A stretch of DNA of 64,000 bases, taken from positions 62,001-126,000 of the forward strand of contig JAFAWY010000034.1 of NCBI GenBank assembly GCA_019241525.1, given 5' to 3'. The first letter of the stretch is position 1. The number at the start of each line of letters is the position of its first letter. Position numbers and translations under genes: made by a program. Positions 1 through 64,000 of this stretch are shown here, piece by piece. The notes under the pieces were generated by a model, which saw only the letters and a program-made list of their open reading frames with translations, did no database searches and had not been told where the DNA came from. The DNA is from Pseudonocardiales bacterium (GTDB lineage: Bacteria; Actinomycetota; Actinomycetes; Mycobacteriales; Pseudonocardiaceae).

Positions 1-162
1 GCCCCTTCATGAACAGATATGATTAACGACAAATACTGTCCCGATTATCGCGATCCTGGCCCGCTTGGCGATGGGCGCGCGTTCAGCTGTGTTGCCAAGC
101 CCGGCACAACCTCGCACCGAGGATGCAGCCCGAGGTCACCAGTACCGGTTTGGTTGCTGATC

Positions 163-369
163 TCACTCGCCGGCTAGGCGGCCTGCGAGCTCGGAGACAG
201 CTGCCTCCACCGCCCGCGCATGCTCCCCGACCGCGGCGATCCACTCAGCAAGCAGATCATCGTTCCTGATGAAGTGACCCACACAACGACCCGTCGCCTC
301 ATTCAGGGCAGCGGTCGTAGCGCGAAGATCATGCAGGGGGTCGCCGGTCACGCTTGGCTCATCGCTCAC
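163..369 (-). CDS. small hypothetical protein (68 aa)
   Basis: ORF with plausible composition (MSDEPSVTGDPLHDLRATTAALNE...), no recognised domain. Confidence 0.35.
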   Translation of the reverse strand: MSDEPSVTGDPLHDLRATTAALNEATGRCVGHFIRNDDLLAEWIAAVGEHARAVEAAVSELAGRLAGE

Positions 370-613
370 CGTTGCACCCTAACGACCACGGCGCGAGTCA
401 AGGATCGTCACCCGCCGCTGATCGACGCGGCCCACCGCCCCGGCGGGCCTGCCGCCGAAGCGCCCAGAGCACCAGCCGTGCCACTGTTGAGGGCGTCATG
501 TTGTGACACCGGCTGGCCAGGAGTCGATCCCGCGCCCTTCCTGCCCGTTCAACCGGTGCGGGTGAGCCGATCACTTGATGCGACTGTGCCGAGGTCGGTG
601 CACGGATGGCGGC

Positions 614-2449
614 TCAGGTGCGGGCCAGCGAGTTGCCCTCCAGGAAGCCGCCGGACTGGTGGGCCCAGAACGAGGCGTAGACGCCGCCGGGGTTGTCCAG
701 CAGCTCGCTGTGCGTACCCATCTCCACGATGCGGCCCTCGTCGAGGACGATGATGCGGTCCATCCGCTGGATGGTGCTCAACCGGTGCGCGATGACGATC
801 GTCGTGCGGCCCTGCATGAGCGTCCAGAGCGCGTCTTGGATGAGCACCTCACTGCCGCTGTCCAGGGCCGAGGTCGCCTCGTCGAGCAGCAGGATCGGCG
901 CGTCTTTCAGCATTGCCCTGGCGATGGCGATGCGCTGGCGCTGGCCACCGGACAGCTTGATGCCCCGCTCGCCGACCAACGTGTCGAACCCGTGGGGAAG
1001 CGTGCTGACGAACTCGGTCACGTTGGCCCGGGTGGCGGCCAGCTCGATGTCAGCCTGGTCGGCGTCGAGCCGGCCGTAGGCGATGTTGTCGCTGATCGAC
1101 CGGTGGAACAGCAGCGGCTCCTGGGGCACGTAGGCGATGGCGGCGCGCAGGTCGGCCTGGGTGATCCGGGAGATGTCCTGCCCGTCGAGCAGGATCCGCC
1201 CGCCGTCGAGATCGGAGAACCGCAGCAGCAGCCGGGTGAAGCTGGTCTTGCCCGCGCCAGAGTGGCCGACGAGGCCGACCCGCTCGCCTGGCTGGATGCG
1301 CAGGTTCAGCCCGTCGAACAGAGTGTGGGGCGAACCCGCATGTCGGAACGTGACGTCTTCGAACCTGACCTCGCCGGCCCCGATACGTGAGCGTTGCGGC
1401 TCGGCGTGGTCGCGCACGTCGGACTCACGCTCCAGGATCTCGATCATGTCAGCGGCGTCACCACAGGCCCGGTTGTAGTTGCGCATGCCGGAGCTGCTGA
1501 ACTCGAACAGCTGGCGCACCGCCGAGATCGTGTAGTTCACGATCAGAAACATCGTGCCGACCTCGGCAGTGCCGGACACCACACCGTCAGTGGCCACTGC
1601 GAACGCCCCGATCGAGATCACGCTGGTCAGCCCGCCGAACCAAGCCATCTGCCGCATATGCGCGCGAGACAGCCGCAGCAACGAGTCCCGGGTGCGCTCG
1701 GTGCCCTCGGCGAAGCGCTGCTGCTCGTAGCGTTCGCGGGCGAAGCTCTTGACCGCCATCACGTTGGCAATGGCGTCGGCCAGGTTGCCGGTCTGGGTGC
1801 TCTCGGTGGCGGCGTGCTCAGCGCCGATGCGCCGCACCGGGTGCGAGACCAACGCCGCGATGACGATGTAGATCACTGAGAACAGCGCGAGCAGGACCGC
1901 GAACAGCGGGGCCTTGGCGGCCATGATCGCCACGATCGAACCCAGCACGCACACCAGCGGCAGCGACTGGAGCACGGTGGTGTCAGCGATCCGGACGTAG
2001 CTGCCCATCAGCTTGGTCGTCTGGGACACCAGGGCGCCACCGAAAGTGTTGGCGTGGAAATCGGCCGACTGCCCGATCAAGTGGCCAAAGCAGCGCTGCG
2101 CGAGGTCGCGCTGCACCCGGCCTTCCAGCCGCCACAGGAAGTATTCGACGATGCGCCAGGTGACGATCCTGCCCACGAAGACCACCACGGCGTAGGCGAT
2201 CAGGTCGGTGGAGAAGCTGGTCCAGAGCTGATTCCGCAGGTAGTCACCGGTGCTGAGGCGGTTCAGCACGTCGGAGACGATCAACGGCGGAAGGATCGTG
2301 TCGACCAGCACCGTCAGTGGTGCGGCCAGCAGACAGCCCACGACCAGCCCGGGATATCGCCAGGCCGCGCGCCAGTGAAACCGCAGGGTCCGGGCGATCG
2401 GTATCGCCCGGCGTGGTGAGGACGGCATGAACAAGCCCCCTTTGGGCAT
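614..2449 (-). CDS. ABC transporter, fused permease and ATP-binding protein (exporter type)
   Basis: N-terminal TM region; Walker A GHSGAGKT, signature LSGGQRQR, Walker B ILLLDEAT. Confidence 0.93.
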   Translation of the reverse strand: MPKGGLFMPSSPRRAIPIARTLRFHWRAAWRYPGLVVGCLLAAPLTVLVDTILPPLIVSDVLNRLSTGDYLRNQLWTSFSTDLIAYAVVVFVGRIVTWRIVEYFLWRLEGRVQRDLAQRCFGHLIGQSADFHANTFGGALVSQTTKLMGSYVRIADTTVLQSLPLVCVLGSIVAIMAAKAPLFAVLLALFSVIYIVIAALVSHPVRRIGAEHAATESTQTGNLADAIANVMAVKSFARERYEQQRFAEGTERTRDSLLRLSRAHMRQMAWFGGLTSVISIGAFAVATDGVVSGTAEVGTMFLIVNYTISAVRQLFEFSSSGMRNYNRACGDAADMIEILERESDVRDHAEPQRSRIGAGEVRFEDVTFRHAGSPHTLFDGLNLRIQPGERVGLVGHSGAGKTSFTRLLLRFSDLDGGRILLDGQDISRITQADLRAAIAYVPQEPLLFHRSISDNIAYGRLDADQADIELAATRANVTEFVSTLPHGFDTLVGERGIKLSGGQRQRIAIARAMLKDAPILLLDEATSALDSGSEVLIQDALWTLMQGRTTIVIAHRLSTIQRMDRIIVLDEGRIVEMGTHSELLDNPGGVYASFWAHQSGGFLEGNSLART

Positions 2450-2602
2450 GGTGAGACCAAGGGTTGTCGCGGTGGGTGTTCACTCAGGCTAGGGCCGGGG
2501 CACGCGACGCTCCACCGAGTTTCACCGGCCGCATCACCCCGGGTGTCACAAGACCCGAGCGCGTTGAGCATTTCCAGCTCTTCGCGACAGACCACCTGTC
2601 GG

Positions 2603-2722
2603 CTACCGCCCCGGGAACCGGGCCTGGCGTTTCTCGTAATAGGCCGCCACGCCGTCGGCCAAATCGTCGGTAGCGGCTACCTCACTCTGCAGGCGTGCCT
2701 CGACGTGAGGTGCCAGGATGCC
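2603..2722 (-). pseudogene. C-terminal remnant of enoyl-CoA hydratase/crotonase
   Basis: Minus-strand frame GILAPHVEARLQSEVAATDDLADGVAAYYEKRQARFPGR* resembles crotonase C-termini; no upstream body. Confidence 0.55.
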
Positions 2723-2780
2723 ATGGGCGGGGGTGTTAGCCGAGCATCCTTCGATCTTCAGCAGTGTGACAGCCACACCA

Positions 2781-3674
2781 TCAGTGCCGTGCTAGTGGGA
2801 GGTCGACGGCTTCGCAGACAGTGATCACTGGCACGGTCGGCAGGCCAGAGTGGGCACGATATGGTGGGAAGAACCCGTCGTGCAGCGCATCGTCGCCGGG
2901 AAGTTGATAGCGGCGGTAAATGTAGCCACCCGGGGCGTCGGAGAAGTACGTCGCCGCCGGCAGGACATGAGCAGCCAGAGAATGTCGCCAGGTTCCGGCA
3001 CGGCGACCTGCCCCAGCCCCGTGCCACACGTTCCCATCGTGAAAGACGACCGACCCTGCTGGCAGCTCCAAAGCGACGACGCGTGGGTCCGCAATGCCCA
3101 CAACCTCAGCCGAAGCCCGCATGCGTGCCCGATGATCGTCACCCGGCGCGTGAAAGTCCCGGGGTAGTGGAACGGTCGGCCAACTGTGCGATCCGGGGAC
3201 ATACTCGATTGTTGCGGCATCGGCGTAGGTGTCGTCGAAGGTCATCCAGCAGGTGGCAAGTGTCGCCGGGACCAGATAGTCGATGAAAGAGTTGTCCTGG
3301 TGCAACGCGGAAGCCCGCGCCAGTGGCGGTTTGATCCAAATGGTGTCCTGGCCGAGCCGGCTGCCGTCCCAGCCCAGCAGGTGGTCCACCCAGTGTCCAA
3401 TCCAGTCGGCTTGGACCACCGAAGCGATGGCCGGGTCGCTCTTCCAGGCATTGGCCATGTGTCGGGTCGCATCGGGAAGGCTGATTCCCGCCCGCCAGTA
3501 CCACTCGTCGGGGTAAATACCAGTCGGGAAAGCGCCGGTGAACAGCCTGCCGAGGCGTTCGCGAAGCCACTCGCACTGCTCGGTGGTGAAGACCGGTTCC
3601 ATCACCACAAACCCATCGCGGTGAAAGTGCTCACGGGCCGTGTCCGGGGCGCTCCAATTGATGACCGGATGCAT
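2781..3674 (-). CDS. phytanoyl-CoA dioxygenase (PhyH) family protein
   Basis: ORF 2781..3797 (internal ATG 3674 preferred); HRDGFVVMEPVF, LHQDNSF metal-binding HxD, distal His in VVFHDGNVWHGAG. Confidence 0.8.
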   Translation of the reverse strand: MHPVINWSAPDTAREHFHRDGFVVMEPVFTTEQCEWLRERLGRLFTGAFPTGIYPDEWYWRAGISLPDATRHMANAWKSDPAIASVVQADWIGHWVDHLLGWDGSRLGQDTIWIKPPLARASALHQDNSFIDYLVPATLATCWMTFDDTYADAATIEYVPGSHSWPTVPLPRDFHAPGDDHRARMRASAEVVGIADPRVVALELPAGSVVFHDGNVWHGAGAGRRAGTWRHSLAAHVLPAATYFSDAPGGYIYRRYQLPGDDALHDGFFPPYRAHSGLPTVPVITVCEAVDLPLARH

Positions 3675-4144
3675 GCCCAGAGAGTAGATCCTGCTCCGGT
3701 TGACAGTCGAGATGATCCGGAATTTCCCCAAAATACGATCGTGCTGGTAGCGGCCAGCACAGATGTCCGCTTTATGTTCCTTCGACGCCTGGCTCACAAC
3801 GCGGCCTAGTCAGCGGGCTTGGTCCATCGTCAGCCCGGAGTATCACAATGGCTGATTGCGTCTCTTCCCTATATGGGTGGTTGACCAGGCCGGCCATGAT
3901 TGGTGGCCGGGCGTCCTTGACGCCTAATCAGCTCAACGATGGTTCGAATCCCGGAGGTGGCTAACTAATGTCATCCGCACATCTGTACACAAAAGGGATG
4001 CACTTCAAACTGACGCAAACTTCGTTCTTAATGTGCTAACGGGCTCATGATCGATCGACCTGCCGTTACAGTACTAAGCGGGATGGCTGGGTGCCGAGGC
4101 CTGGTTCGCTACCGGTATCAGCGCTTTGACCCCGGCACATTACC

Positions 4145-5992
4145 TCAGCGGGTGGGGAAGATGACGCCGGCTGCGCTGCCACCGCGCCGGGTCGGTTCTC
4201 CGGCGGCGAGCACGGTGCCATCGGGGAAAAATTCCAGGCCGGATGCGATGCCGATTTCTGGGCTGACCTTGATCGTGGGGTCCAGGGGGGAGGTGTCGTT
4301 GATGGTGAACTTGTGCCCGAGTGCTTGCAGGTCATGCGTCGTGGACTCGGCAAGGAACGCCGGCTCGGCCTGGGTGGTGGGGGTGTTGCGTTGCGAGGCA
4401 CGGGGCGCGGCGATGGCGTCGGGCAGGGTCATGCCGAAATCGACCCGGTTGACCAAGATCTGCAATACGGTGGTGATGATCGTGGTCCCACCGGGCGAGC
4501 CGACCGCGAGGAACGGCTGGCCGTTTTTGAGCACGATGGTCGGTGACATGCTTGAGCGTGGCCGCTTGCCGGCCGCGGGCAGGTTGGGATCGGGCGCGCT
4601 GTCTTGGGTGGGCGTGAAGTTGAAGTCGGTGAGCTCGTTGTTGAGCAAAAACCCCCGGCCGGGTACCACGATGCCGCTGCCGCCCCACTCCTCGAGAGTG
4701 TTGGTGTAGGACACGACGTTGCCGGCACCGTCGGTGACCACGAAATGGTTGGTGTGGTGTTCGTGGTCGGGCACTGTGACTGCTGCGCCGGAGGGCGTGC
4801 AGGGGCGTGATCCGGTGACCAGCTCGCCCGGTGCTACCGGGCTGGTGCCGGCTTTGACCGGGTCGATGAGGCAGGCGCGTTGGCGGGCGAAGGACGGCGA
4901 GAGCAGTTGCTGTTGGGGTACGTCGAGATAGTGGGAATCGCCGAGGTAGCGGTTACGGTCGGCGAAGGCAAGGCGGGTGGCCTCCAGATAGTGGTGCAGT
5001 GCCTGCCCCCGGCTCATCGCCGGCAACTCGAAGTTGCCCAGGATGTTGAGCGCCTCGCCGTCGGTGATGCCGCCGCTGGACGACAGTGCCATGCCGTACA
5101 CGTCCAGGCCGCGGTAATTCACGTGCGTGGGGTCGACGTCAAGCGCCTGGTAGGCACGCAGATCAGACAAGGCCATCGGGCCGGGTCGCGCTACCAGTGT
5201 GGCCCGGGGAGTCAGCGGCGGGTGCTGCACGGCGTTGACCACGTCAACGCCGATCGAGCCGCCGTAGAGCGCGCCGATGCCGCGCTCGCCGATCTCGCGG
5301 TAGGTCTTGGCGAGATCGGGATTGCGCAGCGTCGAGCCCACCGCGGGCAGCACGCCGCCAGGCAAAAACAGCTTCGCCGTGGAGTCGAACTGGGCGAAGC
5401 GCTTGGCGTTTTGCCGGGTTTGCTCCCGAAATGTCGCGTCGACAACGAAGCCGCGTTCGGCGACCTGCTCGGCGGGCCGCAGGTCCTCGGCCAGCCCGTA
5501 GCGGCCCCACCGCTGCAACGCGCGCTGCCAGGTGGCCAGCGTGCCAGGCACGCCGACGGACAGCCCGCTGGTGACCGCGGCCGGATACGACAGTGGTTGT
5601 CCGGTCGCCGGGTCGAGAAACATCCCCGCCCCGTCCGCGCCCGGAGCGGTCTCGCGCCCGTCGATCGTTGATACCTGGTGGGTGAGTGCGTCGTAGTAGA
5701 CCAGGTAGCCGCCGCCGCCAATGCCCGCGACGTAGGGGTCGGTCACCCCCAGCGTCGAGGCCACCGCGACCGCGGCGTCGGCGGCAGTTCCGCCGCTGCG
5801 CAACACGTCTAAACCAGCCTGCGTCGACTCCGCGGTGTCTGACACCACTGCGCCGCCATGGCCCCGCGCCACCGATGTCTTGGTTACGGGGTGCTTTTGC
5901 GGCGGGGTCTGCGCACAGGCTGCGGCTCCGGTCACCAAACCCGCTGCCAGTAGCACCGCGGCAAGCGCGTTGACGAATCTGCGTGAACGCAC
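4145..5992 (-). CDS. ggt: gamma-glutamyltransferase, predicted lipoprotein
   Basis: GGTAADAAVAVASTLGVTDPYVAGIGGGG, HTNHFVVTDGAGNVVSYTNTLEEWGGSG; signal peptide with lipobox-like GAAAC; GTG start at 5992. Confidence 0.9.
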   Translation of the reverse strand: MRSRRFVNALAAVLLAAGLVTGAAACAQTPPQKHPVTKTSVARGHGGAVVSDTAESTQAGLDVLRSGGTAADAAVAVASTLGVTDPYVAGIGGGGYLVYYDALTHQVSTIDGRETAPGADGAGMFLDPATGQPLSYPAAVTSGLSVGVPGTLATWQRALQRWGRYGLAEDLRPAEQVAERGFVVDATFREQTRQNAKRFAQFDSTAKLFLPGGVLPAVGSTLRNPDLAKTYREIGERGIGALYGGSIGVDVVNAVQHPPLTPRATLVARPGPMALSDLRAYQALDVDPTHVNYRGLDVYGMALSSSGGITDGEALNILGNFELPAMSRGQALHHYLEATRLAFADRNRYLGDSHYLDVPQQQLLSPSFARQRACLIDPVKAGTSPVAPGELVTGSRPCTPSGAAVTVPDHEHHTNHFVVTDGAGNVVSYTNTLEEWGGSGIVVPGRGFLLNNELTDFNFTPTQDSAPDPNLPAAGKRPRSSMSPTIVLKNGQPFLAVGSPGGTTIITTVLQILVNRVDFGMTLPDAIAAPRASQRNTPTTQAEPAFLAESTTHDLQALGHKFTINDTSPLDPTIKVSPEIGIASGLEFFPDGTVLAAGEPTRRGGSAAGVIFPTR

Positions 5993-6140
5993 TCCCGACC
6001 TCCGGCGATCGACATTCCGGTGTGGGCTCCACTGGCAGAGTGGATCCCGCACCTCCAGCATCCGACCACACCGCGCCGAAGCGCCAGCAGCTCTTTGGCG
6101 CGCGTTTGGCCACCGGGGTAGCGGGTGTGCAGAACTTTGC

Positions 6141-6153
6141 AATGATGTTCATT
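6141..6153. promoter_or_regulatory. candidate Zur/Fur-family operator (AATGA-TGT-TCATT)
   Basis: Perfect 5-3-5 inverted repeat in the divergent region between ggt and the metal ABC importer; resembles the core of actinobacterial Zur boxes. Confidence 0.4.
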
Positions 6154-6170
6154 TCCAGGTAGCGTGACGG

Positions 6171-7264
6171 ATGCCATGCCTGATCGGGTGCTATGTCTCC
6201 TTCGTGGTTGGAAAGATCCCGATGTGTATACGGAGCTCACGCCGGATTGAGGCATCTCAAGTCCAGCATGTGCCCGATTCGGCACCGCTCACTGACGCAA
6301 CGTCATCCACTCGCGCCACAGGGGGTGGCTGGAGGCGCCTGGTTGGTATCTCTGTTGCCGGACTATCGGTGGTTCTGGGCCTGACCGGCTGTGCCACCAC
6401 GCCTTCCCCCGAGACGTCCGGCCGCCCCCCGGCTCCGGCAATGGCAAGGTGATCACGGCAGCGGCCAGCATCAACGCCTGGGGTTCTCTCCTCAGCCAGC
6501 TCGGTGGCACGCATGTCCACGCCAGCTCGATCATCTCCAACCCGGCTACCGACCCTCACGACTACGAGCCCACCCCCGCCGATGGCAGGACCATCGCCGA
6601 TTCGGCACTGTTCGTAGAAAACGGAACTGGCTATGACCCGTGGGCGGCCAAGGCGCTCGCGGCGAACCCGAACTCACAGCGCGTCGTCATTGATGTCGGT
6701 CACGTGGTTGGTGTGCCCGAGGGGGGCAATCCGCACCGGTGGTATTCCCCCAGTGATGTCGAAAAGGTCGCCGATGCGATCACCGCTGGCCTGAAAAAGG
6801 CTGACCCTGGTGATGCCGCCTACTTCGACACCCAGCGGCAAAGCTTCGACAATCCTGGCCTGGTGAAATACCACCAGTTGATCGACGGCATCAAGGCGAA
6901 GTATGCGGGCACCCCGGTGGGCACCAGTGAGAGCATCTTCGCGCCGATGGCCGATGCGCTCGGCCTGAAGCTCATGACACCGCCGAGCTTCCTCAAGGCG
7001 ATCAGCGAGGGCACCGACCCTACCGCAGCGGACAAGGCGACCGTCGACTCGCAGATCACCGGCGAGCAGATCAAGGTCTACGTATTTAACAGCCAGAACT
7101 CCACGCCAGATGTGTCCCGCCAGGTTGAGGAGGCCAAAAAGGCCGGAATCCCGGTGATCGCCGTGACCGAGACGTTGTCCCCGGCCGAGGCCAGTTTCCA
7201 GGACTGGCAGACCACGCAACTGCAAGCCGTGCAGACGGCGCTGGCTCAGGCGCGGGGCACATGA
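6171..7264 (+). pseudogene. ZnuA/TroA-type metal ABC transporter substrate-binding lipoprotein, frameshifted
   Basis: ORF 6171..6452 carries signal peptide and lipobox (VVLGLTGCATT); ORF 6449..7264 carries the SBP body (DPHDYEPTP, NPHRWYSP) in another frame; a C6 run at 6425-6430 lies at the switch. Confidence 0.75.
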
Positions 7265-8157
7265 ACCGCCACGCCGGCGAGATTGCCCTCGACGCCACGG
7301 CCAGCCGGAACCTTGACGGCGTGGTCGCAGGCCGGGAGGTGGTCTGGCTGTCGGGGGCCGCAGCGCAGATGGGCGGGCAAACCATCTGGTCCGACGTGAG
7401 CTTGACCGTGCGAGCCGGAGAGTTCATCGCGATCTTGGGCCCTAATGGAGTAGGCAAGTCCACGCTGCTCAAAGCAATCCTCGGACTGGTGCCCCTCGCC
7501 GCAGGGCAGGCTCGCGTCCTCGGCGCCCGACCGAAAACCGGCAACGCTGCGACCGGTTACCTGCCGCAGCGGCGCGCGTTCGACCCAGGTGTCCGGGTCC
7601 GCGGCGTCGACATCGTCCGCCTGGGCTGGGACGGCGACCGGTGGGGCGTCCCGCTGCCGGCCCTACCCTGGGCGCACCGCTCTCGCATAGCGCGCCAGCG
7701 GGTGCGGGAGGTCATCGACCTCGTCGGGGCGCAGTCCTACGCCAACCGTCCCATAGGACAGAGCTCCGGCGGTGAACAGCAGCGCCTGCTCATCGCGCAG
7801 GCCCTGGTCCGCCGCCCCGAGCTGTTGCTGCTCGATGAACCCCTCGACAGCCTCGACGTCACCAGCCAAGCCTCGATCAGTGCCCTCATCCAATCGGTAT
7901 GCCGCAGCGAAGGAGTTGCGGTGATGCTGGTGGCCCACGACGTCAACCCGATCCTGCCCTATCTCGATCAGGTCATCTATCTGTCGCGGCGCGGGGTGGT
8001 GATGGGCCCACCGGAGGAAGTCATCACCGCAGACACCCTGAGCATGCTCTACGGCACCCCGATCGACGTGCTGCGCGACCATGCCGGGCGGCTGGTCGTC
8101 GTCGGCCAGCAAGATCTTCCTCTCCACCGGCTCCCCCGGCTGCGACACTCGCCATGA
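7261..8157 (+). CDS. metal (Zn/Mn-type) ABC transporter ATP-binding protein
   Basis: GPNGVGKST, SSGGEQQRLLIAQAL, LLLLDEPLDSLD; adjacent to SBP and permeases. Confidence 0.9.
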   Translation: MNRHAGEIALDATASRNLDGVVAGREVVWLSGAAAQMGGQTIWSDVSLTVRAGEFIAILGPNGVGKSTLLKAILGLVPLAAGQARVLGARPKTGNAATGYLPQRRAFDPGVRVRGVDIVRLGWDGDRWGVPLPALPWAHRSRIARQRVREVIDLVGAQSYANRPIGQSSGGEQQRLLIAQALVRRPELLLLDEPLDSLDVTSQASISALIQSVCRSEGVAVMLVAHDVNPILPYLDQVIYLSRRGVVMGPPEEVITADTLSMLYGTPIDVLRDHAGRLVVVGQQDLPLHRLPRLRHSP

Positions 8158-9083
8158 CCACTGAGCTGAACTGGAACCTCGTCGACGACATCCGGCAACT
8201 ACTGAGTTTCCACTTCATGCTCAATGCACTGCGCGCCGGAACGATCGTCGCCGGCGTCGCCGGCGCGGTGGGCTACCTGATGGTGCTGCGCCGGCAAACC
8301 TTCGCCGGCCACACCCTGGCCCTCATCGGGTTCCCCGGTGCCGCTGGGGCCACCTGGCTCGGGCTCAATACCGCAGTCGGGTACTTCGGTTTCTGTGTGG
8401 CCGGCGCCCTGATCATCTCCGCCCTACCCCGCCGGGGGGCACCCAACGCGGGGCTGGGCGGGTTCAGCGAGGAATCCGCTGCCATCGGCACCGTCCAGGC
8501 CTTCGCGCTGGCCTGCGGGTTTCTCTTCGTCAGCCTCTACAGCGGTTTCCTCAACGGTCTGAACAGCCTGCTGTTCGGGACCATCATCGGCATCACCGAC
8601 CAGCAGATCCTCGTATTGCTGATCGCCGGTGCCGGCTGCCTGCTTGTGCTGATCCTCCTGGGCCGCCCGTTACTGTTCTCCACGATCGACCCCGAAGTCG
8701 CCCGCGCCAAGGGCGTCCCGACCCGGCTGGTCGGCACGGCGTTTCTGGTGCTGCTTGGCGTCGCGGCGGGCGGCACCAGCCAAATCACCGGCAGCCTGCT
8801 TGTCTTCGCCCTGCTGGTTGCTCCCGCCGCAGCCGCGACCCGGCTGACCGCGCAGCCAGCTGCTGGAGTTGCCCTGTCGATCATGCTGGCCCTGCTGATC
8901 ACCTGGATGGGAGAGGCATTCGCGTTCTTCTCCCCCTATCCGATCGGGTTCTGGGTGACCACCCTCGGCTTCGCCGCCTTCCTGCTTGCGACGGCTTACC
9001 GCGGCATCGCCGACCGCATCGCCCGGCATCCCCCCATCCCTTACCCGCCACGACGGGTCCTGTCCGGAAGCGCCGGCCGATGA
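8154..9083 (+). CDS. metal ABC transporter permease (ABC-3 family), copy 1
   Basis: ATG 8154 overlaps the preceding stop; hydrophobic; LVFALLVAPAAAATRLT typical of ABC-3 permeases. Confidence 0.88.
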   Translation: MTTELNWNLVDDIRQLLSFHFMLNALRAGTIVAGVAGAVGYLMVLRRQTFAGHTLALIGFPGAAGATWLGLNTAVGYFGFCVAGALIISALPRRGAPNAGLGGFSEESAAIGTVQAFALACGFLFVSLYSGFLNGLNSLLFGTIIGITDQQILVLLIAGAGCLLVLILLGRPLLFSTIDPEVARAKGVPTRLVGTAFLVLLGVAAGGTSQITGSLLVFALLVAPAAAATRLTAQPAAGVALSIMLALLITWMGEAFAFFSPYPIGFWVTTLGFAAFLLATAYRGIADRIARHPPIPYPPRRVLSGSAGR

Positions 9084-9135
9084 CACCGCAGCCTGTGGTC
9101 ACAGCCGGCCCGGAACCGGTCACCCGGCGGTGACC

Positions 9136-9999
9136 ATGTTGTCGCTGCCCTTTATCCAGCACGCGCTGCTGGCCGGCACCGCCATCGCGCTGCTGTCTGG
9201 ACTGGCCGGCCATTTCGTGGTGCTACGCGGGCAAGTCTTCGCCGGCGACATGCTGTCGCACGTCGCCTACGCCGGAGCGCTGGCCGCCCTCGCCGCCGGC
9301 CTCGACCCCCGGGTAGGCCTGTTCGCCAGCACCATTGCCGTCGCTGTCGGGATCGCGTTACTCGCCGGCAAAGCCACCGCCGACGACGTGATCATCGGTA
9401 ATGCGATGGCCTGGGTCCTGGGCTTAGGAGTGTTCTTCCTGGCGTTCTACACCACGTACCGCGCCACCGGAAACTCGACGGCAAACGTCACCGTGCTGTT
9501 CGGTTCGATCTTCGGTATCTCCGGCAGGGATGCTGCACTCGCGGCAGCGATCGCCGCCGGCCTCATCGTCGTCCTCCTGCTGATCGCCCGCCCGCTGCTG
9601 TTTGCCAGCCTTGACCCCGAGGTCGCCGCCGCGCGAGGTGTCCCCGTTCGGCTACTCGGACCGCTGTTCCTGGCCATCGTCGGCGCCACCGCCGCTGAGG
9701 CCAGCCAAGCCGTCGGCGCGCTGGTGCTCACCGGGTTGCTGGCCGCGCCCGCCGCGGCGGCGTACCACCTCACCAACCGCCCGTGGGTCGCCCTGGCTCT
9801 CGCCGGTGCACTCGCCGTGGCCGCGATGTGGCTGGGCATCACGCTGGCCTACGCCGTTCCGGCCTTGCCCCCCACTTTCACCATCATGACCATTGCCGCC
9901 GCCGAATACGCCGTGGCCGCTCTCATTGCCTACCGCCGTCGCCAACGACACGCACCCACCCGCAACACCACCACAGAACCGACCAGCGTCACCTCCTAA
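9136..9999 (+). CDS. metal ABC transporter permease (ABC-3 family), copy 2
   Basis: VVLRGQVFAGDMLSHVAYAGALAAL, LVLTGLLAAPAAAAYHLT; start within ORF 8986..9999. Confidence 0.88.
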   Translation: MLSLPFIQHALLAGTAIALLSGLAGHFVVLRGQVFAGDMLSHVAYAGALAALAAGLDPRVGLFASTIAVAVGIALLAGKATADDVIIGNAMAWVLGLGVFFLAFYTTYRATGNSTANVTVLFGSIFGISGRDAALAAAIAAGLIVVLLLIARPLLFASLDPEVAAARGVPVRLLGPLFLAIVGATAAEASQAVGALVLTGLLAAPAAAAYHLTNRPWVALALAGALAVAAMWLGITLAYAVPALPPTFTIMTIAAAEYAVAALIAYRRRQRHAPTRNTTTEPTSVTS

Positions 10000-10016
10000 G
10001 CGCAACACCAATGCGC

Positions 10017-11987
10017 CTACACGTCGATTTGTGCACCCATGATGATCGTGCGGTCGCGCGGGAGGGCGAACTGCTCGGCGGCGTCGGCGGCGATGTAGGA
10101 GGTGGCGATGAACAGCCGCTTGCGCCAGGGCGCCATTGTCGGCTCGTTCCCGCACCGAAGCTCGACCTTCGACAGGAAGTAGGACGCCTGGTCCAGCTGG
10201 AGCCGCCCCTCAGTCGCTGCCGGGTCGAGCAGTGCCAGCGCGCCAGGCGCGTCCAGCCTCTCCATATAACCGAACCGGGCACTGACGTGGGTGATCCCGT
10301 CGTCGGTATAGCCGAGGTCGTCGACGACGATCCGCTGGTTGGCCGGCACCCGGGGCACCGGCTCAGTCTCGATCGACATGATCACGACGTGCTCATGCCG
10401 CACGTGGTTGTGCTCGACATTAGCCCTCATGGCCAGCGGCGCGGTCTGCTTTCCACGGTTGAGGAAAATGACTGTGCCCTGGACCTCTAGGGTCGACAAC
10501 TTTCCGTCGCGAAGTTGGTCGACGAACTCGCGCAACGATCCCTCGCGCCGCGCGCGCTCGGCGGTGACGATCCCTTGACCTCGATACCAGGTGGTCATCA
10601 CGGTGAACGCGGTCAGCCCGATCAGCAGCGGCAACCACGCACCGTGGATCAGCTTGGTCAGGTTGGCCGCGACGAACAGCAGGTCCACCAGCAGCAGCAC
10701 GGTCGCCCCGATACCGACCAGCCACAGCGGCGCGCCCCACCTCCACCGAGCAACGCAGAAGAACAGCAGGGTGGTGATGGTGATGGTTCCGATCACCGCC
10801 ATGCCGTAGGTGAAGGCCAGCGCCGTCGAGTTTCGGAAGGCAAAGACCAGGGTGAGCACCGAGACCATCAGCAGCCAGTTGACCCAAGGGACGTAGATCT
10901 GGCCGACCTGCGACTCTGACGTGTGTGCGATGCGGAGCCTGGGCAGGTAGCCCAGCTGGGCAGCCTGGGACGCGACCGAGTACGCGCCGGTGATCACCGC
11001 CTGGGATGCGATCACTGTGGCCACGGTCGCCAGCACGACCATCGGCAGCCGCCCCCACCCGGGAACGAGCAGGAAGAATGGGCCACTGACGTTGGCCCGT
11101 TCTTCCAGGATCAGCGCACCCTGGCCGAAGTAGCTCAGCACGCACGCAGGGAACACCAGCAGCAGCCACGCCCAGGTGATCGACCGGCGACCGAAGTGCC
11201 CCATGTCTGCGAAGAGCGCCTCTGCGCCGGTGACCGCAAGCACGACCGCGGCCAGGGCGAAAAACGCGATATCGAAATGGCTGATCATGAAATCGAGCGC
11301 GTAGGTCGGCGACAACGCCTCGAGTATCTCCGGGTGGTTGACGATGCCCATCACGCCGCACGCGCCGATGGCGATGAACCAGGCGATCATCACCGGGCCG
11401 AATATCCGGCCAACCGCAGCGGTTCCCCGGCGCTGCACCATGAACAGCACCACGATGATCACCGCGGTAATCGGGACAACCAGCTCTTGCAGCGACGGCT
11501 CGACAACCTTGAGTCCCTCGACGGCGGACAGCACCGAGATCGCCGGAGTGATCATGCTGTCCCCGAAGAACAGCGCGGCGCCGAAGATGCCCAGTGTTGC
11601 CAGCACCATGGCTGGTCGCCGGCCCCGCTGTGCGCCCCACCGCCGCAACAGGGTGATCAGTGCCATGATGCCGCCCTCGCCGTCGTTGTCGGCGCGCATC
11701 ACCAGCAGCACGTAGGTGATCGTGACGATGATGGTTACCGACCAGAACACGAGCGATACCACCCCGAGCACGTTGTCCGTGCTGATCGGAACGGGATGCG
11801 GGTCGCTCGGGTTGAACACCGTCTGGAGGGTGTAGATCGGGCTGGTCCCGATGTCGCCGAACACCACACCCAGCGCACCAACCACCAACCCGAGCCGCAG
11901 CATGTCATTCGGGCCCGCACCATGAGACGCCGCCGACCCGGATACGGACCCGGTATCCGGCGTCGTTGCTTGCTGCCGATTGATCAC
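10017..11987 (-). CDS. kup: KUP/Trk-type potassium uptake protein
   Basis: LVVGALGVVFGDIGTSPIYTLQTVF, multiple TMs, KUP C-terminal domain; GTG start at 11987. Confidence 0.93.
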   Translation of the reverse strand: MINRQQATTPDTGSVSGSAASHGAGPNDMLRLGLVVGALGVVFGDIGTSPIYTLQTVFNPSDPHPVPISTDNVLGVVSLVFWSVTIIVTITYVLLVMRADNDGEGGIMALITLLRRWGAQRGRRPAMVLATLGIFGAALFFGDSMITPAISVLSAVEGLKVVEPSLQELVVPITAVIIVVLFMVQRRGTAAVGRIFGPVMIAWFIAIGACGVMGIVNHPEILEALSPTYALDFMISHFDIAFFALAAVVLAVTGAEALFADMGHFGRRSITWAWLLLVFPACVLSYFGQGALILEERANVSGPFFLLVPGWGRLPMVVLATVATVIASQAVITGAYSVASQAAQLGYLPRLRIAHTSESQVGQIYVPWVNWLLMVSVLTLVFAFRNSTALAFTYGMAVIGTITITTLLFFCVARWRWGAPLWLVGIGATVLLLVDLLFVAANLTKLIHGAWLPLLIGLTAFTVMTTWYRGQGIVTAERARREGSLREFVDQLRDGKLSTLEVQGTVIFLNRGKQTAPLAMRANVEHNHVRHEHVVIMSIETEPVPRVPANQRIVVDDLGYTDDGITHVSARFGYMERLDAPGALALLDPAATEGRLQLDQASYFLSKVELRCGNEPTMAPWRKRLFIATSYIAADAAEQFALPRDRTIIMGAQIDV

Positions 11988-12404
11988 GGCGATCCCCTCG
12001 AGCGGGCGGCCGCGGGCAAGGCGCCCGGCGCCCTGTGCCGAACAATACTGGCCCGGTGGCGCGGCCGTCGGCACGTTGCAACCTCATGCGACTCGCCAAG
12101 ATTGACGCGGTGCGCCTTCTCCCCGAGCGACAGATTTGTGCGCCTAAGCGGCAGGAAAGCCGAACGGCTCGCACTGCTCTGTGCTGGGCACCAAACATTT
12201 GGCCGGTTAGCTGCTCACGGTCACCTTGATGGTCCCGCCGGCGATCAAGCCAAGCAATGCTCCTGTCCTCCGGGAAACTCGTGCCGTCCAAAGCAGCCTG
12301 GCCCGGTCCGCCGTCGGGGTGGCGGCGTCCTGCCCGAGCCGGCTACGAACGATCCTGAATCGGCGGGGTGTGACTCTGACTTGGCCGCGGAGGAGGATGG
12401 AATC

Positions 12405-13151
12405 GTGACCGTGGTGTTCGTACACGGCGTCCCGGAAACCGACGCGGTGTGGCGGCCGCTGCTCGGCGCGCTGGGGCGCGACGACGTGGTTTGCCTGTCT
12501 CCGCCGGGCTTTGGCGCCCCGGTCCCGCCTGGGTTCGGCGCCACCTACGCGGAATACCGCGGCTGGCTGATCAGTGAGCTACAGCGACTAGAAGGGCCGG
12601 TTGATCTCGTCGGGCACGACTGGGGCGGCGCGCACGTGATCCACGTCGCGATGAGCCGCCCGGACCTGTTGCGCAGCTGGGTCACCGATGTGATCGGCGT
12701 CTACGACCCCGACTACGTCTGGCACGACCTCGCCCAGACCTGGCAACAACCAGGCGCCGGCGAGGAACGGGTGGACGCCATGATGAACGCGCCGCTCGAG
12801 CAACGGGCCGAGCGGCTGGTCAGGCAAGGCGTAACCCCCGAGGTGGCCAGGGACATCTCCGCCGGGCAGGATGAGGTGATGGGCCGGTGCATCCTCGCGC
12901 TGTACCGGTCGGCGGCCCAGCCCGTGCTGCGCCAGCTGGGCGATGACCTGCCCACCGCTGCCCAGCGCCCCGGACTGGCCGTGCTCGCCACCGAGGACCA
13001 CTACGTCGGTACCGTCGAGATGCGCCGCCGGGCGGCCGCCCGGGCCGGTGCCCAGCTGGCGGGGCTCGAAGGCCTGGGTCACTGGTGGATGGTGCAGGAC
13101 CCGCCAACGGCCGCCAAGCACCTCACCGACTTCTGGGCAACCCTCACCTGA
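12405..13151 (+). CDS. alpha/beta hydrolase with Asp-type nucleophile elbow
   Basis: VTVVFVHGVPETDAVW, DLVGHDWGGAHVIH (GHDWGG), C-terminal GLGHWWMVQDP. Confidence 0.8.
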   Translation: MTVVFVHGVPETDAVWRPLLGALGRDDVVCLSPPGFGAPVPPGFGATYAEYRGWLISELQRLEGPVDLVGHDWGGAHVIHVAMSRPDLLRSWVTDVIGVYDPDYVWHDLAQTWQQPGAGEERVDAMMNAPLEQRAERLVRQGVTPEVARDISAGQDEVMGRCILALYRSAAQPVLRQLGDDLPTAAQRPGLAVLATEDHYVGTVEMRRRAAARAGAQLAGLEGLGHWWMVQDPPTAAKHLTDFWATLT

Positions 13152-13235
13152 GGTGTCGCTTGGCGCGGCTGCTCCTCGCTAGCGAAGATCACATCGCCTG
13201 GAGGCTCAACGACCCGTGAGACCCGGTGAGCGTGT

Positions 13236-13997
13236 TCATGAGGACACGAACTGCTGCCCACCGTCGATGTCGTACGTCGCGCCGGTGAGCGCCGTGTTGG
13301 TCATGATGTGGACGGCGAGCGCGGCGACATCGGTGGGGCCGACGACGCGGCCGATCGGCAGCGTGGCCCGCAGCTCATTGCGGCGCTGTTCGAGTTGATC
13401 TCCGAGCAGTGATGCTGACAACGGGGTGTCGACGAAGCCGGCGGCGATGAGGTTGACGCGAACCGGCGCGAGCTCCAGCGCAAGCGCCGCGGTGAACGCA
13501 GGCAGCGCGGCGGTGGCGGCCGAGGCGATCCCGAGGCCGTGACCGACGCGCCGGGCGCCGGTACCGCCCATGAGCACCAGCGTGCCCCCAGGTCGTATCT
13601 TGCCGGCGGCGTTGCGCGCGACCTCGAGCGCCAGCACCACGTGCCCGCTGAGCGCTTCGCGCACCTGGGCTGCGTCCATCTCGAGCAGGGGCCCGTAGCG
13701 CGGGCCGCCGGCCGTGATCATCACATGGTTGATCGGTGCTGGCAGTTCCTGGAAGAACCTCGCCAGGGAAGCCGTGTCGTTGGCATCGAAGGCCGCGGTG
13801 CGTTGCACGCCGAGGTCCAGCGCCGCTTGCTTGAGCCGGTCGGGATTGCGGCCAGTGAGGACGACCTCGGCACCCTCAGCCAGGGCACGCCGGGCTGTCT
13901 CGAGCCCGATGCCTGCGCTGCCGCCGATCACGACAACGGTCTGACCGGCCAGTTCCGGCTCGCGCCGGAGGGAAGCAACACTGGATGAGCTGGGCAT
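13236..13997 (-). CDS. SDR family oxidoreductase
   Basis: VVVIGGSAGIGLETARRAL Rossmann motif, C-terminal AAGFVDTPLSAS...YDIDGGQQFVSS. Confidence 0.85.
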   Translation of the reverse strand: MPSSSSVASLRREPELAGQTVVVIGGSAGIGLETARRALAEGAEVVLTGRNPDRLKQAALDLGVQRTAAFDANDTASLARFFQELPAPINHVMITAGGPRYGPLLEMDAAQVREALSGHVVLALEVARNAAGKIRPGGTLVLMGGTGARRVGHGLGIASAATAALPAFTAALALELAPVRVNLIAAGFVDTPLSASLLGDQLEQRRNELRATLPIGRVVGPTDVAALAVHIMTNTALTGATYDIDGGQQFVSS

Positions 13998-14455
13998 GAT
14001 TCCTCCGGTGGGTGGTCCCGGCGACCGATCACCGGGTGGGTCTGGCGATGATCTCGCGGTGCGAGGTTCAGCCCTGCCGCCGGTCGTCGGCGTGGCAAGC
14101 CATGCCTTCTCGGCTTGCCGTCTGTCCGGCGGTCTGACTGCATCGGGCGCGCCGTGAGCAGTTCACCACTGCCGTGCGCCTGATATCGAAGCGGTGCTCG
14201 GTTCGGACAGAGTCCAAACTTCTGCTGCCATCGGCGACTATCAATCTGGGGGTGCGGTGGGATCATTGCCGAAAGCAGCTGCGCTCCGCGGGGAGGCCCG
14301 CGAAATTCGACAGCTGATGAGGTCGTCAAAGCACAGGCGCATCCTCACTACCTTCCCGGCATGGATACGTTTCGGCGATAGTCGGGAAAACCCGTTATGT
14401 CTTCATGTCAGATTGCTCGGGTTACCAAGCCACCCGCCGGGAGGTACCGCACTGG

Positions 14456-15010
14456 TCATGGTGCCGCGCCAATACGGTGCTGATAGCCGTCCGCGCTATC
14501 GAGACCGGCCTGAACTAGCGGCGGCTCAGAGGCCTGGTTGTCTCGCTCAGGCACTACGGTAAGACCCCCTTTGGCTTCGTAAAGGACATAGCGCAGCGGG
14601 GCGACGTCGAATATGCCGCGTTGGCGCAGCTGGGCGTAGAGGTCATTGTCCGTGAGCCCGCAGATGCGCAGCTGACGGCGACGCAGCTCACCGTGGTCGA
14701 CCAAGACCCGGACCCGGTGGTCGAATAGCTTGCCGGCCACGGGGTGAAACCGCAGGAGGCTGGCCAGTCGGTGGAGGGCGATCAGGGTGAGCAGCGCGGC
14801 GGCGCCAACGGCGTAGGACTGGGTATCAGCGATGGCGGTGCGTCCAACGATCGCGCCGATCGCTACCGCGGTGACGAAATCGATGATGGTCCATTGGGCA
14901 AGAGTGCGCCGTTCGCCGAGACGCAGCCCGACGACCGCGGTGGCGTACATGAGGACTGCCTTGCCGGCGACTGGGCCGAGGTGGTCCCAATGATTGACGA
15001 TCCAGGACAT
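14456..15010 (-). CDS. DUF421 (YetF-like) membrane protein
   Basis: AVVGLRLGERRTLAQWTIIDFVTAVAIGAIVGRTAI; LVDHGELRRRQLRICGLTDNDLYAQLRQRGI. Confidence 0.8.
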   Translation of the reverse strand: MSWIVNHWDHLGPVAGKAVLMYATAVVGLRLGERRTLAQWTIIDFVTAVAIGAIVGRTAIADTQSYAVGAAALLTLIALHRLASLLRFHPVAGKLFDHRVRVLVDHGELRRRQLRICGLTDNDLYAQLRQRGIFDVAPLRYVLYEAKGGLTVVPERDNQASEPPLVQAGLDSADGYQHRIGAAP

Positions 15011-15647
15011 GCGGGCTCCGTTCCGCCAGTGGCTCCTCGGGTCAAGTGCCGCAAAGACCGCGCAGGCTCGGTGCTGGCCGTGGATCGGATTGATGGCGGC
15101 TCAGCCTGCGCCGGAACGCGCCGGTGTCGCGTCCGCATGCACCAACGCATCTCGGCACTGTTGACGTGAACCGGCGTCAAGCGCCCTCAAGCCTTCGCAG
15201 CTTGCCGTGCCTGGTGACCCGGCTGGCAGTTTAGTTTTACGTCGACGAGCGGTCGCTTGATCGTGTCGGCAGCCTGGCGTGCTGGGAGATGCTTGGAGAG
15301 TCGGTCATCTGCTGGTGTAAGAAGTCGAGTATCTGGCGGAGCAGTCGAGTAACCTGCGTGTGAGCTTCATGCCGACGTTCTTGATGCTCACGATCCCGCT
15401 GGCGTCGTCGCTGCGGACATCCGTGGTGTTCATTGCGGCCTCCGTGGCTGGTCAGGGGATGACCGCCGTGCTTGCACCGCTGCGTCGCAAGGGAGTCACC
15501 CTGGCGGCCCCGTGGTCTGCGTCTTCTGCAGGTCACGATCGCAGATATGCACGTCCTGCTGATACCGGCTGTTGGGTCGTTACCCCGCCAGCAACCTGTC
15601 CGTGGAAGGACCGCCACGACCGACCCTCTACACGGAATCGCCGAGAT

Positions 15648-16414
15648 CTATCCAACCGGGCTGAGGGCGGTCGGCACGGCAGCGGCCACCCTCGAGCGCA
15701 CCTGAGGAGCACGGAGATACCCACTGGAGTCATGGTTGTCGGGGGCCGGGTTATCGACCCGGGTGTCGACGATTTTGGGTTCCCCACCGAAGTCGTCAGC
15801 AAGGCTGGTATCGAGTGCGATGATGTCCAGTGGGTCTGCGAAGTTTGCCCACAGCGCGACCGGTGCCGGGATACGAAGCGGATGGGCGATCACGTCCTGG
15901 ATCTCGGTGTAGCCAAGCGGTGCGCCCAGGGTGACCAGCAGCGGCACCGCCCGGGTCGCGAAGCGCGGATCGCTCAACACGTCGTAGGCGATGATCGTGC
16001 CGAGGCTGTGGCTGACCACGACCACCGGCCCGGCTACGGCATCCAGGGCTTGCCGGAGCCTGTCTTGGATGGCGTTGCGCTTGTCGGTGAAAATGTAGCT
16101 GTCGGCGTCGGGATGAGCCGTTGCAAAAGCTGGCGCAACAGCAAGCGCCGTACTGGTGCTGGCAGGGCCAAGATCCCCGTGTCGTTCTCCTCCAAGGTCA
16201 GCTGCTGGCTGGCCGCCCGGGTCGCCATGTGGATGGACAGGCTCAGCGCCAGTAGATCCACTGGCTCGACGAGCAGGTGCTGGCTGCGTGCGAGCGTGGC
16301 AGCAGCCAGTTCGTCGCCCTGGGCGGACAGCGCGGCCACGGCGTACAAGGCTTTCTGTGTCTTTTCCGATTCGGGCAGTGGAGCCCCGTGAATACCGTCG
16401 CGCAGGGTACGCAT
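15648..16414 (-). pseudogene. alpha/beta hydrolase (lipase/esterase-like), split by a frameshift
   Basis: ORF 16034..16414 (N-part) and ORF 15648..16025 (MVVVSHSLGTIIAYDVLSDPRF...) join through frame ...YIFTDKRNAIQDRLRQALDAVAGPVVVVSHSLG. Confidence 0.6.
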
Positions 16415-16512
16415 CCCGGTTTCAGCCGAAACCGACTGTGCCTCAAACCGCGGGCCAGATGGTGTCGCTGCTTACACAATACTTTCAAGGATCGATACTG
16501 GCTGCTTCATCG

Positions 16513-17049
16513 CTAGTTCATCACTTTCGCTAGAGCTCTCGCGTAACGCAGCACTTGGCTTGGATACCATAGCGTATCTGCACTAATGCTTGCTGCGACC
16601 ATTGCGAAGTAATTGGATGGTCCTAGCCAGCGGATCTGTTTAATCAGCGCGCCGCGTTTCATCTCTTTGATGGCATCGTTGTGGCCCGTTCCGAGAGCTC
16701 TGGCAACTACGGTCGAACAGTTGTGATCAAGCGAATGAAATTGCCGCCGTTCTCCATTTTTTACTTTGAGCCAGAAGTGTTCCATCGATTTCTCGTTGAG
16801 ATTATTGATCGCAACGGTGTGATCGGGTCGGCCGAGCTTTCGGATGTCGACATCGATGGACAGGCTGAACCTGTGGGGGCGCCATTGAAGTATCTTTACC
16901 CTCTTCCATAGGGGGCTCAATGATTCAGATTTGCTCGGCCAGTAGCTGATATAAAGACCCGAGTCGAGTGACAGCGCGGAGTGACCCGTCCATGAGGTCG
17001 CCTCTGGTCGGCGCCATGCGCCCAGCCACACATGAACCCACGTAGTCAC
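16513..17049 (-). CDS. putative circularly permuted papain-fold (NlpC/P60-like) protein
   Basis: N-terminal GHSALSLDSGLYISYWPSKS (His), C-terminal HSLDHNCSTVVARAL (Cys), terminal LWYPSQVLRYARAL; AT-richer than surroundings. Confidence 0.5.
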   Translation of the reverse strand: MTTWVHVWLGAWRRPEATSWTGHSALSLDSGLYISYWPSKSESLSPLWKRVKILQWRPHRFSLSIDVDIRKLGRPDHTVAINNLNEKSMEHFWLKVKNGERRQFHSLDHNCSTVVARALGTGHNDAIKEMKRGALIKQIRWLGPSNYFAMVAASISADTLWYPSQVLRYARALAKVMN

Positions 17050-18297
17050 AGTTTCACCCCTACCAAGTTAACTCATCGCCACCATTCTGAGGAATCACGA
17101 TATGCCCACACGTAGCGATCCGATTGTCTGGTACTAGATGGCCGGAGTCGGGCGTGGTTGTTCATCCATGCTGTGGATGAGAGCTAGCGGCTGACTTCGG
17201 TATGCCGACGATCCACACCATCCCCGACGCTTCTATTTATGTCAAGATCACTTGAAATGCTTCCTCCTGTCGCGTGGGGCCGGTGCGACGGGTTCATGCA
17301 CTGGCTGCACTGATTGGGTTCGTTGCGCCGGTCGCGACGAACTGTCCCAGATACTGTGTGGGTTGGCCGGGCGGACATCGTCAAGTCGTTTCAGTGCCTC
17401 CTCGGTCGGTATCGCACTTCGACGAGCGGCATGCTGCTGCTGGGGCGTCCTGTCAGTGGATGCTTATAAAAATCTCGCGTGTGGTTGTTGCGGAGCAAGC
17501 CGCGTGCGTGATCTTCACTTTCTCTTACCTTTAGATTTCCCGATCGGTCACGATCGTGCGCGAGAGCTATCACGTTCTCAGGCACCTGCGCGATCGGAGC
17601 GATGATCGTGATCACGGCACCAGCGCCACCGGCCACGTCGGCGTGGGACTGCTTGCGTCACTGCCGACTCCGGCCACGAGACCTAGGGCCATGACCCGGC
17701 GACTTGAGGGATGCACTTAGCCGCTGCCAATCACCGCGACGTTGCGCGTCGCATCGATGGAGTCGATCTGCCGCAGCGCGGTGTTATGGGTTCGTCACCA
17801 GGGCAAAGACTTGTCCTGGATGGCAGGACAGCCTGGTTGTGGCTGTCAACGGGTAAAGCGCCGGCTAACAAGCAGGAAGGTACAGACACATATCGATGCA
17901 ATTCATCGGCGGATATGTTTAAAACCGATTTTTTCCGCACGAAGTGCCACGGGTGGCGAAGAATACATTAACGATGAACGTATGCTCTTCGAAATGACGC
18001 AGGACGGGTTGAAGGCTGACCCAAAGAGGGGTCACTCTAAGCTCGAAGCAATCAGCCCAGGAATGAAGGAGTTCGCAAGCTTGCTCCATGCCGGTTTCGA
18101 TCGTCGGAGCTAGCCGTGGATTGTGCTCATGGCGACCCGGATATAGCCACAGCGTGATTATTGTCCACGCTAGTGCGCTGGAGCGTCGACGACGATCTCC
18201 CGGCAGAAGGGAGCTCGCGCCGGAAACACTGTGATTGCGAACTGGACGTCTCTGGTCTGCGCCGACGACCTTGACCGAAGCAAAGGAACGGAGAACG

Positions 18298-18720
18298 ATG
18301 CGGAAAGTAATTGCCTCAGCGGTGGGTGCTGCCGCCCTCGCGGTCGTCCCCTTGTCCCTAACTACAACTACAGCTTTTGCTGAGCCTGAAGTGAACCAAC
18401 TTTGCACTGAAAACAACGACCTCGGGCTCAGTCACGGTTCGTGCGTCAGCCTGCTTAAAAATATTGAGGCGGGCCACGCGAACAACGGTGTCGTCTTCGT
18501 GAATGCCTGCAAACTACTGCAGCAACGGTTCCCCACAATTTTTGACAGTAACTTCAAAAACCTTGGTGAGTGTGTCGCCACGCTGAACCACTCCCCCACC
18601 CCCACTCCGTCGCCGACCATGTCACCATCACCGACTGCCAATCCCACGCCATCCCCCACCGTCTCGCCCTCACCGTCCCCGACTCCCGCACCCACGCCGT
18701 CACCCACGCCTCAGGTCTGA
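18298..18720 (+). CDS. secreted protein with Pro/Ser/Thr-rich C-terminal tail
   Basis: Signal peptide [30 protein letters not shown]; Cys-containing core; tail [41 protein letters not shown]. Confidence 0.7.
18592..18711 (+). repeat. low-complexity PTPSPT-type coding repeat
   Basis: Direct reading of ccgtcgccgacc/tcaccatcaccg-type repeats. Confidence 0.8.
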
Positions 18721-19106
18721 CGACCAGGGTTAGCTGTCTTCACCAACCTGCCCGAACGACGTCCACGGTCAACGGTGGATCCAGCTAGCGAAGCTCATCG
18801 AGCTGCCCTCGTGGCCTGGGTCACCGACGCCACGGCATCGATCAAGACCACGAGGGATTCATCAGCTAGCTGCACGCCGACCAGATATGGCGGCTATATC
18901 GGATGGTTTGACGGGATTAAACGGAAGTTGCTTTGATCGCTGCCCAGGGCATGAGATCGACTACGATGCCGGCTTGAACCGATGCCCCTTGCCGGCGGCC
19001 ACCGGCTGCCCATCGGGCTTGTTGGCGTATCAGGGAATCGGTAACAGCGCTTTCAATATGAGCGATGTTAGTCCTAGCGATCACGACCGGCGAGAAACGA
19101 GAGACC

Positions 19107-20507
19107 ATGACTCAGACCACTGCCGCCGGAGTCGAAGCTCTGCGGGCCGCTATGACCGGGCCGGTGTTCGTTCCGACGGATGAGGGCTACGACGATGCCC
19201 GGAGAGTGTGGAACGCGGACATCGACCGTCATCCGGCAGTGGTGGCCCGATGCCGCTCGACTCAGGACGTGGTCTCAGCGATCGCCTTCGCCCGCGAGCA
19301 GGGATGTGAAGTCTCCGTTCGGGGTGGTGCGCACAACGCCGCGGGAACGGCCATCTGTGATGACGGACTGATGATCGACCTTAGTGAGATGCGGGATGTG
19401 ACGGTCGATCCAGAAGCTCGGCGCGTGCGGGTCGGCGGTGGCGCACTTCTTTCGGACGTGGACGCCGCCACCCAGGCTCACGGGCTGGCAATCCCAGCTG
19501 GGTTGGTTGGTCATACGGGGGTGGGAGGGCTCACGCTGGGGGGCGGCATGGGCTGGTTGACCCGACGGTTTGGGCTCAGCATCGACAGCTTGGATTCGGC
19601 AGAAGTCGTGGTCGCTGACGGGCGGGTGCTGCGCGCTGCCGACGACGAGCATCCAGACCTGTTTTGGGCGTTGCGCGGGGGCGGCGGCAACTTCGGGGTC
19701 GTGACCTCGTTCGAATTCCGGCTGCACGAGGTGGACCCGATGGTCCGGTTCGGCTTGTTCTTTTGGCCTCTGGACCAGGGCGTCCCGGCGCTGCGGTTGG
19801 CTCGCGACATCATTGCGGAGATGTCCCTGGGCATCAACGCCGTCGCCGGCGCTGTGAACGCCCCGCCGGCCCCGTTTGTGCCCGGCGAGTATCACTTCCG
19901 ACCTGGCTATGCTTTCCTGCTGGCCGGCTTCGGTACTGATGACGAGCACGATTTGCTCGTGCAGCGCATCCGCGAGACGGTGCCCCCGCTGTTTGACATG
20001 GTGGCGCCTATGCCATATGTGGAACTCCAGAAGATGCTCGATGAAGCCAACGCGTGGGGGCTTTACTGTTATGAAAAGGGCATCTACGTCGAGGACCTCT
20101 CCGACGAGTTGATCGATGTCGTCACCGAGCATGTGCCACGCAAGCACTCACCGTTGTCCGTGCTGTTGTTTTACCGGCTCGACGGTGCCTATAGCCAGGT
20201 GGGCGACAACGACACGGCCCTCGCCGGTGGGCGCTCACCCCGATTTGGCGCCTTCATCGTCGGCCTTGCACCGGATGCTGACCTGCTTGCTGCCGAGCGG
20301 GGCTGGGTGCGCGCGTTTGGGCAGGCGCTGCTGCCGCATGCGATAGGCAGCGGCGAGGTCTATATCAACACCATGGCCGAACTTGGCGAGGACCGCGTGC
20401 GGTCAGCTTACGGCTCGGCGAAATACGATCGGCTGGCCCGCATCAAGGGGGAATACGATCCCGAGAACATCTTCCACCTCAACGCCAACATCAAGCCTGC
20501 CTTCTAA
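19107..20507 (+). CDS. FAD-binding oxidoreductase with BBE domain
   Basis: VVARCRSTQDVVSAIAFAREQGCEVSVRGGAHNAAG, GVGGLTLGGGMGWLTRRFGLSIDSL, C-terminal YDPENIFHLNANIKP. Confidence 0.92.
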   Translation: MTQTTAAGVEALRAAMTGPVFVPTDEGYDDARRVWNADIDRHPAVVARCRSTQDVVSAIAFAREQGCEVSVRGGAHNAAGTAICDDGLMIDLSEMRDVTVDPEARRVRVGGGALLSDVDAATQAHGLAIPAGLVGHTGVGGLTLGGGMGWLTRRFGLSIDSLDSAEVVVADGRVLRAADDEHPDLFWALRGGGGNFGVVTSFEFRLHEVDPMVRFGLFFWPLDQGVPALRLARDIIAEMSLGINAVAGAVNAPPAPFVPGEYHFRPGYAFLLAGFGTDDEHDLLVQRIRETVPPLFDMVAPMPYVELQKMLDEANAWGLYCYEKGIYVEDLSDELIDVVTEHVPRKHSPLSVLLFYRLDGAYSQVGDNDTALAGGRSPRFGAFIVGLAPDADLLAAERGWVRAFGQALLPHAIGSGEVYINTMAELGEDRVRSAYGSAKYDRLARIKGEYDPENIFHLNANIKPAF

Positions 20508-20636
20508 GAAGCCAACTTTGACGGCGAAGGGAATGCTTGAGAGTTTCAAGGTGGTCGGCTCGGGCGAACTTTTCCAGTTAATCAATCCCTCATCGTCGAC
20601 TTAACCGGTGTGGAATACCGCAGAGCGGGCTTTGGC

Positions 20637-21068
20637 TTAAGCGCTCTCGGCTGTGGGGGTGTGCGGTTTGTAGGGGACCTCGCAGATCACTTGGGTGGAT
20701 TTCACGACGGCCACGGCCAATGAGCCGGGCTGCAAGCCGAGTTCTTGGGCGGCCTCGGTACTCATTAACGACACCACGCGATGCGAACCGCATTGGAGCT
20801 CAATTTGGGTCATCACGGTGTCGGCGATCACGTTGGTGACTAGCCCGACGAATCGATTCCGAGCTGAGCTGCCGATTCGTGAGATGGGATCGGAAGGGAC
20901 GCGGGCATGATGGCCTTGCGCGAAAGCGGCCAACGCGACCCCATCGACGACCATCCAACGCGACTTGTCACGTTCGACCGGCAGCTTTCCGGCATCAATC
21001 CATCGGCGCACGGTATCGTCGCTGACTCCAAGTAGCTCGGCTACCTCCGCGATTCGAAACTTCGCCAC
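20637..21068 (-). CDS. HTH (excisionase-type) protein with TOBE/Mop molybdate-binding domain
   Basis: FRIAEVAELLGVSDDTVRRWIDAGKLP followed by NRFVGLVTNVIADTVMTQIELQCGSHRVVSLMSTEAAQELGLQPGSLAVAVVKSTQV. Confidence 0.82.
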   Translation of the reverse strand: MAKFRIAEVAELLGVSDDTVRRWIDAGKLPVERDKSRWMVVDGVALAAFAQGHHARVPSDPISRIGSSARNRFVGLVTNVIADTVMTQIELQCGSHRVVSLMSTEAAQELGLQPGSLAVAVVKSTQVICEVPYKPHTPTAESA

Positions 21069-21318
21069 GGCGTAGAGGGTAAACCGCTCCCACAGAACTG
21101 GCCGCCGCTGGCGGGTAAACACTCGGCCAACTACGTGGTAATAGTTAAGCGCACCTTCTTCTGGCATGGGTGACAATCCGGTTCCATAATAACCTGTTCA
21201 GGCCTGCCCCGGCAGTGTGAATGGCAGCATCGGCTTGGCGGCACCGAGTTTCCATCCGTACAACCGCCGCCAAGCCTGAGCGCTTCTGGCCTGATTAGGG
21301 AACAACGTTTACGGCACA

Positions 21319-21780
21319 ATGACCTCGAATGGAACCACTAACGACATCAACGCCGTGCCGTTCGTGCCTCTATCGAGGGCACTGCCGTTGGCGGTGCCGT
21401 GCCGCGCGAGCAGTTCTGCGGCCGTGAACCGGACAAAGACTGCCCGGCCCCCAGCGCTGGATAGCTTCGGCGTCGACCGCAGCGCCAGCGTGGTGTCTAT
21501 TCGCAGCGGTGGTCAGACCTATGGCCCTCGTCCACCGGGCGGTCCGCACCCGCTGACCATCCGTGAGTTCGACGAACGTGCCGTCGATGCGGACGGCGCG
21601 AGCTTCGCCGGCCAACCGGTCCAGCTCACCGGCTTTGTCGCCCGACCACAGGACGGGACTGGATTCCGGCTGGCCCTTGCCAGGTCTCATGCTGGGCAGA
21701 ACTGCCGCGCCCTCGACCCGATATCGTCGAGTGACACCGGGGGCCCGTGCCAGCACGCCAGTCGGCTGCAGGTTCACCTG
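21319..21780 (+). pseudogene. possible N-terminal remnant of TIGR03943/YcgQ-type protein
   Basis: PPALDSFGVDRSAS...PHPLTIREFDERAVDADGASFAGQPVQLTGFVARPQDGTGF resembles the family; body not continuous. Confidence 0.4.
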
Positions 21781-21825
21781 ACCCGGGCCCCGCGCCGGCC
21801 GTGTGTTAACCGGTCGGGGATCGGG

Positions 21826-22335
21826 TTAGCTCGTCGCTGGTGTGTCGGCGGAGCTTTCCGGAGAGCTGCCGGACTTGGGCGGCTCGATGGTCCTCGTAGA
21901 GGTCGTGGTCTCCTCCGTCGAAGTTCTGTTTTCCTTTGTGGCGACGCTGGCCGACGTTGGCCGGCTTGGCGGCTGCGGTTGGGAGCGTCCCATCAGGGCG
22001 GTCCCGGCGCCGATCGCCAGCGCGACGGGCCACTCGAGAACTTCGAATGCGGCCAGTGCGGCGAGGCCACCGAAGTATGCCGCCTGTCTCGGCGAGGGCA
22101 GATAGGACTGGACAGCCTGCGCCGCGGAGAGCGCCTGTTGCCGGTTCGGGACCCGGATTTGCGGCAGGTGGATGTCGGGCCTGCGGAAGGTCGCTGTGAC
22201 AAACGGCAGGTTTACGGTGGCCGTCCGGGCGCTGGGTTGCTGAGCTGCCCCGCTGGGCGTTGCGCTGCCCTTGGTGGCCTCGGAGGTCTGGTTGCCCGTC
22301 CTGCCCGTGCCCGGGGTGTGCGTATGGTTGGTCAT
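21826..22335 (-). CDS. hypothetical protein with hydrophobic segment
   Basis: MTNHTHTPGTGRTGNQTSE...YFGGLAALAAFEVLEWPVALAIGAGTALMG, low-complexity ends. Confidence 0.55.
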   Translation of the reverse strand: MTNHTHTPGTGRTGNQTSEATKGSATPSGAAQQPSARTATVNLPFVTATFRRPDIHLPQIRVPNRQQALSAAQAVQSYLPSPRQAAYFGGLAALAAFEVLEWPVALAIGAGTALMGRSQPQPPSRPTSASVATKENRTSTEETTTSTRTIEPPKSGSSPESSADTPATS

Positions 22336-22646
22336 GGGAGCCTTTCGACGACATTTCACCTAAACAAAAGGTAACTCGAAGGTGAACGATCGGCAAATCG
22401 CTACCTGCGCAAACGCCGGCGCTCACCCACTCCCCGAGATGAACCTTCGTGTGCCACCCAGTTCAAGACCTGCCTGCAAGGGCAGCGGTGCGCCGGGTGG
22501 TGATTGCGGGGTTCGGCGGCCAAGCGGTTGTCAACGCGAGTTTCTTCGGAGACCGTGTGTGCCTGCTTAGCGGGGGAATGTTGTCTTTGTGGTGGCAAGC
22601 CAGTCGGCAAAGGAGTGCGAAGTCCGCGAGGGAGGTCGAAAAAGGG

Positions 22647-23399
22647 ATGGCAGCTGAACAGCCGAAGGGTGCGGTGGTCGTCACTGGCGCCAGCCGGGGA
22701 ATCGGCGCCGCGATCGCCGAAAAATTGGCCCAGGACGGGTACGGCGTGCTGGTGAACTACGCGAAAGACGCCGACGGGGCTGAATCGGTGGTCTCCGCCA
22801 TTTGTGCCCGCGGCGGCCGCGCCGTGGCCGTCCGAGCCGACGTCGCCGCACCAGGCGATGTCGCCGACATGTTCCAGCAAGCCAAACAGGACCTCGGGCC
22901 GCTGGCGGCGCTGGTCAACAACGCCGGAATTGCGGGCGCGGCGGCACGCATCGACGCCCAAGACGCCGACGAGCTGACCCATCTCATGCAAGTCAACCTC
23001 GTGGGCCCGATGTTATGCGCTAAGCACGCCATACAGGCGATGTCGACCGCTCACGGCGGCACCGGCGGATCCATCGTCAATGTCGCCTCGGTCGCCGCTC
23101 GCACCGGCGGTCTGCCCGGATTAGTGCCCTATGCGGCCACGAAAGGGGCCATGGTGACGTTCACCCGTGGCCTGGCCACCGAGGTCGCCTCCGAAGGGAT
23201 CCGCGTCAACAGTGTGTCTCCCGGCATCATCGCCACGGACATGATCGTCACCGTCCGGGACGTGCAGCAGGCCGCCGCAGCCAGCCCGCTTGGTCGCTTG
23301 GGACGGCCCGACGAGGTCGCGGCCACGGTGTCGTGGCTGATCTCGCCGGCGGCATCATTTATCACCGGCAGTGATATCACTGTCTCCGGCGGCCGTTGA
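22647..23399 (+). CDS. SDR family oxidoreductase, FabG-like
   Basis: GAVVVTGASRGIGAAIAEKL, NNAGIAG, VPYAATKGAMVTFTRGLATE, ITVSGGR. Confidence 0.9.
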   Translation: MAAEQPKGAVVVTGASRGIGAAIAEKLAQDGYGVLVNYAKDADGAESVVSAICARGGRAVAVRADVAAPGDVADMFQQAKQDLGPLAALVNNAGIAGAAARIDAQDADELTHLMQVNLVGPMLCAKHAIQAMSTAHGGTGGSIVNVASVAARTGGLPGLVPYAATKGAMVTFTRGLATEVASEGIRVNSVSPGIIATDMIVTVRDVQQAAAASPLGRLGRPDEVAATVSWLISPAASFITGSDITVSGGR

Positions 23400-23860
23400 C
23401 TCGCCAGCACCGCGGGCGTACCAGCGTGCGAGGAGCGCCTGCACGCGGGGCTGGGCGGGGTCGGTGCCGGCCTCCATCTCGACGCGCACCGCCAAGACCA
23501 GCTCGGGCCACGTTCCCAGGGCGTCCTGCCAGGCCTGTTCGCCGATCTGGGCGCGCCGCTGGGTGAGCCATTCCCGCTGGGCGGGGCTGAGGTGCTGGTC
23601 GAACATCGTCATCTTCTCGATCACCTTCATCAATGGGTCGACGCCGGCTTCGCCGTCGACGTCATCGCGGGCCAGGGCATGGAGAACTTCGGCCAGTCGG
23701 TCACGCAACGCCTGCCGAACGCCTGCCCACCTGCGGTTCGCCCCGGCGAGACCAGTCCGATCTCGTCCCAATGCCGCAGCACCCGCACCGACAGCCCGCT
23801 GCGGTGAGCCAGTTGCCCCACGCTCCACCGGGCCGGCTGCCTGCTGCTCTGTGGTGCCAT
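23355..23860 (-). pseudogene. MerR-family regulator with TipAS-like C-terminus, deleted/frameshifted
   Basis: WSVGQLAHRSGLSVRVLRHWDEIGLVSPGRTAGG in one frame; LMKVIEKMTMFDQHLSPAQREWLTQRRAQIGEQAWQDALGTWPELV in another; central MerR region missing. Confidence 0.65.
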
Positions 23861-23973
23861 GAGCGAACGCTAGAACCTCACATCGTGTGAGGTGCAAGCT
23901 CGACGCGGCCCCAATCCCGGGAGCCAGGCGGCGCCGGAGGAATTCGGGCTGCTCGGCCGTGGTAGACAACCGT

Positions 23974-24438
23974 ATGGCGACGATTCACGTCTTTGCCGAG
24001 CGGATGGTGGATGCTCCCGCCGCGACCGTCTATGGCTACCTCGCGAACATGCGTGACCACCATCCCCGGTTCCTGCCTCCAGCGTTTTCTGAGTTCACGG
24101 TGGAATCCGGAGGCATCGGCCAGGGCACGATCACCCGCTTCAAAATCATCGCTGGTGGGCGCACCCGCGAGTACCGGATGGCGGTTGCCGAGCCCGAGCC
24201 GGGGCGGGTCCTGACCGAATCAGACACGAACTCAAGCCTCGTGACCACCTTCACCGTCACCCCACAGGACGGCGCTTCGCGCGTCCGGATCTCCACTACC
24301 TGGGATGGCGCCGGAGGGATCGGAGGCGTTTTCGAGCGGCTGTTCGCCCCGCGGGTCATGCGCGGCATCTACGCCGACGAGCTCGATCGCTTGAACGCCT
24401 ACGCGCGCCAGCGCGCGGCCGTCGGTGGTGCCATCTGA
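23974..24438 (+). CDS. SRPBCC family protein
   Basis: ERMVDAPAATVYGYLANMRDHHPRFLP...GRTREYRMAVAEPEPGRVLTESD. Confidence 0.78.
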   Translation: MATIHVFAERMVDAPAATVYGYLANMRDHHPRFLPPAFSEFTVESGGIGQGTITRFKIIAGGRTREYRMAVAEPEPGRVLTESDTNSSLVTTFTVTPQDGASRVRISTTWDGAGGIGGVFERLFAPRVMRGIYADELDRLNAYARQRAAVGGAI

Positions 24439-24479
24439 CCGGCCGTGGGTCACCCGTCGTGCCCAACTCCGTAGGCATT

Positions 24480-24818
24480 TCACCCGAGGGGCGAGTAGGC
24501 GTGCGCGAAGGACCGCTCGGCGACCCACGCTTCCAGGGTGGGTCCCAGGTAGCCGTGAAGGTCGGCGGAAGTTATCTCGGCGACCTTGCCGATGCGGCGC
24601 AGGAGCACCGCACAGTTCTGGTTGTGTGCTAGGGCCGCGTCCGGATCGGCGTACTCTTCAATGACCACGAATTCCGTCGGATCATCCGAGGTGTACCAGT
24701 CGTAGCGCAGCGTTCCGGCTTCCTTTGCGGCGGCATCTGTCAGGGCCGTGGCCGCTTTCAGAAACTCCTCGCGCGTACCGGGAGCGATGCGAAGCTCGGC
24801 TCGAACGACAATCGCCAT
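24480..24818 (-). CDS. antibiotic biosynthesis monooxygenase (ABM) family protein
   Basis: VVRAELRIAPGTREEFLKAATALTDAAAKEAGTLRYDWYTSDDPTEFVVIEEYADPDAALAHNQ. Confidence 0.82.
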   Translation of the reverse strand: MAIVVRAELRIAPGTREEFLKAATALTDAAAKEAGTLRYDWYTSDDPTEFVVIEEYADPDAALAHNQNCAVLLRRIGKVAEITSADLHGYLGPTLEAWVAERSFAHAYSPLG

Positions 24819-24837
24819 ATCCCTCTCCAGGTGGACT

Positions 24838-25212
24838 TCAGCGTCCGCCGCTGTCAGCGAGTGGTGCCGTGCCCTCGACGTCCATGCCCGCGATGAACCC
24901 GTTGCGAAGCTGGTAGACGTGCAGGACGCGCCCTTCGCTGATCACCTCACCGTTGAGGTTGCGCACCACTTGGTGGGCGTCCACCGCGATACGTCCGTCC
25001 GCCCGTGTTGTGATCGTCACCGGCTCGACCCGGGGATCCAGCTCGGCCCACTGACGGGTCCAGTACGACCGAACCGCTTCGCGGCCACGGATTCGTCCGC
25101 CCTCCCACGCGTTGGGCCAGTCCACGTCCTCAGCCATGGCGGCAAGCACAGCGTCGATCTCGCGCGCATTGAAGCTGTCATACAGGTTTCGCAAGCGCTG
25201 CTCGTTGGTCAC
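24838..25212 (-). CDS. nuclear transport factor 2-like (SnoaL) protein
   Basis: LRNLYDSFNAREIDAVLAAMAEDVDWPNAWEGGRIRGREAVRSYWTRQWAELDPR. Confidence 0.85.
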   Translation of the reverse strand: MTNEQRLRNLYDSFNAREIDAVLAAMAEDVDWPNAWEGGRIRGREAVRSYWTRQWAELDPRVEPVTITTRADGRIAVDAHQVVRNLNGEVISEGRVLHVYQLRNGFIAGMDVEGTAPLADSGGR

Positions 25213-25429
25213 GCCCCGACCGTACGGCGGCAGAGCACGCCACGGAGAGCCGTCACTCTTGGTGCAGCACCCATCTCGGAGCTACCGCGATCGACGGCCT
25301 GGCTAACGTCCCGCGCCGTCTATCCGGATAGAGGTGAGAGTTCGTCCATGCCGGCCTGTCGCAGCGGCCGCGTGTGCTGACCGCTGGGGCAGCGCGACAC
25401 TCGGCGGACGCAGGAAGGGAGACGGCGCG

Positions 25430-26251
25430 GTGACGACCACCGGCTACGCCCCTGTCAACGGGGTTGACCTGTACTACGAGGTGCACGGCGACGGGCCGCC
25501 GCTGGTGCTGCTGCACGGGGCGTACATGACGGTCGACATGCTGGGGCCACTGCTGCCCGGCCTTGCCGCGACCCGACGGGTCATCGCCCCGGAACTGCAA
25601 GGGCACGGACATACGGCCGACATCGATCGCCCTTTGACCTACGAGCACATGGCCGACGACATCGCGGCGTTACTTGGCCACCTCGGGATTGAGGCGGCCA
25701 ACGTCGTCGGCTACAGCATGGGCGGTGGCGTCGGGTTGCAGCTGGCCATCCGCCACCCTGCGGTAGTGCGCAAGCTGGTCGTCGTGTCGGCGTCGTACGC
25801 CCTCGACGGGATGCACGCCAGTGCGTTGGAGATGTTCCCAACCATCACGCCCGAGCTGTTTGCCGGCTCGCCGATGGCGGAGGCGTACCACCGCGTCGCG
25901 CCGAACCCGGACCACTTCCCCGTGCTGGTCGAAAAGCTCACGCGGCTCAACACCACGCCGTTTGCCTGGCCAGCCGCCGACATCCGGGGTATCGCCGCAC
26001 CAACGATGATCGTACTCGGTGACTCAGACGGCATCCGCCTCGAACACGCCGTGGAGCTGTTCCAGCTCCTCGGCGGCGGGGTGATGGGCGATCTGGAGGG
26101 CATGCCGCGACCCCAGCTGGCCGTGCTACCGGGCACGTCTCACTTCGTCCCGCCCGGCTCCGGCGTGCTCGACCGGAGCGACTGGCTGCTGGCGATGATC
26201 CCGCCATTCCTCGATGCGCCCACACCGGACGCAGCCGGCGCAGCGAGCTGA
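25430..26251 (+). CDS. alpha/beta hydrolase (Ser nucleophile)
   Basis: PPLVLLHGAYMTVDMLGPLLPGLA, NVVGYSMGGGVGLQLAIRHP, PGTSHF. Confidence 0.88.
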   Translation: MTTTGYAPVNGVDLYYEVHGDGPPLVLLHGAYMTVDMLGPLLPGLAATRRVIAPELQGHGHTADIDRPLTYEHMADDIAALLGHLGIEAANVVGYSMGGGVGLQLAIRHPAVVRKLVVVSASYALDGMHASALEMFPTITPELFAGSPMAEAYHRVAPNPDHFPVLVEKLTRLNTTPFAWPAADIRGIAAPTMIVLGDSDGIRLEHAVELFQLLGGGVMGDLEGMPRPQLAVLPGTSHFVPPGSGVLDRSDWLLAMIPPFLDAPTPDAAGAAS

Positions 26252-26379
26252 TGCGCCGCCGGCGTGGCGGCGTGTCCCGAAAGCCTGCTCGCGGACGCAG
26301 ACACCTGACCAATACCGCAGAAACTCAAGAGAGGACTGTCAGGAGCTGCTCGCCGCATTAACCGTACGGCTCCAGCCGG

Positions 26380-26747
26380 TTAAGCGACACAGATGCCCGG
26401 TACTGCGACTTTCTGGAACAGGTGCGGGGCAGCAACGGCCGAGGACGGATAGACCGAGAGTTTCGCCAGGAACTCTGGATGCGTGAACGCAGCCCGGAAG
26501 TCAGTGGTCGATTCCCACACGGCGTAGTTGAGGTAAGTCGGGCTTTCCCGATCGCGCGGTGAAGCTGGGTCCAGATGAAGCCGGGCTGGCGCTTCATGAA
26601 GTTGGCATCGTCTTGCCAGGCGTCGAGAAAGGTCTGCTCGTCGGCTTTGTCGAGGGCGAAGACATTGACGAGCACGACGGGGGAGGCATCGACAGCTAGC
26701 TGACGGTCGATCGGAAAGGCAGGGTCCAGCGGGCGTAAGACCGACAT
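26380..26747 (-). pseudogene. ABM-like monooxygenase split by a single frameshift
   Basis: MSVLRPLDPAF...QPGFIWTQLHRAIG (frame 1) continues as ESPTYLNYAVWESTTDFRAAFTHPEFLAKLSVYPSSAVAAPHLFQKVAVPGICVA* (frame 2). Confidence 0.65.
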
Positions 26748-26782
26748 GGCAACCCCGTTCGTGTGACCATAAAGTACCAGTC

Positions 26783-26896
26783 ACCTCCAGCGCGCAGTCC
26801 TACGACGTGGCCACCCAACAGCGCCTATGGGCCATCTCCGAGGAGCTCACCGGGGTGACCTTCCGCAACGTGAGTTCATCAGGCCCGGCACTGTGA
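26783..26896 (+). pseudogene. C-terminal remnant of a retinol-dehydrogenase-like SDR
   Basis: TSSAQSYDVATQQRLWAISEELTGVTFRNVSSSGPAL* resembles C-termini of this SDR group. Confidence 0.5.
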
Positions 26897-27107
26897 CAAT
26901 CCACCTCTCGCAGATCTTGGCCAAACCCGGCACTCCCTTCCGTGCCTATCTCGCCACCGAAGCAAGCGCACGAAGACGCTCTGCACCGATCGATGCGCAT
27001 CGCTGGCCGCAATGTAGTGATCTGCCGCGATCGTCACCACATCACCGCGACTTTGGCGGACTGCTACCGAGATCAGCCATCTTCTTGAGGAGTCTGTCTA
27101 TGCGCTC

Positions 27108-27881
27108 TTGCGTCGTTTGGTGCGCTGGGTCGGGTGGGAATACGGTGTCGTGGCCGGCGCATTTCCTGAAGAACGGGTGGCTTGGCCGGTGGCCCACCAA
27201 CGCTGGCACACTTTCACGTTCCTGCACTGGGCCTACGACCCGGCGGATGTGCAGCGCTTACTACCCGCCGATTTTGTGGTTCATACCCATGACGGCCTGG
27301 CCTGGGTAGGGCTGACCCCGTTTGTGCTTGCCGACTTTCATCCACCTGGGCTTCCCGCCATTCCCGGGTTGTCCACCTTCCCCGAGACCAACCTGCGAAC
27401 CTACGTCTTGAATAGGAACGGGGTAGACGGCCTGTGGTTTTTCTCCCTCGAGGCCGACGAACTGGCTACCGTCCTGGGGGCTCGGACGCTATTGCAGGTG
27501 CCCTACCAGTGGGCGGCCATGACCGTGGAAGCTAATTCCAGGATCACCTACCGGTCACGTCGGCGGTGGTCGCCAGCGGCTGGCCACGACATTGTGGTGA
27601 TACCCGGCGCGCCGCTCACGGGCGAGGAGCTAATCGAGCGGGACCATTTCCTCACCGGGCGGTGGCGAGCATTTACTAAGATCGCCGGCTGTGTGGTGAC
27701 CGTGCCGGTGGAACACCAGCCCTGGCCGCTGTGGAGCGCACGGGTCGACCAGATTGACCAGGACCTGCTGATCGCCGCAGGTCTCCCGGAGCCGCAGGGC
27801 GACCCCCTTGCGCACTACTCACCAGGTGTCGATGCCCGTTTGGGCTTGCCCCGATGGTCGGGGGTAAACACGCGACGATGA
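27108..27881 (+). CDS. DUF2071 (YqjF-like) family protein
   Basis: HQRWHTFTFLHWAYDPADVQRLLPADFVVHTHDGLAWVGLTPFVLADF...FPETNLRTYV. Confidence 0.82.
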   Translation: MRRLVRWVGWEYGVVAGAFPEERVAWPVAHQRWHTFTFLHWAYDPADVQRLLPADFVVHTHDGLAWVGLTPFVLADFHPPGLPAIPGLSTFPETNLRTYVLNRNGVDGLWFFSLEADELATVLGARTLLQVPYQWAAMTVEANSRITYRSRRRWSPAAGHDIVVIPGAPLTGEELIERDHFLTGRWRAFTKIAGCVVTVPVEHQPWPLWSARVDQIDQDLLIAAGLPEPQGDPLAHYSPGVDARLGLPRWSGVNTRR

Positions 27882-28090
27882 TCTGGTCGGGAGCTTGCTC
27901 GGCACGTGTGGCGTCCGGCAAGGGCGGCCCAGTGCGTGCGGATGCGGGGACTTCCCTACTCCGGTTGTCCGACGTCCCAGGGGTTGTGCGCGATCGGACA
28001 CGCCTGCGCGGTCAGCGGTGGCTACCGGGCCCGCGCTGAGCACGCTGCGGGAGTCTGTCGGTTTCGGCGAATCTCGGACACGGTGGGCTG

Positions 28091-28186
28091 ATGCGTCCGG
28101 GGGATGCGTTCACCCTTCTCGTTGAGATCATCATCATGGTGATTGTCGTTTTGGTGGTGCTGTCCATCGCGGGTGTCATTCACTGA
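28091..28186 (+). CDS. possible 31-aa single-TM peptide
   Basis: MRPGDAFTLLVEIIIMVIVVLVVLSIAGVIH*. Confidence 0.25.
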   Translation: MRPGDAFTLLVEIIIMVIVVLVVLSIAGVIH

Positions 28187-28618
28187 TGAACTGCTGTTAC
28201 CACTGCCGGTCGCTATTGAGATCGCCGATCACCGTCTGTGTGAGGGGTTCACGGATTTCGATGATGAGATCGGCGAGACCCTTATTGTGTTGATGAAGAG
28301 AGGATGGACAGAGGCCGGTGTGACACCGTGATCAGATGGCCGGCGCAAGTTCGGTGAAGCACCGACCAGACCCTGTGCGGGCTGCCACGGAGTCGATCCC
28401 GGCTGAAATCGCTACCCCACGTTGAGTGGGATGACATCCGCCCCGCGTCCGGCCGGTACGCCGGCGCGGTCCGACGCGTGTGCCCGCGCTGCATGGCCGG
28501 GCCGCCCTCGCCGGGACACCCAGCAGCGACGCGACCGAAGCGCTGGACGGCCATGTCGGCCTGAGCGCTAACTGCCCAAGACCAAGTTGGGCTATTTTCC
28601 ACGGAACTCCCCGCTGAG

Positions 28619-29122
28619 GTGTATCAGCAGCCATTCCAGGGCACATCTATGACCTGGGTGTTTGACGATGGGTCAAGAACTGACGGAAGAGGCCAGGCGT
28701 CCATGGTCACGGTTGATGATGCCCGCTGGCTTGCCGATCATCTGCGCAGACTTGTATCGTTGCGGCCTGCCGCCTGGGCGCGCAGCGAGTTGACCCTGGC
28801 CCAACTGATCGCGCTGCACTTCATCAGCGCACGGGCCCCGATCACCTTGATCGCACTGTCCGAGTCCTTGGGTATCCGACCGCCGGCCACCTCCGCGATG
28901 GTTGATCGACTCGCGCGGGCCGGACTGGTCTGCCGCATGCCGGACCCGCAAGACCGCCGACGAGTCCTGCTGGCTGTAACAAGCAATGCGGTCACAATGA
29001 TCGGCAAGATCGACCTGCAGACGGCACGACGCGTGCAGGTGGTACTTAACAGCATGGGTACGGCCGCCCAGCGCTGCCTCACCGAGGTCGTCAAGGACAC
29101 AGCGCGTCGCCTCACCTGCTAA
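28619..29122 (+). CDS. MarR family transcriptional regulator, tandem copy 1
   Basis: LTLAQLIALHFISARAPITLIALSESLGIRPPATSAMVDRLARAGLVCRMPDPQDRRRVLLAVT. Confidence 0.88.
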   Translation: MYQQPFQGTSMTWVFDDGSRTDGRGQASMVTVDDARWLADHLRRLVSLRPAAWARSELTLAQLIALHFISARAPITLIALSESLGIRPPATSAMVDRLARAGLVCRMPDPQDRRRVLLAVTSNAVTMIGKIDLQTARRVQVVLNSMGTAAQRCLTEVVKDTARRLTC

Positions 29123-29304
29123 CCATTCGCGCCGTACGAACGATCTCCACACTGCAGCTTGGCCGTTTGCTGCCGGACGTGCTGTGGGCTGAGTCACTGT
29201 CCGGCGCTCGCTTGTTCAGTTTGATTGCTTACGGGAACTACGGTGAGAACGGATTGCCTCTGGCATCGGCCACCGGTGAGTGTGGTGTCGGTTCAGGAGA
29301 TCAC

Positions 29305-29832
29305 ATGGAGACTGGTCATCAGTGCTCGCAACCCACAGCTGACCCCAGCTACGTTTCCCTAGACCGACCCAATGCTTTCTCCCGCACTAGTGAAACGGTG
29401 GCGGCCTCCGACGCAGCCGTGGTCACCACGGAAGATGTCGATTGGCTCGTGAGGCGACTACAAGCGATGGCCATGGCCAGCCCGACTGTCTGGGCGGGCC
29501 GCGGTATGACGTTGCTCCAGCTCATCGCGCTGCACTTCATTCATGCGCTAGCGCCGGCCACCGTCACCGATGTGGCGCAGGCCCTGAACACCAAGCTACC
29601 GGCTACCTCCGCCATGGTCGATCGACTGGTTCAGATCGGGTTGGTGTCGCGTACGCCCGACCCGCGAGATCGGCGACGTGTCCAGCTGACGACCACCGCC
29701 GCCGCCCAACCAATAGTCGAAGACACCGACGTCAACACCGCCAGACGCCTTATGGCCGTGCTCCACAGCATGAGCACACAGACCCGGCGGCCACTCATCG
29801 ACATCCTGATCGACACCGTACGGCGCTTTTAG
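29305..29832 (+). CDS. MarR family transcriptional regulator, tandem copy 2
   Basis: MTLLQLIALHFIHALAPATVTDVAQALNTKLPATSAMVDRLVQIGLVSRTPDPRDRRRVQLTT; paralogous to the preceding CDS. Confidence 0.88.
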   Translation: METGHQCSQPTADPSYVSLDRPNAFSRTSETVAASDAAVVTTEDVDWLVRRLQAMAMASPTVWAGRGMTLLQLIALHFIHALAPATVTDVAQALNTKLPATSAMVDRLVQIGLVSRTPDPRDRRRVQLTTTAAAQPIVEDTDVNTARRLMAVLHSMSTQTRRPLIDILIDTVRRF

Positions 29833-30088
29833 CGACTCGCCCCCCGCGTTCGTCCAGAGGAGCCCAGCATCATCACCACGGTGATCGATAGGGCCAGCAC
29901 GGGGATCGAAGCGATAGTGCAGAGACTTTTCGCATACCGAAATTGTCACTGCCAGTCACGGCGGTTTCTGGATTGATCAATCGAATGTCGGGTCGGCGAT
30001 GGTCGATTGAGCGCCTCCCCTCTTTGTTCTTGAGCATGGCAGCAAACGCTCGGCCAACTCGTTCTGGCACTGGTGTGTTGTTAGAGCG

Positions 30089-31168
30089 TCAACGGGAGGT
30101 GTTGCCGGATTCCTGGAAGCCCGGCTCGGATGAAGGGTCGATCTCGAACGGACGCATGTTCCCGGTCACGGTGTTGTCGATTACTGCGCAGTCGGTGGAT
30201 CCTTCGGTGAGCATGACCGCGCGATCACCGGGCCCAGAGAAGTGGTTGCTGCGTACGACGACGCCAGGAAAGTTCCGTAACAAGACGGCTTGGGCACCGT
30301 TGACCGCGCAGGTGTTGCCATCAAAGACGATCGCCGGCTGTCCGGCTGGCGCACCCCGGGCACCATGGCCGTCCGTGGTAGCAATCAGGCACTGAACGTC
30401 AACATTGGTGCAGATGTTGTCGGCGATGACGACGTCGTAGGTTGGCGGAGCATCACCGGTGTCATAGGTCTGAAAGCAGTCGGTGTGCGGACCCCCGTGG
30501 GGATAGCCGGCCGCCTTGATGTCCTTGATCGTGTTTCCGGTCAACCGGTGACCCCACCCAAAAAATCGGATCCCGTCGGCGTCACCCTGAGTGCGCAGCA
30601 CCGAGTCGCTGACTGTGTTGTTCCGCAGGGTGATCCGTTGACCAGAAATCCAGATTCCAGTCCCATCGGCACGCTGGACGATGTTCGACTCGATGATCGT
30701 GTCCACGCAGTCCCGGCATGCCACGCCATCTTCGGTGGCGTTATAGACCACATTGTTGCGGGCGACGAGTCCGCGACCGGTCATGGTCAGACCATCCCCA
30801 TCTTCTAGCGCCAGGCCCTGGATGACGACGTAGTCAGCCTGGACGTTTATGCTGCGCATCCTCGCGCCATCAGAGACAATCTTGATCGGTTGCTGAGATG
30901 TTCCCGAAGTCCTCACCTCGAGTTCGGCGTCGGTGAGACCGTCGCCGCTCAGGCACACGATTCCGCCGGGTTGGACTTGTTGCAGTGCTGCGCTGGCTTG
31001 CTGGGGTTCGGTGACCCGGTTGACGCACTCCGCGGGAAGTGGACCCGACGGAGGTGAAGGGGGCGGACCGCCGGCCGGGGGAGGGCCAGGGGCCTGCGCA
31101 CAACCACTGATGATCAGCATCAGACCGATCATCGTGGTGAACAGGCCAATGATGGGTCGGGAGCTCAC
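30089..31168 (-). CDS. right-handed parallel beta-helix repeat lipoprotein
   Basis: Lipobox LMLIISGCAQ; repeats GLVARNNVVYNATEDGV, IIESNIVQRADGTGIWISGQ, ITLRNNTVSDSV, RLTGNTIKDI; RBS-like ggaggaagg before GTG 31168. Confidence 0.82.
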   Translation of the reverse strand: MSSRPIIGLFTTMIGLMLIISGCAQAPGPPPAGGPPPSPPSGPLPAECVNRVTEPQQASAALQQVQPGGIVCLSGDGLTDAELEVRTSGTSQQPIKIVSDGARMRSINVQADYVVIQGLALEDGDGLTMTGRGLVARNNVVYNATEDGVACRDCVDTIIESNIVQRADGTGIWISGQRITLRNNTVSDSVLRTQGDADGIRFFGWGHRLTGNTIKDIKAAGYPHGGPHTDCFQTYDTGDAPPTYDVVIADNICTNVDVQCLIATTDGHGARGAPAGQPAIVFDGNTCAVNGAQAVLLRNFPGVVVRSNHFSGPGDRAVMLTEGSTDCAVIDNTVTGNMRPFEIDPSSEPGFQESGNTSR

Positions 31169-31346
31169 TGCCTTCCTCCGTTCCGCGTGCCAAAAGGCCG
31201 CCCCTCTTGCTCGGCTACTGCCATGGTCACGGCGTTGACGGATCGTTGCAGCCGCTGGCTCGGTCAAGTGCGCTGACGCTCTTAGCGCACAGCGGACCGA
31301 TGCTGGCGAGGACAGCCATTGGGCGCACAGTGTGGGAGTGTTTGAG

Positions 31347-32945
31347 TTATGAGGCTTTGTCCCTTCGTCGCGTCGTGGTGGCCCAGAAGACGATGGCGTA
31401 AACACCAAGCGCCACGCTGGCACCCAGCGTTAAGGTGACGAAGCTGCCGAGCTGGTTACGGCTGACGAGGTGATCCAGCCACCACACTGCAGCAGCTACC
31501 GGCACCATCGCGGCCGTGGCTGCTACTGCCCCGGCGAGGGTTCTGACCTCGATGGGTTGCTCCTGCGGGACGACCTGGCGCAATCGAAACAGCACCAGTC
31601 CCCCAGCGGCGAGTTCACTGGCCAGGATTGCCACCACGAGCAAAACTAGGCGAGCGCCATTGGCGGGCAGGAGCAGGCTGGCGGCAGCGATCAGCAATGT
31701 TATGCCGAATGCGACTTCGCTGGCCCGCCGCGGAACGCGGTCGTCAAGGAGCGCGAATAGCGCCTGTCGACCGATATCGTGCACTCCTCCGACCAATTGG
31801 GCCACCGCCACCACAATCAGGCAGGTGGCGAGTGGACCGATCAGGGACCCATGACGCAATTCGCCGTGGGCAAGAATGTCGGCAGTGGGCCTGGAAAACA
31901 CTGCGAGCAACACCAGCAGCGGCAGGCTGGCGATGACGGCGTAAGACAACCCTTGGCGCCATGCCACGTTGAATTGGGTGCGATCCTCGTGATGGGCAGC
32001 GCGGGCGAGTCCGGGCAACGCGGCCATCGATACGGCGCGAGCGCTGATGTAGGACAGGGCGTAGAACACTGAGTAGGACAGTTGTATGACGAACACGCCG
32101 CCAGGGACCGAGCTGGCCAGTGCGAGCAATAGGTACATTGCTGCTGCCGGCCAGGCGGCTACGCCTACGGAGCGCATCATTCTGCGGATCACTGCGACTG
32201 CTTCGGAATCATGCCGCCAGCGTGTTGACGGGCGTGTCAGTAAACCCACGCGTGCCGCGCCGAACAATTGCAGTGCTGCGTGCAATGCCACAGCCGCAGT
32301 GCTGCCCAGCCCCAGTGCAACCACCAAATCGACGGGCACATGGGAGATGTCGAGTCCAGTGCCGTAGTACCAGCCAGCCAGCGTCACAGTCAGGATCAGG
32401 ATGATATTCTCCACGGCCGGTGCGCCTGCTGCCATCGCGAAGCGCCCGCGCGCCTGCTGGGCCGCCATGCCGAGGTATATCAGACAATATAGCAAAATTT
32501 GCGGTGCGACAATTAAGATGAGCAGTGTTGTGAATTGCAACCCTTGCGCCCGCTGCGCCGGGTTAGGAATCCCAAAGGTTAACGTCCAGGCCACCGCTGG
32601 AGCGGCGATCATTAATAATGCGACAACGGCGGACGAGACTGCAAGCAACCACCCGGTTACTCGGCCGAGCATTTGCTGGGCCCTGGCCAGGTCTCCGGCG
32701 CTGACGGCGCCGACCACGCCTGGCACCAGCACCATTGTCAGTACGGGTCCGGCGAGCAACGTGAAGACGATGTTCGGCACGATGTAGCCCGCCTGGAAGG
32801 AGTTGCCGAAATAGGTGGGCCCGAGTACTGCGCCGATGACGACCACTCGGAGCAGTCCGGTGGCTCGGCTGACCAGCGTCCAGCCGGCAACGGTCGCGGA
32901 GTTCCGTGCTGTGGCGGCAGAGGTTGCGTCTTCCAGCACGGTCAC
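31347..32945 (-). CDS. MurJ/MviN-type lipid-linked glycan flippase
   Basis: NSATVAGWTLVSRATGLLRVVVIGAVLGPTYFGNSFQAGYIVPNIVFTLLAGPVLTMVLVP; about a dozen hydrophobic segments. Confidence 0.82.
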   Translation of the reverse strand: MTVLEDATSAATARNSATVAGWTLVSRATGLLRVVVIGAVLGPTYFGNSFQAGYIVPNIVFTLLAGPVLTMVLVPGVVGAVSAGDLARAQQMLGRVTGWLLAVSSAVVALLMIAAPAVAWTLTFGIPNPAQRAQGLQFTTLLILIVAPQILLYCLIYLGMAAQQARGRFAMAAGAPAVENIILILTVTLAGWYYGTGLDISHVPVDLVVALGLGSTAAVALHAALQLFGAARVGLLTRPSTRWRHDSEAVAVIRRMMRSVGVAAWPAAAMYLLLALASSVPGGVFVIQLSYSVFYALSYISARAVSMAALPGLARAAHHEDRTQFNVAWRQGLSYAVIASLPLLVLLAVFSRPTADILAHGELRHGSLIGPLATCLIVVAVAQLVGGVHDIGRQALFALLDDRVPRRASEVAFGITLLIAAASLLLPANGARLVLLVVAILASELAAGGLVLFRLRQVVPQEQPIEVRTLAGAVAATAAMVPVAAAVWWLDHLVSRNQLGSFVTLTLGASVALGVYAIVFWATTTRRRDKAS

Positions 32946-33276
32946 CGGCCCATCCCTTCAAACCGGTAGCGCATATGAGGCGGTGCTGCGTCTGCGTAGC
33001 CACCGTAGCCGTACTGGGCCAAGGCGCAAGGAAGTCCGGCCACATGCCCATATCAGGTAGTTGGCAGGCGTGCGTGGGCCCACAGCTGCTGAGTGGCCAG
33101 AACGGTTTATATCGTCGCTGTCCATACGGCGGCGTTCCTCGCGCTCGGTTGTCTTATGTGGCCACGCCGGCCGGCAGGGCAGCAAGTAATCCACGCGGTG
33201 CGCATTGCTGCTTAATTCATTTGCACCTGTGTGGTGTAGAAGAGTCACTCGCTTGGCCTCCACGTCCATCCGCTGC

Positions 33277-34488
33277 TTACCGATGGCCACTCTGGAGAAG
33301 CTTCTCCCGTTGATGCCCGCGCAAGCCCCTCTTTGCCATGCCTAACGATCGACGCAGGTTCCGCAGTATGGTGATCTGGGTAGCCAAGTGGAGTGGATAA
33401 CGCCAGAGGGGAGAATGCCCTCGACGTTTCCATAGCGAGTACGAAAATTGGGTGATGTTCTGGTTGATGTGGTGTGGGACATCCTCGAACCACTTGGCGC
33501 TGTTCAACGCCTCGCGTTGCATGGCAAGCAGCGCGGCGCGTCGATTGTTCTGATATCCAGCAAGTGTCATCGTGAGGTTTTTGTGTTCCTCCAGCTTCTC
33601 GGCGAGAGCGATCGCGTCCCCCATCGCCAGTGTGGTGCCTGAGCCAATCGTAAAATGTGTCGTATGCGCAGCGTCGCCCATAAGAGCCACGTTATTATAG
33701 TACCAATTATTGTTGTTAACGCGTTTGAAGTTGAGCCACCGCGCCTTACCTATGCCCCCCCGAGACTCGTTGATCAATGAATGGTTACCTAGATGGCGCT
33801 CGAAAATTTTTTCCAAAAGTTTGACCGCCTGGTCCGATTCGAGTGAGTTAAAGCCGAGTCCGACCCAGGTCTCTGGTGGGCACTCGACAATCAGAGTGCT
33901 AGTGTGCGCGTCAAAGCGGTAAGCGTGGAACCATATCCAGCCGGCAGCCGTCTCTTCGAATGCAAAAGTAAAAGAATCGAAGATCCGTTGTGTGCCCAAC
34001 CAGATATACTTATTACGTCCGATCTCGATGTCAGTTTCAAGGTGGTCTGAATGCAATTGCCGCATCAGGCTATTGATACCGTCGCATGCGACGACCAAGT
34101 CTGCATTCGCGAAGTCCGAGACATCCTGGACCGCGCGTTCGAACTGGACATCGATATCGAGCCCCTTCGCCCGCTCTACCAAAACGTCGAGCAGGCGTTG
34201 ACGATCGAGACTGTAACCATATCCACCAAGATAGGCCGTATGCTCACCATGAACGTGCACTTCTTGGCCACCCCACGTGACGGAAGAGTCGCGTATCTGC
34301 CGAGCGCTGACGGGGTCGTTGCGGTAAAGCTCATCAAGTAAATCGTCCCAGAACACGACACCCCAGCCATACGTCACTCCGGCCGGATTGCGTTCGACAA
34401 CGGTGACATTATGATTTTTACTGCGCAACTTCGCCGAGATGGCGAAGTACAGACCAGCAGGTCCACCCCCCACGCACACGACTTTCAT
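33277..34488 (-). CDS. FAD-dependent monooxygenase, salicylyl-CoA/anthraniloyl-CoA hydroxylase-like
   Basis: MKVVCVGGGPAGLYFAISAKL, VTYGWGVVFWDDLL, VACDGINSLMR, VALMGDAAHTTHFTIGSGTTLAMGDAIALAEKL. Confidence 0.82.
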   Translation of the reverse strand: MKVVCVGGGPAGLYFAISAKLRSKNHNVTVVERNPAGVTYGWGVVFWDDLLDELYRNDPVSARQIRDSSVTWGGQEVHVHGEHTAYLGGYGYSLDRQRLLDVLVERAKGLDIDVQFERAVQDVSDFANADLVVACDGINSLMRQLHSDHLETDIEIGRNKYIWLGTQRIFDSFTFAFEETAAGWIWFHAYRFDAHTSTLIVECPPETWVGLGFNSLESDQAVKLLEKIFERHLGNHSLINESRGGIGKARWLNFKRVNNNNWYYNNVALMGDAAHTTHFTIGSGTTLAMGDAIALAEKLEEHKNLTMTLAGYQNNRRAALLAMQREALNSAKWFEDVPHHINQNITQFSYSLWKRRGHSPLWRYPLHLATQITILRNLRRSLGMAKRGLRGHQREKLLQSGHR

Positions 34489-34532
34489 GTCATCACACGC
34501 CCGTCTATTGCTCCCGATTCAGACAGATCACC

Positions 34533-35507
34533 TCACGCGCGGAGTAGGTATAGCGACGGCATGCCGCAGCGCTGGATTGAGGTACCAAGGGTCGCCAGCA
34601 TGACCTCAACAGTGAGGCAGTCCACGTCGCAGTGCATGGCCAGGCCTCGACGGGCAAGTTCGGTGGCCAGCTGTTGTTGATGATTATCGACCTGTTCGCC
34701 ATACGCGCTATCCCGGGGAGTCAGGACCGGATACCGTCCGGCCTCCAAAGCGGCCAATGCTGACCCGGTGCCTGCATGGCTAATGACGATATCTGCCCGC
34801 GCCAGCTCAGCGGACAGCTCGGCGGCGGGCAGCAACGGCGTCGGCTGGATCGGTAGATCCGCAACGTGTGTTTCACCTGTCTGCCACAACACCTGCACCG
34901 GCAGCCCGGTGGTCTGCGCCAGCACACCGTCGGGCGCCAGCAGCGGCGCCAGATGCCCAAACAAGCGACGAAACGGATACTGCGTGGCGCATCCTGACAT
35001 GACCACCACCCGAAGCACCGTCCCAGGCGCCCGGGCCACGGCAACCGGTTCATACCCGTCGAACACGCTTCCTGCGTAGCCCCACCGCCGACTCGACCAA
35101 CCCAAGTATTGGGTATAGGTCCGCACACCAGGCACCCACTGCAGGATCTGCCCGGTCAGCGATGGGGCGTGCACTCGGGCCGCGCTCTCGATGTAGTGGC
35201 ACATCACCCCCCGGAAAGCCAGATACGGCAGGTACCCCAGTGCGATCCCCGCCCCTGTCGATACCGCTCTGGTCAGCTTCCGTTGCTTCATCAACCGATG
35301 TGCATGGGGTACACACCGAAGCACATCCGGGAGGCTGCGCACACCCACGTAGGGCACGAACTCCACGTCTCGACCCGCCAACATCGACCGGCTTTGCTGA
35401 TCCGCGTGGGTCACCCACACCGAATCACCGTCGTGTGGGATCCGATCGGCAAGGCGGTCCAACTCGGCAAGATGGCCACCCGTGGCGGCAAGGAAAAGCG
35501 TGGTCAT
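34533..35507 (-). CDS. glycosyltransferase with fused Alg14-like and Alg13-like modules
   Basis: MTTLFLAATGGHLAELDRLADRIPHDGDSVWVT (Alg14-like); ADIVISHAGTGSALAALEAGRYPVLTPRDSAYGEQVDNHQQQLATELARRG (Alg13/GT28-like). Confidence 0.78.
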   Translation of the reverse strand: MTTLFLAATGGHLAELDRLADRIPHDGDSVWVTHADQQSRSMLAGRDVEFVPYVGVRSLPDVLRCVPHAHRLMKQRKLTRAVSTGAGIALGYLPYLAFRGVMCHYIESAARVHAPSLTGQILQWVPGVRTYTQYLGWSSRRWGYAGSVFDGYEPVAVARAPGTVLRVVVMSGCATQYPFRRLFGHLAPLLAPDGVLAQTTGLPVQVLWQTGETHVADLPIQPTPLLPAAELSAELARADIVISHAGTGSALAALEAGRYPVLTPRDSAYGEQVDNHQQQLATELARRGLAMHCDVDCLTVEVMLATLGTSIQRCGMPSLYLLRA

Positions 35508-36148
35508 GTGGCCTTCCCCCTCCACGAACCTGTGCCGTAGCGGGTTGGTCGCCGACCTGGCGGCTTGTTCAGCAAAGTACTTGGCAAACGTCGTTCGATC
35601 ACGCCTAAGCCATCCTGTCACCACTAAGGGTGACAGCAACCGCCCCGCACCGAATTCATCGCAAGGGACGCTCATGATCAAATTAACGGCCACTGACCGG
35701 GCGTCCATGATGGCGTCCGCAGACCGCGATGGTGACGCATCGTCACCAGACTCGGCAGTGAGAACTCTTTAAAAGACTCGAGTCGCCTAGCGCGTCGCAT
35801 CTAACTTCGCGGAAGCGACGGATAACTCCAAGCTTGTACAGCCGCTAATCGATATTCTTATGGCGGCTCAGTGCAGCCACCGCTTAATTAGGCCGCTTTG
35901 ATTCGCCCACTCAAAGGCCCCAACCAAAAGCCGAATCATTTATGGACCTGCCGGAGTCCGGCGCACGACTGATTTTAAGGGCAAAGTGTTCGCGAGGCCG
36001 TTGTGATATGCGCCCCGGCTATCTAGTATCAGAAATGGACGAATTTGTCCGATCGTCTCCACTTGGATGCATTGGCTCGTGCCCGTCCTTCTGTCGCGCC
36101 GGGCTGCGGCCGAGCCATCGACGAACGTGGATCCCTCTCCAAGAGTGG

Positions 36149-36928
36149 TCAGCCGTCGGCCCAATCTAACCAGGGCTTGGTATCGAGGTAGTGGCGGACT
36201 TGGTAGACGTAGTGCTCGGATTCAGGGTCTTTCCAGTCCCCGGAAAAATGCCAGCCCACGCAACCCCAGATATCGCCGGGGTTATATGTATTATCCAGGT
36301 AGCTGATCCACCCCTCATAGCAGCTACGAATTAGTGCCCCGTAATAGTCAACGTTGAACGAGGTGCTCTGCTGCGACAGTGGATAGGAACCGGGTTTGGT
36401 TAGATGCTTGAGTTGCATGATTCCGAAGCTCGTCGGGCACGGAGGGATGTCGCCGCCGACACAGTCAGCCGGATTGCCGGATTCGTCAGAAACAGTGCTC
36501 TGTCGCCAGTCGCTCTCCTGGATGGCCACTGCCCGTAACAGATCGGCATCCAAACCCCACTTGCAGGCTCCCCAGGCTAAAATCGCGTCCGTAGTGCCGG
36601 TAAACTTGCCGTCGATGCGAGGAACAAACTGCTGATTGGCCTGCTCGGCAAAATCGTCCCAAGCGGGCAGCGCCACCCCGTCAGGGACGAAGTGATTCGC
36701 TTGGGTGTTCTCCGGTCGCGGCTCCCATTGATCCCCCCGGACTCGCGCGGCACATTCAGTACCTGAGGGAAGCGTTGCGCCTACCGGAAGCGCGAGACCG
36801 TTCTGTTCGCCGCCTTCTCTCGAAGTGATCGGCGTACACGCGCTCATGGTGAACAACAAAATAAACGCAATGGTGATGCTGCGCCGTGGCGAGGAAGGTC
36901 TGACCTCCGCCCGCTTGGACCGGCTCAA
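36149..36928 (-). CDS. lipoprotein with SLT/lysozyme-like fold
   Basis: Lipobox-like LLFTMSAC; WGLDADLLRAVAIQESDWRQSTVSDES...PTSFGIMQLKHLTKPGSYPLSQQSTSFNVDYYGALIRSCYEG. Confidence 0.68.
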   Translation of the reverse strand: MSRSKRAEVRPSSPRRSITIAFILLFTMSACTPITSREGGEQNGLALPVGATLPSGTECAARVRGDQWEPRPENTQANHFVPDGVALPAWDDFAEQANQQFVPRIDGKFTGTTDAILAWGACKWGLDADLLRAVAIQESDWRQSTVSDESGNPADCVGGDIPPCPTSFGIMQLKHLTKPGSYPLSQQSTSFNVDYYGALIRSCYEGWISYLDNTYNPGDIWGCVGWHFSGDWKDPESEHYVYQVRHYLDTKPWLDWADG

Positions 36929-37514
36929 CGCGTGCCTCCCCGACCATCTCCGTCGCAGGACGAACCTACCAGGCGGCCTAGTAATGTGCGCATAAACTTA
37001 AAATGAGCGATAGCGCTAACTGCATGATTATCGCTCAACATCAACGTCGCGGACGGGGAGGCGGCGCACTGACCAGCACATCCTAGGGTGTTGGCCTGCT
37101 CGCGTATCCCAAAGACGGCACAGTGCGCCCACATTCGTAGTGACTGTCACGCAGTTCGTCGCTCTCCTTGTTGTGGCGTGCCTGAAAAGGACCGCCGGAG
37201 TGCGTCGCTAACCGGGCGGTCCGGTAGCAGTCCTACCATGCTCAGGCCCGTTAACAGGTCGAGCTTCTCGATAGAGCTACTCCCTCTGACCTGCAAGAAG
37301 CGACAAGCGGCACACGCCAGCATTCGACTTGGGCACGTATTGGGCACACCTCCTCCGCACGTCTACCGACAGGACAAGCTTGGCCCCGCACTTGTCCACT
37401 CCAGTTCTTGCGCCGGCGGGCGGCGCAGCTGGCGTCCTTGCGCCCTTCGACAGTCAGCCGGGCTTGCGTGTTGGTCAATCTCTCTCGTCGTTGTGATCAC
37501 GTACCCTCGGGCAG

Positions 37515-38957
37515 ATGGACGCTGCGGTCGTGCAGACCTGTGCGGGGAAGGTTCGTGGCCTGGCTCTGGGCGGCGTCGTCAGCTTCCGGGGGATTCCTTT
37601 TGCCGCCGCACCGGAGGGGCTGCTGCGCTTCCAGCTCCCCGTTCCTGTGGATGCCTGGGACGGGATCAGGGATGCCACTGCATTCGGTGCCGCGCCGCCG
37701 CAGTTGCCCCCAGCACCTGGGATGCCCGCGATCTGGCGGCCCCGCGATGGTCTGGACTGCCTGACGGTCAACGTCTGGACCCCCGAGCCCGGTGCCACCG
37801 GGCTACCGGTCATGGTCTGGATTTACGGCGGTGCATGGAAGACCGGTTCGTCCAGCAACCCCAGTTATGACGCCACAAAGCTGGCCCGCTACGGCGTGGT
37901 GGTCGTCACCTTCAACTACCGTGTCGGTTTTGAGGGGTTCGGACAACTGCCTGGGATGCCGGCCAACCGCGGGCTGCATGACCAGATCGCGGCGCTGGAC
38001 TGGGTGCAGCACAACATCACCGCCTTCGGCGGCGATCCCAGCGCCGTCACCATTTTCGGTGAGTCTGCAGGCGCGGGCTCGGTTGCCCTGCTCGTCGCCG
38101 CGCCGAGCACCCGAGGCCTGTTTCGGCGGGCGATCGCCCAAAGCATCCCCGCTGGCTTACTCACCCCCGGCGAGGCCGAGCGCGTCACCGCAGTACTGGC
38201 CACGCAGGCACAAGTACCTCCCACCTCGGAGGGTTTCGCTGCGCTGGCACCTGAAGCCATCTTGCCGATCCAGGATGCGCCGCTGCGGGAGACCGAGGCA
38301 CGCATCAGCGCCTTCGGTCCGGTCATCGACGGAGAACTAGTCACCAGCCCGCCCTGGAAGGCAATCAATAAAGATACCGGCCGAGATATCGAGCTGATCT
38401 GCGGCTTCACCCATGACGAATGCCGGCTGTTCACTGAAAACCGTGATTTGTCGGCTATCGATCTGGCGGCAGCGGCGACCTCATTGCACCTGGGACACGA
38501 CGCGGTCGCGGCTTACCACGCCGCCTATCCGGACAACACCGACGCCGAGCTATTCACGGTCATGCTCTCTGACGCGCTGTTCCGAATGCCCAGCACCTGG
38601 ATGGCCGAAGCACACGCGCACGCCGGCGGCCGTACCTGGCTTTATGACTTCACCTGGCCAAGCCCCCTACTCGGCGCCTGCCACGCCCTCGACGTGCCCT
38701 TTACCTTCGGCAATGCCAACACCCCGTTGGCGGCCAGGCTGGTGGGCTGCCCACCACCCCCCGATTTCATCGCCCTGGCCGAGCGCATCCAGCAAGCCTG
38801 GACCACCTTCGCCTGCACCGGTGACCCAGGCTGGCCACGCTTTGCCCTCCCACACCGCCACACCCGGATCTGGAATATTCCGCCTTCCACCACTGCCTAT
38901 CCGCTCACTGCCTCCCGCCGCATCTGGGAAAAACAAATGCCGCACCTTGTCTGGTAA
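37515..38957 (+). CDS. type B carboxylesterase/lipase family protein
   Basis: GKVRGLALGGVVSFRGIPFAAAPEG, DCLTVNVWTP, VTIFGESAGAGSVALLV. Confidence 0.92.
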   Translation: MDAAVVQTCAGKVRGLALGGVVSFRGIPFAAAPEGLLRFQLPVPVDAWDGIRDATAFGAAPPQLPPAPGMPAIWRPRDGLDCLTVNVWTPEPGATGLPVMVWIYGGAWKTGSSSNPSYDATKLARYGVVVVTFNYRVGFEGFGQLPGMPANRGLHDQIAALDWVQHNITAFGGDPSAVTIFGESAGAGSVALLVAAPSTRGLFRRAIAQSIPAGLLTPGEAERVTAVLATQAQVPPTSEGFAALAPEAILPIQDAPLRETEARISAFGPVIDGELVTSPPWKAINKDTGRDIELICGFTHDECRLFTENRDLSAIDLAAAATSLHLGHDAVAAYHAAYPDNTDAELFTVMLSDALFRMPSTWMAEAHAHAGGRTWLYDFTWPSPLLGACHALDVPFTFGNANTPLAARLVGCPPPPDFIALAERIQQAWTTFACTGDPGWPRFALPHRHTRIWNIPPSTTAYPLTASRRIWEKQMPHLVW

Positions 38958-39173
38958 CGCGGTGTGACAAACCTCCGTCTGGGCATCGCGGCGCAGCATC
39001 AGCACACCGCGATGAATCGGTGGCTACCTGACTGGCGGTTCCGACTCGCAGGAGGCAGCGAGATCGTGAGCGTCCGCGGCCTCCGCCTGAGGCTGCAGGG
39101 GATGACGGATGCAGCAGCGGGCTTCTGAGCGCGTTGCACCGGGCGTGCGGGCACTCGAAGCAGGAGAGACGTG

Positions 39174-40817
39174 ATGAGCTCCACGGATGTGTTGATCGTG
39201 GGAGCCGGACCGGTGGGACTCACCACGGCGATCGAGCTGCGCCGCCGCGGCGTGGAGTGCCGCGTAGTTGACCGGCTCACCACTCCGATGCCCTACGCCA
39301 AGGCGGTGGGGGTGCAGCCGCGCACTCTCGAGCTCTGGGAGTCGGCCGGCGTGCTGCGGCGTGCTCTCGACGGCGCTGTCCCGATGCGTGGGCAGATCGT
39401 CTACGTCGACGGTCAGCAGGTCTCGCGCATAGAGCTGGCGTTGCCGCCCGAAGTCCCTTACGGCTTCATCGCGCTGCCCCAGTATGAGACGGAACGGGTG
39501 CTGACCGAACGGCTCGCAGAGCTCGGCGGGCGGGTGGAACGGGGTGTAGAACTGGTCGGCTTCGACCAGGACGCTGAGGGCGTCACCGCGGTGCTGCGCG
39601 GGCCGGACGGGCAGTTCCGGGTGTGCGCCGGGTACCTGGTCGGCTGCGACGGCGCGCACAGCGCCGTCCGTAAGGGTCTGGGAGTGGCTTTCGCCGGCGA
39701 TGCGTTCCCCGAGCAGTACATGCTCGGAGATGTCGAGGTCGACTGGCGCCAGCCCCCGGGCTACGGCGTTCGGTGCACGCGCCGGGTCGAGAGTGGCCCC
39801 GACGACCTCCTGGTCGCGATCCCGCTGCCCGGCCGGCACCGCTACCGCATGTCCATGCTGGTGCCCGACGAGCTGGCGTCCGCGCCGTCAACTGGAACGA
39901 TGGAGCACGGTTTCGAATCGGGTCACAGCCCCCAACTGCAGCACGTGCAGGCCGTGCTCGACCGGCTTGCTCCCGAGCCGACCTGCGCGTCGAACCTGCG
40001 CTGGTCATCGGTCTTCCGGATCAGCCACCGAATCGTCGACTCCTACGGCCGGGGCCGGGTGTTCCTGGCCGGCGACGCCGCGCATATCCACCCACCGACC
40101 GGCGCGCAAGGCATGAACACCGGCATCCAGGACGCGGTTGCACTTGCCTGGCGCCTCGCACTCGCGGTACCAGGCCTGGCGGCCGAAGGACTGCTCGGCA
40201 GCTTCGACGCCGAGCGGCGGCCGGTGGGAGAAGAAGCGGTCAGCCGAACCGTCCGGCACGCCCGGGCAGGCTTCGAGGCCGACGAACCGGCGACGATGCT
40301 GCTGCGCGAGGCCCAGCTTCTCGTGGGCTACCCGGATAGTCCGTTGATCGGCGAGGGCAGCAACGTCGAGGCACTCAAGGGCGGCCCCCGGCCCGGTGAA
40401 CGGGCGCCGGATTGCGCACCGCTGCGCCGCGCCGGTGCCGCATTCCCACTACGGCTGCACGAGCTGCTCGACGGACGCCGCTTCGCGCTGCTGCTCTACG
40501 CCGACCACGCCGACCAGATCTCCGACCTTGCCTCTGCCTCGGCCGTCGCCCGCGAACGGGCCCACAGTCAGCTCGACGTGGTGTTCGTGCTCGCGGTCAC
40601 CGCCGCTGTTCCCGACGAGGTCGCCGACCGGCCGCTCGGTGACGCGCCAGCCGCGGTCGTGTGGGACCTAGCCGGCGAGTTCCAGGCCGCCTACGGCGCG
40701 ATAGGCGGATGCTGCCACCTGGTGCGCCCCGACCAGCACGTGTCGTTCCGGGCCGGACAAGCCCGCGCCGACGAGCTGGCGTGCCACCTGGCTCTGGTCT
40801 TCAGGCCGCCTTCTTAA
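39174..40817 (+). CDS. FAD-dependent aromatic-hydroxylase-like monooxygenase
   Basis: DVLIVGAGPVGLTTAIELRRRGVECRVVDR, GCDGAHSAVRKGLG, GRVFLAGDAAHIHPPTGAQGMNTGIQDAVALAWRLAL. Confidence 0.92.
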   Translation: MSSTDVLIVGAGPVGLTTAIELRRRGVECRVVDRLTTPMPYAKAVGVQPRTLELWESAGVLRRALDGAVPMRGQIVYVDGQQVSRIELALPPEVPYGFIALPQYETERVLTERLAELGGRVERGVELVGFDQDAEGVTAVLRGPDGQFRVCAGYLVGCDGAHSAVRKGLGVAFAGDAFPEQYMLGDVEVDWRQPPGYGVRCTRRVESGPDDLLVAIPLPGRHRYRMSMLVPDELASAPSTGTMEHGFESGHSPQLQHVQAVLDRLAPEPTCASNLRWSSVFRISHRIVDSYGRGRVFLAGDAAHIHPPTGAQGMNTGIQDAVALAWRLALAVPGLAAEGLLGSFDAERRPVGEEAVSRTVRHARAGFEADEPATMLLREAQLLVGYPDSPLIGEGSNVEALKGGPRPGERAPDCAPLRRAGAAFPLRLHELLDGRRFALLLYADHADQISDLASASAVARERAHSQLDVVFVLAVTAAVPDEVADRPLGDAPAAVVWDLAGEFQAAYGAIGGCCHLVRPDQHVSFRAGQARADELACHLALVFRPPS

Positions 40818-40951
40818 CCGATGTACACCTTCCACGACGACCGCCAAGCGTCGCTGATGCCCACCACAGCTCCACTATTACTTCCGTGTGGCGGACCGAG
40901 CGTCGAGTGACCTCTTCGAACTTTGGCCAGGCGCTGTCGGACGGTACTGGG

Positions 40952-41560
40952 ATGAACCATGAGTTCTGGGCGGTGATGTCCACGGTGCGGTCGTTGATCA
41001 TTGCCGCCATCGACGACTACACCACGGATTGGCGCAAAGTTCGCGAGCTCCAGGGCGTCGGTGCTTGCGGGTGTGCTGACCTGCTGGAGCAGGGCCAGGC
41101 CGTCGCGCTGTTCAAGCGTAAGTTCGCACGAACGCGCATCCTTCCGACCGGGATCATGCACGTCGTGCGGCCTATCGAGATGCACTTTGTCGACTATGAC
41201 TACAACGTTGTCACCGCCCAAGGCCAGCAGTCGCAAGCCCCAGAGGTCACCAGTCGGACCTTCACCATGGGCGCCGCCGAGGCGGCCGTGCATGCAGCGG
41301 TGTCGACCAGCCTTGACCGCAGCACGTTCGCGGCCGGTGAGGTTATCTTTCGTCCCGGTGATCCGCCCGGGCAGTACTACGTCGTCGTGGAAGGCGAAGT
41401 CGAAGCCCGCGGCGAGGGCTATGGGGCAGATCAGACCGTGACCCGGGTGGGACCGGGCGAGCTGTTCGGTGACCAGGCCGCTTTTAAGGTAGGAGGCACG
41501 ACCATTCATCGCCGCCCGGCACCGCCCAGGCTTGTTCGATTCGAGTGCCGGCTGATTTGA
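40952..41560 (+). CDS. protein ending in a (truncated?) cyclic-nucleotide-binding-like domain
   Basis: FAAGEVIFRPGDPPGQYYVVVEGEVEARG...VTRVGPGELFGDQAAFKVGG, then abnormal C-terminus. Confidence 0.5.
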   Translation: MNHEFWAVMSTVRSLIIAAIDDYTTDWRKVRELQGVGACGCADLLEQGQAVALFKRKFARTRILPTGIMHVVRPIEMHFVDYDYNVVTAQGQQSQAPEVTSRTFTMGAAEAAVHAAVSTSLDRSTFAAGEVIFRPGDPPGQYYVVVEGEVEARGEGYGADQTVTRVGPGELFGDQAAFKVGGTTIHRRPAPPRLVRFECRLI

Positions 41561-41576
41561 CAACCGATCCACTGCC

Positions 41577-41963
41577 TCAGCCGTGGACGACTCGCCGTGG
41601 AGTGCAAGTGGTCTGTTGAGTGGCCTGTCGCGGCGGCGCTGTCGCTGGTTTACCCAGCGAACCGCGAGCCTTCGCACGGTGCTCGTTTTCCCACTGTGCG
41701 ACCACGGTGGCGTGAACATAGAAATGTTGCACAAAATGGTCCTCAATTATTTCCCGGTGCGCGTAATGGCGTACCCGCAGGCGCATTGTCCCGTCGCCGT
41801 GTGACCACGATATCGACTCACCTTGAGACGGACTCAATGGTGTCCCATCATTACTACGGTAGATCGGGTGGCGGGTGCCAAGACGGGCTACTGTCTGGCC
41901 GGCAAGCGGGCCACCGACATAAGTCGCAGCCCCAGAGTTATAACCAGTTGCCTGACCGATCAT
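41577..41963 (-). CDS. hypothetical protein
   Basis: GAATYVGGPLAGQTVARLGTRHPIYRSNDGTPLSPSQGESISW...DHFVQHFYVHATVV has protein-like composition. Confidence 0.45.
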   Translation of the reverse strand: MIGQATGYNSGAATYVGGPLAGQTVARLGTRHPIYRSNDGTPLSPSQGESISWSHGDGTMRLRVRHYAHREIIEDHFVQHFYVHATVVAQWENEHRAKARGSLGKPATAPPRQATQQTTCTPRRVVHG

Positions 41964-42550
41964 GGTGGGAGCTCCTCAGGTGGTGAAAACATGCAATACG
42001 AACGTGGGTGACGGTGTGGACAGGCGGCCGGTTTCAACCCAGGATGACGGACCGGCACCGGCGGCAGGTACCGGACCGAGCCCGCCACAGGGAGACCCCA
42101 CCGCGCAGTCGGGAGCACCGCGAACCTGACACTTCCGGGACTCCCGTTCCCCTCAGGGTGGCGATAGCGAAACAGACGACGGACGTAAGGACAGTATGGT
42201 AATCAACCCGCCGCATCCGAGCGTTAGCCTCTGACCGTAAACACCAGTCAGCTAGATGTCCTAGTTCATCTCAAACAGGCCGATTAAGCTCATCAAACCC
42301 CATAGAGACAATTCGGGCATCGCGCTGGCCGGTCGTCGACGGTGGGTCCGTTGCGTTAACACGACAAGCCACGAATGACTCCGTACCCACGCTGTTGAGA
42401 TGGTGCGCATGGTCACCACCGCTCGTGCTAGTACGAGCCGCAGTGCGCGAACTGACGGGAATTACCGTTTTAATCCGATCCGTGACGCGACAACTCGTCC
42501 CTATGAACGGTGATCATGAGAGAAAAGCCTTCCATGATCTGATGAGGCGC

Positions 42551-42886
42551 TTAGGGGGTGGTGAGGAATACCGGGTTGGTGAGTGCCACCATGGCGTCCG
42601 GGGTGGTGGCCGTCGGGACGGGCCGGCGCACTTCGGCGCGCACCCAGCGGGAGCAGCGGGACCAGTCGGATACGTCCGGCCGTAGGGTGCCGGTAACCGT
42701 CCGGGTCTGCTCACCAGATGGCTCAGTGCCCGTGCCCGGCCGCTCGGTGAAAGCAACCCCCGGCAGCAACGTTCCAGCGGCCAGCGCACCCGACGCAGCC
42801 GGCAGCGACCGACGGCTAAGCCGGTCCCGGCAGGGTTGCTCGCCCATACCCGTCAACCTAGCCCTGAGTGCGCCGTTGGATACCAC
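42551..42886 (-). CDS. short ORF: RR-containing N-terminus joined to ALTNPVFL-type C-terminus (possible internally deleted gene)
   Basis: RLSRRSLPAASGALAAGTLLPG...SRWVRAEVRRPVPTATTPDAMVALTNPVFLTTP. Confidence 0.3.
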   Translation of the reverse strand: MVSNGALRARLTGMGEQPCRDRLSRRSLPAASGALAAGTLLPGVAFTERPGTGTEPSGEQTRTVTGTLRPDVSDWSRCSRWVRAEVRRPVPTATTPDAMVALTNPVFLTTP

Positions 42887-43127
42887 GCACCGCTAAACAC
42901 CATTTCCGTCGGACGCGGCAGGTCGTCGTCAATCTATCGTTGAGCTCAATGGTGGATGACGTCGAACCGTTTCTTGTCTCATGAAAGTTTTGAAGGGCCG
43001 CGAAGCGGCGTCACTTCGGGTAGCTCATTACCATAATTCCTTTATTGGGTTCCGGCATCCATGCCACGGTCGAAGAGGTGCAGGAATCGATTTGAACTGC
43101 GCTGGTGTCGTCTGTTATCTGTGTTTG

Positions 43128-43850
43128 ATGGAGACGCCTCCCGAACGCATCGAGACGGCGCGGTTGTTATTACGCCGGTGGACCGTGGACGACGCCAAGG
43201 TGCTCGTCGACGCAGCCAACGCGAGTCTTGACCATCTTCGACCGTGGATGGCGTGGGCGACCCACGTGCGGACGCCAGCCGAGCAGCGCGAATGGCTCGA
43301 GCACGTGACGGCAAAGGCGCGCGAGGGGTCGGACTTCGCTTACGGAGTGTTCCGGGCAAGCGATCCGACGAGCGTGATCGGCGGGTGTGGCCTGCACCGG
43401 CGCATTGGCACCGGTGGCATCGAGATCGGGTATTGGATCCACGTCGACGCCATCGGCCATGGCTACGCTACCGAGCTTGCAGGGGCGCTCACGCGCGTCG
43501 CGTTGCAGCTGACCGACATCGATCGGGTCGAGATCCACTGTGACGAAGCAAATGTTCGTAGCGCTGCTGTCCCGCGCAAGCTCGGCTACGTGCTCGATCG
43601 CATCGAAAACAACACCGTCGAGGCACCCGGAGAGGCCGGGCGGAGCATGATCTGGGTGATGCGCGCTGCCAACGCGGCGCAGACATCAGACCGGCTGGTC
43701 GCACACCGCTGTGTAGAAGACCGTCAACGGACGCCACTGACTGGTTCGGTCACGGGTAGCCCGCCGGCATCGATCAGCGACGGCAACCGCGATGGCAAGC
43801 GCCGCGAGCGCAGCGGTGACGACGCGCCCGCCGACCGCATCACGAGGTGA
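43128..43850 (+). CDS. GNAT family N-acetyltransferase (RimJ-like)
   Basis: ERIETARLLLRRWTVDDAKVLVDAAN...SVIGGCGLHRRIGTGGIEIGYWIHVDAIGHGYATELAGALTRVAL. Confidence 0.85.
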   Translation: METPPERIETARLLLRRWTVDDAKVLVDAANASLDHLRPWMAWATHVRTPAEQREWLEHVTAKAREGSDFAYGVFRASDPTSVIGGCGLHRRIGTGGIEIGYWIHVDAIGHGYATELAGALTRVALQLTDIDRVEIHCDEANVRSAAVPRKLGYVLDRIENNTVEAPGEAGRSMIWVMRAANAAQTSDRLVAHRCVEDRQRTPLTGSVTGSPPASISDGNRDGKRRERSGDDAPADRITR

Positions 43851-44016
43851 GCGCGTCGCGCAACGCCGTACTCGGCAACGCCTAACCTCAACCTGGAGAC
43901 GGTCGGAATCACATGCTCGTTCGCACGTCGACACCATCGGCGCCTTCTCCGGCAGGTGTCGATGCCGTGTTCGCCTTCACATGTTTGCCGTGGTCACGCG
44001 CTCCCTCTGATCCCTC

Positions 44017-44260
44017 CCCGATTCCACAGTCGAATTGCTATGCCGAGCGATTAATCCCGAGTGTCCGCTCCGAGTGCCTCGACCGGCTCCTGATCTACCA
44101 CCGAACGGCACGCCCAACCGTCCTTGGCCGCTACGAGGGCATTTCACCCACCACCGGCCTCGCCAAAGGTCACGCGGCCACGACGGCAACCGTTTTAACC
44201 TGCTTACGGTCCTGTTGGAACCACCGTCGATCACGGTTCATCGAGTACCGGTAATATCCC
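44017..44260 (+). mobile_element. remnant of IS3/IS481-type integrase (rve) C-terminus
   Basis: NCYAERLIPSVRSECLDRLLIYHRTARPTVLGRY in one frame, then HFTHHRPRQRSRGHDG (HYNTHRPH-like) in another. Confidence 0.55.
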
Positions 44261-44309
44261 GACCCAGGTCACCACTGATACGTGGCGGCCGCACCAGTGG
44301 GGAAGCTCA

Positions 44310-44636
44310 ATGACCGTTGCGAGCGTTGAGACTTCCGTCGAGGGCGCAACGATGCACATCACCGTCAGTGGTGAGATTGATCTGGGCAACGCCGTAGCCG
44401 TCGAACGTGAATTCCGTGCGGCGATTTCTCATCAGCCACGCTCGGTTTTCGTCGACTTGACCGATCTGACCTACCTGGACAGCTCGGGAATAAGGATCCT
44501 TTTCGTGCTTGCATCGTTGCTCAAGCCGCTGCGCATTATGATGAAACTCACCGTGCCGCTTGACTCGCCTATCCGCCGGCTTATCGAGCTGTCAGGACTG
44601 GAAACACTTTCTTACCTTCGCCCCGAGCGTCACTGA
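44310..44636 (+). CDS. STAS domain protein (anti-sigma factor antagonist-like)
   Basis: MHITVSGEIDLGNAVAVEREFRAAI...RSVFVDLTDLTYLDSSGIRILFVLASLL. Confidence 0.85.
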   Translation: MTVASVETSVEGATMHITVSGEIDLGNAVAVEREFRAAISHQPRSVFVDLTDLTYLDSSGIRILFVLASLLKPLRIMMKLTVPLDSPIRRLIELSGLETLSYLRPERH

Positions 44637-45002
44637 CAGTGTGGCGGGCACGGAGAGCAAAGCAGATCATCCACGGGGGAGCACCTTCCTGGCGACGCTC
44701 CCGGCGCTGGGCTACCGACCACTGCTCAACAGCGGAGAGCACCACGCCCAGCCAGGACAGCCTCACGACCGCCGGCACTGACAACACGATCCATCCCGCC
44801 CGTATCCATCCCTGGACTGGCGTGTCACCCAGTATCTGACCACAGCGAGTATCGGTGCGATCCACCTCGCCGCCATGCAGTGATCAACGACGAAGTTCAC
44901 AGCTGACGAGCATCCCCTTATCGGCCCTGGTGAGGAGGTTGGCAGAGGCCAATACTAAACACATCGGGCGAATAGGACAGCCCGCTTTCGCAAGAGGTCG
45001 TG

Positions 45003-45254
45003 ATGACCACCCACCTTCCCCCCACTACGGCGGCTGGGCCCGCCGCTGATCTCCACGCCGCCCGTTTGACGGCGCTGGCCGACAACGCCGTGGCCTTGTC
45101 GAACACTGCCGGGCTTACCCGGCGTGATTTGCTGTTGGCTCGGGCGCTGCTATGGGAGCAACTGGCCAGTTGTGCCACACCGCCCTGCGCTGCGGCGTAC
45201 CGCGCGGTTGCGGGGGTGTGCCGCCAAGAAGCCCATCTGCTCAATCACCGGTAG
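45003..45254 (+). CDS. small hypothetical protein (83 aa)
   Basis: MTTHLPPTTAAGPAADLHAARLTALADNAVALSNTAGLTRRDLLLARALLWEQLASC. Confidence 0.5.
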   Translation: MTTHLPPTTAAGPAADLHAARLTALADNAVALSNTAGLTRRDLLLARALLWEQLASCATPPCAAAYRAVAGVCRQEAHLLNHR

Positions 45255-45701
45255 GGCCAGCATCACCCATCACGTGGTCGGCACGCGCGCCGTGCCGGAA
45301 AGCCACGGGCAGCGAGCTCAACATATCGGCAGGGTTGGGCCCCTCGCTGTCAGCGGCCAAGGGAGTGCCCTTGCCGTGGGGTGAAGGGGTTTGCCGGGGT
45401 CTGACCTGTCGGGTTACGCTCAGAATTCGGCAACATCGCAACCCTGGCGGGAGTCGCTGCTGGCCGTGGGCTTCGCGCTCGTCTAGGCGCAGGTCTTCCA
45501 GCCACAATCGCCGCGGGCGGCACTAAGCCGATCGTGGGGTCGGTCTTGGCCTTGATAGAGCCGGTGAGCTGGACCAGCGGGGAGGCCATGTGAGCGCTCG
45601 CGTCGAGTCCGGCGACCGGGAAGCGGGGTGCAGGCACCAGCCTGCCCTGCTGAACGCTGTCGCCGCTGCCAACGTTCCGTAAGCGGCGTGGTACCGGTCC
45701 G

Positions 45702-48461
45702 ATGGCCGCGAGTTCCCGGCTCCGAGGACGTGCGACAGGGTTAACGGACCGGCTCCGGGAACGCGATGAACTCGACAGGCTCCTCGAGGCTGTCCGTGCC
45801 GGTGAAAGCCGCGCCCTGGTGATGCGCGGTGACCCGGGCGTGGGCAAGACCGTGCTGCTGGATTACCTGGCCGAGCGGGCGCGCGGCTGCCGGGTGGCGC
45901 GCGCGGTGGGTGTGCAGTCGGAGATGGAGCTTGCCTTTGCCGGCCTGCATCAGCTGTGCGCGCCGGTATTGGATCGCCTCCATCGGCTGCCGGTCCCGCA
46001 GCACGATGCACTGCGGACCGCATTCGGTATCAGCGCCGGACCGCCGCCGGACCGGTTTCTGGTCGGGCTGGCTGTGCTTAGCCTGCTGTCGGAGGTGGCC
46101 GGGGAGCAGCCGCTGATCTGCCTGATCGATGACGAGCAATGGCTCGATCAGGCTTCGGCGCAGGCGCTGGGATTCGTGGCGCGCCGGCTGGCTGCCGATC
46201 CGGTCGGCCTGGTGTTCGCGGCCCGGGTGCCCGGTGCGGAACTGGCCGGGTTGCCAGAACTCCGAGTCGAGGGGCTGCGGGAGGACTACGCGCGGGCGCT
46301 ACTGAATTCCGCACTGGCCGGGCCGCTGGATACGCGGGTCCGTGATTTGATCATCGCCGAGACGCAGGGTAACCCACTGGCACTGCTCGAGTTGCCGAGG
46401 GCGTTAACCCCGACCGAGTTGGCAGGGGGATTCGGCCTACCCGGCGCGGAACCGCTGTCGGGCCGGATCGAGGACAGCTTCCGGCGGCAGCTGGATACCC
46501 TGCTGCCCCAGGCCCGACGGCTGCTGCAGCTGGCGGCGGCCGATCCGTCCGGAGATCCGGTGCTGTTGCGGCGGGCAGCTGGCCGGCTGGGCCTCCCGGT
46601 GCAGGCGGCGGCACCGGCGGTGGAGGCGGGTTTGGTGGAGTTCGGCGTCCAGGTGCGGTTCCGGCATCCGCTGGTCCGATCGGCGGCCTACCGGTCGGCG
46701 TCGGCTCAGGACAGGCAAGAGCTACACGGTGCGCTGGCGGAGGTCACAGATCCGGCGGTTGATCCTGATCGACGAGCCTGGCACCGGGCTCAAGCCGCAA
46801 CCGGGCCCGATGAGGACGTCGCGGCCGAGCTTGAGCGGTCGGCCGGCCGGGCGCAGGCCCGCGGGGGGCTGGCCGCGGCCGCGGCGTTCCTCGAGCGCGC
46901 TGTTTTGCTGACGGTCGATCCAGCCCACCACGCGGAACGCGCACTGGCCGCGGCACAGATCAACCTGCAGGCCGGCGCGTTCGGCAAGGCTCTGGAGCTG
47001 CTCGTCAGGGCGGAGACCGGGCCGCTGGATGACCTCCAGAGCGCCCGGGTGGACCTGCTGCGCGGGCAGATCGTGTTCGCCTCCGGTCTGGGCAGTGATG
47101 CTCCCCCGATGCTGCTCAAAGCGGCCAAGCGGCTCGAGTCGCTCAACCTCGACCTGGCGCGTGAGACGTACCTGAGTGCGTGGATGGCGGCACTGTTCGC
47201 CGGGCGTCTGGCGGGCGCCAGCGATCTGCTGGAGGTCTCCCGCGCAGCGAGGGCCCTTCCCCCGCTGGCGCACCCGCGTCCGGTCGACCTGGTGCTGGAC
47301 GGCCTTGCGCTGCTGGTCACGGACGGACCGGCCGCCGCAGCACCGACGTTGCGGCACGCAGCAAGCGCCTTTGCCGGCCCGGACATCGCCATGGAAGAAG
47401 GACTTCGGTGGGGCTGGATGGCTCAAGCAGCCGCCAGCGCTGTGTGGGACGACGACACCTGGCGCGCGCTGCTCGTGCGGCAAGTCCGGCTCGCCCGTGA
47501 CGCCGGTGCGCTAGACCAGCTTCCGGTCGATCTGGGCGCGCTGGGGACCAACGCCGCGTGGAGTGGTGATTTCACGGCGGCAGCGGCTCTGATCGCGGAG
47601 GCTGATGCGGTCTGCGAAGCGACTGGGAGTCGCGCCGCCCCGTACGCCGCGATGATGCTCGCGTCTCTTCGCGGCGACGAAGCCGAGGCCGCCGCGCTGA
47701 TCGAGGCCACCATCGCCGAGGCCACAGCCGAGGGACAGGGAATCGCGGTGACCTACGCGCACTGGGTCACCGGAATCCTCTACAACGGCCTCGGCCGTTA
47801 CGAAGAGGCACTGGCGGCAGCCAAGCAAGCCAGCGAGGACACACCGGGCCTCTATGTCTCGATGTGGGCGCTGCCCGAGCTGATCGAAGCCGCCGCACGC
47901 ACCGGCAGTACGCACATTGCCGGCGATGCACTTGCACGGCTCGCGGACATCACCCGGGCCGGTGGGACCGACTTCGGGTTGGGAATCGAGGCGCGCTGCC
48001 GCGCGCTGCTGAGCGAGCGCAAGATTGCCGAGGGCTGCTACCGCGAGGGGATCGACCGGCTGGGCCGCACCCAGCTCCGCCCGGAGCTGGCCCGCACCCA
48101 CCTGCTCTACGGCGAATGGCTGCGCCGCGAGAACCGCCGGGTGGACGCTCGCGTACAGCTGCGGGCCGCTCACGAGATGCTGGGCTCGATCGGCATGGAG
48201 GCCTTCGCCGAGCGCGCCCGGCGCGAACTGCTGGCCACCGGCGAGACGGTGCGTAAGCGCACGGTCGAGACCCCCGGTGCACTCACCGCGCAGGAGATCT
48301 CCATCGTCCGGCTCGCAATCGACGGGCAGACCAACGCAGAGATCGGCTCCCAGCTGTTCCTCAGCGCACGCACCGTCGAATGGCACCTACGCAAGGTGTT
48401 CACCAAACTCGGCATCAGCTCCCGCCGGGAGCTGCGCCGGGCACTGGTCGCCCTCGGGTAA
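45702..48461 (+). CDS. LuxR-family (LAL-type) regulator with N-terminal AAA ATPase
   Basis: LVMRGDPGVGKTVLLDYLAE Walker A; C-terminal LTAQEISIVRLAIDGQTNAEIGSQLFLSARTVEWHLRKVFTKLGISSRREL. Confidence 0.93.
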   Translation: MAASSRLRGRATGLTDRLRERDELDRLLEAVRAGESRALVMRGDPGVGKTVLLDYLAERARGCRVARAVGVQSEMELAFAGLHQLCAPVLDRLHRLPVPQHDALRTAFGISAGPPPDRFLVGLAVLSLLSEVAGEQPLICLIDDEQWLDQASAQALGFVARRLAADPVGLVFAARVPGAELAGLPELRVEGLREDYARALLNSALAGPLDTRVRDLIIAETQGNPLALLELPRALTPTELAGGFGLPGAEPLSGRIEDSFRRQLDTLLPQARRLLQLAAADPSGDPVLLRRAAGRLGLPVQAAAPAVEAGLVEFGVQVRFRHPLVRSAAYRSASAQDRQELHGALAEVTDPAVDPDRRAWHRAQAATGPDEDVAAELERSAGRAQARGGLAAAAAFLERAVLLTVDPAHHAERALAAAQINLQAGAFGKALELLVRAETGPLDDLQSARVDLLRGQIVFASGLGSDAPPMLLKAAKRLESLNLDLARETYLSAWMAALFAGRLAGASDLLEVSRAARALPPLAHPRPVDLVLDGLALLVTDGPAAAAPTLRHAASAFAGPDIAMEEGLRWGWMAQAAASAVWDDDTWRALLVRQVRLARDAGALDQLPVDLGALGTNAAWSGDFTAAAALIAEADAVCEATGSRAAPYAAMMLASLRGDEAEAAALIEATIAEATAEGQGIAVTYAHWVTGILYNGLGRYEEALAAAKQASEDTPGLYVSMWALPELIEAAARTGSTHIAGDALARLADITRAGGTDFGLGIEARCRALLSERKIAEGCYREGIDRLGRTQLRPELARTHLLYGEWLRRENRRVDARVQLRAAHEMLGSIGMEAFAERARRELLATGETVRKRTVETPGALTAQEISIVRLAIDGQTNAEIGSQLFLSARTVEWHLRKVFTKLGISSRRELRRALVALG

Positions 48462-48606
48462 CTCCAGCCACCGGCCTTGATGGTCCTGCCGGCGCGCCTG
48501 GCAGCCTGCCGGTTACGTGCTCCAACACGTGTGGCCGAGGATGATGCCGGCGCGCGGGGATGACTGCCTCTCGCCTGGCTTCGCGGATCTGGCCTCAGAC
48601 GGAGAC

Positions 48607-49335
48607 TCAGCTGAAACTGACGTCGGTGACCTCGATGGCGACCGAGACCGACTCCCGGACCGGCGAGCCGTCGGGATCGCGGACGTAGACCCGGCGGCGG
48701 GTCGGAACCATGATCCCGTCGAAGTTGCGGTACCGCGACGCGTAGTGCACCGCGGGACCGCCTCCGAGAATGTCAATGACGTAGTCCAGGCGCCGCAGCA
48801 GCCCGGCGTCGTCGAAGTAGTAGGTCTGCTGCCGGGTGTGCGCTACGACGGTGTCCGGGTAGGTGACCAGCAGGGTGCGCAACATCTGCCCATCTTCACG
48901 CCAGGGCCAGGTCTCCTCGGTGACGAAGTCGCCGCGGGTGAACAGGAACGGTGCGGTGAAGTAGTTCCAGTTGGCCTCGCCGGCGAAGTAGGCCACCTGG
49001 AACTCGTCCCAGGGCGACTGGCGGGTCGTTCCGAGGAAGGTGGTCGCGGGATCATGGCGCTCGGCAAGCAGGACACCCTCGGCCGTCTGGATGGTCTGGC
49101 GGTCGGGCTGCCACGTGGTGGAGCGACCTGGATGGGGGAACGGGGTGATCGTCAGGCGCTGAGCACGGGTGTCACCCTCCAGCACGACACCGTCCAGCAG
49201 ACCTGGTTTGCCCTTCAGTGCCCAGATCGCACCGGAGATCGAGACAGCCGCACGGAACCGCGAGATCTGCGCCCAGCGCTGCAGGCCGCCATGACCCTCG
49301 ACGGCCAGCTTCAGCAGATCGTTCACCGAGGTCAC
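48607..49335 (-). CDS. hypothetical protein, lipoprotein-sorting-like beta-sheet protein
   Basis: VNDLLKLAVEGHGGLQRWAQISRFRAAVSISGAIWALKG...YYFDDAGLLRRLDYVIDILGG. Confidence 0.65.
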   Translation of the reverse strand: MTSVNDLLKLAVEGHGGLQRWAQISRFRAAVSISGAIWALKGKPGLLDGVVLEGDTRAQRLTITPFPHPGRSTTWQPDRQTIQTAEGVLLAERHDPATTFLGTTRQSPWDEFQVAYFAGEANWNYFTAPFLFTRGDFVTEETWPWREDGQMLRTLLVTYPDTVVAHTRQQTYYFDDAGLLRRLDYVIDILGGGPAVHYASRYRNFDGIMVPTRRRVYVRDPDGSPVRESVSVAIEVTDVSFS

Positions 49336-49649
49336 TCTTGCGATCCGGAGACCAGCTGCGGGCCGCCGTCGATATCGTAGATCACACTGGTGAGGGCCGT
49401 GTTGTTCATGAGGTGCCCGACGAGCGCGGCGACGTCAGCCGGTTCCGCGACACCTCTGATGGGCAGCGGCGCGCGACTGGCTGCGGCACGCTTCCAGTTG
49501 ATCGCCGGCAGCGACGCGGACAAGGGCGTGTCGACGAAGCCCGGCGCGATGAGGTTCACGGCAGTGACCTGGCTGTAGTCCACGACCTCGCTCCTTTCGT
49601 GCGCCTGTCGGACCGTGTCGAGGTCACAGTGACTGCTCCTGGCCTCCAC
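49332..49649 (-). pseudogene. C-terminal fragment of an SDR (paralogue of the 13236-13997 gene)
   Basis: VNLIAPGFVDTPLSASLPAINWKRAAASRAPLPIRGVAEPADVAALVGHLMNNTALTSVIYDIDGGPQLVS parallels VNLIAAGFVDTPLSAS...ADVAALAVHIMTNTALTGATYDIDGGQQFVSS-type tail. Confidence 0.75.
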
Positions 49650-49939
49650 GATCGCGCCTCAAGGCTGCGGCCCGAGCCTGTGAAACACCCTGGCCGGGAC
49701 CCTGGCCTGGGCCTGTCCGGCTCAGTGCGGTGTTGAATGAACCATGTGCAGGAAGTTCGCGTGTGGTGATGCTGTGATTAAATGGTCTAGTTCGCAACCC
49801 GCACGCGCCGTCAGGTCCTGACACGCTTCTGGTTCAGTTACTTCCCCACCGATCACCCTTGCAGACCGACCTGTTAGGCCGCTGCTCCGTTATTTGCGCA
49901 GTGGTCTGAAGCTGGCGCGAATTCTTCGGGTTGGCCAGT

Positions 49940-50270
49940 ACCGTCGCCGTCAAGCATGAACGCCGCGAGATCGACGGGTGAGTCCGCCAGTCCGTACAAA
50001 CGTTTGCGGGCGCGTCGCCATAATCTGGACATAGGCCACATGCTTGGCATAGAAGTTGCTCAATTGCTCATAGGCGCGTGTCTCCTCGGCTGAGAGATCG
50101 GATGGCGGTGGTCACCGCGCTGGAATCCCTTCGCCAGATCGGCGGGGGCAGTACCAGCCATGTTGGAGTGACTGCCGAGCAACTCGGGAGCTGCTTGTTC
50201 TCGACGTCGACGACAGCTTCGGCAAATGCATGCGGAATCTCTTGGGGCACGTTGTGACCAATGCCCCGGT
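49940..50270 (-). pseudogene. fragments of epoxide-hydrolase-like alpha/beta hydrolase
   Basis: [19 protein letters not shown] tail fragment and [32 protein letters not shown] / LYGLADSPVDLAAFMLDGDG in shifted frames. Confidence 0.55.
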
Positions 50271-50549
50271 CTATTGGTGTGAATCAACGACGGCCTGGGC
50301 AGCCTTGGCGATGAGGTCAGTCACCGCCTGTGGTTGAGGCCTGACCAGCAGCACGGGACCGTCGATCTGGTTGACCACGCTGGCGAGGTAGGCGGAATCG
50401 ACGGCCAGGCCGCGCAGCGGATTTGCTGACGCCACGACGGCGTAGTCCTGGTGCTGTAGCCGCTCGATGACGCCGTTCTAGCTCGACGCGTCGGCGAAGG
50501 CGCCGTGCACGAGCACGATCGTCGGTGTGACGTCGGCTGGTTCTGGCAT
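50271..50549 (-). pseudogene. alpha/beta hydrolase with in-frame TAG and internal deletion
   Basis: [91 protein letters not shown]. Confidence 0.7.
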
Positions 50550-50923
50550 GAGGCTTCCCTTCCGGTTTTGACCTGCCCGTTCGTCACGGCAGCAGAGTCG
50601 CACGCTCGGCGACGCGTCACCCCCGTCAAAGTCACGGGTCAGGACCCTGGTCTGTGACTGGCTCGAGTCAACTGCGGTTGAGCGATCAAAAGCTTGGACA
50701 GGAAGGCCAGTGCGCCGAAGTCAAATCCAGGTGCCACTACCCAGGTCCGATCTTGCGCGTTATCCGGTTTATACCGGAGGCCATCCTGGTGGCAGTCCAG
50801 TGCTGCCTGCGTACAGGCTTTTCCAAATCGACACATGCAAAACGTCATGACGGCAACGTATTCGGAATCTCCGAACAAGCTGGCCGGCGCCGCTAACGAT
50901 ATGATTACGCGTATTGCGATACG

Positions 50924-51290
50924 GTGAACGTCCGGTTCCGCTGGTCCTGTTGCAGTATTTCCGCGGAGATCCGGATAACTGGGGATCCCGCGCTGATTGA
51001 CGCGCTGGCATCAGCCCGACGCGTCGCCACGTTCGACAACACCGGCGTGGGAAGCTCGAGTGGAACAACGCCGCCTGCTGTGGCGCAGATGACCCACGAT
51101 GCATCGCCTTCCTCGATGCGGTGAACTTCATGCAGGCAGACATCCTCGGGTTTCTCGCCGGGCAGCTTCGTTGCCCAGGCAATCGCCCCGATTTGGCCAG
51201 CGCTGCCACGTCTGCAGCCCGGAACCGCGGAGCCGGCCCGGGCCAGGATCTCCGGGTGATTGACCAGGGTTGTGCACGGGTTCGGTGCGG
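50924..51290 (+). pseudogene. alpha/beta hydrolase remnant with frameshifts
   Basis: GDPALIDALASARRVATFDNTGVGSSSGTTPPAVAQMTHDA / IAFLDAVNFMQADILGFL / GSFVAQAIAPIWPALPRLQPGTAEPARARISG* across three frames. Confidence 0.6.
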
Positions 51291-51349
51291 CGCCTTGAGG
51301 CCCGATCGTGACGTCGGTAGCAGCTACTGAAGCAGTGGGAGGTTGAGAC

Positions 51350-51595
51350 GTGGACGGCGTGACTGTGTCTGTAGCGGTCGTTGGCAGCCGCATAGAGGCG
51401 GAACTGATCGCCGGCTTGCTGCGCAGTCACGGCTTGTGGGCAGCCGTGGCGGCAGACGATGCCGGAGGACAGGAGCCGCAGCTGCAATTGCAGGGTGTTC
51501 GCGTGCTGGTTGACTCCTCCGATGAAGCCCCCGCCCGTCGGCTCCTAGCGGCTGCAGAGGGCCCTGCCGGACCCGGGTCAGCAAGCGACTGCTGA
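51350..51595 (+). CDS. DUF2007-like putative signal-transducing protein
   Basis: VSVAVVGSRIEAELIAGLLRSHGLWAAVAADDAGGQEPQLQLQGVRVLVDSSDEAPARRLLAA. Confidence 0.65.
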   Translation: MDGVTVSVAVVGSRIEAELIAGLLRSHGLWAAVAADDAGGQEPQLQLQGVRVLVDSSDEAPARRLLAAAEGPAGPGSASDC

Positions 51596-51876
51596 CGCCC
51601 GGCGGGCGGTTGGGCTGTCGCGTTAGCGGAGGCAAGTGGCGCGTCCACTCGCGGACCGTCTCGTGCCGGCGCACGAGCTGGTACGGGCATAGTTGCATTA
51701 GCGGATTGACGTACTGAACGGCGTAGACGCCTCTTCAGATAGCAAGGGAGGCATTGATGCGTTGGTTGCGTAATGGGCAGGGTTCCAGACCAGGGCACCG
51801 ACCAGGCACTTGCCCGGGCGCGACACATGACCGACTGCGCGACCGTGATGCCACAACGCAACCTACGGAAGTCGAC

Positions 51877-52248
51877 ATGAGCACCACCGAAGGAACCAGC
51901 GAAATCACGCCGCCGATCTCGAACAACCCGACCGAGAACCTTACCTACGACGTCTTCGTCAACGATCTGCCGCCACAGGACAACGGTTTTCTTCCGAAGG
52001 GAGAGCCGAAGCTGTTCTCTCCCCAGGCCAGCACGCGGATCTACGGGAGCGAGGATGGGGTGCTCACGGCTCCCGGGATGATGGCAGATCAGGTGCGTGC
52101 GCTCGGCGATCGGGTCGCGAATCCAGAGGTACCCGAGCCATCTCGGTCGGACGGTCCGCTGGGTCGGTGGCAGCGCACTCTACAGGGTCCGCGATCACCC
52201 TGGGGCCCTGAACCCAGCACCGTGCCAAGGCTTGTCACCAGTATGTAG
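51877..52248 (+). pseudogene. N-terminal fragment of MBL-fold metallohydrolase
   Basis: LTYDVFVNDLPPQDNGFLPKGEPKLFSPQASTRIYGSEDGVLTAPGMMADQVRALGDRVA; the HxHxDH region is absent. Confidence 0.55.
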
Positions 52249-52287
52249 TGGCCTGGTGTTTCGTCGACGAAATGGCGGAGAAGGACA

Positions 52288-52905
52288 GTGATGAGCGAGT
52301 CGGATTCGAGGGCCACGTGGGCGGCGTCGGCGAGTTTGGCAGGTGGGATATCGACTGAGGTCGAACGGGGCCGTGACGAGTTGGCTGCCCTCTTGGCGAT
52401 CACGCTCAACGTGAACGGCCGTCTGTGGCATCTCGAGGTGGATACGCGTACATCGCTGCTGGATGCCCTGCGCGAGCATCTGCGCCTGACCGGGACGAAG
52501 AAGGGATGCGACCACGGGCAGTGCGGCGCCTGCACGGTGCTGGTCAATGGGCGGCGCATCAACTCCTGTCTGGCGCTTGCCGTGATGCACGAGGACGACG
52601 AGATCGTGACGATCGAAGGTCTGGGTGAGCCCGGCGACCTTCACCCCGTGCAGGCCGCCTTCGTCGAGTGCGACGGCTTCCAGTGCGGCTACTGCACCCC
52701 CGGTCAAATCTGCTCCGCGGTCGGCATGCTCACGGAAGTGGCGGCTGGATGGCCCAGCCACGTCACAGCGGACGTGTCGTCCCGGCAGATCACGTTGAGC
52801 GGCGAGGAGATCCGCGAGCGGATGAGCGGCAACATTTGCCGGTGCGCCGCGTATCCGAACATCGTCGCGGCCATCCGCGTCATCGCGCAGGGAGCCCCGG
52901 AGTGA
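52288..52905 (+). CDS. xanthine dehydrogenase family 2Fe-2S subunit
   Basis: [57 protein letters not shown]. Confidence 0.93.
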
Positions 52906-53897
52906 GGTCTTTCACCTACGAGCGAGCCACGGACGCACAGGCTGCCGTCGCTGCGGTGTCGAGACCCGGCGCGAAATTCATCAGCGGCGGCACCAATCTG
53001 CTGGATCTGATGAAGCTCGACATCGAGCAGCCCGGCCATCTGGTCGACATCAGCCGGCTGCCTTTGCGGGACATCGAGGAACTGCCGGACGGCGGACTGC
53101 GCATCGGCGCCCAGGCGACGAATTCCGACGTGGCCGCTGATCCCCGAGTGCGCACCCGCTATCCGGTGCTGTCGCAGGCGCTGGTGTCCGGCGCTTCGGG
53201 CCAGTTGCGTAACAAGGCGTCCACCGGCGGAAACCTGTTGCAGCGAACTCGCTGCCCTTACTTTTACGACACGGCCGCAGGCTGCAACAAGCGCAATCCC
53301 GGCTCCGGATGCTCGGCGATCGGTGGGTTCAACCGGATACACGCGATCCTCGGCGCCAGCGACTCCTGCATCGCCACCCACCCCTCGGACATGGCCGTCG
53401 CAATGACCGCGCTCCAGGCGCGGATCGAGCTGCTCGACGCCGACCAGTCGGTACGCCGCGTCGTCATCACGGACTTCTACCGGCTGCCCGGTGAAACGCC
53501 GCACATCGAGACTGTGCTGCGGCCGGGTGAGATGATCACGAGCGTGGTCCTGCCGCCGCCCCCGCCGGGCCGGCAGCTCTACCGCAAGGTGCGTGACCGG
53601 GCGTCCTACGAGTTCGCGCTGGTCTCCGTGGCCGCGATCGTCTCGGCTGGTCAGGAAACGATCGATGAGGCACGGGTGGCGTTCGGCGGTGTGGCGCACC
53701 AGCCCTGGCGGTCGGTCGAGGCGGAGGCCGCGTTGACCGGCCGTCCCGCCACGATGGCCACCTATCGGGCTGCCGCCGAGGCGGCAATGCGTGACGCCGT
53801 GGGGCAGGGTCACAACGACTTCAAGATCGAGCTGGCCAAGCGCACGCTGTGCCGCACGCTGGCCCAACTGGCCTGGGGAGCTGAGGAGGCGAGATGA
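52902..53897 (+). CDS. xanthine dehydrogenase family FAD-binding subunit
   Basis: [58 protein letters not shown] overlaps preceding stop. Confidence 0.92.
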
Positions 53898-56124
53898 TCG
53901 GGCAAGCTCTCAACCGCGTTGACGGCCCGTTGAAGGTCGCCGGCCGGGCCACCTATGCCTACGAGCATTGGGAGGCCGGTCAACCGCTCTACGGGTTCAT
54001 CGTCGGGGCGACCATCGGCAAAGGTCGCATCACTCGGATCGACACCGCCCGCGCCGAACGCTCGCCCGGGTGCACATGGTGATGACCCATCTCAATGCCC
54101 CGGCGCAGGGCAGCCCCGACCTGTCCATGCGCATTGAATATTGGCGCGCCTACCCGGCACTGAGCAGCCCCGACGTTCGCCATTACGGTCAGCCTGTGGC
54201 GCTCGTCGTCGCCACGACTTTCGAACAGGCACGGGCGGCGGCCAATCTGGTCGATGTCGAGTACGCCGGCGCGCCGGGCTGCTACGACTTCGCCGCCTGT
54301 CAGGATCAGACCTACGCGCCGGACGCGCTGATTTACGGCGCGATCCCGCCTGATACCTCGGTGGGTGATTTCGATGCCGGATTCGACTCCGCACCGGTCA
54401 GGATCGATGTGCGCTACTCGACGCCGTACGAGCTCTCCCAGCCGATGGAACCGCATGCCTGTCTGGTGGTACCGCACGGCGAGGACCTGATCGTCCACGT
54501 CAGCACGCAGATAGTCGACGCGGCGCGGTCCTCGATCGTGCGCACGCTGCTGATCGACCCGGAGCGGATCCACATCATCACCCCGTACGTCGGCGGGGGA
54601 TTCGGCTCCAAGCTGCGAATCCACGCCGAGACCATCCTGGCGGCGTTGGCCGCCCGTGCGTTGCGCCGGCCGGTCAAGGTCGCGCTGACCCGGCAGCAGA
54701 TGTTCCATCTCACCGGCCTACGCCCCACATCGAGCCAGCGGGTGCGATTGGGCGCGCAGCGGGACGGGCGGCTGGTCGCGATCGCGCACGAGGTCACCAT
54801 GCACACCAACCCCCGCTCGGATTTCATCGAGCCCACGGCCGCCACCACGCGCAGCCTGTACGCCGCGCCGAACCGGTTGACGAGCCACCGGCTGACGCCG
54901 CTGGACCTGCCGCGCGGGGAAGACGTCCGCGCTCCGGGTGAGGCGCCGGGCATGCTGGTGGTGGAGTCGGCGATGGACGAGCTGGCCGATGCGTTGGGGA
55001 TGGATCCGGTCGAGCTGCGGATCCGCAATGAACCCACCGTCGATCCCGAGCAAGGCCTGCCGTTCAGCGACCGGCAGTTGGTCGACTGCCTGCGCGAAGG
55101 CGCGCGCCGGTTTGGCTGGGAACGTCGCCCCGCCACGCCGGCGAGCGTGCGCGAGGGGCAGTGGTTGGTCGGCTACGGCATGGCCGCGGGCATCCGCGGA
55201 CATATTCAAGTACCGACAACGGCGCAGGTGCGGTTGGCGGCGGACGGCACTGCCGTCGTCCAGACGGACATGACCGACATCGGCACGGGCACCTACACGG
55301 TCCTGACCCAGGTTGCGGCCGACGGGCTCGGGCTGCCGCCCGATCAGGTGCGAGTCGAGCTCGGGCGTTCGGAGTATCCGGTCAGCATGGGGTCCGGTGG
55401 CTCGTGGGGCGCCGCGAATTCGAGCACCGCGGTGCATCGTGCGTGCCAGGCCCTGCGGGAGAAGCTGGTGGCCGCGGCGCGCAACGACGTGCGCTCCGCA
55501 CTGCACGGTCTGGATCCAGCCGGTGCAAAGTTCTCAGATGGCATCGTCAGCATCGACGGCGTGTCCGAGGCGCTGAGCGAGATCGTCGCGCGCAATTATC
55601 CCGATGGTGTGGCGGCGGACGGCCAGACTCCCGCCATGCGCGATGACCCCAACTATGCGGACTACTCGATCCACACCTACGGGGCACATTTCGCTGAGGT
55701 GGGCGTCGACGCCGACACTGCGGAGATCCGTCTACGGCGAATGCTGGGCGTGTTCTCGGTCGGTCGCGTGCTCAACGCCAAGACGGCACGCTCGCAGCTG
55801 ATCGGCGGCATGATCTGGGGCGCCGGCGCGGCCCTCGAGGAAGATGCTGTTGTCGACCTGCGATCCGGCGCCTTCGTCACCCGGGATCTCGCGCAATACC
55901 TGGTGCCGGTCCACGCCGACATCCCGGAGGTCGACGCCGTCGTACTCGACGGGTACGACGGCAAGGCCAACGTTCTGGGCGCGAAGGGCCTCGGTGAGCT
56001 GGGCATCTGCGGGGCCGGCGCGGCGGTGGCCAACGCGGTGTTCAACGCCACCGGCGTGCGCGTGCGTGACTTCCCGATCACGCTCGAGAAGGTGCTGCCC
56101 GGACTGCCGCCATTGGATGACTGA
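53894..56124 (+). pseudogene. xanthine dehydrogenase family molybdopterin-binding subunit, frameshifted near its 5' end
   Basis: Frame 53894..54082 ([25 protein letters not shown]...RIDTARAERSPG) continues in frame 53968..56124 (VHMVMTHLNAPAQG...); YVGGGFGSKL, VRAPGEAPG, GAKGLGELGICGAGAAVANAVFNATGVRVRDFPIT. Confidence 0.85.
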
Positions 56125-56334
56125 GCCTGCCACGCCGCGCCGCTAACGCGGCTCAGCAGCATCCACTACCACCAACCTCAACCTCCGGCCGAGGGGAAGG
56201 CGGCGTCCTTGCGAGACCTGGGCGCCAAGGTGCTCGACGGCACCGTCACGCTGAAATCCGGCCAGGCTGACGGTCCAATCCGACGACGAGGTGATCGCCC
56301 GTTCGACATTGCCCCATTCAGAACCTGGACCTCC

Positions 56335-57153
56335 TCATTGCACGTTGGCAGACCGGGGCGGCATGCCGGTCTCGATTCGCTCGCCGTCGACGACGACCTC
56401 GACACCCTCGCCGTGGAAAGCCAGATGCCCGCGCAGCCGGGACATCTCCTCGGTCGGTTCGGGGTAGTACCACGCACCGTCGGGCACGCCTGCGACGGTG
56501 TAATAGGACGCGCGTCCCTTGTACGGGCAGTGCGTGTGGGTCGGGGAGACCTCCAGCAGCTCGGCCGGAACGTCGCGCAGCGGCACGTAGTAGCGGTTGG
56601 GCAGCCCGGTCTCCGAGACCAGCAGCGCGCGGCGGGTTTGGGCGATCGGCTCGCCGTGCGCGCTCACCTGCACGTGGCGGGAGGTGCGGCGGACGTCGAC
56701 GCGATGGTACGGGTCACGCAGGTGGCCGTAGGTCTCCTCGTCCTCGTCGAACCAGGTATCCATCGCCTTCCAGTAGATGGCGACGTACCCGCGCAACCAG
56801 GACGCTTCGGCGATCGGCTCCTGGTGACCCCAGACGGCGTTCTCCGCTGTGCGCTCGCCGGCCGTCACCGTCCAGTACGACGCATCACCCTTGAACGGGC
56901 AGTGCGTGGTGTGATCGGTCAGCGTGAGCTTGGCGCACACGTCATCCTCGGGCACGTAGAGCTGCATCATCATGTTGCTCTCGTGCAGCAGCATGCCACG
57001 GCGGGTGTCGAGCACCAGCTCACCGCCGAGATACGCCCGGACGCGGCGCGGAAACGGGTCGAACAGCAAGCGGTGCTTCGGACCGTTGATGCGGTAGTTG
57101 ACCATCTTGGGACCGATGCTGCCGAGGGGTCGGGAACCGATGGTGAGTGTCAT
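56335..57153 (-). CDS. protein with two DUF427 domains
   Basis: Two copies of THCPFKGDASYWTV / THCPYKGRASYYTV motif with RAYLGGELVLDTRRGMLLHES... Confidence 0.88.
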   Translation of the reverse strand: MTLTIGSRPLGSIGPKMVNYRINGPKHRLLFDPFPRRVRAYLGGELVLDTRRGMLLHESNMMMQLYVPEDDVCAKLTLTDHTTHCPFKGDASYWTVTAGERTAENAVWGHQEPIAEASWLRGYVAIYWKAMDTWFDEDEETYGHLRDPYHRVDVRRTSRHVQVSAHGEPIAQTRRALLVSETGLPNRYYVPLRDVPAELLEVSPTHTHCPYKGRASYYTVAGVPDGAWYYPEPTEEMSRLRGHLAFHGEGVEVVVDGERIETGMPPRSANVQ

Positions 57154-57346
57154 ACCCTCTGTTCTACGCGTAACGCGGAAGCGCAGCAGGAGCGCAAACG
57201 CGCAGCGGCGTGTGGCGTCATTTTCTCGGCCTGCCCGCCCAGATCCAGCACACACCGCAGGGTTTGAGGCTGCAGTGGTCGGCGACTTCCGCACCGCCAC
57301 CGGCCGCTGCCTACAGGTGGCCACGGCAACGGGCAAGACCTCTCAA

Positions 57347-58207
57347 TCACGCCGCCTCCAGCGCCGGCAGGATCGGCCGCAGGAGAGGGCAGGGCAGGCC
57401 CCGGGGCGTCCACTCCCGCGGATAACCCAGCGACACCTCCTCAAACCGCACCCCATCGTGCACCGCAGACCGGCGGATATGCAGGTGGCCGTACACCACC
57501 GCCGCGACGTTGAACCGGCGGTGCCAATCGGCGGTGAGCTGCGTTCCGCACCACTGGGCGAACTCCGGATACCGCAACTTCCGAGTCGGCTCACGAATCA
57601 GCGGCCAATGATTGACCAACACCAATGGCATGCCCTGATCGCAGGTGACCAGCCGTCGCTCGGTTTCGGCCACCCTCGCCTGGCACCACGCTTCTCGGCT
57701 CGGATACGGATCCGCGTGCAACAAAACCTCGTCGGTGCACACGACCCCGGTTTGATGCGCATAGGCCAGCGACTGCTCCTTGGTGTGCGTGCCATCAACC
57801 CGGAATGTGTAGTCATAAAGCAGAAACAATGGGGCGATCCGGGCTGGGCCACCCGGCCCCTGCCAGATCGGGTAGGGATCTTCAGGGGTGATCACACCCA
57901 ATTCGCGGCAGAGGCCGACCAGGTGATGGTAACGCGCCTGGCCGCGCAGCGGGACGGAATCCTGTGGGGGTGTCCAAAGCTCGTGATTTCCCGGCACCCA
58001 AATGACTGTGTGAAACCGATCACGCAGTACCCGCAGTCCCCATTCGATTTCGTCAATGAGCTCTGCTACATCCCCAGCGACGATCAGCCAGTCATTGTCC
58101 GACTCGGCTCGCAGGCCCTCAACGACCTCACGATTCTCGGGATTACCCACGTGCACATCGCTGATCCCGAGCAACTTCCCATCCGGTGCCACACCATTGG
58201 AGATCAC
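57347..58207 (-). CDS. metallophosphoesterase family protein
   Basis: GKLLGISDVHVGN, DWLIVAGDVAE, VIWVPGNHELW, VVYGHLHIR. Confidence 0.9.
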   Translation of the reverse strand: MISNGVAPDGKLLGISDVHVGNPENREVVEGLRAESDNDWLIVAGDVAELIDEIEWGLRVLRDRFHTVIWVPGNHELWTPPQDSVPLRGQARYHHLVGLCRELGVITPEDPYPIWQGPGGPARIAPLFLLYDYTFRVDGTHTKEQSLAYAHQTGVVCTDEVLLHADPYPSREAWCQARVAETERRLVTCDQGMPLVLVNHWPLIREPTRKLRYPEFAQWCGTQLTADWHRRFNVAAVVYGHLHIRRSAVHDGVRFEEVSLGYPREWTPRGLPCPLLRPILPALEAA

Positions 58208-58675
58208 CTGGCCGACTCTACCGATGCACCACCCCGACAGGCCTAGACCCGAAAAACGAGCACCCCGGCACGCTTCGTGAGTCTCTGCCATAGATGATCG
58301 TGCGGCCGCACATTGACCGTCGAGACAGAACATGATCACTTGCCGGGTGCGTGCACCGACAGCGGCACCCCTCAACAAGCTGCCGCCGCAGCGTAGCTGG
58401 CAAGGTCAGTGCTAGCCCCTGGTGTTGCCGCACCGGCAGATGCAGGCACATCGTCCACCACGCGCAGCCAGGGGACGCCGCGATCCAACGAGGATGTGGG
58501 CGTGGACCGCCAACTTCAGAGAGGACAAACCGGGCGCGACGAACTCCGCTTCCGGGCCGGGGTGGCGCGCCACACTGAAGTAAGCAAACCCCAACGATGA
58601 TGACCAAGGTGTGGGAGGTCGTTTCGTCAACCGTATGCCGACACCCTTACGGGCGACGCACGGCAACAGCATATA

Positions 58676-58709
58676 GCGCTGGCCAACGACAAGTGTCGTT
58701 GGCCAGCGC
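58676..58709 (-). terminator. perfect 15-bp stem/4-nt loop hairpin downstream of the CsbD-like gene
   Basis: GCGCTGGCCAACGAC-AAGT-GTCGTTGGCCAGCGC, 12 nt past the stop of the minus-strand CDS. Confidence 0.6.
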
Positions 58710-58721
58710 CGACCGTAAGGT

Positions 58722-58892
58722 CTATTTCAAGGCATCCTTGATTTTCTCTCCGGCCTGCTTGAGGTTTGCCTTGATCTGCTCCGTTTTACCCTCAGCCTTG
58801 AGGCCTTCGTCGCCGGTTGCCTCACCCGCGCTCTCTTTAGCCTTCCCCATGAACTCCTCGGCCTTGTCCTTGGCCTTGTCCACGAAACTCAT
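58722..58892 (-). CDS. CsbD family protein
   Basis: MSFVDKAKDKAEEFMGKAKESAGEATGDEGLKAEGKTEQIKANLKQAGEKIKDALK; AAGGAG upstream of ATG 58892. Confidence 0.88.
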   Translation of the reverse strand: MSFVDKAKDKAEEFMGKAKESAGEATGDEGLKAEGKTEQIKANLKQAGEKIKDALK

Positions 58893-59250
58893 ATCGCTCT
58901 CCTTGTCCGACACCCACTCGGGTTGGTGAGTGCATCGGTCGAATCTGGCAGCAGCTGAATATCAACTTTGCGCGAAGTTCCGTCCCCGCCGAAGTGACCG
59001 GTTGTTCGGTGCAACCAGCTGTATACCCGCCATGTAAGATCACTAAGCATTATCTACGTCACCGGACTGGCCGTTCTGCCGGCCCGTTATGTCCCTGTTG
59101 CGGGCAATTGACCCAAAGCGCCGGTCACCGTCCTACCCGACCGACACGGTTGCCGTGGACGTGCCCGATTAGGGCGGCTGTTGGTCCTGTGGCTAAAAGT
59201 CCGGACCGAACCGTCGACTACCGATTTTCAGGATGCTGATCACTGTTGGG

Positions 59251-59919
59251 TCATGGTGACTGTTCACTTCTCCGTGTGGCTTCCGGAGGGGGCGGAAGGT
59301 GCAGTACCTGGAAACAGGTTCGGAGCACGTCGGGGTCGCCTTGGAGCCGAACTACGCCGGTAGTGAGTGCTTCGTCGACAGTGAGGACCCCGCTACCGAG
59401 AGAGAGAAAAGTGTCGGTATCGCAAGTGGCTACCGCGGCCGCACTGGTGGGTGACGGTCCCTCGATGAGGGTGACAGTTCCGTCATCCATTTCCACGACA
59501 ATGCGCTCGTCATCGATGCGGAGTTCGCAGCGAGCGTGCAGTGCTCGGCAGGCATCCGGATCGCCCGCAGCCCGCATTGCCAGTGCTGCCCATACCGGGT
59601 TGGCGGTGCGCTGTGAAGCATCGGTGTCCGGCAAGCGCAGGCCCCACAACAGCAGTGCATCCAGGGCTGGACGCAAGTCCCTTCCTCGTGGTGTCAAGCT
59701 GTAGCGGCGCGCTTCGCTGGTGACCACTCCATCGGATTCCAGCTGACGCAGCCGGTCGGCGAGCAAGTTGCGACCCATCGCGGGCAGTCGCTGGGCCAGG
59801 TCGGTGAACCGTTTCGGTCCGAGTTCCAGCTCCCGCACGATCAGCATCGTCCACCGCTCGCCCAGGATTTCCAGCGCGGACGCCAGCCCGCACTGCTGGT
59901 GGTAGCTCCGACGTGTCAT
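59251..59919 (-). CDS. HxlR-type winged-helix regulator with C-terminal SCP2-like domain
   Basis: CGLASALEILGERWTMLIVRELELGPKRFTDLAQRLPAMGRNLLADRLRQLESDGVV. Confidence 0.88.
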   Translation of the reverse strand: MTRRSYHQQCGLASALEILGERWTMLIVRELELGPKRFTDLAQRLPAMGRNLLADRLRQLESDGVVTSEARRYSLTPRGRDLRPALDALLLWGLRLPDTDASQRTANPVWAALAMRAAGDPDACRALHARCELRIDDERIVVEMDDGTVTLIEGPSPTSAAAVATCDTDTFLSLGSGVLTVDEALTTGVVRLQGDPDVLRTCFQVLHLPPPPEATRRSEQSP

Positions 59920-59931
59920 CAGTTCGAAATC

Positions 59932-59947
59932 TCAACTGTCTGGTTGA
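59932..59947. promoter_or_regulatory. candidate operator TCAAC-TGTCTG-GTTGA in divergent promoter region
   Basis: Perfect 5-6-5 inverted repeat between divergent regulator and hydrolase genes. Confidence 0.35.
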
Positions 59948-59980
59948 AAATCATATACTACCGAGGTAGCGTCCATCGAT

Positions 59981-60787
59981 ATGCCCGCCCAGTCCGTAGT
60001 ATTCCTTCACGGAAGCCCTGGCTCGTCCCGCATGTGGGACGCCCTGATTGGTCCGGCCATCAATGCCGTGGGACACGCCTACGCCCCGACCATGCCTGGT
60101 TGCGGCAACGTGCCGGTGCCCACCGGCTTCGGATGCTTTGTGTCTCCATCATTTCTGCCTACCATCGACAACTACGCTCGCTGGCTGGGTGAACGGCTCG
60201 ACCAGCAGCGCATCGACCGCGCGCATCTGGTCATGCACGGTTTCGGCGGCCCCGTCGGACTGACCTGGGGCGCAGCGCACCCCACTCGCATCGCTAGCCT
60301 GACCTGCATCAACACTGGCGTACTCACCAACTACCACTGGCACGCCCTGGCACGGATCTGGCGGAAGCGCGGGATTGGCGAGGCGCTCAACGTTGTGATC
60401 ACGCAGCAGAGCTTCGAGCTGCTAACGCGCTACAGTCAACCCCGCCCATTACCCCGCTCAACTGTCGATCAACTATTTCAGGACTTTCCGCTCGCAGCTC
60501 GGCGAAACGCTCTAGCGCTCTACCGCGCCACCAACGAGGATCTCCTCGCCCGCTTCGCCGACATCTACTGCAAGGTGGATCCCCCTACGCTGGTGCTCTG
60601 GGGGGCACACGACCCCTACTTCCCGCCCCGCCAAGCCCACTGGCAAAACCGGGCATTCCCCAGTGCGCAGATCATCGTACTCGACAATAGCGGACACTGG
60701 CCACACCTCGACGATTCCCACACCGTTCAACAACACCTCGTCCCCTTCCTGAAAAAAGCCACCAGCAATGCGCAACAAATCCAATAA
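59981..60787 (+). CDS. alpha/beta hydrolase, dehalogenase/epoxide-hydrolase-like
   Basis: SVVFLHGSPGSSRMWDALIGPAI, LVMHGFGGPVGLTWGAAHP, LVLWGAHDPYFPP, NSGHWPHLDD. Confidence 0.82.
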   Translation: MPAQSVVFLHGSPGSSRMWDALIGPAINAVGHAYAPTMPGCGNVPVPTGFGCFVSPSFLPTIDNYARWLGERLDQQRIDRAHLVMHGFGGPVGLTWGAAHPTRIASLTCINTGVLTNYHWHALARIWRKRGIGEALNVVITQQSFELLTRYSQPRPLPRSTVDQLFQDFPLAARRNALALYRATNEDLLARFADIYCKVDPPTLVLWGAHDPYFPPRQAHWQNRAFPSAQIIVLDNSGHWPHLDDSHTVQQHLVPFLKKATSNAQQIQ

Positions 60788-61038
60788 AACCCATCTACCC
60801 ACATCCTGAAACGCCACAACAGTCACCGCCATGCTCGCCGCACGCATACGGCGATCTGCGCAAGTGCTAGACGCCGACAACGACTCCGGCCCAGACGGCA
60901 ACATCGCTGACATCGTAAACGATAAGGAAAAACCCGCCCAATGGCCCATCTGGCGAGGACGACAATCTGAATACCGTTAACGTCCGCATGCGAATATTTA
61001 TGGCGGTGGTAGCTTGTTGAAGACTGCGGCGGCTGTGG

Positions 61039-61941
61039 CTATATACTATCGCGGCGAACCGTAAGAACGGTATCCAGAACTTGTTCACTGTGTCCACCAA
61101 TCCATAGGTCGTCACCAACGAATCGACCGGCTGGATAGGTGCTCAGAGCCGAGTGGTAATAGGTGCGCGAGGCATCGTGTAATATCGTGATTGCCTGAGG
61201 ACCAAGCAGGTCTCGGGCGACGAGGAGGCACCGGCGCCGCTTACGCCCATCGACGAGGAATGCGTTAAATTGGTCGGTCGTGGACCGGGGATAGGCGACG
61301 TATGCGTCGAGGTTGACTAGCCGGTCTGAAACAAATTCGTCGCCGAAGAAAGGTTGCAGTCGACCACGATTCCAGCAGACGATCTCGAGCCTGGCTGTAC
61401 CCTCTCCTGCATTATTGATACCAGTGCCATCATCGACCATGCGAATTATCGTGTCCGGACGATCGCTAAGCTGTGGCACGACCTTTGCATTTAAAAACGA
61501 AGGGTCGTATTCCAGGGCGGTCCAATGGAAGGGGGCGCCCGCGCCGGCAAGGATTTTGGTGTAGGACAACGTGCTTAGTCCGCAACCCCATTCCAGTATG
61601 CATAGTGGTCTTTTACGTTCAAGCACGGCCAGATTCAGTAGAACAGTTTTGACGAGCTCCCCATCGAGGACGCTCATGAGGGCGTAGGGGCTTAGTTCCC
61701 TGCTGGTCTCATCGGTCATCTTTGGTCCGATCACGTGTTCCAGGGCCAGCAGCGCGGAGGTAACCACCGATGCTGGCCGGTGTCGTCGGATTTGCCCAGC
61801 TAACTCTGGTTGCCGCCGTGCTGCAGCACGCACCTCCAGGGATCGTTGGTAACGATCTGGCGCGCCTGGATTGTCTCGGGTGAGCCGCCATCGCGGCCGT
61901 TTCGGCGCGGGTCGGAAGCCCGACGGCGATGCGGGTCTCAT
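61039..61941 (-). CDS. class I SAM-dependent methyltransferase-like protein
   Basis: LCILEWGCGLSTLSYTKILAGAGAPFHWTALEYDPSFL, NAFLVDGRKRRRCLLVARDLLGPQAITILHDASR; start uncertain. Confidence 0.6.
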   Translation of the reverse strand: MRPASPSGFRPAPKRPRWRLTRDNPGAPDRYQRSLEVRAAARRQPELAGQIRRHRPASVVTSALLALEHVIGPKMTDETSRELSPYALMSVLDGELVKTVLLNLAVLERKRPLCILEWGCGLSTLSYTKILAGAGAPFHWTALEYDPSFLNAKVVPQLSDRPDTIIRMVDDGTGINNAGEGTARLEIVCWNRGRLQPFFGDEFVSDRLVNLDAYVAYPRSTTDQFNAFLVDGRKRRRCLLVARDLLGPQAITILHDASRTYYHSALSTYPAGRFVGDDLWIGGHSEQVLDTVLTVRRDSI

Positions 61942-62004
61942 GCGCGTGCCAGGTCGGCATGGAGTCGCTGGACGCGCTGCGCTAGTACCGGCCAGCTGCA
62001 ACCG

Positions 62005-62310
62005 CGCGGGAGATCCCGGCGCAGCTTGCCCTGCTGGCCCTAGGTTTCCTCGGCCCCGAACATGGCGGTTGCCTGCCGACCTGGGTGTGCAGCTCGGTCG
62101 GTGCGGCGACGTTGCCCGCGACGAAAATTGAGGGACCAGCCAGGGACGGTGTCTTCGTGGCCGGCGACATGGGCCGCGGACAGTCGCTGGTCGCGTGGGC
62201 GATCACTGAGGGCCACGCTGCCGCCGGACGGGGTCGATGCCCACCTGATCGGGCGCGATCTGCTGCCCCGCCCGATCCAGCCGATCGACGGCCCATCGCC
62301 TGAACAAAGC
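62005..62310 (+). pseudogene. C-terminal remnant of glutamate synthase small subunit (GltD-like)
   Basis: LALLALGFLGPE / ADLGVQLGRCGDVARDEN / GVFVAGDMGRGQSLVAWAITEGHAAA / VDAHLIGRDLLPRPIQPIDGPS in shifting frames. Confidence 0.65.
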
Positions 62311-62637
62311 CTGTCTCGCGATCGCATACTCCCGCTCCCCCCGTTCTGAGATAAGCCGTGATCTAAACGGGACGGGGTACAGTCCCCCCGACACAAGGGG
62401 CTGTATCTGCGGCAATAAAGCCGCTGATTTGAAATGATTGCGGCAGCGGCAGGCGGTAACCCTCCGCAATCTTTTCTTTGCCTGCTAGGGATCCCGGGCC
62501 GGTCAGCTGCGGTTGGAATGAGCGCCGCGAACCCTTCATCTGGGCCATGCCCACGGACCAACTGCTTGTCATTGCGACCCGATACGAGGACTCATTTACG
62601 CGGCATTGGCTAGTTGACGGTTGTGGTTAGATCAGTC

Positions 62638-62950
62638 TATGGGTGACGGGGGCCATAAGCGCACCCGGTTGGCTGCACGATACGACACCAGTAGCCATAC
62701 CGCGGCGATAGTGTCCGAGGAGAAGGTCGCCTGGTTTGTTGGCCACCTGCAAGCGGTAGCCGCCGCCAGTCCTGTCGCCTGGGCCAGCATGCAGCGCGAC
62801 CTCGACCGCCGAAGGTCTGCAAACGGTGGTCAACGGTATGAGTCCCCGCAGGCCGGCCGCCACCTTATCGACGTACTCACCGACGCCATACGACATTCCG
62901 CCGGGCAGCCAAGCGAACGCTTCCTTGGCCCGTCACTTCCTTGCTGTTAA
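62638..62950 (+). pseudogene. degraded third MarR paralogue (internal deletion and frameshift)
   Basis: VSEEKVAWFVGHLQAVAAASPVAWAS parallels VTTEDVDWLVRRLQAMAMASPTVWAG; TAEGLQTVVNGMS and RHLIDVLTDAIRH parallel the paralogue tails in shifted frames. Confidence 0.65.
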
Positions 62951-62975
62951 CGGCATTCACAGAGAGGTTAACAGA

Positions 62976-63228
62976 AATGGCCAACGATGTAGATATTGTC
63001 GAGTACGAGGTGATGATTGAAGGAGAAGCCCATCCATGGGCCAAGGACACCATCTCGGTGACCGAGATTCGCGAACTCGGCAAGCTGCCGGCGGACGCAC
63101 CCGTCATTGAACAAGATCTACGCGACGGCAGCGAACGGACATTAACCGAAGACGATGTCCTACGTCCCGGTAAGCTCAGAGAAGGCGCACGACTTACCAA
63201 AAAACGGGTCAACTTTAGGAAGGGCTGA
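62976..63228 (+). CDS. small beta-grasp, multiubiquitin-domain-like protein
   Basis: DIVEYEVMIEGEAHPWAKDTISVTEIRELGKLPADAPVIEQDLRDGSERTLTEDDVLRPGKLREGARLTKKRVNFRKG matches the pattern of prokaryotic multiubiquitin domains. Confidence 0.55.
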
Positions 63229-63417
63229 TCAGTCGCAACGCGTTCGGTCGGTAGCTTCTAAACTCTTGGGTCCATATCGAATCTGACCCATACGTAACCA
63301 GTATGATGGTCATTACCGTCATCGTGGGCATCCCTGTGGCCAGCGACGGCATAATGCTCAGTGTCGCAACGCTCTCCGGACCGGCCGGTTGCCATTTCCT
63401 CCAGCACCTCGGACAGC

Positions 63418-63533
63418 ATGAGCGGGCACACCAGCGAGGCGAGGACACCTTGGTGCGCATGCGCCAAGCCTTGGGCAATGACCACCCTTACACGGTTCGC
63501 TCAGCGGCCGCCGTCCTGACGCATCCGGGTTAG
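63418..63533 (+). pseudogene. TPR fragment of NB-ARC/TPR-type protein
   Basis: HQRGEDTLVRMRQALGNDHPYTVRSAAAVLT matches actinobacterial TPR units (LGxDHPxTLRSA). Confidence 0.5.
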
Positions 63534-63640
63534 CATGACTAGGTTGACCCTCGACTCGCGCAGGGCGGTGCGGCGGCTACCGGAAATCGTCATACCCTGC
63601 CACTGCTTGACGAGCTTCTCCCCCGCCCCTCCAGCACACC

Positions 63641-63754
63641 ATGGCCAAGCGTGCCGGGGCCACCGTGTCGGAGATCGTCGGCAGTCACGCGATCTACGCG
63701 TCGCCGCCGAGAGCGGTGGCCGATCTGATCAAGCAGGCCGCGGCAGAGTCCTGA
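63641..63754 (+). pseudogene. C-terminal fragment of alpha/beta hydrolase
   Basis: MAKRAGATVSEIVGSHAIYASPPRAVADLIKQAAAES*: catalytic-His region (SHAIY) and tail of this hydrolase group. Confidence 0.6.
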
Positions 63755-64000
63755 TCCGTGGCGATCCGTGCAACGACCGGTACCGCTGGTGGACAACTTC
63801 TACCGCAAGCGGTACCGGCCGGCCCGCGATGCAGAAAGAAGCCGCCATGGGCCCAGGTGAAAACGATCCGGGGACCGGTCGACGAGGGGGACCTTGGGAC
63901 GGTCACCCTGGACATAGGCGTGAAGCAAAATTCGGGTGGTCAGATCTGCCTCAGTTGCTGAGATCCGATGCGCTAATAGCGATGCGTCAGACTTGGTTGT

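What the first reader, a model, noticed from the sequence alone, without database searches (positions are those of the whole stretch)
30089..36928. Co-directional five-gene set that could form an undescribed envelope-glycan assembly/modification system
Read from the sequence: five consecutive minus-strand genes encode an SLT-like lipoprotein, a one-polypeptide Alg14/Alg13-type glycosyltransferase, a salicylyl-CoA-hydroxylase-like flavin monooxygenase, a MurJ/MviN-type flippase and a beta-helix lipoprotein. Established knowledge: Alg13/14-type enzymes extend lipid-linked sugars, MurJ/MviN proteins flip lipid-linked glycans, and beta-helix proteins are often polysaccharide lyases or epimerases. 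Inference: together they could build, flip and remodel a surface glycan. The flavin monooxygenase is not an obvious part of any such pathway I know.
Basis: partly seen in the sequence, partly recalled or inferred. Interest (0 to 1): 0.72.

Follow-up and report, generated by a model that had tools for sequence, protein, structure and literature searches.

The report
Partial second set of exopolysaccharide genes
Four of these five neighbouring genes are extra copies of, or recurrent neighbours of, genes that build and decorate a surface sugar coat in this soil actinobacterium; the full assembly line lies elsewhere in its genome, and the odd flavin enzyme turns out to be a recurring but unexplained part of such sugar-coat gene clusters.

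Summary
The five minus-strand genes are real and intact, but not one operon: gaps are 641, 44, 331 and 178 bp, and the arrangement occurs in none of 10 congeneric genomes. The organism is an uncultured Pseudonocardiaceae-type actinobacterium. The glycosyltransferase (GT) and MurJ-like flippase are diverged paralogues of two genes of a conserved Wzx/Wzy-type exopolysaccharide (EPS) locus. That locus (3-amino-sugar enzymes, Wzz, MurJ-like flippase, probable Wzy, polyprenyl glycosylphosphotransferase, FemAB/GNAT, GT) is intact in the same genome on another contig. In Pseudonocardia acidicola four of the five window families (MurJ-like, GT, beta-helix, flavin monooxygenase) lie in one EPS locus of about 11 kb. 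The flavin monooxygenase is therefore not foreign: of 79 related loci, 21 have it directly beside a BioF2/FemAB-type GNAT; all 11 loci with EPS genes are among these 21. They include nine Actinoplanes-type clusters that match the published wps-3 cluster. The SLT lipoprotein has no such link. Best reading: an EPS satellite that supplies a second flippase, GT and tailoring enzymes to the core machinery elsewhere. The enzyme's substrate, and whether the window set works as one unit, remain unproven. New variant of a known kind.

The parts
34533..35507 (-). Alg14/Alg13-type (PssD-PssE fused, WelK-like) glycosyltransferase, 324 aa; paralogue of the GT of the conserved EPS locus (own-genome copy G000:C40:28223-29188)
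   Evidence: NCBIfam WelK 1e-25, PssD/PssE 1e-12 to 1e-13; 70-74% to EPS GTs of all 11 genomes searched in the genus; tree places it beside, not within, the EPS GTs of the genus
33277..34488 (-). Group A flavin monooxygenase, 403 aa, with intact GxGPAG and GDAAH motifs; nearest to the second of the tandem monooxygenases in the GNAT/GT4/acetyltransferase cluster of congeners
   Evidence: PRK08255 N-terminal half 7e-122, VioD 3e-58; PDB VioD 5e-40; alignment A1; tree; GC 54% against 62-64% for the GT, flippase and beta-helix genes
31347..32945 (-). MurJ-like MOP flippase, 532 aa, probably Wzx-type (not the lipid II flippase)
   Evidence: PF03023 2.5e-36; TIGR01695 124 bits against cut-off 235.6, while the genome's own MurJ (G000:C64) scores 254.6; 72-75% to the flippases of the EPS locus and of the FemAB-flippase-FemAB cassette in most congeners
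30089..31168 (-). Parallel beta-helix lipoprotein, 359 aa, lipobox I-S-G-C, with conserved DADG, HTDCFQT and NVDxQCLIAT motifs
   Evidence: PF13229 5e-15; AlphaFold2 pLDDT 88.6; fold matches to PL6 lyases, GH87 glucanases and tailspikes, TM up to 0.60; PL6 match of the N-terminal region at 2e-5
36149..36928 (-). SLT-like (lytic transglycosylase family) lipoprotein with an ES...SFGIMQ motif; neighbour, not judged part of the EPS set
   Evidence: SLT 2e-4, just under the cut-off; present in 4 of 11 genomes searched, elsewhere with unrelated neighbours

Best explanation
The window carries an EPS satellite: a second, rearranged and incomplete set of genes of a Wzx/Wzy-type exopolysaccharide pathway. 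Proposed working: the core enzymes encoded elsewhere (G000:C40: Gfo/Idh plus DegT making a 3-amino sugar, polyprenyl glycosylphosphotransferase, Wzz, probable Wzy) start a lipid-linked repeat unit. The window GT adds a sugar, perhaps glucuronic acid as its WelK/PssDE relatives do. The window MurJ-like protein flips the altered unit in place of the core flippase. The flavin monooxygenase hydroxylates an acyl or aminoacyl group that a BioF2/FemAB-type GNAT puts on the amino sugar; such GNATs lie beside this enzyme in other genomes and are encoded elsewhere in this one. The beta-helix lipoprotein binds, cleaves or epimerises the polymer outside the cell. Shown here: gene identities, paralogy to the EPS locus, co-location of four families in one EPS locus of another genus, purifying selection, and the recurrent GNAT-monooxygenase-EPS link. 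Inferred: cooperation with the C40 locus, donor sugar, monooxygenase substrate and beta-helix activity. The SLT lipoprotein is probably an unrelated neighbour.
For: The GT and MurJ-like homologues lie in one conserved EPS operon in the genus; all 11 genomes searched (own genome included) hold the GT, and the operon was read in full in eight and in part in three. Both window copies branch at similar depth beside the genus copies, as if acquired or duplicated together. Pseudonocardia acidicola (L149/L220) has Gfo-DegT-Wzz-deacetylase-MurJ-like(57%)-C6-PGT-GT(61%)-FemAB, then convergent beta-helix(52%)-monooxygenase(58%)-GNAT. G027 has the EPS operon with a GNAT and its only beta-helix homologue, 6.2 kb beyond its only GT. 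Monooxygenase loci: 21 of 79 are GNAT-adjacent; all 11 with EPS markers are among those 21, none among the other 58. A. missouriensis wps-3 lists Wzx, Wzy, Wzz, DegT, deacetylase, BioF2-GNAT, monooxygenase and GNAT (PMC13390465), the same order as in L204. dN far below dS for all five.
Against: Within the genus the beta-helix and monooxygenase genes are not next to the EPS operon; each gene sits in its own setting there. No GNAT lies in the five-gene set. The monooxygenase has lower GC (54%) and a different nearest relative, which suggests a separate arrival. Spacing gives no sign of one operon. The window is a MAG contig. Nine of the 11 EPS-linked monooxygenase loci are one lineage (Actinoplanes and kin), so independent support comes from about three lineages.
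Confidence: 0.5

Rival explanations
1. Chance neighbours: single genes of multi-copy families (MurJ-like, beta-helix, monooxygenase) and one GT paralogue landed side by side in a patchwork accessory region and do not act together.
For: No congener shares the 20-kb block around the finding; homologues of its pieces are scattered over other contigs. MurJ-like genes have up to 5 matches per genome, beta-helix 1-8, monooxygenase up to 5. GC and tree positions differ for the monooxygenase. Intergenic gaps are wide.
Against: Four families that co-locate in one EPS locus of another genus meet again here; the GT is otherwise single-copy per genome, so meeting a MurJ-like and a beta-helix gene within 5 kb by chance is unlikely.
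Confidence: 0.33
2. One reading: all five genes, the SLT lipoprotein included, form one dedicated operon that builds, flips and remodels its own glycan.
For: Co-direction; 44 bp between GT and monooxygenase.
Against: No polyprenyl glycosylphosphotransferase, Wzy or Wzz in the set; SLT has no EPS link elsewhere; the arrangement is not conserved.
Confidence: 0.06
3. The flavin monooxygenase is a catabolic salicylyl-CoA 5-hydroxylase unrelated to glycans.
For: Best NCBIfam match is the N-terminal half of PRK08255.
Against: 408 bits against an equivalog cut-off of 1078, and only half the model is covered; no salicylate or gentisate genes next to it; the nearest relatives sit in a GNAT-GT4-acetyltransferase-methyltransferase cluster. 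Other branches sit beside ABC exporters or other genes.
Confidence: 0.1

Closest known systems
Wzx/Wzy-dependent exopolysaccharide clusters, in particular wps-3 of Actinoplanes missouriensis (AMIS_58080-58180; PMC13390465)
   Same: DegT, Wzz, Wzx, Wzy, deacetylase, BioF2-type GNAT and a monooxygenase whose counterparts in nine Actinoplanes-type loci are of the window's family (47-54% identity)
   Different: The window set lacks core genes and GNAT; its flippase is MurJ-like, whereas the wps-3-type flippase (L204) had no Pfam hit; it adds a WelK/PssDE-type GT and a beta-helix lipoprotein. The published wps-3 deletion left sporangia normal and gave no function for the monooxygenase
Lipid II flippase MurJ
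   Same: MOP-superfamily membrane protein matching PF03023 over nearly its whole length
   Different: Scores about half the MurJ equivalog cut-off; the genome has its own MurJ elsewhere; relatives sit in EPS operons or between FemAB-like genes
WelK beta-1,4-glucuronosyltransferase (sphingan synthesis) and PssD/PssE, Cps14F/G
   Same: Single-chain Alg14+Alg13 layout, matching the WelK model nearly end to end (1e-25)
   Different: 90 bits against a cut-off of 400, so the donor sugar is not established
VioD and salicylyl-CoA 5-hydroxylase (group A flavin monooxygenases)
   Same: Fold family and motifs; best PDB match VioD (5e-40)
   Different: Below both equivalog cut-offs; genomic setting is glycan decoration, not violacein or salicylate
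PL6 polysaccharide lyases and other parallel beta-helix polysaccharide enzymes
   Same: Parallel beta-helix fold, and the N-terminal region matches PL6
   Different: TM at most 0.60, about 10-15% identity; PL6 catalytic residues were not traced

Membership tests
Wzx/Wzy-dependent EPS pathway (window five-gene set alone) | Initiating polyprenyl glycosylphosphotransferase, Wzy and Wzz present with a flippase | tested here: not met
   None among the five genes, and tblastn with the congeners' genes found no remnant in window 24-45 kb
Wzx/Wzy-dependent EPS pathway (G000:C40 locus of the same genome) | PGT, Wzz, flippase and polymerase together | tested here: inconclusive
   PGT, Wzz and flippase met: Bac_transf 2e-60, Wzz 4e-5 (just under its cut-off) and MurJ-like in congener L055, with orthologues in L047/L048. 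The polymerase is only inferred: helical membrane protein without a Pfam hit and with a low-confidence model
MurJ lipid II flippase (equivalog) | TIGR01695 score at or above 235.55 | tested here: not met
   124 bits; canonical MurJ elsewhere in the genome at 254.6
WelK glucuronosyltransferase | NF046028 score at or above 400 | tested here: not met
   90.5 bits
Salicylyl-CoA 5-hydroxylase PRK08255 | Two-domain protein scoring at or above 1078 | tested here: not met
   407.9 bits, N-terminal half only
Group A flavin monooxygenase | N-terminal GxGPAG, DG and GD motifs in one FAD-binding domain | tested here: met
   MKVVCVGGGPAGLYFA, ACDG and LMGDAAH in the alignment; FAD_binding_3 8e-16
Lytic transglycosylase (SLT) | PF01464 at its cut-off with catalytic Glu and GxMQ motif | tested here: inconclusive
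   21.2 bits against 21.3; ES and SFGIMQ present
PL6 polysaccharide lyase | Parallel beta-helix with Ca-binding acids and catalytic Lys/Arg | tested here: inconclusive
   Fold met; catalytic residues not traced onto the model
Operon | Co-transcription of the five genes | not testable with these tools
   Needs RNA; spacing 641/44/331/178 bp

The most novel reading that the evidence does not exclude
Actinobacteria share an undescribed decoration module, a flavin monooxygenase paired with a BioF2/FemAB-type GNAT, that oxidises an acyl or aminoacyl substituent of an exopolysaccharide amino sugar; the window is a satellite where the monooxygenase joins a spare flippase, GT and beta-helix enzyme to switch the coat to a variant form.
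Probability: 0.25. Interest if true: 0.65.

Novelty: new variant of a known kind. Interest (0 to 1): 0.42.

Why it matters
It places an otherwise puzzling flavin monooxygenase in exopolysaccharide decoration across several actinobacterial lineages, gives the MurJ-like paralogues of Pseudonocardiaceae a likely job as Wzx-type flippases, and shows how EPS genes can scatter into satellites. If the monooxygenase does act on a GNAT-installed group, it would be a glycan modification chemistry that can be tested directly by deleting one gene in a culturable Actinoplanes or Pseudonocardia.

Tried and rejected
SLT as part of the set: rejected, since it is in 4 of 11 genomes and none of its other loci is near EPS genes. 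The 66-residue N-terminal extension of the GT and the overlapping start of the beta-helix gene: rejected against relatives and the ribosome site. Remnants of PGT, Wzy, Wzz or FemAB in the window: none found. Synteny of the 20-kb block in congeners: none. Structure of the probable Wzy: pLDDT 45.7, unusable beyond showing many helices; no PDB match. Fold searches of the beta-helix model gave the general fold only. A beta-helix frame taken from L216 was wrong (27% identity) and dropped. Papers: nothing found on the combination MviN/EPS/FemAB/FAD enzyme; salicylyl-CoA hydroxylase papers were off topic.
Full report
Observation. Corrected anatomy, in transcription order: SLT-like lipoprotein 36149-36928; 641 bp; GT 34533-35507; 44 bp; flavin monooxygenase 33277-34488; 331 bp; MurJ-like flippase 31347-32945; 178 bp; beta-helix lipoprotein 30089-31168. 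Against their nearest relatives all five show dN of 0.16-0.23 and dS of 0.86-1.83, so they are functional genes rather than debris. Promoter- and terminator-like patterns do not exceed chance. Whether they form one transcript is open.

Organism. Relatives found by name are Pseudonocardiales/Pseudonocardiaceae MAGs; that they are soil organisms is an inference. The window is interior to a 128-kb contig of a 4.7-Mb assembly.

Conserved home of the GT and flippase. The GT occurs in all 11 genomes searched in the genus, the own genome included, and in 15 of 201 genomes of the family. In the genus it ends a conserved operon: FA desaturase, Gfo/Idh, DegT aminotransferase, Wzz, MurJ-like flippase, a membrane protein without Pfam hit (C6), polyprenyl glycosylphosphotransferase, C3, FemAB/GNAT, GT. 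The own genome has this operon on contig C40 (L047/L048). In this operon the MurJ-like protein is the only flippase found, so it is the likely Wzx (inference). C6 is probably Wzy: it is polytopic, with an LESGYL-type motif, and lies where Wzy would be expected; but its structure model is poor and Pfam is silent. Gfo/Idh plus DegT points to a 3-amino sugar; this follows from family knowledge (GnnA/GnnB, WbpB/WbpE) and was not tested.

The window copies. Trees put the window GT beside all genus EPS GTs and the window flippase at the base of the genus flippases, apart from both the EPS clade and a second clade in which the flippase lies between FemAB-like genes. That cassette occurs in 10 of 11 genomes, with the FemAB-like gene on both sides in nine. 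The window pair is thus an old paralogue pair or was acquired from a close relative. The monooxygenase belongs with the second tandem monooxygenase of three congeners, at 70-73% identity, and has GC 54% against 62-64% for the GT, flippase and beta-helix genes. The beta-helix protein pairs with one homologue in G002 at 67-69%.

Do the families belong together? In the congeners they do not sit together: none has the window arrangement and the 20-kb block is not syntenic. One congener (G004) has the beta-helix gene beside the FemAB-flippase-FemAB cassette. Outside the genus the picture changes. Pseudonocardia acidicola has a complete EPS operon followed at once by beta-helix, monooxygenase and FemAB-like GNAT, so four of the five window families lie within about 11 kb. 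In G027 the only GT and the only beta-helix homologue of a 6.1-Mb genome are 6.2 kb apart, with the GNAT between them and UDP-glucose-dehydrogenase-type genes nearby. G023 has a beta-helix homologue but no GT.

The flavin monooxygenase. In eight of the 11 genomes its relatives lie in a cluster with a GNAT/FemAB protein, GT4, hexapeptide acetyltransferase and a methyltransferase; in some genomes the contig ends before all of these are seen. Among 79 loci from public genomes, 21 have the monooxygenase within 600 bp of a BioF2/FemAB-type GNAT. Eleven have EPS markers, and all eleven are among those 21. Nine of the eleven are Actinoplanes-type and match wps-3 of A. missouriensis in gene order (PMC13390465), where Wzx, Wzy, Wzz, DegT, deacetylase, BioF2-type GNAT and FAD monooxygenase were annotated and the cluster deletion left sporangia normal. 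The others are a Mycobacterium MAG and P. acidicola. Loci without GNAT (Nocardia, Streptomyces, Saccharopolyspora, myxobacteria) show no EPS genes, and eight have an ABC exporter beside the enzyme. Because nine loci are one lineage, the independent support is about three lineages.

Mechanism. Shown: families, paralogy, co-location in other genomes, selection. Inferred: that the window genes act with the C40 core, that the flippase moves a variant repeat unit, that the GT uses a uronic acid donor (WelK-like, but far below that model's cut-off), that the monooxygenase oxidises a group installed by a GNAT, and that the beta-helix lipoprotein acts on the polymer. The beta-helix fold is confidently predicted (pLDDT 88.6), with PL6-like sequence in its N-terminal region and fold matches to polysaccharide lyases, glucanases and tailspikes at TM up to 0.60. 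That supports a polysaccharide-facing role but no particular activity.

Verdict. The main gain is the recurrent GNAT-monooxygenase-EPS link.

Noticed in passing
L018-L024, L026, L030, L031, L115, L117, L126-L131 (congeners): A MurJ-like flippase flanked by FemAB/GNAT genes on one or both sides is a conserved cassette in 10 of 11 genomes of the genus, separate from the EPS operon.
   Followed up: partly
L119-L123, L134, L062: Conserved cluster of methyltransferase, hexapeptide acetyltransferase, GT4, one or two flavin monooxygenases and a FemAB-like GNAT next to keto-acid dehydrogenase E1/E2 genes; probably a second glycoconjugate locus.
   Followed up: partly
L156, L157, L163, L164, L186, L195, L202, L213: Another branch of the same monooxygenase family sits directly beside an ABC exporter gene; four-base overlap in L103 and L164.
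   Followed up: partly
A4 alignment; L069-L086: Beta-helix lipoprotein family with 1-8 copies per genome and strongly conserved DADG, HxDCFQT and NVDxQCLIAT motifs, matched only by general beta-helix Pfam families.
   Followed up: partly
L047:16308-17786 and orthologues: Conserved 490-550-residue membrane protein of the EPS operon without Pfam or NCBIfam hit, likely an undescribed Wzy family; a second operon protein of about 216 residues (C3) is also without hits.
   Followed up: partly
window 28619-29832: Two tandem MarR-family regulators just downstream of the beta-helix gene, on the opposite strand.
   Followed up: no
window 37515-40817: Carboxylesterase followed by a large RdmE/DnrF-like FAD monooxygenase, unrelated to the finding.
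   Followed up: no
L050, L061: A further MurJ-like copy sits near a 1240-1326-residue fused double ABC transporter and MarR regulators in two genomes.
   Followed up: no
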